Below the pieces are notes generated by a model, which had not been told where the DNA came from, did no database searches, and saw nothing but the letters and a program-made list of their open reading frames with translations. DNA of 36,563 bases from Candidatus Nitrotoga fabula (GTDB lineage: Bacteria > Pseudomonadota > Gammaproteobacteria > Burkholderiales > Gallionellaceae), in NCBI RefSeq assembly GCF_905221025.1, contig NZ_CAJNBL010000030.1, forward strand, positions 1-36,563, written 5' to 3'. The translations under genes were made by a program, and so were the position numbers. This document shows, in pieces, positions 1 to 36,563 of this stretch. Positions within the stretch are counted from its first letter, which is position 1; the number at the start of each line of letters is the position of its first letter.

Positions 1-114
1 ACCAAGGCCAAGCTGCGCGATGCGGCCAACGAGCACATGGCCATGTTAGAGAAATCACCCGAGCGGGTGATGAGCTTCTTTCAGGATCCCAGGGTCAAAT
101 ATGCCGCCGGTTGA
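1..114 (+). pseudogene. IS630-family transposase, C-terminal end only (cut by window edge)
   Basis: Frame 1 is open from the first base to a TGA at 112-114. The 37 residues include KLRDAANEHMAMLEKSPERV and end in FFQDPRVKYAAG. This tail, with a helix followed by F-F-Q-x-P-x-V-x-Y-A, is the characteristic C-terminus of IS630/Tc1-mariner-like DDE transposases. Only the end of the gene lies in the window, so I cannot tell whether the full element is intact. No terminal inverted repeat could be assigned with confidence in the bases that follow, although an unusual set of inverted repeats lies at 230-280. Confidence 0.65.
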
Positions 115-229
115 GACTTCATGAGGCCGAAGCAATAGTGCAAGATATGTGTTGCGGAAGAATCCCGATGCAAACGTTAATGGACGGAAAGGAGGCGTGG
201 CACAATAAAATCACCACATTGAACCGCTG

Positions 230-280
230 GATTTGACCTGACAGTCACTTCCGTCAAATCGGGTAACTGTCAGATCGGGT
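230..280. repeat. Interleaved inverted repeats (pseudoknot-like A-B-A'-B' order) downstream of dnaJ
   Basis: GATTTGAC at 230-237 is the exact reverse complement of GTCAAATC at 253-260. The directly adjacent CTGACAGT at 238-245 is the exact reverse complement of ACTGTCAG at 266-273. The arms therefore interleave rather than nest. In addition, GTCAAATCGGGT at 253-264 is nearly repeated by GTCAGATCGGGT at 269-280. The block lies 21-71 bases past the dnaJ stop on the minus strand. It could be the transcript end of the dnaK-dnaJ unit, a protein-binding site, or the terminus of a mobile element. No T-run follows on either strand, so a standard intrinsic terminator is not supported. Confidence 0.6.
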
Positions 281-300
281 TTCGACTACTACGGGATATG

Positions 301-1443
301 CTATCCGAAGAATTCCTTGACCTTGTCCATCCAGGATTTTGCGCGCGGGCTATGACGTGCACTATCCTGCTGGTTAATCTGTTCAAATTCGCGAAGCAAC
401 TCTTTTTGCCGGTCTGTCAGGTTGGACGGGGTTTCTATTACGATGTGGCAGTGCAGGTCGCCAAATGTTGAACTTCGTACTCCTTTTATTCCCTTGCCTC
501 GTAAACGGAAAACCTTGCCGGATTGCGATTCTGGCGGAATTTTGATGCGTGCTGAACCATCCAAAGTGGGAATTTCAATTTCACCGCCTAACGCTGCCAC
601 AACAAAGCTGATTGGCATTTCGCAATGTAAGTCATTGTGGTCGCGCTGGAAAACGGAGTGAGGTGCAATGCGGATGATTACATACAGATCACCCGGAGGG
701 CCGCCGTTAATGCCAGGCTCTCCTTCTGCAGAAAGACGGATACGGTCATCATTATCCACACCTGCCGGAATCTTTATCGACAGTGTTTTGTGCTGCTTGA
801 TACGCCCTGAACCATGGCAGGAACCACAAGGAGATGTGATCGATTTGCCGCTACCATGGCAGCGAGGACAGGTCTGCTGAATAGAAAAGAATCCGCCCTG
901 CTGCATTCGGACTTGTCCGTGCCCGCCGCAAGTTGTGCAGGTTGTCGTGCTTGTTCCTGGCTTGGCGCCGCTACCATGACAGGTATTGCATTTGATTGTA
1001 CTAGGTACACGTATCTGTGTTTCGGTGCCACGTGCAGCCTGTTCCAGGGTAATTTCTAAGTTATAGCTCAGATCGGCACCGCGCCGGATATGACTGCTCT
1101 CACGCGAGCTTGCGCCGCTCATTCCGGCGCCAAAAATATCTCCAAAAATATCTCCGAAAGGGGAGCCCCCTGATCGTCCACCAAATCCTCCCCCGAATCC
1201 GCCACCGCCCATCCCGCCGTCGGTAGCGGCATGCCCGTATTGATCATAGGCGGCACGCTTTTGTGAATCGGACAGGGTTTCATACGCTTCCTTAGCTTCT
1301 TTAAAAAGCTCCTCTGCTTTAGGATTGTCCGGGTTCCGGTCGGGGTGATGTTTCATGGCCAGCTTGCGGTATGATTTTTTAATTTCATCCTCTGACGCAT
1401 CACGGTTGACACCCAATACTTCGTAATAATCGCGTTTTTTCAT
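301..1443 (-). CDS. dnaJ: Chaperone protein DnaJ (Hsp40)
   Basis: This is the 380-residue cytoplasmic co-chaperone that delivers unfolded clients to DnaK and stimulates its ATPase. The J-domain is residues 1-70 with the invariant HPD at 33-35. A glycine/phenylalanine-rich linker follows (about 75-115). The zinc-binding region has all four CxxCxGxG repeats ([32 protein letters not shown]), making it a type I DnaJ, and the C-terminal substrate-binding domain is complete. Length is normal for the family. It lies downstream of dnaK in the order grpE-dnaK-dnaJ, separated from dnaK by 284 bases. No clear Shine-Dalgarno or sigma-32 site is visible just before its ATG, so transcription from the upstream heat-shock promoter is the simplest reading. 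Confidence 0.98.
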
Positions 1444-1576
1444 TTTTGCATGAAGCGGAAAAAAAAGTTAAGGGCTAAAAAAGTGTAACAGCTTTATCGC
1501 TTGGTTAATTGATATAAATCCAGCCGGTTCGGCAAGGCAGGATTGATTCATGCATTAAATATGCAGAAAACTGATA

Positions 1577-1605
1577 ACAGCGATAACCGGGAACGGCATC
1601 GCTGT
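1577..1605. terminator. Hairpin in the dnaK-dnaJ intergenic region
   Basis: ACAGCGAT at 1577-1584 pairs perfectly with ATCGCTGT at 1598-1605, leaving a 13-base loop. On the minus strand it follows dnaK by about 120 bases and is followed by a short T-rich stretch (TATCAGTTTTCTG). It could act as a partial terminator or as an mRNA-stabilising structure that sets different dnaK and dnaJ levels. The stem is modest and the T-run imperfect. Confidence 0.3.
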
Positions 1606-1727
1606 ATCGAGTCATTGTAGTGATATTTGCAGGCTTCAATCTACAAGTCTTTTTCCTGCCCATTCAATAGGTTGCCTAGCATGGTTAACAGGTATTGGAT
1701 GTGACAGGGTTGATCTCATTTGTATCT

Positions 1728-3662
1728 TCAGCCTTTTTCTCCTTTTTCTTTCTCATCTTTTACCTCAGTAAATTCGGCATCTACTACATCACTGTCATCC
1801 TTGGTACTACTTGCATGTGCGCCAGTTTCCTCGGATTGGCCTGACTGTGCAGCATGCATTTTTTCGGAGAGTTTTTGTGCGGCAGTGGAAAGTGCTTCAG
1901 CCTTGGAATCAATGATTTCCTTATCATCGCCTTTTACTACGTCCTGGGCGTCCTTCAGGGCTGATTCTATCGCAGATTTTTCGTCCTCGGTCAGATGCTC
2001 TCCGAATTCCTTCATGGATTTCTGTGTTGAGTGGATGAGTGCATCCAGCTGATTTCGCGATGCGACCAATTCGAGAGCTTTGCGGTCGTCTTCAGCATAC
2101 GTTTCTGCATCCTGCACCATTCTTTGAATTTCAGCTTCAGACAAGCCTGAATTCGCCTTGATGGTAATCTTGGACTCTTTGCCGGTTGCCTTATCTTTTG
2201 CTCCAACATGCAAAATACCATTCGCATCGATATCGAATGTTACTTCAATCTGTGGCATGCCACGCGGAGCTGGTGGAATGTCGGAAAGATTGAATTGTCC
2301 CAGACTTTTGTTGCCTGCAACCACATCGCGTTCCCCTTGCAACACGTGAATGGTCACCGCATTCTGATTGTCTTCTGCGGTAGAAAACACTTGTGATGCC
2401 TTGGTTGGGATGGTGGTATTCTTTTTGATCAATTTGGTCATAACGCCACCCAAGGTTTCAATACCCAGGCTGAGAGGGGTGACATCAAGCAGAAGAACAT
2501 CTTTAACTTCACCCTGCAGCACTCCGCCCTGGATAGCTGCTCCTACGGCTACAGCTTCGTCCGGGTTGACGTCTCGCCGGGCTTCCTTCCCGAAGAAATC
2601 CTTGACTTTTTCCTGTACCATCGGCATTCGTGTCTGACCCCCTACTAAGATCACATCAGAGATATCGGAGGTGGAAACGCCTGCGTCTTTCATGGCAATT
2701 TTGCATGGGGCTATAGTGCGTGCTACCAAATCTTCCACCAGGCTTTCAAGTTTTGCACGGGTCATTTTGATGGCCAGATGTTTTGGGCCACTGGCGTCCG
2801 CCGTGATATAGGGCAGATTGACTTCTGTTTGCTGCGCAGAGGAAAGCTCGATTTTTGCCTTCTCTGCTGCGTCTTTCAGTCGTTGCAGGGCCAGCATATC
2901 CTTCTTCAGGTCAATTCCATTTTCTTTCTTGAATTCTTCAACCAGGTATTCAATAACCCGCATGTCGAAATCTTCACCGCCGAGGAACGTGTCGCCGTTG
3001 GTGGACAGCACCTCAAACTGGTGTTCACCGTCAATTTCGGCGATATCAATAATGGAAATATCAAAGGTTCCACCGCCCAGGTCATATACCGCGATTTTCC
3101 GGTCGCCTTCCTGTTTATCCATGCCAAATGCCAGTGCAGCTGCAGTAGGCTCGTTAATGATGCGCTTTACTTCCAAACCGGCAATGCGACCTGCATCTTT
3201 GGTAGCTTGGCGCTGGCTATCATTGAAGTAAGCAGGCACGGTAATAACCGCTTCACTGACTGGTTCGCCAAGATAGTCTTCCGCAGTTTTTTTCATTTTC
3301 ACGAGTACCTGCGCGGAAATTTCCGGAACGGAGATGTCTTTGTCGCGAACATTAACCCATGCGTCGCCATTTTTTGCTTTTACAATGGCATACGGCACCA
3401 TGCCCATGTCTTTTTGAACCATCGGTTCTTCAAAGCGGCGACCGATCAGTCGTTTTACACCAAATAGCGTGTTTTTCGGATTGGTTACAGCCTGTCGTTT
3501 GGCAGGCGCGCCAACCAGTATTTCACCGTCTTCCATATATGCGATGATGGACGGTGTGGTACGGGTACCTTCGGCGTTTTCTATGACTTTAGGTTTGCCG
3601 TTTTCCATGACCGCAACGCACGAGTTCGTGGTGCCCAGGTCAATACCAATAATTTTTCCCAT
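1728..3662 (-). CDS. dnaK: Chaperone protein DnaK (Hsp70)
   Basis: This is the 644-residue ATP-dependent Hsp70 chaperone. The nucleotide-binding domain starts with GIDLGTTNS at 6-14, has [14 protein letters not shown] at about 141-154 and the second phosphate motif DLGGGTFD at 194-201. The substrate-binding beta domain follows (around 390-505, containing [14 protein letters not shown]), then the helical lid and an acidic disordered tail with [11 protein letters not shown] Shine-Dalgarno AAGGGA lies about 6 bases before the ATG. DnaK works with DnaJ (ATPase stimulation) and GrpE (nucleotide exchange), and all three are clustered here. The gene is 158 bases downstream of grpE, with its own candidate sigma-32 promoter in the gap. 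Confidence 0.99.
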
Positions 3663-3719
3663 GATGTTCCCTTTTCGATGTAATGTTGGATTTCTTTACT
3701 GCCTATATAAGCTTGTATC

Positions 3720-3745
3720 TGTGGGCAGTAGTTTTAAATTTCAAG
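3720..3745 (-). promoter_or_regulatory. Candidate secondary sigma-32 promoter upstream of dnaK
   Basis: On the minus strand CTTGAA (3745-3740) is followed after exactly 14 bases by CCCACA (3725-3720). The -35 element and spacing match the sigma-32 (RpoH) consensus. The -10 element matches only partly (consensus CCCCAT). It lies 58-83 bases upstream of the dnaK ATG, in the grpE-dnaK gap. Confidence 0.4.
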
Positions 3746-3820
3746 TGGTGCGGTCATATTTTGCAAAATCTGTTGGAAGCGCATACATAAAAATAGAAAG
3801 TGACTATATTTTTAGAATGG

Positions 3821-4357
3821 CTAACTCTTTGCTTTGGCAACCATTACGAGTGCCGGGCGTAAGACGCGGTCGTGAAGCTGATATCCTTTCTGCATTACAC
3901 TTACAACCGTGTTGGCTTCCTGTTCGCTTTCTATCATGCTGATTGCCTGATGCCAGTTGGCGTCGAATTTTTCGCCGACCGGATTGATTTCCTTTATGTT
4001 GAATTTACTGAATACAGTGTTTAGCTGCTTGAGAGTGAGTTCCATGCCGCTCTTGAAACTTTCAACGGTCGCTATTTCAACTGCCAGACCTGCTTCCAGG
4101 CTGTCTTTTACCATCAGCATTTCGCTGGAGAAATGCTCTACCGCCATTTTTCTTGCTTTGGTAATGTCTTCCTGCGCGCGGCGGCGGATATTTTCGCATT
4201 CAGCCTTGGCATACATCCATGCGTCGTAGTGCTCCTGTGCTTTGCGTTCAGCCTGTTGCAGCATTTCTTCTGTACTTGGAATCACTTCTGGGTTAAGTGC
4301 TTCGTCAGCCTGGGCAGTCCGTTCAGAGTGTGGGGATGAGTCTTCGGTTGGTTCCAT
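3821..4357 (-). CDS. grpE: Nucleotide exchange factor GrpE
   Basis: GrpE is the thermosensor-like nucleotide exchange factor that releases ADP from DnaK. The N-terminus is acidic and disordered (about residues 1-30). A long coiled-coil helix carries the family pattern [19 protein letters not shown], and the beta-wing domain contains [17 protein letters not shown]. The frame is open four codons further upstream to a TTG at 4369. I chose the ATG at 4357 because a GGAG Shine-Dalgarno (plus-strand CTCC at 4364-4367) sits 6 bases before it. That gives 178 residues, close to the usual length. It is the first gene of grpE-dnaK-dnaJ and is preceded by a strong sigma-32 promoter. Confidence 0.96.
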
Positions 4358-4403
4358 CTGCGTCTCCAATTGATGATTTCTTTAACAAAATGCTACGGTG
4401 TAT

Positions 4404-4429
4404 ATGGGGTTATGATTTCTGGTTTCAAG
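4404..4429 (-). promoter_or_regulatory. Sigma-32 (RpoH) heat-shock promoter of grpE-dnaK-dnaJ
   Basis: On the minus strand a perfect -35 CTTGAA (4429-4424) is followed by a 14-base spacer and a perfect -10 CCCCAT (4409-4404). This is essentially the textbook sigma-32 consensus. It lies 47-72 bases upstream of the grpE ATG, leaving a short 5' leader. It implies RpoH-dependent induction of the cluster. Confidence 0.88.
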
Positions 4430-4479
4430 AGTATGGTGCAACTTTATTTTGTGCATGATTTTTAAATGAGATAATGATA

Positions 4480-4507
4480 AAACCTGCAAACCCAGTTTTG
4501 CAGGTTT
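4480..4507. other. Perfect 11-bp stem-loop at the 5' edge of the MFS gene
   Basis: AAACCTGCAAA at 4480-4490 and TTTGCAGGTTT at 4497-4507 form a perfect 11-base-pair stem with a 6-base loop. It lies between the divergent grpE promoter and the permease gene. If the permease starts at the first available ATG (4474), the hairpin would be inside the coding region. If it starts at GTG 4528, the hairpin is in the leader, which I find more likely. It could be a leader structure or a boundary element between the two divergent transcripts. No T-run follows it on the plus strand; a short TTTTAT follows on the minus strand. Confidence 0.5.
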
Positions 4508-4527
4508 CATTCCATTCTATTGTTGCC

Positions 4528-5706
4528 GTGGCTATCCCGAAAAATTATCACTGGCGAATTGCCGGGTTTTACTTTTTTTACTTTGCTTTTGTGGGCATGT
4601 TTTCGCCTTACTGGGGACTGTATCTGCATTCCATTGGTTTTAATGCGATGCAGATTGCAATTTTGATGTCGGTACATCCAGTGATGCGGATGATATCGCC
4701 TGCATTATGGAGCTGGCTTGCGGATCATACCGGTAAGCGGCTACTGGTGGTACAGGTGGCAGCCTTATGCAGTGCTGCTAGCTATGCGGGTGTGTTTATT
4801 ACGACTGGGTTCACCGGGTTGCTGCTGGTCATGGTGCTAATGAGTTTTTTCTGGAGTGCATCCATGCCCTTGGTGGAGGCGACTACACTGACCTATCTGG
4901 GGAAACACACTGCGCGTTATGGTCGTATTCGTTCTTGGGGTTCTGTCGGATTCATTGTGGCGGTACTGGGGCTGGGCTATGCATTTGATTTTATAGCAAT
5001 CGCTTGGATATTGTGGGTCGGTCTTGTGATTAAATTGGGTATATTGCTGTTCGCACGCCAGATTCCTCCCACAGAGGTGATGGCACATCATACGGATACC
5101 CAGCCGATCCGGCGTTTGGTTTTGCAGCCGCATGTGCTTGCATTGTTTGGCGCATGTTTCCTGATGGCGTTGGCGCATGGGCCATATTACACTTTTTATT
5201 CCATTTACCTGGTAGAGCATGGTTATATGAAAAGTGCGGTTGGCTGGCTATGGGCGCTGGGAGTGATTTGCGAAATTGCCGTTTTTTTCGCAATGCCATG
5301 GCTTATGCGGCATTTCACGCTAACACAGATCCTGATTGCAAGTTTTGCCTGTGCCGTACTCCGATTTTTGCTGATCGGCTGGGCGGTAAATATGATGCCC
5401 TGGTTGCTTTTCGCCCAAATTCTGCATGCTGCTACATTTGGAGCTTTCCACGCGGTTTCCATGGCGTTAGTACATCAGTTTTTTCGTGGCAGGCACCAGT
5501 CCAGGGGGCAAGCGCTATTTGGCAGTATTACCTATGGGGCAGGCGGCATGATTGGTGGGCTGCTAAGCGGGCCATTATGGCAGCACTGGGGGGCAAGCGT
5601 GATGTATCTGTTCAGTTCCGTGTCGGCGCTGCTGGGTATGTTCCTGATACTATGGAAACTCAGGGGGGTAGCTTCTCAAGTTCATCCACCTGACCCTGCT
5701 GTATAG
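4528..5706 (+). CDS. MFS permease of the phenylpropionate-permease-like (HcaT/PPP) group
   Basis: This inner-membrane protein has about 12 hydrophobic helices. It begins WRIAGFYFFYFAFVGMFSPY, which resembles the first helix of the MFS_1_like / 3-phenylpropionate transporter group. The loop after helix 2 carries the family's LADHTGKR signature (related to the MFS motif A), and helix 5 begins with RIRSWGSVGFI, which is typical of this group. The substrate cannot be read from sequence. The frame is open to an ATG at 4474, but the GTG at 4528 matches the usual family N-terminus and keeps a strong hairpin out of the coding region; neither start has a good Shine-Dalgarno. It stands alone, divergent from the grpE heat-shock cluster. 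Confidence 0.85.
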   Translation: MAIPKNYHWRIAGFYFFYFAFVGMFSPYWGLYLHSIGFNAMQIAILMSVHPVMRMISPALWSWLADHTGKRLLVVQVAALCSAASYAGVFITTGFTGLLLVMVLMSFFWSASMPLVEATTLTYLGKHTARYGRIRSWGSVGFIVAVLGLGYAFDFIAIAWILWVGLVIKLGILLFARQIPPTEVMAHHTDTQPIRRLVLQPHVLALFGACFLMALAHGPYYTFYSIYLVEHGYMKSAVGWLWALGVICEIAVFFAMPWLMRHFTLTQILIASFACAVLRFLLIGWAVNMMPWLLFAQILHAATFGAFHAVSMALVHQFFRGRHQSRGQALFGSITYGAGGMIGGLLSGPLWQHWGASVMYLFSSVSALLGMFLILWKLRGVASQVHPPDPAV

Positions 5707-5894
5707 CGTTACAATAGATAGGCAATTCAGGCATCATGATGGTGATAAATCATTATAATAAGCCCGTAAATAAGTAATCAAAATTTTATTTTTATATGTA
5801 TCTGGTTTAATAAGGATTTATTTAAAATAACTGTGGTGAGTCTGGTGTCCTGGGGTTGAGTTTTAGGTGCTTTTTAGGTTAGTTCTGCATGGCC

Positions 5895-5916
5895 CTTGAT
5901 CATTTCTTGATCATTT
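5895..5916 (+). repeat. Perfect adjacent 11-bp tandem repeat upstream of the PbpG-like gene
   Basis: CTTGATCATTT occurs at 5895-5905 and again immediately at 5906-5916. The period is one helical turn, and each copy contains the palindrome TGATCA. The repeat lies about 65 bases before the start of the peptidase gene in an AT-rich promoter region, so a cooperative regulator-binding site is conceivable. No specific regulator can be named. Confidence 0.5.
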
Positions 5917-5980
5917 TTGAATTTTGATTTATTTTAATAACGTAATATGCTTAATTAAATTGTTATCCATTGGTAATGAT

Positions 5981-7018
5981 ATGTGCAAGAAACTCTTGAT
6001 GCTGTTATTGCTGTTGACGCCCGCGCTGGCAGTACAGGCTGCACCGGATACAGAAATTCCTCCAAAAATACTTTCCAAGAAAGTAATTCCAAAAAAACCT
6101 GCCGTAAAAAAAACAGCTTCCGGGCTGGCTACGCCAAAAAAACATAGAACAAGCAGCAGGAAGCACCGGGCAATCACGAAAAAACACCATAAAATAATTG
6201 CCAGACATTCAGTTCGCAATCATGCCAAAAAGGTTTCAGCCCATAGTGTTTCGCCGAAACTGGGTTCCTCCATTGCACTGATTTACGACGAACAGGAGCA
6301 GAGGCCATTGTTTAGCAAGAATGCCAATGCAGTTGCTCCTATTGCGTCGATAACTAAACTTATGACTGCGATTGTGGTGCTGGACGCGGAGTTGCCCTTG
6401 GATGAAAAAATTACCATTAGTGAGTTTGATTTTGATACTCTCAAAGGTACTCATTCGCGTATGCGCGCTGGCATGACGCTGACACGTGGAGAATTGCTCA
6501 ATCTGGCATTAATGTCTTCCGAAAATCGTGCCGCTGCTGCCTTGGCGCGAACTTACCCCGGGGGTACCAAAGTAGCCGTGGCGAAGATGAATGCCAAGGC
6601 GCGCGAACTGGGCATGACCCACACCCATTTTCTTGATGCGACCGGGTTAAATAGTGGCAATACTTCCACTGCGCAGGATTTGGTCAGAATGTTGAGTGCG
6701 GCCAAAAACTATAAAGCGATCCATGAGTACAGTACTACCGCTTCACATATAATTGAGGCTCCGGGATTCCCGCCTTTGCGTTTTGGAAATACTAATCCAC
6801 TGGTTAAAAATGCATCTTGGGATATAGGGGTAAGTAAAACCGGTTATATTAATGAAGCAGGGCGCTGCCTGGTGATGCAGGCGCATATCATGCAACGCCC
6901 GGTGATCATTGTTTTATTGGATTCGCAGGGTAAGCATACGCGGGTTGGCGATGCTAACCGTATAAAAAAATGGATGGAAACTTCCGCCATGCGCGGACGT
7001 AATATACAGAGAGGGTAA
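5981..7018 (+). CDS. pbpG: D-alanyl-D-alanine endopeptidase/carboxypeptidase, PbpG (PBP7)-like, MEROPS S11
   Basis: This is a periplasmic penicillin-binding protein that trims or cleaves D-Ala cross-links in peptidoglycan. From the ATG at 5981 the protein has 345 residues and opens with a signal peptide (MCKKLLMLLLLLTPALAVQA). The frame is open upstream to 5924, but that would bury the signal sequence. The three catalytic motifs are intact: SITK with Ser123 and Lys126, SEN with Ser180 and Asn182, and KTG at 286-288. Between the signal peptide and the catalytic domain (about residues 30-95) is a very basic Lys/His/Arg-rich linker that could bind anionic cell-wall polymers. There is no C-terminal amphipathic anchor of the DacA type, which fits PbpG rather than PBP5. 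Confidence 0.92.
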   Translation: MCKKLLMLLLLLTPALAVQAAPDTEIPPKILSKKVIPKKPAVKKTASGLATPKKHRTSSRKHRAITKKHHKIIARHSVRNHAKKVSAHSVSPKLGSSIALIYDEQEQRPLFSKNANAVAPIASITKLMTAIVVLDAELPLDEKITISEFDFDTLKGTHSRMRAGMTLTRGELLNLALMSSENRAAAALARTYPGGTKVAVAKMNAKARELGMTHTHFLDATGLNSGNTSTAQDLVRMLSAAKNYKAIHEYSTTASHIIEAPGFPPLRFGNTNPLVKNASWDIGVSKTGYINEAGRCLVMQAHIMQRPVIIVLLDSQGKHTRVGDANRIKKWMETSAMRGRNIQRG

Positions 7019-7067
7019 GCTACTGGTGCAGCCCTGAAAGGAATAATCCGGTTTTCAGCATATTTAA

Positions 7068-7102
7068 AAATGGCATGTCAAAAATATGTACGACCGCCAT
7101 TT
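7068..7102. terminator. Weak hairpin between convergent pbpG and fabI
   Basis: AAATGGC at 7068-7074 pairs with GCCATTT at 7096-7102 across a 21-base loop, in the gap between two convergent genes. The surrounding DNA is AT-rich. It is a possible bidirectional transcription end point, but the loop is long and no good T-run follows. Confidence 0.25.
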
Positions 7103-7176
7103 CTAAGTTTGGCTGATAATAAAAATGTATTTTTGGCGATTATCCGGGTCGAACGATCAAGGATGCTTCGGTCAGG

Positions 7177-7965
7177 TTAGGGTTCAGTCGTTCCCAGCGC
7201 GGTAGTATTGAAGCCGCCATCGACATAGGTAATTTCCCCGGTGATACCGCTGGCTAGATCGCTGCAAAGAAAGGCCGCGGCGTTGCCTACCTCTTCCGTG
7301 GTGACATTGCGTTTCAATGGTGCATTTTTTGCGTTGTAGTTCAATAGTTTGTTAAAGTCGGCAATGCCAGCTGAAGCTAGTGTCTTGATTGGGCCTGCGG
7401 AAATGCCATTGACCCGTATTCCCTTGCGCCCCAGATTCATTGCCAGATAGCGGACACTTGCCTCTAGGCTCGCCTTGGCTAGCCCCATCACATTATAGTG
7501 TGGCATGGTACGTACGGCACCTAAGTAGCTCAATGTCAGAAGTGATGCTGCGCGACCCTCCATCATTGGCAGGGCTGCTTTGGCCATTGCCGGAAAACTA
7601 TATGAGCTGATGTCATGCGCAATCTGAAAGGATTCGCGGGTAAATCCGTCAAGAAACTCACCTGCTAAAGCTTCGCGCGGAGAATAGGCGATTGCATGTA
7701 CGAAGCCGTCAAATTGATCCCAGTGTAGGTTAAGGCTTGTAAATAGTTGGTGAATTTCCGCATCACTCGATACATCGCACGGGAATACTAATTTACTGCC
7801 AAACTCGTCGGCTAGTTCATGTACCCGATCTCGTATGCGATCTCCCTGAAAAGTGAATGCCAGTTCTGCGCCTTCGCGCCGCATGGCTTGCGCAATACCA
7901 TATGCAATGGAGCGATTGCTTATTACACCAGTAATCAGTATGCGTTTGTTTGCAAGAAAACCCAT
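7177..7965 (-). CDS. fabI: Enoyl-[acyl-carrier-protein] reductase (NADH), FabI
   Basis: FabI reduces trans-2-enoyl-ACP in the last step of each type II fatty-acid elongation cycle. It is a short-chain dehydrogenase fold with the variant nucleotide motif [13 protein letters not shown] (13-25, where E. coli has GVASKLSIAYGIA). The catalytic FabI pattern is present: Tyr147, Tyr157 and Lys164 (Y-x6-K, in YNVMGLAK). The ATG at 7965 has a clear AAGGGAG Shine-Dalgarno; 14 extra in-frame codons upstream are not family-like. Length is 262, normal for FabI. It is a single gene, convergent with pbpG. FabI is the triclosan/isoniazid-class target family; no resistance change can be judged here. Confidence 0.96.
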
Positions 7966-8185
7966 GTTACTCCCTTGATCAGATTGTTGCTGGAAAAATT
8001 CATGCAATTATAACCGTACTACGCATGTTCATGCGTAATGCTGGTTCAGATATGAGCTAAAAAGTTTCAGGTTTCTGGGAATGGACAGGTTTTTATGATG
8101 GATAGAAGGCGGAGTGGCTTGCCCTGGGATTTTCGGATTAGCGATAATCTTAGAAAAGATTGCTTTTTGTGAAAGCGAGGAAGAC

Positions 8186-8595
8186 ATGCAGAAGAGTCGA
8201 CATAGTGACGAACAGATTGTCCGGATTTTGCGGGAGTCGGACAATGGCATATTCCCGAAGTGTCAAAGCGGTACAGAATGAACGAGTAATGCATCTACGG
8301 CTGGAACAAGTAGTTTCAGGAATGACGGTGGATGATGCCCCCCTGAACCAGGAGCCTGATAAAAAAGAAGAATGTACGGCTAAAGGAATTGCTGGCGGGG
8401 CGCGATCTTGAAATTGAAATCATGAAAGAGGTCGTCGTAAAAAGTGGTAAGCATACAGGAGTGTCGGATGCGGCCTTCTACGCATCGAGGGGGAGCCATC
8501 GAACGACGTGCTTGTACGCTGATGGCAGATCGCACGGTCAAGCGCGGTATGTGCCTGTCTTTGGGAAGCAAAATAACCATTTGCTAACTGGAGTT
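8186..8595 (+). pseudogene. Decayed IS3-family transposase remnant (OrfA plus start of OrfB)
   Basis: The first codons after an AGGAAG ribosome site read MQKSRHSDEQIVRILRESDN, the HTH start of IS3-group OrfA. A frame change follows, and the second frame reads IPEVSKRYRMNE-stop-CIYGWNK-stop, matching the 'PEVARRYGVSEQTIYxWRKR' stretch with in-frame stops. After another shift, VRLKELLAGRDLEIEIMKEV at about 8376-8435 is the OrfA leucine-zipper end. Immediately after, a third frame shows ERRACTLM, the N-terminal hallmark of OrfB. Nothing of the DDE catalytic core follows. The element is inactive, with several frameshifts, stops and a large 3' deletion. Confidence 0.75.
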
Positions 8596-9118
8596 ACTCC
8601 AAGTTACATGGATCTGAAAAAACCGGGCAGGTTACCTGCGGGAATAATTCTAGTCGTCAGGTTGCCGGTGGTCGAGGTGATACATGGCAGGCAAGCGGAA
8701 TTTTTTATGGGTAATGAACGTCATAGGTTCAGGTCGGTTTACATCGCCTTAATAACTGAAAGCAGCGCTATTTTCAGTCCGGTACATGCTACCATGGTCA
8801 CTTTCTGTTTTGAAAAATTTGATTAAGGTTTTATATAATGGAGCTGCTGGATAGGCGGAATATACAGAATTTTCTACTTAATATTGAAACTGCAAGAATG
8901 TGTATTTACGAGAGAGGCAAGTTGGTATTTTTTAATTTTGGTCTGGTTGCGATCCGGCTTAAATTCAATATTTCGGCCAGCTTCAGAGTCAAGCTGTTTT
9001 CACGAGTGTGGAAACAGGAAAATATCAGGTTCCTTGATATTGGAGTTTAATTAAGGCTTGCAGGTTAAACAGGTTTTTCATAAATACTGGACAATTTTAT
9101 TTCCCCAGGAGTTTCCTT
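8596..9118. other. Intergenic tract with no supported gene between the IS3 remnant and the ankyrin gene
   Basis: I see no protein family in these 520 bases. A 70-codon frame at 8838-9050 (beginning MELLDRRNIQNFLLNI) lacks a Shine-Dalgarno and resembles nothing I know. It becomes AT-rich towards the ankyrin gene, whose promoter probably lies here. The tract may be the remainder of the decayed IS element and its flank. Confidence 0.5.
8838..9050 (+). CDS. Doubtful small ORF, 70 residues
   Basis: The frame starts with ATG and encodes a basic, aromatic-rich 70-residue peptide (MELLDRRNIQNFLLNI... ending FLDIGV). There is no recognisable domain, no convincing ribosome site and no signal peptide. 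It sits in the decayed tract after the IS3 remnant, so it may be chance or a degenerate gene. I list it only because the start is an ATG and the stop precedes the ankyrin promoter region cleanly. Confidence 0.15.
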   Translation: MELLDRRNIQNFLLNIETARMCIYERGKLVFFNFGLVAIRLKFNISASFRVKLFSRVWKQENIRFLDIGV

Positions 9119-9856
9119 ATGACAATTTTGCCAAAAGTAGTAACGGAATTAGCAGATGAAAATAATCCTCTGTTTGGGAAAGCAAAAACAATCATACTGG
9201 AGGAAGATGAAGGAGCAATTGCAGCAAAGCAAGCGGCTGCAGTTATTCGCACAGAAGATAATAATGCCTTTCTGGCAAAGCAGGATAATGATGCCTTGAT
9301 GGAAGCCACTTGGGATAACGATCTGGAGAAAATGGCGTGTGTAATTAAAGAAGGGGCGGATGTGAATATCCGTGATTTTCTGGGTAAAACGCCATTGCAT
9401 TATGTTTCCAGCAAAGAAGCGGCTCGACTGTTGATCGATAATGGTGCTGACCTCAATATTTTGGATAATAATAACCGGACCCCATTATTCGAGGTTGATG
9501 ACCCTGATATCGCCATTTATTTAATTGAATGTGGCGCCAGTGTAAATTTGAGAGATAAAGATAGCTTTACCCCCCTCCATATATGGGTTAACCATTCGAA
9601 AGTAGCACATCGCTTATTGATCGGCGGCGCCAATCCAAATGCCCAGCTTGCAAGAGGAGGGACTTTATCCAGGGGCGGAATTTATAAAAAGGGGAATACT
9701 GCATTACATTGTGCGAATAATCTCAATACTGCCAAAATTTTAATTGAATATGGCGCAGATCCTGCCATTAAAAATAAATATGGATTGTTCGCTGAAGAAA
9801 CGACTTCTGGCGAGGCGCAAGAATACATCAAATCGATCAGCGCAAATAATTTGTAG
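9119..9856 (+). CDS. Ankyrin-repeat protein, cytoplasmic
   Basis: The product has 245 residues with an AGGAG ribosome site shortly before the ATG. After an N-terminal region rich in Ala, Glu and Asp without homology I can name (1-58), about five ankyrin units run to the end. They carry typical motifs: GADVNIRDFLGKTPLHYV, AARLLIDNGADLNI, YLIECGASVNLRDKDSFTPLH, GNTALHCANNLNTAKILIEYGADP. Several units are shortened. There is no signal peptide or membrane segment. Ankyrin repeats mediate protein-protein contacts, so the partner and role are unknown. The gene is lower in GC than its neighbours and follows a decayed IS3 remnant, which would fit acquisition by transfer. Confidence 0.85.
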   Translation: MTILPKVVTELADENNPLFGKAKTIILEEDEGAIAAKQAAAVIRTEDNNAFLAKQDNDALMEATWDNDLEKMACVIKEGADVNIRDFLGKTPLHYVSSKEAARLLIDNGADLNILDNNNRTPLFEVDDPDIAIYLIECGASVNLRDKDSFTPLHIWVNHSKVAHRLLIGGANPNAQLARGGTLSRGGIYKKGNTALHCANNLNTAKILIEYGADPAIKNKYGLFAEETTSGEAQEYIKSISANNL

Positions 9857-9977
9857 TCAATCAGATCCAGTACGGGGGCTGTGCCGGTGAAACCAAATTT
9901 TTTCGTAACGCTAAATTCAGTGAACGGGAGATATCATCGTTTCAATTTATCAGGCTTGAGTTTTAACGTTGCATTGC

Positions 9978-10661
9978 ATGAGCAGAGGCAGGATTAAATT
10001 GGAAAGAATTTCGTCGGATTTGCCGCGTCCCGCAGTGACTACTGTAATTCTAGCGGGGGGATTAGGCACACGCATCGGCGGGGAAAAAGGTTTGAAGCTG
10101 TTGCATGGAAGGTCATTGATTGGTTGGGTTTTGGATTCAGTCAGTCATCAGAGTGAAGAAATATTAATTAATGCGAATGGAGAGCTTGACCCATATTCAT
10201 GTTTTGGCTATTCCATTATTGCGGATCAGATTCCGGATTGGCCGGGTCCACTTGCAGGATTGCAGGTTGCTTTACGATGTGCACGACATGACTGGGTTGT
10301 GAGTGTCCCTTGCGATACCCCATTCCTGCCAGATAATTTGATTTCTGGTTTATTCGAGGCGGTGAGACAGTCTGGCAGGAAGGAGGCTTCTGTGGTTCTG
10401 GTCGCAGGGAGGCGGCAACCTACCATTGCCCTGTATCATAAAAGCGTGCTTTTGAAGTTGGATAATTATCTGGCTTCAGGAGGGCGCAAGGTTAATGGCT
10501 GGCTGGAAACCTTGCAATTGGGCGAGGCTCAATTTGATAATGAAACGGCATTTAAAAATATCAATACACCCGATGATTTGGTTTTTGCGAAAGCAATTTT
10601 AGAGCTGGAAGTTGCCAGGGAATTTCCTGATTCATTGATGTGCAACAGAGAAGTAAAATAA
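9978..10661 (+). CDS. mobA: Molybdenum cofactor guanylyltransferase MobA
   Basis: MobA transfers GMP from GTP to molybdopterin to make the guanine dinucleotide cofactor of DMSO-reductase-family enzymes. The nucleotidyltransferase signature is near the N-terminus (ILAGGLGTRIGGEKGLKLL), followed by DQIPDWPGPLAGLQVAL and the metal-binding VSVPCDTPFLP. These three together are diagnostic for MobA rather than MocA or sugar nucleotidyltransferases. The frame opens with TTG at 9969; I chose the first ATG at 9978, though neither has a good ribosome site, and the conserved domain only begins about 20 residues in. It is alone, with no other molybdopterin gene in the window. Confidence 0.93.
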   Translation: MSRGRIKLERISSDLPRPAVTTVILAGGLGTRIGGEKGLKLLHGRSLIGWVLDSVSHQSEEILINANGELDPYSCFGYSIIADQIPDWPGPLAGLQVALRCARHDWVVSVPCDTPFLPDNLISGLFEAVRQSGRKEASVVLVAGRRQPTIALYHKSVLLKLDNYLASGGRKVNGWLETLQLGEAQFDNETAFKNINTPDDLVFAKAILELEVAREFPDSLMCNREVK

Positions 10662-11065
10662 ATGATTCAATAGCTTAATGTCTGATATTCAGACTGAGGT
10701 TGGATAATCAGGTTCACCATAAGCACAGTAATGGCAAGGTCGTTATTTCTGTTATTTCCACACGGTGTATATCCAGGGATAAAGAGAATTCGCAAAGATT
10801 GCTGAAATTAAGTCGGGCCGTGCAGAACCCCCCATGTGGCAGAGTATTTCCTGAAATATCAGTTGTCATTTCTTTTGAGAATCTTTTTTATATGAGCAGG
10901 GGGGTGTCCTGTTACCTGTCTGGCTGTTGTTTTGCACCCGGGATTTTAATGCCTTTGCTAAATGCGGATTTTTTCATGATTTGAGAGAATTTTGGAAAAA
11001 CAGATTGATTACATTCAAAAATTAATTTTATAAATTAAACGGTTAATTATAATTTTGTGGTGAAA
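10662..11065. other. Intergenic region between mobA and the Lon-like protease
   Basis: About 400 bases contain no convincing gene. A frame at 10700-10984 starts with TTG, has no ribosome site and no recognisable motif. The last 70 bases before the protease gene are strongly AT-rich (for example TTAATTTTATAAATTAAAC) and probably hold its promoter. I see no riboswitch or clear terminator. Confidence 0.5.
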
Positions 11066-13486
11066 ATGTCCATTTCAAATCTAATACCCGCCGATCTTCG
11101 CTTTAACATCATTCCCGAGTCCCTCGGGTTTTCTGATACTTCAGAGTTGCAATACGATTCACTCCCCTGGATTGGGCAGGAACGTGCGGAAATGGCCGCC
11201 CGATTCGGGCTGGGGATGGATCAGCCCAACTATAATTTATTTGTACTGGGTGAGACCGGAAGCGGTCGGTCTTCCTTGCTTAGGCAGGCCATGGAGGCCG
11301 CCGCATCCAATAAAGCACTCCCTCCGGATTTATGTTATCTGCATAATTTTGATGCGCCCGAAAGACCCCAGGCCCTGTTTCTTCCTGCAGGGCAAGGGCG
11401 TTTGTTGCGCAATCTGCTGGCACATCTGGTGAAATCAATACAGTCGGAAATTCCAGGGTGTCTGGAGGGACAGGAGTTCAAGGCCGAAAGCGAACGTATT
11501 GAACGAAACTACAAGGAGGCAGAATCCAGAATTTTCAGTGAGCTCGAGATATTTGCCGAAATGCGCAGCTTTTCAATTCAGCGTGAGGCAGGGCGCATGG
11601 TGTTTACGTTGCTGGGCAAGAAAAAGCATGCGCTTACAGAAGATGAAGTGCTTGCTCTGCCAAAAGAGAAAAGAGCCGAGATAAACCAGGCAGAGCAGGA
11701 ATTAAGAGCAAAAATTGCCGGATATTTTGAGGAAATGCGGCCTCTGGAGCGATTGAAGATCAATGGCCTTGTAGAGTTACGCCGCCAGGTGGTAAAGCCG
11801 GTATTGGACCGTGAATTGCAGGAAATCAGGCATGGGCTGGATCACAAATATCAGGATTATGCAAAGCTGGATGCGTATCTTGAGCAGGTCATGCAAGATG
11901 TGCTCAATCATCTTGAGTTATTCAAGACTGCTGATATGGATGAGGAAAGCCATTCGGATATTTTGGGGAAAGTATTATCACGCTACAGAGTTAATCTGGT
12001 GGTGGACAATCATGGCCTGAAAGGTGCGCCGGTGCTTGTAGAAGATAACCCTACATTCCATTCATTGTTTGGCAGTATCGAATATCAGTCCGAAAGCGAT
12101 GTGCTGGTAACGAATTTTACCCGGATCCGAGCAGGTGTCCTGCACAAAGGGCATGGTGGTTTTTTAATGCTGCATCTTCGTGATTTATTGGCCGATGAGA
12201 TGATCTGGGAGAAGTTGCGACGTTTCCTACGCAGCGGAAAACTGCAAATCGAAGAGCCAGGCATGGCTTTTTCGCCGATGGCGGCTGTTTCGCTTATACC
12301 GGAAGTGGTTCATGTTGATGTGAAAATCATTCTAATTGGCTCACGCGAACAATATTATGATTTACAGGAACATGATCCGGAGTTTGCACGTAGTTTTCGC
12401 GTCAAGGTGGATTTTGCGGAGAGCTTTTTATCCAGTCCTGAAACTCGCCGCGCCTCATCAATTTTTATTGCCCATGCTAGCCACAATCTGGGGTTGCCGC
12501 ATTTTACAGCCGCCGCGGTAGCGCGGATGCTCGAAGATTCTCATCGGGAAGCAGAGGATCAGACCCGCCAAAGTGCAATTTTTTCCAGAGCCGAGGCTCT
12601 GGTAATGGAAAGCGCCGCGTTTTGTCGTACCCGTTCTGGCATTCTGGTGAACGAAGGAGATGTCGAGGCGGCATTGCGTGCGCGTTCCCTGCGTCATGAT
12701 TATCCTGCCCAGCGCATACAGGAGTCGATTGCAGAAGGAGATGTCCTGATAACGGTACATGGTGAGAATGTCGGGCAACTGAATGGACTTTCTCAGGTAG
12801 ATTTGGGTGATTACCGTTTCGGCCTTCCCGTCAGGATCACTGCCCGTACTTTTGCCGGGGAGGATGGTTTGCTCAATATCGGTCGCGAAGTGGAGATGTC
12901 CGGGCCGATCCATGATAAGGGTGTGTTGATTCTGCAGAATTATTTGTCTGCCTTGTTTGCTCATATTGCGCCACTTGCCATGAATGCATCGATTGTTTTT
13001 GAACAGGATTATTATGGAGTAGAAGGAGATTCTGCTTCTTGCGCAGAACTTTATGTCTTGTTTTCATCCCTGTCCGGTTTGCCCCTCAAACAAGGAATTG
13101 CCGTAACAGGTGCGGTTAATCAGTACGGTGAAGTGTTGCCGGTAGGTGGGGTCAACGAAAAAATAGAGGGGTATTATCGTGTTTGTGAAGCAGCCGGTCT
13201 GGATGGTAGTCAGGGGGTGTTGATTCCATCCCGGAATCGGAGAAACTTGATGCTGGAACGGAATGTCATTGAGGCTGTGGCCAGCGGTTTATTCCATATC
13301 CATTCGGTGGAACATACGAGCGAAGGAATTGAACTACTTACAGGAGTTCCAGCTGGTATTGTGGGCGGAACCGGCAGTTATCCTGCAGGTAGTGTGCTGG
13401 GTCTTGTCCAGAGCACCCTGCATGCTTACCGTCGTGCCTGTCAGTTGCGGGATCATCAGAAAGAAGGGAAAAGGCATCTGCGCTGA
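11066..13486 (+). CDS. Lon-like (LonB/LonC-type) AAA-linked serine protease, S16
   Basis: A soluble protein of about 806 residues. The N-terminal AAA-type region has an altered Walker A, GETGSGRS (about 62-69), with Arg where Lys is usual. A long coiled-coil insertion (about 120-290) follows, then an AAA_32/LonB-type core (GGFLMLHLRDLL, then an arginine-rich segment). The C-terminal Lon proteolytic domain is complete: catalytic Ser656 in GDSAS and Lys699 in GGVNEKIEG. Their 43-residue spacing equals that of Ser679-Lys722 in E. coli Lon. No N-terminal Lon substrate domain and no membrane helix are present, unlike archaeal LonB. GTG codons at 11057 and 11060 are alternative starts. Confidence 0.9.
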   Translation: MSISNLIPADLRFNIIPESLGFSDTSELQYDSLPWIGQERAEMAARFGLGMDQPNYNLFVLGETGSGRSSLLRQAMEAAASNKALPPDLCYLHNFDAPERPQALFLPAGQGRLLRNLLAHLVKSIQSEIPGCLEGQEFKAESERIERNYKEAESRIFSELEIFAEMRSFSIQREAGRMVFTLLGKKKHALTEDEVLALPKEKRAEINQAEQELRAKIAGYFEEMRPLERLKINGLVELRRQVVKPVLDRELQEIRHGLDHKYQDYAKLDAYLEQVMQDVLNHLELFKTADMDEESHSDILGKVLSRYRVNLVVDNHGLKGAPVLVEDNPTFHSLFGSIEYQSESDVLVTNFTRIRAGVLHKGHGGFLMLHLRDLLADEMIWEKLRRFLRSGKLQIEEPGMAFSPMAAVSLIPEVVHVDVKIILIGSREQYYDLQEHDPEFARSFRVKVDFAESFLSSPETRRASSIFIAHASHNLGLPHFTAAAVARMLEDSHREAEDQTRQSAIFSRAEALVMESAAFCRTRSGILVNEGDVEAALRARSLRHDYPAQRIQESIAEGDVLITVHGENVGQLNGLSQVDLGDYRFGLPVRITARTFAGEDGLLNIGREVEMSGPIHDKGVLILQNYLSALFAHIAPLAMNASIVFEQDYYGVEGDSASCAELYVLFSSLSGLPLKQGIAVTGAVNQYGEVLPVGGVNEKIEGYYRVCEAAGLDGSQGVLIPSRNRRNLMLERNVIEAVASGLFHIHSVEHTSEGIELLTGVPAGIVGGTGSYPAGSVLGLVQSTLHAYRRACQLRDHQKEGKRHLR

Positions 13487-13788
13487 ATGACCCAATTTTA
13501 AATACATCCAGGGTGCCTGCTGTTCCCTTGTTTGATTGGCCTGTGGTTCAGTACTGGGGTTTTTCTGATATACCATTGAATCATGTATGAGATAGGGATA
13601 AGGGAATTATTTGTAATTCTCATTATCTTCGTGGATGACTGGGGTCTCCGTAGCGGTATCTGGTTGTCCGCCTGAATCAACCTTGTTCAACTTGGCGGGG
13701 AAGTCATATTTTCACATGGAAACTGCCAGCCTGTTCGGATATCCATGAAATTGTTTATGCAGGATGATTCTGAGATCCATTTTCTTAA
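13487..13788. other. Intergenic region between the Lon-like protease and the P-type ATPase
   Basis: About 300 bases with no recognisable gene, RNA or strong terminator. Short frames on the minus strand look like chance. The promoter of the downstream ATPase probably lies in the last 100 bases, but no clear -35/-10 pair can be picked. Confidence 0.4.
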
Positions 13789-16425
13789 ATGAACCATCAT
13801 AATAAAAACTGGCACACACTGACCGTTGAAGATGCAGGAGAAAGCCTTGGGTCTAATCTTCAAACCGGATTGAGTGAGGCCGAGGCCGCTAAACGTCTGG
13901 AGGACCACGGGAGTAATGAACTAAAGGAAACAAGCACACGTTCTGCCTGGCGGATGCTGTTTGACCAGTTCGCAGATTTCATGATTATTGTGCTGATCGG
14001 TGCGGCAGTGATTTCCGGTGTGATGGGTGACATGCAGGACGCCGCTGTCATTATCGTTATTGTTGTCATCAATGCGCTGATCGGGTTTGTCCAGGAATAC
14101 CGGGCAGAACAGGCTATGGCTGCACTCAAGCGCATGACTGGAGCGGGAGCACGGGTGCTGCGTGACGGTTTGATCAAAAGTGTCAATGCACCGGTGCTGG
14201 TTCCAGGTGATGTAGTCTTGCTTGAAGCAGGCAATATGGTTCCCGCTGATTTACGTATCATAGAAGCAGCCCAGCTCAGAATCGATGAATCTGCCCTGAC
14301 CGGTGAATCGGTTGCGGCGGAGAAGCAAACCCGCGCATTGACCATTTCCGATATACCGCTGGGAGACAGGGTATGTCTGGCTTACAAGGGCACGATTGTT
14401 ACATACGGGCGTGCGCGTGGTCTGGTGGTGGCAACCGGTATGAATAGCGAGCTGGGCAAAGTGGCTGCGCTGCTGAGTGCAGAAAGCGAACTGAAAACCC
14501 CGCTTCAACAACGGCTGGCACGGTTCAGTAAGCTATTGGCGCTGGCCGCGTTGACAATCTGTCTGCTGGTATTTGTGGTTGGCTTGTTGCGCGGTGAGCC
14601 GGTATTGCTGATGTTCATGACCGCGGTCAGTCTGGCAGTCGCGGCGATTCCAGAAGCGTTGCCCGCAGTGGTGACAGTTTCGCTGGCGCTGGGCGCGCGC
14701 AAGATGATCAGGCAGCAAGCCTTGATTCGCCGTTTGTCAGCTGTCGAGACACTGGGATCGGTTACATATATCTGCTCAGATAAAACCGGTACGCTAACCC
14801 AGAACAGAATGCATGTTGTCGTGATTTACACGGATGCCACGTTACACAGCGCATTTGGAGCAGAAAACAAAAATGAACCCTGGCCAACATTGTTTCAGGG
14901 GCTGGCATTGAGCAATGACGCACAAGTGGATTTCACTGGCAAGGCTTCCGGAGAACCGACCGAGGCAGCATTGCTGGAAGCTGCCCAGGCAGCAGGCTGG
15001 AATAAGAAGGCGCTGGAAATCGGTGCACCACGTATTAAAGAATTGCCATTTGATTCGGAACGCAAGCGCATGACCACTTTTCATGGCACGCGTGATCAAT
15101 GTATTGCCTATACCAAAGGATCACCGGAAGCAGTGTTACCATGCTGTGATTGTGTGCTTATGGCGAATGGGGAGCGGCAAATTGACCGGACATTTTTGCT
15201 GCAGCAAGCTGAACTCATGGCAAGAGGTGGTATGCGCGTCCTGGCGGTTGCTTGTCGTCATTGGGGGGAATTGCCAGTAAGTGAACAAATTGATGAGCTT
15301 GAAAGCGGGCTGGTATTTCTTGGTTTTGTCGGGCTGATAGACCCACCACGCGATGAAGCCGGAGATGCGGTTTCCTTGTGCATCTCAGCAGGGATCATTC
15401 CGGTGATGATCACCGGTGATCATCCTGAAACCGCGCGAACTATTGCCCGCAAGCTGGGTATTCTCGCCCATGATGATGGAAGGGTGATGACAGGCGTTGA
15501 GCTGGACCGGCTGACCTTGGCAGATTTCGAGGAGGTGGTGAAACATGTTCGGGTCTATGCACGTGTGAATCCTGCCCAGAAAATAAAAATCGTTCGGGCG
15601 CTTCAAAACAGGGGCGAGGTCGTGGCAATGACCGGGGATGGGGTAAACGATGCCCCTGCTCTCAAGGCTGCCGATATAGGCATTGCCATGGGCAAGGGTA
15701 CTGATGTGGCGCGGGAGGCCGCTCACATGGTACTACTTGATGATAATTTCGCAACCATTGTGCATGCGGTACGAGAAGGGAGGCGTATTTTTGACAATAT
15801 CCGCAAATTTATCAAATATACCATGACCAGCAATGCAGGGGAGATATGGCCGATCTTCCTTGCCCCATTTCTTGGTATGCCGATCCCGTTATTGCCAATC
15901 CACATTCTATGGATCAATCTTGTCACCGATGGGTTGCCCGGCTTGGCGCTGACCGGAGAACCGTCTGAACGCGGGGTTATGCGCCGCAATCCTCATCCGC
16001 TTAGGGAAAGCATATTTGCAAATGGCATGTGGCAACACATGATATGGGTCGGATTACTGATGGGCGGCCTGTGTCTCCTGGTACAGGCCTGGGCAATGGT
16101 CAGCGGATCCGCACACTGGCAGACCATGGTTTTCACTGTTTTAACGCTTTCTCAAATGGGACATGTGCTCGCCATTCGCACTGAAACGGAATCGCTGTTC
16201 AGTGTGGGCATATTTTCTAACCCCCTGCTCATTCTTGCTGTTTTACTGACTTTTGCATTGCAAATGGCAACAATATACATTCCTGCTCTTAATCCGGTTT
16301 TTAAAACGGAAGCATTAAGCATGAACGAGCTTGCTCTGTGCCTTGTCTTGTCAAGCATAGTATTCTTTGCAGTAGAGATTGAGAAATGGTTGGTAAGGAA
16401 GGGATGGATTTATTGTGCCGGCTAA
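13789..16425 (+). CDS. P2A-type cation-transporting ATPase (calcium-pump-like)
   Basis: An 878-residue inner-membrane P-type ATPase. An N-terminal cation-ATPase domain precedes the first helix pair. The actuator domain has the TGES loop (LTGES), the phosphorylation site is Asp331 in CSDKTGT, and the hinge TGDGVNDAPALK is present. The transport-site residues match SERCA-type pumps: Glu in VAAIPEALPAVV (M4), Asn and Glu in TSNAGEIWPIFLA (M5), and Asn/Thr/Asp in NLVTDGLPGLAL (M6). This argues for Ca2+ (or Mn2+/Ca2+) export rather than Na+/K+ or Mg2+. About ten membrane helices are visible. It stands between the Lon-like protease and glk, with no obvious regulator. Substrate assignment is by motif only. 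Confidence 0.93.
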   Translation: MNHHNKNWHTLTVEDAGESLGSNLQTGLSEAEAAKRLEDHGSNELKETSTRSAWRMLFDQFADFMIIVLIGAAVISGVMGDMQDAAVIIVIVVINALIGFVQEYRAEQAMAALKRMTGAGARVLRDGLIKSVNAPVLVPGDVVLLEAGNMVPADLRIIEAAQLRIDESALTGESVAAEKQTRALTISDIPLGDRVCLAYKGTIVTYGRARGLVVATGMNSELGKVAALLSAESELKTPLQQRLARFSKLLALAALTICLLVFVVGLLRGEPVLLMFMTAVSLAVAAIPEALPAVVTVSLALGARKMIRQQALIRRLSAVETLGSVTYICSDKTGTLTQNRMHVVVIYTDATLHSAFGAENKNEPWPTLFQGLALSNDAQVDFTGKASGEPTEAALLEAAQAAGWNKKALEIGAPRIKELPFDSERKRMTTFHGTRDQCIAYTKGSPEAVLPCCDCVLMANGERQIDRTFLLQQAELMARGGMRVLAVACRHWGELPVSEQIDELESGLVFLGFVGLIDPPRDEAGDAVSLCISAGIIPVMITGDHPETARTIARKLGILAHDDGRVMTGVELDRLTLADFEEVVKHVRVYARVNPAQKIKIVRALQNRGEVVAMTGDGVNDAPALKAADIGIAMGKGTDVAREAAHMVLLDDNFATIVHAVREGRRIFDNIRKFIKYTMTSNAGEIWPIFLAPFLGMPIPLLPIHILWINLVTDGLPGLALTGEPSERGVMRRNPHPLRESIFANGMWQHMIWVGLLMGGLCLLVQAWAMVSGSAHWQTMVFTVLTLSQMGHVLAIRTETESLFSVGIFSNPLLILAVLLTFALQMATIYIPALNPVFKTEALSMNELALCLVLSSIVFFAVEIEKWLVRKGWIYCAG

Positions 16426-16600
16426 TTGACCGGCATGAAAGCTGCGAAATGGGTCTAACGCAGCCGACTCCTGGAAGGATCGTGATGAATGCAGTTATGG
16501 GAAGGATTCCTGGCGGCTGATTGCAGGTCGATGCTGTATCAGTCGTATCCGGGTTTTGTGGTTCGGATTGAGAAGGGAAATTTGCAGGCATGCGGAAAAC

Positions 16601-17587
16601 ATGTGTCATATACTAACCGGGGATATCGGGGGAACCAAGACATTGCTGCGAATAACTGCAGAAAACGGAGCATCCGTTCCCTTGTTTCAGAAATCCTATC
16701 CCAGCGTCAAATATGGAAACCTGGCAGAAATTCTGGAAGAATTTCTGCACGAGGCTAGAGTGACGGATATATCCGCGGCTTGCCTTGCCTTGCCGGGTCC
16801 CGTTTCCGGAAGGCGGGTAAAACTGACCAACCTTCCATGGGAGGTGGATGCAGACAAAATTGCCCTGCAGTTCGGCATTGGCCGAATTTCCCTTATGAAT
16901 GATTTTGAAGCGGTGGGTTTCGGAATTGGGACACTGTCTGCAACCGATCTGCTGACGATCCAGCCGGGAGAGTCGCGAACAAAGGGGGTTCGCATGGTGG
17001 CTGGCGCAGGTACGGGCCTCGGGGTGACCTGGCTTACCTGGCAGGATGATGGATATGCGGTACATGCATCAGAAGGCGGACATATGGATTTTGCTCCCGC
17101 CGATGACATGCAGTATGAATTGTTAAGATATCTGCAGAAGCGTTACTCCCATGTTTCCTATGAGAGGATTGTATCTGGACCGGGGTTGATCGCAATTTTC
17201 GATTTTTTACGCGATAAAGGTCATGCGATACCTTCCTCCCGGCTGCTAGCCGCGATGCGTGATGGAGATCCGGCAGAAGCAATTAGCCATTTTTGCAGGC
17301 AGATTGATGAACCAGTTGCGCGTATGACGATGAATTTGTTCATGCAGATTTATGGTGCATTCGTGGGGAATCTTGCTCTGGCACTCATGCCGCGAGGCGG
17401 TATTTATATAGCAGGGGGAATCGTGGCAAAAAACATCCAGACTATGCAACAGGGAACCTTTATGCACGGTTTCAGAAACAAGGGACGTTATACAGAATTG
17501 TTGGGTACCTTTCCGGTACATGTCGTCAAGAATACACAGGTTGGTTTGCAGGGGGCTGGCCTGGCAGCATTTCGCCTGATTCCTTAA
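16601..17587 (+). CDS. glk: Glucokinase (Glk family)
   Basis: A cytoplasmic, 328-residue ATP-dependent glucokinase of the bacterial Glk (non-ROK) family that makes glucose 6-phosphate. Motifs are: LTGDIGGTKTLL (phosphate loop 1) right at the N-terminus; LPGPVSGRRVKLTNLPW; LMNDFEAVGFGI with the catalytic Asp; MVAGAGTGLG; and SEGGHMDFAP. I chose the ATG at 16601 because the family begins a few residues before the DIGGT loop; the frame is open 15 codons further upstream. It runs convergent to smc. If the host is an ammonia-oxidiser, glucokinase would serve internal glycogen or sucrose turnover rather than sugar uptake; that is inference. Confidence 0.94.
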   Translation: MCHILTGDIGGTKTLLRITAENGASVPLFQKSYPSVKYGNLAEILEEFLHEARVTDISAACLALPGPVSGRRVKLTNLPWEVDADKIALQFGIGRISLMNDFEAVGFGIGTLSATDLLTIQPGESRTKGVRMVAGAGTGLGVTWLTWQDDGYAVHASEGGHMDFAPADDMQYELLRYLQKRYSHVSYERIVSGPGLIAIFDFLRDKGHAIPSSRLLAAMRDGDPAEAISHFCRQIDEPVARMTMNLFMQIYGAFVGNLALALMPRGGIYIAGGIVAKNIQTMQQGTFMHGFRNKGRYTELLGTFPVHVVKNTQVGLQGAGLAAFRLIP

Positions 17588-17612
17588 TTCCCAAACGGTT
17601 GGTTGCTACCGG

Positions 17613-17630
17613 TTCCAGTTAAAACTGGAA
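17613..17630. terminator. Short hairpin between convergent glk and smc
   Basis: TTCCAGT at 17613-17619 pairs with ACTGGAA at 17624-17630 around a TAAA tetraloop, 25 bases after the glk stop. It is a compact stem at the right place to end the glk transcript, but no T-run follows. Confidence 0.35.
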
Positions 17631-17737
17631 GGAGCTGGCTGGAAAGAACAGGTTCTGCTCCGCCAGTATTTGATGCCGGGTTTTGTGAAATTTTCTTTTT
17701 TGGTATCAGGATATTTTGGTTTTGAACAAGGGAATGG

Positions 17738-20700
17738 CTATGCGGTTACAGTACTGTCAGTACGCAGCCGGAGGGCTTCTTCAATATCCACGGACACCAC
17801 ATGTGATACCCCGCGTTCCTGCATGGTGATGCCGACCAGCTGCTGGGCCAGTTCCATGGTAATTTTGTTGTGGCTGATAAAAATGAACTGGGTATTTTCT
17901 GCCATTTTTGTAATCAATTTGCACAGCCGCTCGGTATTGGTGTCATCCAGTGGTGCATCCACTTCGTCCAGTAGGCAGAACGGAGCGGGATTCAGGTGGA
18001 ACATGGCGAATACCAGCGCCAGGGCGGTCAATGCTTTTTCTCCCCCGGACAGCAAATGGATGGAGGAATTTTTTTTGCCAGGGGGGTGCGCCATGACCTG
18101 TATTCCGCTATCCAGTATTTCATCTCCAGTGAGTACAAGTCGCGCTTCCCCACCTCCGAATAGCACAGGAAACAGTTCTGCCAGATGGCGATTGACTTCA
18201 TCATAGGTTGACATCAGCAAGTCGCGTGATTCCTTGTCGATGCGGCGGATCGCTTTTTGTAGTGTATCCATTGCCTCGTTCAGGTCTTTTGCCTGGATGT
18301 CCAGATAGGTTTTCCGCTCCTGGCAGGACTGTAATTCCTCGAGTGCGGCAAGGTTCACCGCACCCAGTCCGGCTATCTCGGTATCCAGTCGAATCAGTTC
18401 ATTATGCAATGTATCCGGTTTCAAGTTTGCGCCTGCCAGCATGGGAAGCAGGGTCGTCTCGTCCATCCCTTGCAATTGTTCTGCCCAGTGCTCATATTGC
18501 AGACGTGCTTCCTGTTCCTTCAGGGACCATTCATTGATTTTTTCACGTAGAGGGGGAAGTTTTTGCTCGCAAGACAGCCGTGCCTGTTCCTGCTGGCTGA
18601 GCATTCGGGTAGTTTGCTCCAGCTGGTTTCGCATCTCTACCATTGCCTGTTCCTGAGCTTGTCGGTTTTCTAGCGATTCCTGAAGCTGCTGCCTGTCTGG
18701 TTCGTCATTGATCTGATCCAGTTCTGCCTGGGTCTGGATGAGCATGGATTCCAGTTGCGCAACAGTCAATCCGGTCTGGGTGAGGTTGTGATTCAGGTCT
18801 GCGATTTTTTCCATGCAGGTTTTGACCAGAAAGCGGGCCTCCTGCAATTCGTTTCGCAGTTCCTGAAGTTTTTCACGCTGCAGGCGCAGCTCGGATTCAC
18901 GGGAGCGCATCTGCAACTTGACCTGTTCGGTTTCTCTCTGCTGGACTTCGATGGTTTCATGCAGCATTTCCATGCGCTCACGAATTTCCAGGAAACGCTG
19001 TTTTTCTGAAGCAGACTGTTCAGACAGCTCCTTCAATTCGAAATCGATCTGGGAAGTGCGATCCTGGCTGCGTTCGCCGGCCTGGGTTAGTTTTAGAATG
19101 TCCACCTGTACTTCGTGCTGGCGTTTCTGTAATTCGCTGTCCATCGCGCGCAACAATGCAATACGATTTTCAATGCCACGGCAGCTTTCCTCTGCGAGTG
19201 CAGTCTGACGCTGGCTATGGGTAACCCGTTGCTCCAGTTGTTGTACAACTTCCAATAAACGTTCCATTTCCCGCTGCCGGGCCAGTATCCCATGCACATG
19301 ATTGTCCGGAGCATGGAACAAAATGCTGCAGGTGCCAATCAGATGTCCTTTCGGGGTTACGAACCATGCACCGGCAGGAAGCTGCCGACGCAGGCTCAAT
19401 CCTTGCACTATGGATTCAGTGACATAGATGTCAGACAGCCAGTTGGCCATCACGCAAGCAGTCTGTGTATCCTGACAGCGGACAAATTGTCCGAAGGGGA
19501 GCAGCCCAACATTTTTCCGTGTCTCGAACAGAGGCATATCTTCCGCTTCATATACCGTAAACCTGGACGGGGGCGGTTCTTCCCAGTAGGCGGCATCTTC
19601 CAGCCGGGGCAACGTCAGCGCATTAACGCGTTCGCGCAGGACGGCCTCGATTGCATCTTCCCATCCAGGCTCGATGCGGATGGATTGCCAGAGTCGCGGA
19701 TGCTGATGCAGCTGATGCCTGGCCAGCCACTGTTTAAGGCGATTATCGTGATCAGCCTGTTCCTGGAGTTCTTCCAGTGCCGATAGTCTGGCATGTGCCT
19801 GTGCTTGTTCCCGTTCCTGTTCCTGCATGGCTGCGCGTTGTTCTTTGCGCTCCGTATGTGCTCCGGACAGATATGCCTGGAGTTGAGCCAGCTGCAGTTG
19901 CCGCTCTTCTCGATCACATTCCAGTTCAACCAGGATATGCCGGGCTTCTGTCAATGCTTCTTGATCCACTGGCGGGAGATGCTCCCGTTCAAGCAGCAGG
20001 CGTTCACGGCGTGCTTCCAGCCTCTGTATATTGAGCTGGATATGTTCGCATTGTGTTTGGGCCAGTTGCAGTTGCTGATGCAAGGCCATCTGTTCGAGCT
20101 GCATCGAGTTGTGAAGTGCCTGGGTGTCGCGTGCTGATTCCTCGGCCTGAGGCAGATTACAGGTTTCAGTGTTCACACGGTTTTCCTGGTCTGCAACTTG
20201 GGTATAGGCTTCCTCCAGTTTTTTTTGCCATTGGTTCAACGAAGACTGGATGCCATGCAACTGTTCCTGTTGAAGCTTGATCTGCTGTCGGTTATTGGCT
20301 AACTGCTGGGTCAGGCGAGTTCGTTGGGCGCTGGAGTAGGCAAGTTGCTGCTCCAGTCTGGCAATCTCGGCGTTGACAGCATAGAGGTCGCCCTGTCGGG
20401 CATGAATCGCATCGGATTGCACATAATGTTCGTTACGCATGCTTTCCAGTTGATTTTCCATTTCGTGCATACGCGCGGATTCTGCTTCCAGCTCGTTCTT
20501 GGTTTTTTCCAGAGCCTGGGAAAAACGATGCTGCCGTATCTGGGATTCTTGTTTATTGAGCAGCCAGAGAAGCTTCTGTGCGGTATCGCGTTTCGACTGT
20601 AGTTCGCGGTATTGCATGGCAATCGCTGCTTGTACTTCCAGGTGGGCAAGCTGATGTGTCAGTTCTTGCAGAATGTCGTCTACGCGGAGCAGATTTCCTT

Positions 20701-21268
20701 GTGTATCGGCAATCCGCAGCTCGGTTTCGCGCCGCCGATCGCGGTACCTGGATACTCCTGCAGCTTCTTCCAGAAACATGCGGAGTTCTTCCGGTCTGGC
20801 TTCGATGATGCGCGAGATCATGCCCTGCTCGATGATGGCATAAGCCCTTGCTCCCAGTCCGGTGCCAAGAAAGATATCGGTGACATCCTTGCGCCGTACA
20901 TGCTGATTATTGATGTGGTAGCTGGAATCACCATCACGCAGAAGTACGCGCTTGATCGAGATTTCGCTATAGCCGGACCACTGGCTGACGGCTTTACCGC
21001 GGGAGTTGTCGAAAATCAGTTCAACGCTGGCACGGGAGACGGGCTTTCGTTTGGAAGAGCCGTTAAAAATCACGTCCTGCATGGAATCGCCGCGCAGCAC
21101 CGAAGCCCGGGATTCACCCAAGACCCAGCGCAGTGCATCGATAATATTGGATTTTCCGCAGCCGTTCGGGCCGACAATGCCAACTATTTGTCCCGGCAGA
21201 GTAATATGGGCTGGATCAACAAATGATTTGAATCCGGCGATTTTGATGTGAGAAAGACGCAATTTCAA
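17738..21268 (-). CDS. smc: Chromosome partition protein SMC
   Basis: This is a 1176-residue structural-maintenance-of-chromosomes ATPase that compacts and segregates DNA. The N-terminal ATPase half has Walker A GPNGCGKSN at 33-41. Long coiled coils flank a central hinge (roughly 500-660). The C-terminal half has the ABC signature LSGGE at 1073-1077 and Walker B CLLDEVD from 1098. The start is not an ATG: TTG at 21268 (or TTG two codons later, which would give the family-typical N-terminus). No scpA, scpB, zipA or ligA is adjacent; the downstream neighbour is convergent glk. It is divergently arranged with queF, with 56 bases between their starts. Confidence 0.97.
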   Translation of the reverse strand: MKLRLSHIKIAGFKSFVDPAHITLPGQIVGIVGPNGCGKSNIIDALRWVLGESRASVLRGDSMQDVIFNGSSKRKPVSRASVELIFDNSRGKAVSQWSGYSEISIKRVLLRDGDSSYHINNQHVRRKDVTDIFLGTGLGARAYAIIEQGMISRIIEARPEELRMFLEEAAGVSRYRDRRRETELRIADTQGNLLRVDDILQELTHQLAHLEVQAAIAMQYRELQSKRDTAQKLLWLLNKQESQIRQHRFSQALEKTKNELEAESARMHEMENQLESMRNEHYVQSDAIHARQGDLYAVNAEIARLEQQLAYSSAQRTRLTQQLANNRQQIKLQQEQLHGIQSSLNQWQKKLEEAYTQVADQENRVNTETCNLPQAEESARDTQALHNSMQLEQMALHQQLQLAQTQCEHIQLNIQRLEARRERLLLEREHLPPVDQEALTEARHILVELECDREERQLQLAQLQAYLSGAHTERKEQRAAMQEQEREQAQAHARLSALEELQEQADHDNRLKQWLARHQLHQHPRLWQSIRIEPGWEDAIEAVLRERVNALTLPRLEDAAYWEEPPPSRFTVYEAEDMPLFETRKNVGLLPFGQFVRCQDTQTACVMANWLSDIYVTESIVQGLSLRRQLPAGAWFVTPKGHLIGTCSILFHAPDNHVHGILARQREMERLLEVVQQLEQRVTHSQRQTALAEESCRGIENRIALLRAMDSELQKRQHEVQVDILKLTQAGERSQDRTSQIDFELKELSEQSASEKQRFLEIRERMEMLHETIEVQQRETEQVKLQMRSRESELRLQREKLQELRNELQEARFLVKTCMEKIADLNHNLTQTGLTVAQLESMLIQTQAELDQINDEPDRQQLQESLENRQAQEQAMVEMRNQLEQTTRMLSQQEQARLSCEQKLPPLREKINEWSLKEQEARLQYEHWAEQLQGMDETTLLPMLAGANLKPDTLHNELIRLDTEIAGLGAVNLAALEELQSCQERKTYLDIQAKDLNEAMDTLQKAIRRIDKESRDLLMSTYDEVNRHLAELFPVLFGGGEARLVLTGDEILDSGIQVMAHPPGKKNSSIHLLSGGEKALTALALVFAMFHLNPAPFCLLDEVDAPLDDTNTERLCKLITKMAENTQFIFISHNKITMELAQQLVGITMQERGVSHVVSVDIEEALRLRTDSTVTA

Positions 21269-21278
21269 TCAGTTGATC

Positions 21279-21286
21279 ATTATAAT
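21279..21286. promoter_or_regulatory. Palindromic -10-like ATTATAAT between divergent smc and queF
   Basis: ATTATAAT is its own reverse complement, so it reads as a TATAAT -10 box on both strands. It lies in the 56-base gap between the divergent smc and queF starts. No convincing -35 is visible on either side. The distance to the smc start is very short, so it fits queF better than smc. Confidence 0.3.
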
Positions 21287-21324
21287 GTGAGGTGCATTTT
21301 AACTGACCTACAAGGCATATCAAA

Positions 21325-21759
21325 ATGAGCACTTTGCCCAGTAAAGCTGTACCCAGCAAGGCGCTGGAAACATTTTCCAACCCTAGCCCGGGGCGGGATT
21401 ATCACATTCATATGCTGATACCAGAGTTTACCTGCCTTTGTCCCAAGACCGGCCAGCCTGATTTTGCCACACTGATCCTGGATTACATCCCGGACGCGAA
21501 ATGTATCGAGCTGAAAAGTCTTAAACTTTATACCTGGTCTTATCGCGATGAGGGTCATTTTCATGAAGAAGTGACCAACCGGATACTGGATGATCTGGTT
21601 GCAGCCATCCAGCCGAGATTTATGCGTCTTACCGCTAAATTTTATGTTCGTGGTGGCATTTTTACAAATGTGCTGGCGGAACACCGCAAGATCGGGTGGC
21701 AAGCGCAGCCTCAAGTGGATCTGATAGCGTTTGAAAAACAGTCCAACACGCGGGATTAG
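21325..21759 (+). CDS. queF: NADPH-dependent 7-cyano-7-deazaguanine (preQ0) reductase QueF
   Basis: QueF reduces preQ0 to preQ1 in queuosine biosynthesis, leading to the modified wobble base of GUN-decoding tRNAs. The short, unimodular (YkvM-type) form is seen here, 144 residues. The catalytic motif [16 protein letters not shown] holds the nucleophilic Cys (in LCPKT) and the proton-donor Asp (in PDFAT). The QueF signature [21 protein letters not shown], with the substrate-binding Glu and His, follows. Start ATG 21325 has no clear Shine-Dalgarno. No preQ1 riboswitch is evident in the short upstream gap. No other queuosine gene is present in the window. Confidence 0.96.
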
Positions 21760-21863
21760 TAGAATCCGCCTGCTAAGCCGCTTGATCCATGTGGCAATTT
21801 CCGAATGCTGTTGCTTTGCCGAACTTATTTATTTGAGCAGGAGAATTTATTTAGGAGCAGCTG

Positions 21864-22697
21864 ATGGCAAGTCAACCTGAAATTACCAATATGGCCCTGT
21901 TTTGTGATTTTGAAAACATTGCACTAGGGGTACGCGATGCAAAATATGCACAGTTTGACATTAAAAAAGTGCTGGAACGGTTGCTGCTGAAGGGGAGCAT
22001 TGTTGTTAAAAAAGCGTATTGTGACTGGGAGCGATATAAGGAATTCAAGGCAACGATGCATGAAGCGGCCTTTGAATTGATCGAGATACCCCATGTGCGT
22101 CAATCCGGAAAAAACTCTGCAGATATTCGTATGGTGGTAGATGCACTGGATCTCTGCTATACCAAATCACATGTGGATACCTTTGTCATTATAAGCGGAG
22201 ATTCGGATTTCTCTCCGCTGGTCTCCAAGCTAAGGGAAAATAATAAATATGTTATAGGAATTGGAGTGAAGGATGCGACTTCCGATTTACTTAGCGCAAA
22301 TTGCGACGAGTTTATTTTTTATGACGATCTGGTTCGTGCCCAGGAAGTAAGGAAAAATCGTTCCGAAAAAAAATCTCCGGCCAGAGCGTCCACCAGTAGT
22401 CAGGCAAAAAAATCGAACGTAAAGATTGAAGAAGATAAATCGCAGGAAGCGCTCGATTTTATTGTTGAAACCATAGAGGCGCTGATTGCCGAGCGAGGCG
22501 AGGAAAAAATCTGGTATTCCATGGTTAAACCAACCATGCAGCGGCGCAAGCCCGGCTTCGCGGTCGCAGCTTACGGCTATCGTTCGTTCAAAGAATTAGT
22601 GGAAGATGCGCAGAAGCGCAATTTGCTGATGTTGGTTCGGGATGATAAAACCGGTCAGTACACCATTCGATTACCTGCGGTAGAAGAATACCCATGA
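21864..22697 (+). CDS. NYN-domain (LabA/DUF88-like) protein with C-terminal OST-HTH/LOTUS domain
   Basis: A 277-residue cytoplasmic protein with an AGGAG ribosome site before the ATG. The N-terminal NYN domain is a PIN-like nuclease fold: DFENIA (Asp15, Asn18), then GKNSADIRMVVDALD and ISGDSDFSPL, which supply the conserved acidic residues. A Lys/Ser-rich linker (about 163-190) leads to a C-terminal winged-helix OST-HTH/LOTUS domain (about 193-272), including WYSMVKPTMQRRKPGF and YGYRSFKEL. NYN proteins are thought to be metal-dependent RNases, and LOTUS domains bind RNA, including G-rich or structured RNA. A role in RNA turnover is therefore likely, but the target is unknown. It precedes the RegB/RegA pair by 123 bases. 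Confidence 0.9.
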   Translation: MASQPEITNMALFCDFENIALGVRDAKYAQFDIKKVLERLLLKGSIVVKKAYCDWERYKEFKATMHEAAFELIEIPHVRQSGKNSADIRMVVDALDLCYTKSHVDTFVIISGDSDFSPLVSKLRENNKYVIGIGVKDATSDLLSANCDEFIFYDDLVRAQEVRKNRSEKKSPARASTSSQAKKSNVKIEEDKSQEALDFIVETIEALIAERGEEKIWYSMVKPTMQRRKPGFAVAAYGYRSFKELVEDAQKRNLLMLVRDDKTGQYTIRLPAVEEYP

Positions 22698-22820
22698 TTC
22701 TGACAATATGAACACTTCGTAACTTCATTTGCCCTGCATGACCGGATTATTTCATGCAGGTTCGTTGTATGTTCCATACCGTTATATTCCGTAACCGGAA
22801 GAAATGCCCTGGTTGACTTC

Positions 22821-24089
22821 ATGAAGACCCTGTTCCTCAGTCCAACGCCATCGCCTGTGAACCTGAGACGTGTGCTGGTGCTTAAAAATATTGCCGTGAT
22901 CGGCTTGACCCTGGCTGTACTGGTTGTTGCCAAGGGGATGGGCATGCCGTTGCCATACGCAGTGATTGCCTCAGTACTGATGGTACTGAATCTGCTTACC
23001 TGGGTACGGTTCAGGTTGCCATGGCCGGTACAGGAAATTGAGGTATTCGGACAACTGGTGCTGGATGCGCTGCTGCTGAGTGCGCTTCTTTATCTCGCTG
23101 GAGGAGCCACGAACCCATTCGTGTTACTGCTGTTGCTACCCCTTACCATTGCTTCCGTCACGCTGCTTACGATGTATGCCTGGTTCATGGCCGTGATTAT
23201 CGTGGCTTGCTATACGTTCCTGATGTTTTTCTATATCCCGCTCCCGCATTTCCATATTGATCACGTTGCCCGTTTTGATTCCAGTGCCTGGATGATGTGG
23301 CTGGGTTTTGTGCTGGGAGTAGGACTGACCAGCTATTACGTGGCAAAGATGGGGAATACCCTGCGCGAACGCGAACGCATGCTTGCGGAAGTGCGCGAAA
23401 ATGCGCTAAGGGATGAGCATCTGGTGGCACTGGGTGCGCTGGCAGTGGGGGCTGCGCATGAGCTTGGCACGCCGCTGGGTACGATGGCGGTGGTGTTGAA
23501 AGAGCTTGAGCATGAATATGTGGCCCAGCCAGAGCTGGTGAAAGAGCTGCAACTGTTGCGCGAGCAGGTTTCACGCTGCAAAAGTATTTTGTCGCAAATG
23601 CTTTCGTCCACCGAACATGCACGGGCGGAAAGTGGCTTTAGCACTGCGGTGGATCGATATCTGGAAGATTTGCTTGCGCAATGGCACAGCATGCGCCCAT
23701 CGGCCCAGGTGAGCTATCGCTGGACAGGCCCCTCTCCTGCTCCGCAGATTGTTGCGGAACAGGTATTGGGGCAGGTGATCACCAATCTATTGAACAATGC
23801 GGCAGACGCTTCAGAGCAAGGCGTTGAGGTGGAGGCCAGTTGCAATGCAGAGCAGTTGTTGATTGAAGTCTGTGACCGGGGTAGCGGATTTACGCCAATT
23901 GCAGAAACGCATGCCGGTGAATTATTTTTTACAACGAAAGAAAATGGAAAGGGGATTGGATTGTTTCTTGTCAATGCCGCGCTCAGGCGCTTTGGCGGAG
24001 TTCTTTCCCTGTCGAACCGGGAAGGTGGAGGGGCATGCACCCGGGTTACAGTGCCGCTTGCCCGGTTACGTGTGACGACTTCCACATGA
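22821..24089 (+). CDS. regB: Redox-responsive sensor histidine kinase of the RegB/PrrB/ActS type
   Basis: A 422-residue inner-membrane kinase. About six helices form the N-terminal sensor (roughly 20-185). It contains GGATNPF, the heptapeptide that binds ubiquinone in RegB. The H-box is GAAHELGTPLGTM with phospho-acceptor His213. A cysteine, Cys253 in SRCKSIL, sits where RegB has its redox-active cysteine. The ATP-binding domain has an N-box (LLNNAADAS), DRGSGF and GKGIGLFLV. It overlaps the response-regulator gene by 4 bases (ATGA), so the two are co-translated. The sensor probably reads quinone redox state or oxygen, as known for the family; targets here cannot be read. Confidence 0.92.
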   Translation: MKTLFLSPTPSPVNLRRVLVLKNIAVIGLTLAVLVVAKGMGMPLPYAVIASVLMVLNLLTWVRFRLPWPVQEIEVFGQLVLDALLLSALLYLAGGATNPFVLLLLLPLTIASVTLLTMYAWFMAVIIVACYTFLMFFYIPLPHFHIDHVARFDSSAWMMWLGFVLGVGLTSYYVAKMGNTLRERERMLAEVRENALRDEHLVALGALAVGAAHELGTPLGTMAVVLKELEHEYVAQPELVKELQLLREQVSRCKSILSQMLSSTEHARAESGFSTAVDRYLEDLLAQWHSMRPSAQVSYRWTGPSPAPQIVAEQVLGQVITNLLNNAADASEQGVEVEASCNAEQLLIEVCDRGSGFTPIAETHAGELFFTTKENGKGIGLFLVNAALRRFGGVLSLSNREGGGACTRVTVPLARLRVTTST

Positions 24090-24652
24090 GTCTGACCGGA
24101 CTGGAAAAACCGCCTGTCCGCCAGCTGTTGCTGGTAGATGATGACCAGATTTATTGCAGGGTGCTGGGGCAGGCTTTGGGCCGACGAGGCTTCATGGTAA
24201 ATGTGGCGCATAGCGTGGACGAGGCCAGACAAATCATTGACCATATCATTCCTACGCACGCAGTGATTGATATGAAGATGCCCGGCCCGTCAGGTCTGAC
24301 GCTGGTAGCCTATCTCAGGGAGTGTGCCGAGGATGCACGCATTGTCGTTCTTACTGGGTATTCCAGCATTGCAACGGCTGTAGAGGCAGTGAAACTGGGC
24401 GCGACCTATTATCTGGCCAAGCCTGTGGATGCGGATGAAATCGTTGCAGCTTTTGACCATCAGCCTGGTATTGCCGGGGCTGCAATTGCGGTGAAACCCA
24501 GGTCTGTGGATCGCCTGGAATGGGAACACTTGCAAAAGGTACTGTCAGACTGTGGCGGGAATATTTCAGCGGCTGCCAGAATGCTGGACATGCATCGGCG
24601 CACTCTGCAACGCAAGCTGCAAAAACGCCCGGTACCCGAACGTAGCGACTAA
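24086..24652 (+). CDS. regA: Response regulator of the RegA/PrrA/ActR type
   Basis: The partner of the upstream kinase, 188 residues. The receiver domain has the acidic pocket VDDD (17-20), phospho-acceptor Asp62 (in VIDMKMPGPSG), Thr90 and Lys112 (LAKPV). A linker leads to a Fis-type helix-turn-helix (about 142-178) with GGNISAAARMLDMHRRTLQRKL, the highly conserved DNA-binding segment of this family. The ATG at 24086 overlaps the kinase stop as ATGA. In relatives this regulator controls respiration, nitrogen metabolism and carbon fixation. Which operons it controls here is not visible. Confidence 0.94.
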   Translation: MSLTGLEKPPVRQLLLVDDDQIYCRVLGQALGRRGFMVNVAHSVDEARQIIDHIIPTHAVIDMKMPGPSGLTLVAYLRECAEDARIVVLTGYSSIATAVEAVKLGATYYLAKPVDADEIVAAFDHQPGIAGAAIAVKPRSVDRLEWEHLQKVLSDCGGNISAAARMLDMHRRTLQRKLQKRPVPERSD

Positions 24653-24670
24653 TCACTGGAAAATTCCCAA

Positions 24671-24716
24671 GCCCGGAACCGGCTTGCCCGAGGACTGGAA
24701 AGCTGCCCGGAACCGG
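24671..24716. repeat. 12-bp direct repeat after regA
   Basis: GCCCGGAACCGG occurs at 24671-24682 and again at 24705-24716, 34 bases apart, just downstream of the response-regulator gene. It could contribute to a transcript end structure or be incidental. No T-run follows. Confidence 0.4.
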
Positions 24717-24851
24717 TTTAATATTCAGGCTTGGTCATGAACAGGCGTTATCAGCGGGCATGCATCCAGTGGCCATCAGTAAATCGATGTCCCGCTGATT
24801 TTACAAATGGTTTAATACGATCCATGCGTTTTCTAGAGTTGAATTTTACCT

Positions 24852-25796
24852 ATGTCCAATATTGTTGTTGCTGCACTTTACAAGTTTGCCAAGCTTCCTG
24901 ATTACCGTGAAATACAGCAAAGGCTGTTTGATTTTTGTGTTGCACAGGGGTTGAACGGTACTCTTTTGCTGGCAGAGGAAGGAATAAACGGGACAGTCGC
25001 CGGTACCAGGGCGGGAGTGGATGCACTGATGCAGTTCCTTCGGGCGGATGCACGTCTGGTGGATATTGATCACAAGGAGTCCTATGCTGACACCATGCCT
25101 TTCGACAGAATGAAGGTGCGCCTGAAAAAGGAGATTGTTACGCTCGGGGTTCCTGGCGTAGACCCAAACAAAAAGGTTGGAAAATATGTTGAGCCAGAAA
25201 AATGGAATACCCTGATTTCTGATCCTGAAGTATTGGTAATCGATACACGAAATGGTTATGAATGTGATATCGGGACTTTTCGTGGGGCAATAGACCCCCG
25301 CACTACCACCTTCCGTGAGTTCCCCGAGTATGTCCGCAGAAATCTGGACCCGGCAAAGCATAAGAAAATTGCAATGTTCTGCACCGGCGGGATTCGGTGT
25401 GAAAAAGCGACTTCTTTCATGCTGGTACAGGGTTTTGAGGAGGTTTATCATTTGCAGGGCGGCATTCTCAAGTACCTGGAAAAAATTCCTCAGGAACAAA
25501 GCATGTGGGAAGGGGAGTGTTTCGTGTTTGACCAGCGGATTGCTGTTGGCCAAGGATTGAAGGAAGGTACGCATGAACAGTGTTTTGCCTGTCGTCATCC
25601 TGTTTCTCTGGAAGAGAAAGCCTCACCCCGCTACCAGCCTGGCATATCCTGTCCGCACTGTTTCGATAGCCTGCCGCAAAGAACACGCGAGCGCGCGATT
25701 GAGAGGCACAGGCAGAACGAGCTTGCTCGAATTCGGGGAAAAGCACACATTGGGGTGACGCAAAAGAAACAGGCAGAAACGCAGAGGGAGAGCTGA
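24852..25796 (+). CDS. trhO: Oxygen-dependent tRNA uridine(34) hydroxylase TrhO (YceA-type rhodanese protein)
   Basis: TrhO makes 5-hydroxyuridine at position 34 of certain tRNAs using molecular oxygen. The 314-residue protein has the N-terminal acylphosphatase-like domain ([18 protein letters not shown], then [17 protein letters not shown]) and a rhodanese domain with the active-site Cys177 in [13 protein letters not shown]-terminal four-cysteine region follows (CFACRHP and CPHC). All are hallmarks of the family; ordinary sulfurtransferases lack the first domain. It sits alone downstream of regA, 199 bases away. Confidence 0.95.
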
Positions 25797-25839
25797 AACC
25801 CTGGCAATGATGCTGGCGTTCAGACTTAACATTGTTGCC

Positions 25840-25853
25840 TGTGCAATTGCACA
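25840..25853. promoter_or_regulatory. Perfect 14-bp palindrome upstream of the Sel1 gene
   Basis: TGTGCAATTGCACA at 25840-25853 equals its own reverse complement. It lies in the 212-base gap between trhO and the Sel1-repeat gene. Perfect 14-base palindromes are typical of dimeric regulator sites; no regulator can be named. Confidence 0.4.
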
Positions 25854-25871
25854 ATACTTTTTGCAGTTTGC

Positions 25872-25919
25872 GGAATGTGAGCAGTACATTCCCCAAGAGC
25901 ACACGCAATTCAGGGAATG
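25872..25919 (+). promoter_or_regulatory. Mutually exclusive hairpins in the leader of the Sel1 gene
   Basis: GGAATGT at 25872-25878 pairs with ACATTCC at 25886-25892 (7-base loop). The same CATTCCC (25887-25893) can instead pair with GGGAATG at 25913-25919. The middle arm is shared, so only one hairpin can form at a time, as in attenuator leaders. No T-run is visible after either, so an effect on translation or stability would be more likely than termination. Confidence 0.3.
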
Positions 25920-26008
25920 CCATGGTTTACAATGGATTCATTTAACTTGTTCCTGCAGCGTTCATCGGATTGGCCGTCGGCAACGAATAAAATTATGGAG
26001 AGAAATGT

Positions 26009-26881
26009 ATGAAGTTATCCACACCCGCAGGGCAAATCACTAAATATTATGAAGACGGAGAGAAGTGCCTGGCCAGTAAAGATTACAGCAATGCCCTGAA
26101 GTGTTTCAAAAAGGCAGCAGACCAGGGACACGCTCTGGCCCAGAACTATATGGGCCTGTTATATGCAAGGAAACTGGGGGTTCCGCAGGATTTCAAGAAA
26201 GCTGAATACTGGTTCCGCCAGTCAGCAGAGCAGGGAGAGCCGATGGCGCAGAACAATCTCGGGCTCATGTATGCCAGAGGGGAAGGGGTTGCACAGGATT
26301 ACCATCAGGCAGCGGAGTGGCTGCTCAAGGCGGCCGAGCAGGGCAATTCCGAGGCGCAATACAACCTCGGGTTCATGTATGCAAAAGGTCAGGGCGTTCC
26401 GCAGGACGATGAGCAGGCGGTGCATTGGTTTCGCAAGGCTGCGGAGCAGGGAGATGAAGTGGCCCAGTATAATCTGGGGTTCATGTATGAAAAAGGGATA
26501 GGTATTGCTCAGGATTACCAGCAGGCCGTGTTTCTGTACAGCATGGCTGCAGGGCAGGGCAGCGCTGATGCTGCATTGAATCTTGGAGGTCTGTACGACT
26601 CGGGTGAAGGAGTGGAACAGGATTACAAGCAGGCTGTAAATTGGTGGAAAAAGGCTGCAGAAAAGGGCCATGCGGTTGCACAGAACAATCTCGGGCTCAT
26701 GTATGCCCAAGGGCTAGGCGTAAGCCAGGATTATATTGAGGCGTACAAATGGTTTGCACTTTCCAGCATGGGTGGGGAAGAAAGAGCGTTCAACGGCCTG
26801 AAAACCGCAGAATCCCTGATGACGGAAGAAGAAATTTCCGAGGCGAAAGAGCTAGTAGAGGAGTGGAAATCATCGCATTGA
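26009..26881 (+). CDS. Sel1-like (TPR) repeat protein, cytoplasmic
   Basis: A 290-residue protein with a GGAGAG ribosome site. It begins at residue 12 with a short TPR-like lead-in and then shows six full Sel1 units of 36 residues. Units carry the pattern A-x-x-W-F-x-x-A-A-x-Q-G-x-x-x-A-Q-x-N-L-G-x-M-Y and G-x-G-V-x-Q-D. A degenerate seventh ends in AYKWFALSSMGG. There is no signal peptide, so it is probably cytoplasmic, unlike many secreted Sel1 proteins. Sel1 repeats mediate protein interactions; the partner is unknown. Units 2 and 6 are identical over 27 bases of DNA, a sign of recent internal duplication or gene conversion. Confidence 0.9.
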   Translation: MKLSTPAGQITKYYEDGEKCLASKDYSNALKCFKKAADQGHALAQNYMGLLYARKLGVPQDFKKAEYWFRQSAEQGEPMAQNNLGLMYARGEGVAQDYHQAAEWLLKAAEQGNSEAQYNLGFMYAKGQGVPQDDEQAVHWFRKAAEQGDEVAQYNLGFMYEKGIGIAQDYQQAVFLYSMAAGQGSADAALNLGGLYDSGEGVEQDYKQAVNWWKKAAEKGHAVAQNNLGLMYAQGLGVSQDYIEAYKWFALSSMGGEERAFNGLKTAESLMTEEEISEAKELVEEWKSSH

Positions 26882-27173
26882 CCCGTATTTGCGACGGCAA
26901 TGCGCATGCTGTCCGTGCAGTATGCACATGTCGGAGCAGTCTGGAACGGAAACGGATGGTATCGGTTGACCGGTCAATGACCGGCATCTTGCAGGGAAAG
27001 TCCAGATTTGGATCATAAGTGTATTGATTCTGTATGGTTCCCGAAGGGATGGACAACGCTGCGCATCCCCGGTTGTCAATTATTTCTTTTTTCCCGGCTC
27101 CAGCCGGGTATGACTTGCCGCCCCAGTTCTCAGGTCATCCGGCAATTTCCTGGGTAGCCAGCAGCAGACAGTG
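26882..27173. other. Intergenic region before radA, with palindromes
   Basis: No gene is seen. It holds a perfect 12-base palindrome TTGACCGGTCAA at 26966-26977. A 7-base-pair GC-rich hairpin CCCGGCT/AGCCGGG at 27093-27108 (2-base loop) is preceded by a T-rich run on the plus strand. That order is wrong for an intrinsic terminator on either strand. The hairpin may be a leader structure of radA. Confidence 0.4.
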
Positions 27174-28538
27174 ATGGCCAGAGAGAAAATCATCTATAGC
27201 TGTACCGAATGCGGCGGGCAGGTCGCAAAATGGCAAGGACAGTGTCCGCACTGTACGGCATGGAACACGCTGGTTGAAAGCCTGGCGGAGCCAGTGGCAA
27301 GCGGAAAGAACCGTTACAGCCCACTGGCGGTCACGAGCAGGATGCAGACTTTGGAAGAAGTAGGGGCAGAAGAGCTTCCGCGTATCCAGACTGGCATGGC
27401 TGAATTTGATCGCGTGCTGGGGGGCGGACTGGTAAGTGGTGGCGTGGTGCTGATCGGTGGTGATCCGGGAATCGGCAAATCCACCCTGCTTTTGCAGGCC
27501 CTGACCTGTTTGGCTGCACATAAAAAAGTCCTGTATGTCAGTGGAGAAGAATCCGCCGGGCAGATTGCCCTGCGAGCCCGGAGGTTATCTCTGGATGCGC
27601 GCGGAATGTATCTACTGGCAGAAATCCAGCTGGAAAAAATCCAGTCTCTCATCCAGCAGGAAAAACCCGATGTAGTGGTCATCGATTCCATCCAGACGCT
27701 GTATTCCGAAAATCTCACCTCGGCGCCCGGTTCTGTGGGGCAGGTGCGCGAATCTGCGGCACAGCTGACACGCATTGCGAAAAGTGCTGCAGTGACGATG
27801 ATTCTGGTCGGCCACGTAACCAAGGATGGTTCTCTGGCCGGGCCGCGCGTACTTGAGCATATCGTGGATACGGTACTGTACTTTGAAGGGGATACCCATT
27901 CCAGCTTTCGCCTGATACGCGCGTTCAAGAACCGTTTCGGGGCGGTAAACGAACTGGGAGTATTTGCCATGACCGAAAAGGGGCTGCGTGAAGTGAGTAA
28001 CCCGTCCGCCCTGTTTCTGTCACAGCATGGCGCCCAGGTGGCTGGCTCGTGCGTGATGGTGACTCAGGAAGGCACGCGCCCTCTACTGGTTGAAATTCAG
28101 GCATTGTTGGATGATGCGCATTCCCCGAGTCCGCGCCGCTTGTCCCTTGGGCTGGAGCAAAACCGCCTGGCCATGCTGCTGGCAGTGCTGCACCGTCATG
28201 CCGGCATTGCCTGTTTCGATCAGGATGTATTTATCAATGCAGTGGGAGGGGTGAAAATTACCGAGCCGGGGGCGGATCTGCCGGTGCTGCTGGCGATAGT
28301 GTCTTCCCTGCGCAATCAACCCCTGCCAGAAAAACTGGTGGTGTTCGGCGAAATTGGTCTAGCTGGAGAAGTGCGTCCGGTCCAGCGTGGGCAGGAACGC
28401 CTGCGCGAAGCGGCCAAGCTGGGCTTTTCCCTGGCCATTATTCCCAAGGCGAACAAGCCGAAGCAGGGGATTCCCGGCATGGAAATCATTGCGGTGGAGC
28501 GGCTGGAGGAGGCTGTGGCGAAGACGCGCCATGCCTGA
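27174..28538 (+). CDS. radA: DNA repair protein RadA (Sms)
   Basis: RadA is a RecA-like helicase that extends and resolves recombination intermediates. From the ATG at 27174 (a GTG lies just before it) it has 454 residues. It opens with a zinc finger (Cys10, Cys13, Cys24, Cys27), then Walker A GGDPGIGKS at 95-103, a Walker B region VVVIDSIQTL and the RadA-specific KNRFG motif at 252-256. It ends with a Lon-protease-like, catalytically inactive domain (VGGVKITEPGADLPVLLA ... RPVQRGQERLREA). Length and order are standard. It is convergent with the acidic hypothetical gene at 28664. Confidence 0.97.
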   Translation: MAREKIIYSCTECGGQVAKWQGQCPHCTAWNTLVESLAEPVASGKNRYSPLAVTSRMQTLEEVGAEELPRIQTGMAEFDRVLGGGLVSGGVVLIGGDPGIGKSTLLLQALTCLAAHKKVLYVSGEESAGQIALRARRLSLDARGMYLLAEIQLEKIQSLIQQEKPDVVVIDSIQTLYSENLTSAPGSVGQVRESAAQLTRIAKSAAVTMILVGHVTKDGSLAGPRVLEHIVDTVLYFEGDTHSSFRLIRAFKNRFGAVNELGVFAMTEKGLREVSNPSALFLSQHGAQVAGSCVMVTQEGTRPLLVEIQALLDDAHSPSPRRLSLGLEQNRLAMLLAVLHRHAGIACFDQDVFINAVGGVKITEPGADLPVLLAIVSSLRNQPLPEKLVVFGEIGLAGEVRPVQRGQERLREAAKLGFSLAIIPKANKPKQGIPGMEIIAVERLEEAVAKTRHA

Positions 28539-28639
28539 AGCCTGTGGGGCTGGAGGAGCCGGGCAGACCCAGATTACCCCGGTTCTTTGCCGACGCAAGA
28601 CTGAGCAGCGGGGAATCGGGGGCACGGTCCAGCCAGGAT

Positions 28640-28660
28640 GGGGAATCCCCGGGTATACCC
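28640..28660. terminator. Tandem palindromes between convergent radA and the acidic ORF
   Basis: GGGGAATCCCC at 28640-28650 (5-bp arms, one-base centre) is followed directly by the perfect palindrome GGGTATACCC at 28651-28660. The block sits 4 bases past the stop of the minus-strand gene and about 100 past radA. It may end one or both transcripts, although no T-run follows. Confidence 0.3.
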
Positions 28661-28663
28661 AGG

Positions 28664-29158
28664 TTATTCGTATCCCAGCACGTCCTCCGCCAGGGTTTCT
28701 GGACCATAACGTTCAATGAGGGAATCCAGTTCGCCCATCAAACTCTCCTCATCCTCGGTTTCAATGACGCCGCTTCCCACCAGTTGGGCCAGGTAACCAT
28801 TGGTCATGGCTTCGCGGATAGCTTCCAGCGTGGGAGCAATATCCGCTTCGCTGTCATCCAGAATGGATTCGATCACGCTGGAAAGCTCCTGGCTTGCCTT
28901 GACCGTGGTGAAATCCATGGCGAAGGCATCTTCACCGAACTCATCGATCAGCGCCTCAATCTCGGCATAAAGGGATTCCTCATTGCCGAATTCATGCCGT
29001 TCCGCCTCGATTCCTTCCATGGTAAGCTGTTCTTGCAGCTTGTCCCGCACCAGAGCCAGCGTTACCGGCCCTTCCAGATCGGGGTCGTTGATAATCTCTT
29101 CCATGGCCTCCGCCAGTGCTTCACTGACGCGGCTTTCCGGTTCAATGGGGAATGTCAA
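28664..29158 (-). CDS. Acidic hypothetical protein with a TTG start
   Basis: I do not recognise a named family. The best start is TTG at 29158: an AAGGAG Shine-Dalgarno lies 7 bases upstream of it, while the frame upstream to 29251 has no ribosome site. The protein has 164 residues, is strongly acidic and alanine/glutamate-rich. It appears fully helical, with two similar-looking segments, LYAEIEALIDEFGEDAFAMD (in the first half) and LMGELDSLIERYGPETLAED (near the end), suggesting an internal duplication. There is no signal peptide or membrane helix. It is convergent with radA, and an adaptor or stress role is only a guess. Confidence 0.75.
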   Translation of the reverse strand: MTFPIEPESRVSEALAEAMEEIINDPDLEGPVTLALVRDKLQEQLTMEGIEAERHEFGNEESLYAEIEALIDEFGEDAFAMDFTTVKASQELSSVIESILDDSEADIAPTLEAIREAMTNGYLAQLVGSGVIETEDEESLMGELDSLIERYGPETLAEDVLGYE

Positions 29159-29634
29159 GATTGATCTCCTTCGCAAAAGGTTGCCGGGTTTGCCAATCCT
29201 ATCCTGCAACAATAGAAATCCCAACGATTTATTCAATATATGCAGTCCCAAAGTACACTTTATTGGGCAGGGTCGTCAAGAAATTTTTATGCTTGTACGA
29301 AAAACACAGGCCAGATAAATCGGGTGCATGTCGGGCCCATGCCGGTGCGCGGAAGAGTTACCGATCCCGAAATCTAAAGGGATTTCGCGCGCTATCCCGC
29401 ATATTTCACTGGGCATGATGCATGTGAGGAACGCTAGCTTGATCAGGAATTCTGGAGAAAAGAATCTTCAGGCAGGCCGGATGCAGCTGTCTGCCGGAAC
29501 AGACCGGAAAAAATCAAAGACCGAAGGGGCAGGAAAAACCGGCAAGAAAAGCCTGGACTGGAAAGCTACGCAATCGGGGAAGCAGCGGGGGCGAACCCGT
29601 CCCCGCTGCGATGATCCGTAAGCCGGATGTCTAT
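29159..29634. other. Intergenic region between the acidic gene and hmp
   Basis: About 475 bases. The left part probably holds the promoter of the acidic gene. A plus-strand frame (29328-29621) encodes a Lys-rich peptide after an ATG at about 29415. It has no recognisable motif and no clear ribosome site, so I do not call it a gene. The right end holds a strong GC-rich hairpin listed separately. Confidence 0.45.
29582..29609 (-). terminator. GC-rich hairpin downstream of hmp
   Basis: GCAGCGGGG at 29582-29590 pairs perfectly with CCCCGCTGC at 29601-29609 around a 10-base loop. On the minus strand it starts about 25 bases past the hmp stop. The stem is stable and well placed for an hmp terminator, although only TTCCCC follows, not a T-run. 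Confidence 0.45.
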
Positions 29635-30879
29635 TCATACAGGACATTTTTTCGGTTTTTCCAGCTCCTGGCGAGGGCCAAAGAACTCAAAGTGCACCTG
29701 CGCAGGAGGAATCCCCCATGCCAGCAGTTCGTGGTAAATGCCAACCATGAAAGGTTGCGGCCCACAGAAATAATAGTCTGCATCCTTGCCAGGGAGCATG
29801 GACTCGATGAAGCCGGCGTCGATCAACCCTGTGCTGCTGGCGCCTGCGCGCACTACGCCATCTTTTGCCGGTTCGCTGTAGCGAAAATGGATTTTCAGGT
29901 TGCGATGTTTCTCCGCCAGTTCTTCCACATCCTTCCTGAAAGCCTGAACCGCTTCATTCAGGCTGCCATGGATGTAAATGATTTCGCGGTGGGGCATCGC
30001 ATGGATCGCCGCCTGCAATATGCTCAATATAGGCGTGATCCCCACTCCTGCCGCCAGCAGCACCAGCGGACGGGTATGCCTTTCCGTGACATCCAGGAAA
30101 AATTCCCCGCACGGGGGGGCGATTTCCAGGGTTGAGCCGACCTCAATGCTGTTATGCAGCAGATTGGAGACGTAGCCTTTGGGGGAACTGGCCTCCGGCC
30201 CGTCTTCGCGCTTGACGCTGATACGGTACCAGTCTTTTCCGGGCGTGTCCGAAAGGCTGTAGTTTCTCATGGTCGTATGTCCGCATGGGCTAGGCACGCG
30301 TACCGTGATGTACTGGCCGGGCTTGAAGAAAGGCAACGCCCCTCCTTCCGCGGGAACCAGATAAAAAGAGGTAATGACCTCACTCTCTTTTTCCTTGCGG
30401 GCAACCCGGAAAGACTTGAACCCTCCCCAGCCCCCGGGTTGCTCCAGTTGTCCGGCATAGATCTGGTTTTCCCGGCCAATAAGGATATTGGCCAGAAAAC
30501 CATATGCCTCCGCCCATGCATTGATGACCTCATCTGTCGCGCCCTCGCCGAGTACTTCGCGGATGGAGGCCAGCAGGTTTTCGCCAACGATGGGGTAGTG
30601 TTCGGCCTTGACCTGAAGCGAGGCATGCTTCTGCGCGATCAGCTCGACCGCTCCGCCAAGCACCTCAAGATTGTCGATATTGGCTGCGTATGCGCAAATT
30701 GCTCCGGCCAGGGCTTTCTGCTGCAGCCCAGCTGCCTGATTGGCCGGGTTGAAGAAAGGAGCGACCTCCGGATTATGCGAAAACATGCGTTTGTAAAAGT
30801 GGCGGGTAAGGGTCTCGCCGTGTTCCTGCAAAGCCGGGGCAGTGGACTTTACAATGGAGATGGTTTGAGCACTGAGCAT
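29635..30879 (-). CDS. hmp: Flavohaemoglobin Hmp (nitric oxide dioxygenase)
   Basis: Hmp converts NO and O2 to nitrate using NADH, protecting the cell from nitrosative stress. It has 414 residues. The globin domain (1-140) has distal Tyr29 and Gln53 and proximal His85, the same numbers as E. coli Hmp. The FAD-binding domain has MRNYSLSDTPG, and the NAD-binding domain has LLAAGVGITPILSIL. The C-terminus includes the usual YYFCGPQPFM. A ribosome site (AAAAGG) lies about 7 bases before the ATG. It is divergent from nsrR, and the gap holds a candidate NsrR operator. NO is a by-product of ammonia oxidation and of denitrification, so this gene fits the presumed host. Confidence 0.98.
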   Translation of the reverse strand: MLSAQTISIVKSTAPALQEHGETLTRHFYKRMFSHNPEVAPFFNPANQAAGLQQKALAGAICAYAANIDNLEVLGGAVELIAQKHASLQVKAEHYPIVGENLLASIREVLGEGATDEVINAWAEAYGFLANILIGRENQIYAGQLEQPGGWGGFKSFRVARKEKESEVITSFYLVPAEGGALPFFKPGQYITVRVPSPCGHTTMRNYSLSDTPGKDWYRISVKREDGPEASSPKGYVSNLLHNSIEVGSTLEIAPPCGEFFLDVTERHTRPLVLLAAGVGITPILSILQAAIHAMPHREIIYIHGSLNEAVQAFRKDVEELAEKHRNLKIHFRYSEPAKDGVVRAGASSTGLIDAGFIESMLPGKDADYYFCGPQPFMVGIYHELLAWGIPPAQVHFEFFGPRQELEKPKKCPV

Positions 30880-30896
30880 AATGGCACCTTTTCCTT

Positions 30897-30925
30897 TATA
30901 ATGTGTATGTAGTATGCATAATATA
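30897..30925. promoter_or_regulatory. Candidate NsrR operator between hmp and nsrR
   Basis: TATAATGTGTATGT, a central A, and GTATGCATAATATA form a 29-base imperfect dyad in the gap between divergent hmp and nsrR. Nine of 14 half-site positions match. The ATG-T-T-AT-like half sites resemble known NsrR boxes (for example AAGATGCATTT arms), and the site is 18 bases from the hmp start. NsrR is a repressor of hmp in many bacteria, so repression of hmp is the likely outcome. Confidence 0.5.
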
Positions 30926-30980
30926 ACCTTTGCTATCCCTGTACAAGTGTTTTTGACTTTTTTTGAAATGGAACCTGGCT

Positions 30981-31415
30981 ATGCAGTTAACCATATTCAC
31001 CGATTATGGCCTTCGCAGCCTGATGTATCTTGCCGCACAGCCGGACCGGATCTGCAGCGTCCGGGAAATATCAGAGCACTATGGAATCTCGCGCAACCAT
31101 CTGGTAAAAGTCGTGCACCGGCTTGCCCAGCTTGGCCTGATTCACAGCAGGAAAGGGAAAGGGGGCGGAATTCAGCTTGCAAAGCCTCCGGAGAAATTCC
31201 TGCTGGGTAACCTGGTTCGCCAGCTGGAGCCGAATATGAACCTGGTCGAATGCTTCAACCAGAATACCAATACCTGCAAAGTGGTGAGTGCCTGTCAGCT
31301 CAAGTATTATCTGTTCGAGGCAAACGAATCGTTCATCCAGACGCTGAACAGGCATACCCTGGCAGATGCGGTTACCGATAAAACCCTGTTCCTGGCTGTT
31401 TCCAGGCCTGAATAA
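30981..31415 (+). CDS. nsrR: NO-sensing transcriptional repressor NsrR (Rrf2 family)
   Basis: A 144-residue Rrf2-family regulator that binds an iron-sulfur cluster which NO destroys, thus derepressing NO-defence genes. The N-terminal winged helix-turn-helix starts MQLTIFTDYGLRSLMYLA and has ISRNHLVKVVHRLAQLG. The cluster ligands are Cys91, Cys99 and Cys105. The frame is open six codons upstream to a TTG, but the ATG at 30981 gives the family N-terminus, and the gap and dyad fit it. It is divergent from hmp. Other likely targets, such as nitrite reductase genes, are outside the window. Confidence 0.95.
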   Translation: MQLTIFTDYGLRSLMYLAAQPDRICSVREISEHYGISRNHLVKVVHRLAQLGLIHSRKGKGGGIQLAKPPEKFLLGNLVRQLEPNMNLVECFNQNTNTCKVVSACQLKYYLFEANESFIQTLNRHTLADAVTDKTLFLAVSRPE

Positions 31416-31714
31416 ATGCAATTTTGTGCCCGGAGCGGCTGCTGGGTGCACCCGGGGAAACAGGGTTCAAACTACCGTGGGTTTTTCCATCGGGGCACGA
31501 TCCGGCAGGAAGACACAAGCGGTTTCCCATCTTACTGTTTTGACTTGCAATCTTAAGGATAGCTGCGCTCCTCTTCCCGGGCAGCAGCATATTGCTGCAG
31601 CTCAATTTTGATTACCGGCTATGTGGGGTACCATACAGACCGGAAGGGCAGGAGCCTGCTAGGATTTGTCAGGGATACGGGGTAAGCAGTCAGAAATCCA
31701 CAAAGGAGTCATCA
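31416..31714. other. Intergenic region between nsrR and the EEP-family gene
   Basis: About 300 bases. A perfect 10-base palindrome GGGTGCACCC lies at 31444-31453, 28 bases after the nsrR stop, and may belong to its transcript end. No gene or RNA element is recognised. The promoter of the downstream gene is not clearly visible. Confidence 0.4.
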
Positions 31715-32674
31715 ATGCCGGACAGTTTGTTTATTGCTTTTTGGAATGTTGAAAATCTTTTTGACGTGGAGTCCGCAGACCGCTCTGAAAAACTTCGGGG
31801 AATCCTTGGCAAGGATCTCTCCGGCTGGGATGATGATGTTCTCGAATCAAAGTTGCGCCAGCTATCCAGAGTGATCTGCTCCATGAATTCCGGGGCGGGC
31901 CCGGATATCCTGGGGGTGTGCGAGGTCGAGAACCGAAACGTGCTGATCCGGCTCACCGGGATGATCGCAGCGGAAGGCGGGCGCAATTATCATGTTGTCC
32001 ATGCCGATACCAGCGACAACAGGGGAATAGACGTTGCTTTCCTTTATGATCCTGCGGTGGCCAGCACTTCTCCGGACAAGGTTTTCCAGCACTGGGTGGT
32101 TAAGCGCTATGCAACCCGCGAACTGTTCCAGGTGAATTTTGAACTGGACGGCCAGACGGTGGTACTGGTCGGTAACCACTGGCCATCGAGAACATCCGGG
32201 CAATACGAGTCCGAGCCGTTCCGGATTACCGCCGGGGAGACGTTATCCTACTGGATCGAGAGAATCCGCCAGGAACTGGGTAATCACGTTGCCATTGTCG
32301 TCACCGGAGATTTCAATGACGAACCGTTCAACCGTTCGATCACCGAGTACGCGCTCTCGACCAGTGACCGTCGCCAGGTGATGAATGGGAGGAACCCCTA
32401 TCTGCTGAATCTCATGTGGCCTTTGCTGGGGTCGGGTGCCGGAACACACCTGTATAACGGGCGCTGGAACATGCTCGACCAGATCATGGTCAGCCAGGGA
32501 ATCGTAAACGGAAAGAGCGGGTGGAGCGTGCATGGGGAAGCACGGATCGAAGGGATGGACATGATGTCCCGGCCTAACCGCGCCGGGCCGAGAAGGTTTG
32601 GCCTGAAGCCCGGGGAGAGGGATCTGGCAGGCTTTAGTGACCATTATCCGGTAAGCGTTACGCTCAGGCGCTGA
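31715..32674 (+). CDS. Endonuclease/exonuclease/phosphatase (EEP) family protein
   Basis: A 319-residue protein, soluble, with a clear AGGAG ribosome site just before the ATG at 31715 (the frame is open 41 codons further upstream without support). Catalytic-core motifs of the EEP fold are present: FWNVENLFD near residue 10, the metal-binding Glu in GVCEVENRNVL, VGNHWPSR, TGDFNDEPFN, and the terminal SDHYPV. No signal peptide is visible. Members cleave nucleic acids or phosphoesters; the substrate here is unknown. It is isolated, with no co-operonic gene. Confidence 0.88.
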   Translation: MPDSLFIAFWNVENLFDVESADRSEKLRGILGKDLSGWDDDVLESKLRQLSRVICSMNSGAGPDILGVCEVENRNVLIRLTGMIAAEGGRNYHVVHADTSDNRGIDVAFLYDPAVASTSPDKVFQHWVVKRYATRELFQVNFELDGQTVVLVGNHWPSRTSGQYESEPFRITAGETLSYWIERIRQELGNHVAIVVTGDFNDEPFNRSITEYALSTSDRRQVMNGRNPYLLNLMWPLLGSGAGTHLYNGRWNMLDQIMVSQGIVNGKSGWSVHGEARIEGMDMMSRPNRAGPRRFGLKPGERDLAGFSDHYPVSVTLRR

Positions 32675-32808
32675 TCCGGGCAGGGGTCTCCGGAATGCAA
32701 AAACAGGGTGACCTGCAGCCGAATGCTGCCTGCCCAAAAGCGCTGGCGGATCAGGATGCAATGGAATATTCAGTGTCTATCCATGCAAAACCCAGAGAAA
32801 CGTCCGGA

Positions 32809-35800
32809 TCAGCCCATTCCTTTTGCCAGGAAATCCAGGCGGTCGCGGAGGATTTTGCCCACTGCCTGGTGGCTGTAGCGGGCCGCCATGTCAGCCGCGG
32901 CGCAGGCTGAAATGCGCCGGCGGTATTGCGGGTCTGCGAACAGGCGGGCCATGAATTCCGCCGCATGGTCGATATCGGGGTCCGCCCACATCCAGCCGGG
33001 CTCATATTCCAGGTATTGCCGCGGCTTGACCGGTATCAGCGTGTAGTCAACCAGGCAGCTGTTCCCGTCGTTCATGAATTCCAGGTTGCCCGAATAAGCG
33101 GTGCCGATCACCGGCTTGCCCAGCGCCATGCATTCCGCCATTCCCAGGCCCAGTCCTTCCGAGCGATGCAGCGAAACATAGGCATCACATACGCTTTGCA
33201 GCCCATGCATTTCCCCGCGGGAGAGCAGGCGGTTCAGAATCGTGATCCGGGAGTCTTGTCCGGCCATTTCCTGCAGCAAGGCGAATTTTTCCGGTTGCAA
33301 ATGCTCATTGTGGCATTTGATGACCAGGCCTGCCTGGTTTTCCCGGACAGAAAAGGCGCGCCGGAATGCCTCGATTACCGCCCAAGGGTTTTTCCTGTCT
33401 GCATAAGAACTGAAATCAAAATTGAACAGGAACAGAAAAGGGTGATCCGGCAGAGAGAAATCGCTGCGCCGGTAGGGTCGTTCAAGTGCCACTTCGATGG
33501 CATGAGGGATCCGGATGACGGGCTTCCCGGTAGCCCGCCTGGCAAGCCGCTCGATGAATTCGCTGGCGACCCAGATTTCATCGATCCGTTCGAGCGCAGG
33601 CCGCCATTTTTCCGGAATGGGGTCGATTTCCCAGAACAGGTAGCTGATGGTGCGCCGCCCGCGCAGGCTGCCCTGCTCGCAATAGCGTCGCCATGCCAGC
33701 TCGAGCTGGCCCGGGGGAACAAAAAACAAAGTGTTGCGCTGGCTGTTGCTGCGGGTCAGCAGAGCGTCCAGGTTGCGGTTGGTTTGCCTGCACTCCAGCA
33801 TGACGTCCGCGTCGTGCAGGTTGGCGGCAATGCCGCCGGCATGGCAGGTCGCCGCCAGGGTGCGCACGCTTTCGGCAAGGCCGAACTCCCATCTGAAATA
33901 GCCGACCAGGTTCAGGCCATTCCCGGTTACGGGTTCGGGTTCCGGCAGGGCTTCCTCCTGCTGCGCGAGGCGGTCCTCCAGACTGGTCAGCATATCCGGG
34001 GCCAGGGTGATCTGCCCGCGGACAAGGGCTTTTGCCAGGTGCGCGTATCCGTTCGTCGCGCGCGACGGGGCGAATTCGTTTTCCGGCGAAGAAGACATCG
34101 CCCTGACGAGATAATCCGCGACCATTTTTCCATGCTTTTCGCGGTCCTGTCCGGGTTGCGACCCGGCGCCATGCTTCCCGGCCAGCCGGGTGCGGTACAG
34201 GCGGGCAGGCACCAGGCAGGGCTCGGCAAGATACAGCGCGCGCAGGCAGAAGTCCCGGACAAGGCAGGGCTGATTGGCGCGGAAGCCGCCGAGCCTATCA
34301 TGCAGCGTTCGCGAGAAAAACAGGTTTCCGCCGGCAATCACAGGGTTCACGGCATCAAGCAGTGCGCTGCCGACCGTGTCCGCCGAGGACAGGGCGTCCT
34401 CGACCCTGGAAAGGGTATAGTCCCGGCTTCCGCTGGCGGGGGAAATGGCCTGGTCGTGCGCATCCAGGTCTTCGCACCGCGAAAATCCCCAGGAAAAGCC
34501 GCGTCGCGCGACCTGTTCCACCATTTGTGCGATTCGCTCCGGCGCGAACCGGTCTGCCGGGTGCAGCGGGTGGATGAACTCCCCGCAGCTGGCAGCGATG
34601 GCCGCATTCCATGCGGCTTCCGCCTCCCGGCTGGCCGTCGGCGTGACCCGTCGGTGCGGGAACGGGAAATCCTGCAGCCGGTTCCGGATTTTTTCCGCAG
34701 AATCATTGGGAGAAGCATCGTCCACGACGACCAGCTCCAGATTGCGGTAGGTTTGCGCGCGCACCGATTCCAGGGAATCCCCGATGCCGGCGGCATCCTC
34801 AGAATAGACCATCACCACGCTGACCAGTGGCTGGAAATCGGGACGGCAGGTCCGGGCGGTCAGCCAGCGGTCGTAATCCCGGCGCAGCCTGGAGCGCAGT
34901 TCCGTGTCGCGGCCCAGCATGCGGGTGCCCAGCGCCAGGCCGTAATTAAACAGGATGCCCGGCGCCTGCCAGCCGGTCAGTTCGCCGGCGCGGCGGATCA
35001 GGCCGGATGCCTCGCGGACCCGGTGCAGGCTGAACAGGACGACCCCGAGCATGTGCAGCGCCCTGGGATCGTCGTTTTTGTGCCGGAGCGCCTGACGGTA
35101 GAGCTGTTCCGCGCGTTCGAAATCCCGGGTGCGCTGCGCGGCAATGGCCAGTTCCATGATGGAATCGAACGACGCGGGGGTTCCGGGCACGGCGAGCGTG
35201 CTCCACCTTCCGCAGCATTGCTCGTAGCGCTTTCTGCTGCCGCAGGGGCAGGCCTTCAGACGATTCAGCAGGACGGAGGCCCCGGGAGAGCCAACCTTCA
35301 TCCTGCTTGCAAGAACCTGGCGCAGATTAAAGAATGCCAGGGGCTGATAGTCGCTCGTGGTCAGAAGCAGATTCAGGTCTTCGCTGATTTCGATTCCTTT
35401 GGGGCCACCCTCCTGCGGATTCACCCGGCCTTTCCTGAAAACCTCCTCGCTCATCACCCGGAACGAGCCGGCCGGGAAATAGGTTCCTGCCCAGCGATCG
35501 CCATTTCGCTCGTAAATGTGCACGAACGGCGCGCCGGCATCGGCCACGACCAGAAACCGGTCCTGCATCGCGAAGCGGATGCCGTGAGGATAGGTGGCGC
35601 CATACAATAGGGCGCAGGGGGGGCTGTCCCGGCTCAGTTCCGGGGTGTTTTCATACAGGAAAACGCAGTGCTTGCCGTGGTTGCTGATCGCAATCCAGCG
35701 ACCCTCACCGCTGACCGACACCCCGTCCGGAATATCGAGGCCCGAGACGAGCAGCATTTCATTCTGCTGCAAGGCCGGGGAGGCATTCATGTCCAGGATG

Positions 35801-36279
35801 TGGCGGGAAACGTAGTGGGAATAATTGTTGCAGATCAGCACTTCGTAGCCCCTGCCCTTCAGTCCGGTTGCCGCAATCGACCCGGGGGAATGGAGCCAGG
35901 GGTTGTGCGAAAAAATTTCCAGATCAGGTAGCTCAACCCTGCGGTTTGCATTGCTGCGAGGCGGCAGCTGCAGCGCCGATACCCCGCCCTGGCGGTTGGC
36001 CACGAGCAGGGTCTGGTCGTCCAGGAAAGCCAGGCCATGCGGATCCTTCAGCCCGGGCGAGGAGATTTCCAGGAAATTGCGGATGGCCAGGCGGGGTTGC
36101 GCATTCGTGCCGTCGCGATCCATTTCAAGCAGCAAAATCCGGTTGCGGATGAATCCGGCGATGGCCAGGCGCCGGCCATCCGGGGACAGCTTGATATCTT
36201 CGGTGCGCCCCAGCCCGATCAGGGCTTCCTGAACTTGCCGGGTTATGACAGGCTGGGGATTCATCGGGGTATCGTGCAT
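32809..36279 (-). CDS. Multidomain glycosyltransferase: beta-propeller, SEC-C motif, TPR-like helices, GT2 and GT4 domains
   Basis: A 1156-residue protein; ATG 36279 or, five codons later, ATG 36264. The first ~340 residues look like a beta-propeller, with repeated blade motifs such as LSPDGRRLAIAG and PHGLAFLDDQTLLVANRQGG. A SEC-C zinc motif CPCGSRKRYEQCCG is at 344-357. TPR-like helices follow (about 370-460: FERAEQLYRQAL). A GT2-type domain (about 484-700) starts PLVSVVMVYSE and has the DDAS metal site at 520-523. A GT4-type domain (about 790-1156) has the EGLGLGMAE motif with Glu1041 and Glu1049, nucleotide-sugar binding style. No signal peptide or membrane helix. The gene is markedly GC-rich. 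It is likely a cytoplasmic enzyme making a surface or protein-linked glycan; the substrates are unknown. Confidence 0.85.
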   Translation of the reverse strand: MHDTPMNPQPVITRQVQEALIGLGRTEDIKLSPDGRRLAIAGFIRNRILLLEMDRDGTNAQPRLAIRNFLEISSPGLKDPHGLAFLDDQTLLVANRQGGVSALQLPPRSNANRRVELPDLEIFSHNPWLHSPGSIAATGLKGRGYEVLICNNYSHYVSRHILDMNASPALQQNEMLLVSGLDIPDGVSVSGEGRWIAISNHGKHCVFLYENTPELSRDSPPCALLYGATYPHGIRFAMQDRFLVVADAGAPFVHIYERNGDRWAGTYFPAGSFRVMSEEVFRKGRVNPQEGGPKGIEISEDLNLLLTTSDYQPLAFFNLRQVLASRMKVGSPGASVLLNRLKACPCGSRKRYEQCCGRWSTLAVPGTPASFDSIMELAIAAQRTRDFERAEQLYRQALRHKNDDPRALHMLGVVLFSLHRVREASGLIRRAGELTGWQAPGILFNYGLALGTRMLGRDTELRSRLRRDYDRWLTARTCRPDFQPLVSVVMVYSEDAAGIGDSLESVRAQTYRNLELVVVDDASPNDSAEKIRNRLQDFPFPHRRVTPTASREAEAAWNAAIAASCGEFIHPLHPADRFAPERIAQMVEQVARRGFSWGFSRCEDLDAHDQAISPASGSRDYTLSRVEDALSSADTVGSALLDAVNPVIAGGNLFFSRTLHDRLGGFRANQPCLVRDFCLRALYLAEPCLVPARLYRTRLAGKHGAGSQPGQDREKHGKMVADYLVRAMSSSPENEFAPSRATNGYAHLAKALVRGQITLAPDMLTSLEDRLAQQEEALPEPEPVTGNGLNLVGYFRWEFGLAESVRTLAATCHAGGIAANLHDADVMLECRQTNRNLDALLTRSNSQRNTLFFVPPGQLELAWRRYCEQGSLRGRRTISYLFWEIDPIPEKWRPALERIDEIWVASEFIERLARRATGKPVIRIPHAIEVALERPYRRSDFSLPDHPFLFLFNFDFSSYADRKNPWAVIEAFRRAFSVRENQAGLVIKCHNEHLQPEKFALLQEMAGQDSRITILNRLLSRGEMHGLQSVCDAYVSLHRSEGLGLGMAECMALGKPVIGTAYSGNLEFMNDGNSCLVDYTLIPVKPRQYLEYEPGWMWADPDIDHAAEFMARLFADPQYRRRISACAAADMAARYSHQAVGKILRDRLDFLAKGMG

Positions 36280-36288
36280 GTCGGGTCT

Positions 36289-36294
36289 ATTATA
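36289..36294 (-). promoter_or_regulatory. Possible -10 box for the glycosyltransferase gene
   Basis: On the minus strand TATAAT (36294-36289) lies 10 bases before the ATG at 36279. If it is used, the transcript would be nearly leaderless or start at the second ATG (36264). No good -35 is visible upstream. Confidence 0.3.
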
Positions 36295-36301
36295 GTAATG
36301 G

Positions 36302-36502
36302 TCATTCTTCGCGCCGCTTGGCCAGCCCGGAAAGCACGGCCACCATCAGCAGGCTGGATACCCAGCCAAATAGGGTTTCAAGCCACATCAGCAAGCGGGT
36401 GGCATGCTTCCAGTCAAACAGGGTCAGATGGTATGGACGCCTCCCCCCGGCAGCGGGAAGTGGCACACTGGCACGAGGGGATCCTCGCTGTAACGGCATC
36501 AA
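36302..36502 (-). pseudogene. Short membrane-helix ORF, possibly the remnant end of a larger membrane protein
   Basis: The 66-residue frame ends with a hydrophobic, tryptophan-containing stretch (LFGWVSSLLMVAVLSGLAKRREE) preceded by LTLFDWKHATRLLMWLET. It looks like the last helix and basic tail of a larger membrane protein; the first 25 residues look like unrelated Pro/Arg-rich sequence. There is no ribosome site for a start within it. The fragment lies 20 bases upstream of the glycosyltransferase gene on the same strand. I cannot name the family. Confidence 0.35.
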
Positions 36503-36509
36503 TGTGCCA
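36461..36509. repeat. Nested inverted repeats upstream of the last gene
   Basis: TGGCACA at 36461-36467 is the reverse complement of TGTGCCA at 36503-36509. Inside lies a second, compact hairpin CGAGG (36474-36478) / CCTCG (36483-36487) with a 4-base loop. The structure ends 44 bases before the ATG of the next gene. It could be a regulatory leader or a boundary of an inserted segment. Confidence 0.45.
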
Positions 36510-36553
36510 AAGTGGAGAAGCTGAACCCAACCACTTGAACAGGAGGATCCGAA

Positions 36554-36563
36554 ATGAAGAATA
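36554..36563 (+). CDS. Start of a further gene, cut by the window edge
   Basis: A very strong Shine-Dalgarno AGGAGG at 36541-36546 is followed after 7 bases by ATG at 36554. Only three codons (Met-Lys-Asn) are visible. The Met-Lys-Asn start would fit a secreted or membrane protein signal, but nothing can be concluded. Confidence 0.55.

Follow-up and report, generated by a model that had tools for sequence, protein, structure and literature searches.

A five-part propeller, SEC-C, TPR, GT2 and GT4 protein of Candidatus Nitrotoga whose GT2 catalytic motifs are lost in Candidatus Nitrotoga fabula

Within a 36,563-nucleotide stretch of Candidatus Nitrotoga fabula DNA (hereafter the window), a single open reading frame (ORF) joins an N-terminal beta-propeller, a SEC-C motif, TPR-like helices, a GT2 domain and a GT4 domain in a chain whose propeller and GT4 domain are conserved and whose GT2 domain has lost its catalytic motifs. 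The ORF (32809..36279, minus strand) comprises 1156 codons without an internal stop, and the same order of parts recurs end to end in orthologues from four further Candidatus Nitrotoga genomes, which are 61-62% identical to the window copy and also free of internal stops; the full-length chain is thereby present in 5 of the 158 genomes of the family (Gallionellaceae). An earlier note on this DNA had proposed the five-part chain and homologues sharing its order, and both proposals hold, as do the residues it named: Cys344, Cys346, Cys355 and Cys356 (C-X-C-X8-CC), DDAS at 520-523, and Glu1041/Glu1049 (EX7E). In our assessment there is an even chance that the product is a multi-module glycosyltransferase, soluble and cytoplasmic, that takes part in assembling surface glycans, works through its GT4 domain, is docked by its SEC-C and TPR parts, and carries a dead or decaying GT2 domain.

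The start codon is probably Met6 (position 36264), which matches the start of the four orthologues. Those four genomes encode the entire chain free of stops, and this makes a chimera of assembly or sequencing improbable. The earlier note had looked to stop codons in related strains as a sign of two genes wrongly joined; the four complete orthologues contain none, although a sixth copy, in a genome of another family of the same order (G320), does carry a frame break, which lies inside the GT2 domain and not at a domain joint. Third-position GC content (GC3) is 0.755 in the five-part ORF vs 0.37-0.67 in the other listed ORFs of the window and 0.43-0.45 in the copies compared. Contamination by a foreign contig was considered and rejected, since the window ORF and the Nitrotoga copies form one group (support 0.998), and the contig also bears genes that read as ordinary housekeeping genes, an observation counted on the same side; an earlier transfer from a GC-rich relative is possible. 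An 894-residue ORF on the plus strand (32926-35610) is taken as an antisense shadow of this GC-rich gene. The largest 19-residue hydrophobicity mean in the chain, 1.19, is too low for a membrane helix. A whole-chain AlphaFold model built from five sequences reached a pLDDT of only 34.9, and the assignment of the two glycosyltransferase folds therefore rests on sequence profiles.

The N-terminal region (residues ~11-328; 35296..36249, minus strand) is an NHL/paraoxonase-like beta-propeller. The Pfam NHL match to the single sequence is weak (residues 78-96, 20.4 bits, cut-off 20), but an AlphaFold model of residues 1-340 built from 15 sequences has a pLDDT of 89.7 and a pTM of 0.88, which bears out the earlier expectation of a confident propeller before residue 340. 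By a hand count from its strand list, the model has six antiparallel blades, the last of them built of short strands, and its top Foldseek matches, judged by their titles, are propellers, many of them seven-bladed. NHL proteins are the best PDB profile matches for the whole propeller and paraoxonase-1 (PON1) for residues 1-130 (E 2.7e-7). Paraoxonase and SMP-30 enzymes possess a catalytic His dyad and calcium ligands, and in the profile alignment H81 falls on His115 of PON1 and N95-R96 on Asn133-His134. The protein shares the fold of PON1, SMP-30 and NHL propellers and retains the His115 position of PON1; unlike PON1, it has Arg at the His134 position, is only about 18% identical, and is fused to glycosyltransferases. 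Polar positions invariant over 15 propeller sequences include E27, D28, H81, N95, R96, S134, C150, D185, N200, H201, H232 and K294, and none of the 41 invariant columns is changed in the window copy. This conservation of polar residues suggests that the propeller, a separate module, may bind or hydrolyze a small ligand in the style of paraoxonase or SMP-30 enzymes, rather than a plain scaffold.

The propeller also occurs unfused in several lineages, Methyloceanibacter marginalis providing one example, counting as members only matches above 24 bits; weaker ones (G443, G625, six genomes in one search and nine in another) were set aside as general NHL/YVTN propellers. These stand-alone forms, the invariant polar residues and the alignment to PON1 would all suit a reading that makes the propeller, as a lactonase- or esterase-like enzyme, the core of the protein's function, with the glycosyltransferase parts merely following it. 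We think this very unlikely, as the stand-alone forms have no known shared enzyme partner and the likeness to the PON1 fold is moderate (Foldseek TM 0.57, 18% identity, rank 45, below mostly WD40 propellers).

The SEC-C motif (PF02810, residues 343-358; 35206..35253, minus strand) scores 25.0 bits in a genome search against a cut-off of 20.4 and 19.8, just below that cut-off, in hmmscan; its counterparts in the four Nitrotoga orthologues score 30.7-33.5 bits, and the four cysteines are invariant in all five sequences. The TPR-like helices that follow (residues ~371-435; 34975..35169, minus strand) match TPR profiles below cut-off (TPR_19, residues 385-431, 23.1 bits vs 25; TPR_14, 22.3 vs 23.5), and residues 371-410 form one of the few better stretches of the whole-chain model (pLDDT 70-84). 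The earlier note had grouped SEC-C with the propeller and placed a possible split near residue 360. The boundary lies instead at about residue 338, before SEC-C, because SEC-C opens a SEC-C-TPR-GT2 module that is found without the propeller, either alone (452-534 residues) or preceding a sulfotransferase-like domain.

Contrary to the earlier view that SEC-C is otherwise restricted to the end of SecA and to small adaptors, a tally by frame length only, covering 19 genomes of the genus, places 62 of 88 SEC-C hits in non-SecA-type frames of at least 378 residues. In the window genome (G000), four of the seven SEC-C motifs lie within transferase-type ORFs, among them one on contig C9 with a GT9 score of 21.9 bits against a cut-off of 22 and a clear DUF5672 match, and contig C1 encodes the order GT2-TPR-SEC-C-TPR-GT4. 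Within the family, SEC-C and TPR also stand in front of GT41, sulfotransferase and methyltransferase domains: the scan of 9 of the 11 SEC-C loci examined (leaving out L029, with no ORF by the motif, and L034, which is short) gave GT41 in four and a sulfotransferase, a methyltransferase and DUF5672 in one each, while L032 and L036, whose ORFs are possibly cut by the locus end, had no transferase among their best 25 families. The five-part protein resembles these Gallionellaceae transferases (GT41, GT2, sulfotransferase, methyltransferase) in placing SEC-C and then TPR before the transferase, although part order varies among the others; the N-terminal propeller is confined to the five-part group among those examined. 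SEC-C and TPR may accordingly be viewed as a putative docking arm for a protein partner, common to several transferases of the family.

Such an arm could also serve glycosylation of proteins before export, along the lines of what the earlier note proposed, with SEC-C recruiting SecB or clients bound to the ribosome or Sec, TPR holding the polypeptide, and the glycosyltransferases modifying it. The SEC-C motif shares the C-X-C-X8-C-C/H core of the SecA C-terminal metal-binding domain, YecA and YchJ, and SEC-C plus TPR accompany OGT-like GT41 domains in four of the nine scanned family proteins. HMW1C is likewise a GT41 enzyme. It is a protein glycosyltransferase according to PMC3012730; PMC8076867 relates that SecB is a binding partner of the metal-binding domain of SecA and that the SEC-C protein YecA was proposed, in work not peer-reviewed, as a Sec chaperone, and we count these points in favor of Sec coupling. 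SecB is present in all six genomes tested, but this does not discriminate because nearly all alpha-, beta- and gammaproteobacteria possess it (PMC8076867). On balance we judge glycosylation before export unlikely. Unlike its SecA, YecA and YchJ counterparts, the motif here is internal and accompanied by no other part of SecA or YecA, and the residues GRNDP, which precede the cysteines in the SecA and YecA motifs of the window genome, are absent from the window copy and the four orthologues. Furthermore, no acceptor protein was recognized beside the five-part gene, and the interrupted G320 orthologue lies within a polysaccharide export cluster.

The GT2 domain (residues 484-700; 34180..34830, minus strand) is well supported by profile (PF00535, residues 488-593, 49.5 bits, cut-off 23.3), so the earlier assignment of a GT2-type domain with DDAS stands as to type but probably not as to activity. 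Of 73 columns invariant among relatives, 26 are changed in the window copy, all within residues 484-710. NSDD has become HPAD, with Ala at codon 575 (34555..34557, minus strand) in place of the first Asp, NHDWD has become CLVRD, with Val at codon 674 (34258..34260, minus strand) in place of the first Asp, and H700 is Ala. From GT2 enzymology we take these motifs to provide the second acidic site and the catalytic aspartate, the first Asp of NHDWD being the presumed catalytic base. NSDD, NHDWD and H700 are kept in all 13 comparison rows, which represent 12 distinct genes, L016 and L066 being one and the same. Leave-one-out counts are 13 for the truncated L020, its missing columns included, and 0-3 for the other 12 rows, several of which are shielded by near-identical sisters. 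G320, its GT2 being interrupted, was left out of the count; its motifs look intact when read by eye in two frames. The window GT2 thus looks catalytically dead by its motifs. The ancestral domain may have served as a working second transferase, as the domain still appears to do in relatives, and the window GT2 would now be either a dead part retained because of where it sits in the protein or one in decay.

Against the main reading, the decay of GT2 could mark a first step toward losing the gene altogether. A rival reading has the window copy losing function module by module, with none still mattering. The loss of GT2 motifs would fit, as would a fast-changing linker (residues 701-785; 33925..34179, minus strand) that averages 39% identity with the four orthologues, the lowest of six segments; a long window branch in the propeller tree (0.42 vs 0.15 for the stem of the other four Nitrotoga); the location of the gene, which lies by the end of its contig and has no glycan cluster around it; and the interruption of one other copy. 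We nonetheless regard decay of the entire gene as improbable, since all 1156 codons remain open and the invariant columns kept, 41 of 41 in the propeller and 73 of 76 in the GT4 domain, amount to a conservation not expected from such decay. The GT4 domain (residues 786-1152; 32824..33924, minus strand) is the best conserved part, with 71% mean identity to the four orthologues and a Glycos_transf_1 match (PF00534, residues 961-1124) of 36.8 bits against a cut-off of 26.4. Its EX7E motif, Glu1041 to Glu1049 (33133..33159, minus strand), is intact in all nine sequences compared, in which the window copy shows 3 of 76 invariant columns changed, G320 6 of 79, and L063, the most distant, 24 of 97. 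The C-terminal GT4 would then be the working enzyme in Candidatus Nitrotoga fabula.

The surface-glycan role is favored by gene context in one genome, G320, where the interrupted orthologue is flanked by genes for an ABC-2 permease and a Wzt_C-domain ATPase in a Wzm/Wzt-type polysaccharide cluster. That cluster also contains GT2, GT99-type and methyltransferase genes, a 1477-residue protein with one GT4 and three GT2 stretches, and, two genes from the orthologue, a DUF5672-SEC-C-TPR protein. On the other side, peptidase-like ORFs (by reading) are part of the cluster too, and with its copy interrupted the cluster may have ceased to depend on it. The family's closest GT4-only relatives, in G058 and G014 (37-38% identity), have neighbors that resemble glycan genes by reading, including a GDP-mannose dehydratase-like gene directly after the GT4 gene in G014 and about 4 kb off in G058. 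Polysaccharide clusters that depend on ABC transporters are known to encode multi-domain GT2-GT4 enzymes, and the five-part protein resembles these enzymes as a soluble chain of several glycosyltransferase domains with one copy between Wzm-like and Wzt-like genes; it differs in its added SEC-C, TPR and propeller, in the decayed window GT2, and, counting against a glycan role, in that the window gene and the four Nitrotoga genes lie outside such clusters. In the window, the neighbors by Pfam are an endonuclease/exonuclease/phosphatase, an Rrf2 regulator and a globin-reductase, and the end of an ORF cut by the contig end (36302..36562, minus strand), 22 bases before the fusion ORF, is a possible operon partner; Wzt_C matches in the window genome are below cut-off (28.8 and 27.0 bits). 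The four Nitrotoga orthologues sit just upstream of minCDE (by reading). The same position in the window genome was considered and rejected, since its minC-like gene is on contig C2, preceded by a methyltransferase-like ORF (by reading).

A broader and speculative idea, which we would not bet on, is that the SEC-C/TPR pair works as a general-purpose docking arm, delivering GT41, GT2, GT4, GT9-like, sulfotransferase and methyltransferase domains to Sec-held proteins for decoration before export; the five-part protein would be its most elaborate form, with the paraoxonase-like propeller acting on the same client or glycan and GT2 as a non-catalytic subunit. Most work on SEC-C has concerned SecA and small chaperones. 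The titles and abstract beginnings searched, with subscription papers mostly outside, contained no description of SEC-C glycosyltransferases or of the five-part fusion, the terms co-occurring in PMC3877243, PMC9677677 and PMC13118837. If the docking idea is true, SEC-C would single out a group of cytoplasmic glycosyl-, sulfo- and methyltransferases that have received little study, and would offer a direct handle on how bacteria choose the targets of these enzymes. Independently of docking, the protein of this nitrite oxidizer, whose genus inhabits cold waters and treatment plants, provides a natural case in which one active site of a multi-enzyme chain appears to have been lost and other modules have been conserved.

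The five-part ORF (32809-36279, minus strand) encodes 1156 residues in a frame that is open from end to end, on contig C30, which the window covers in full (36,563 bases), in the 2.3-Mb genome of Candidatus Nitrotoga fabula (G000). In hmmscan, GT2, GT4 and NHL score over the Pfam cut-offs and the TPR and SEC-C regions slightly below them, the SEC-C being above its cut-off in a genome-wide profile search. The fusion described in the earlier note is confirmed and the interpretation given there is half borne out, with every residue the note named found where the note had placed it, and the propeller it predicted is firm (AlphaFold on 15 relatives, pLDDT 89.7); a whole-chain AlphaFold model gave no usable structure.

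The break that the note set at residue ~360 lies earlier. SEC-C-TPR-GT2 also stands alone (452 aa on G000 contig C2; ~470-530 aa in other Nitrotoga) or precedes a sulfotransferase-like tail in proteins of ~1040 aa, one found by scan in G095 (27.6 bits vs a cut-off of 27) and a second in G108 assigned by similarity. Relatives of the GT4 domain, at 37-38% identity, likewise occur alone or within a 1688-aa sulfotransferase/GT4/GT2 protein of a same-family genome (L063:5089-10155, by profile matches). Since these parts occur separately, the chain divides into four blocks, namely propeller, SEC-C-TPR-GT2, linker and GT4, with the first boundary at ~338. At three of four loci, L066 being the exception, a short gene of ~300 aa that reads as a second glycosyltransferase comes next after the stand-alone SEC-C-TPR-GT2 gene (L042:6422-7342, L046:8267-9160 and L047:8257-9150).

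Association of SEC-C with transferase-type ORFs is common in this family. Four of the seven SEC-C motifs of G000 lie in such ORFs: the window ORF, one on C1 with GT2 and GT4, the C2 ORF with GT2, and one on C9 with DUF5672 beside a GT9 match slightly below cut-off. The other three belong, by reading, to SecA and to two short YecA-like ORFs with near-identical SEC-C tails, one seemingly shorter (L002:1480-2187 and L003:1162-1575). Across the genus, frame length sorts the 88 SEC-C matches of 19 genomes into 19 presumed SecA (17 at 904-913 aa, plus frames of 724 and 738 aa that are each the sole SEC-C match of their genome), 7 below 300 aa and 62 of at least 378 aa. Among nine family examples, SEC-C/TPR is followed by GT41 in four, a sulfotransferase in one and a methyltransferase in one; DUF5672 precedes it in one, and two have no visible partner domain.

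A whole-protein search matched 120 of 158 family genomes, chiefly through single parts; only five, all of one genus, carry the full chain (the window and four other Candidatus Nitrotoga, G098, G099, G100 and G108, 61-62% identical to it), which makes 5 of the 19 genomes of the genus, a set that includes incomplete assemblies. Across 399 genomes of the order, the propeller profile gave four matches: two from this genus, a weak one, and a strong one in G320, of another family. There a 639-aa ORF (L062:7418-9337, minus strand) holds propeller, SEC-C, TPR and GT2, and the remaining GT2 plus GT4 follow in a different frame, an interruption within GT2 that is either natural or a sequencing error. 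In 150 further genomes of that order, ten propeller matches included a strong one in G320 alone. Because G320 carries the same parts, the architecture would either predate the genus or have been exchanged between families.

The window GT2 domain appears to have decayed. In an alignment with 13 further rows of the SEC-C-TPR-GT2 type, from 12 distinct genes, the window protein deviates at 26 of the 73 columns invariant among the others, all within residues 484-710 (26 of 68 invariant columns there). The changes include P491V at a PSYN-like site, NSDD to HPAD (with D575A), and NHDWD to CLVRD (with D674V, the HDWD aspartate being the expected catalytic base of GT2 enzymes), the next His also being lost (H700A). 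Comparable tests found 3 of 76 invariant columns changed in GT4 (9 sequences) and 0 of 41 in the propeller (15 sequences); the window protein and the four orthologues share, on average, 54% identity in GT2, 39% in the linker, 71% in GT4 and 62% in the propeller. The DDAS motif had seemed intact because Asp520, Asp521 and Asp576 persist. The open frame and the 47 retained columns, the DFCLRA stretch included, might fit pseudoenzyme behaviour.

In the window, the five-part gene neighbours an endonuclease/exonuclease/phosphatase, Rrf2 and a globin with reductase domains, and 22 bases upstream lies the end of an ORF truncated by the contig end; GC3 climbs along the window from ~0.48 near a dnaK-like gene through 0.65 to 0.755 in the fusion ORF. 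The four Nitrotoga orthologues precede minCDE (named by reading), and the G000 minC-like gene lies elsewhere with no five-part gene beside it. In G320 the gene sits in a stretch that has an ABC ATPase bearing Wzt_C at one end and an ABC-2 permease at the other, with GT99, giant GT2 proteins, methyltransferases, a DUF5672-SEC-C-TPR protein and a DUF4254 gene between them. Wzt_C exceeds its cut-off in G320 and the four orthologue-bearing Nitrotoga and stays below it in G000, a single case that may be linked with GT2 loss. The DUF4254 and DUF5672-SEC-C-TPR genes also adjoin on C9 of G000 (L044:5133-5795 and 5802-8087, opposite strands; L062:9515-10129 and 10126-12453 in G320, same strand); with products 49% and 40% identical between the two genomes, they form a conserved pair.

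The propeller has the look of a module of enzyme type. Six blades were counted in the strand list of its model, where several of the 41 columns invariant across 15 sequences fall where a blade's first strand begins (E27, H81, S134, D185, H232, K294) or strand ends (N95-R96, C150, N200-H201). Compared by profile with the PDB over its whole length, it matches NHL proteins and designs best (E 1.9e-10) and paraoxonase-1 (PON1) at 4.7e-6; for the first 130 residues PON1 is the top match (2.7e-7). Counting along that alignment, H81 corresponds to PON1 His115 and N95-R96 to Asn133-His134, so that the first histidine is kept whereas the second is an arginine. Structural likeness to PON1 is moderate (Foldseek rank 45, TM 0.57, below many WD40-type propellers at 0.44-0.57).

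Propellers also occur outside the fusion. The profile matched 4 of 369 genomes in a class-wide and 11 of 299 in a phylum-wide sample; beyond the genus, G545, G558 and G917 have strong full-length propellers, none fused to a glycosyltransferase as judged from ORF length, and G1150, G968 and G948 short matches only. In G558, of the same class, two stand-alone copies are adjacent (L072:1501-2442 and 2491-3513). A scan of named genome contigs gave ten loci: four Candidatus Nitrotoga (sp. LAW, MKT, CP45 and 1052; NCBI Gallionellaceae), five ORFs of 354-440 aa with an almost complete propeller (a Methylomirabilota MAG, a Pseudomonadota MAG, Methyloceanibacter marginalis, Aminobacter anthyllidis and a Piscirickettsiaceae MAG) and a partial one in the Solemya velesiana symbiont. 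Pfam found no glycosyltransferase domain in the three of these five that were scanned. Several stand-alone proteins end, by reading, in an apparent coiled coil and a SWRITAPLR-like tail of a kind known from glycan-cluster proteins.

Hydropathy detects no membrane helix, and the five-part protein is probably a cytoplasmic glycosyltransferase. Its GT4 domain would add a sugar to a surface glycan, SEC-C/TPR would serve as a protein dock, and the propeller would bind or hydrolyse a ligand. Sec-coupled protein glycosylation is a possible alternative: SecB is present in all six genomes tested, SecB is bound by the metal-binding domain of SecA, and YecA is proposed as a Sec chaperone (PMC8076867). 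The SEC-C motif of this protein has no GRNDP preface, and no acceptor protein was recognised beside the gene. Two features may come as a surprise to a specialist: the series of SEC-C/TPR/transferase proteins to which this one belongs, and the apparent selective loss of one active site.
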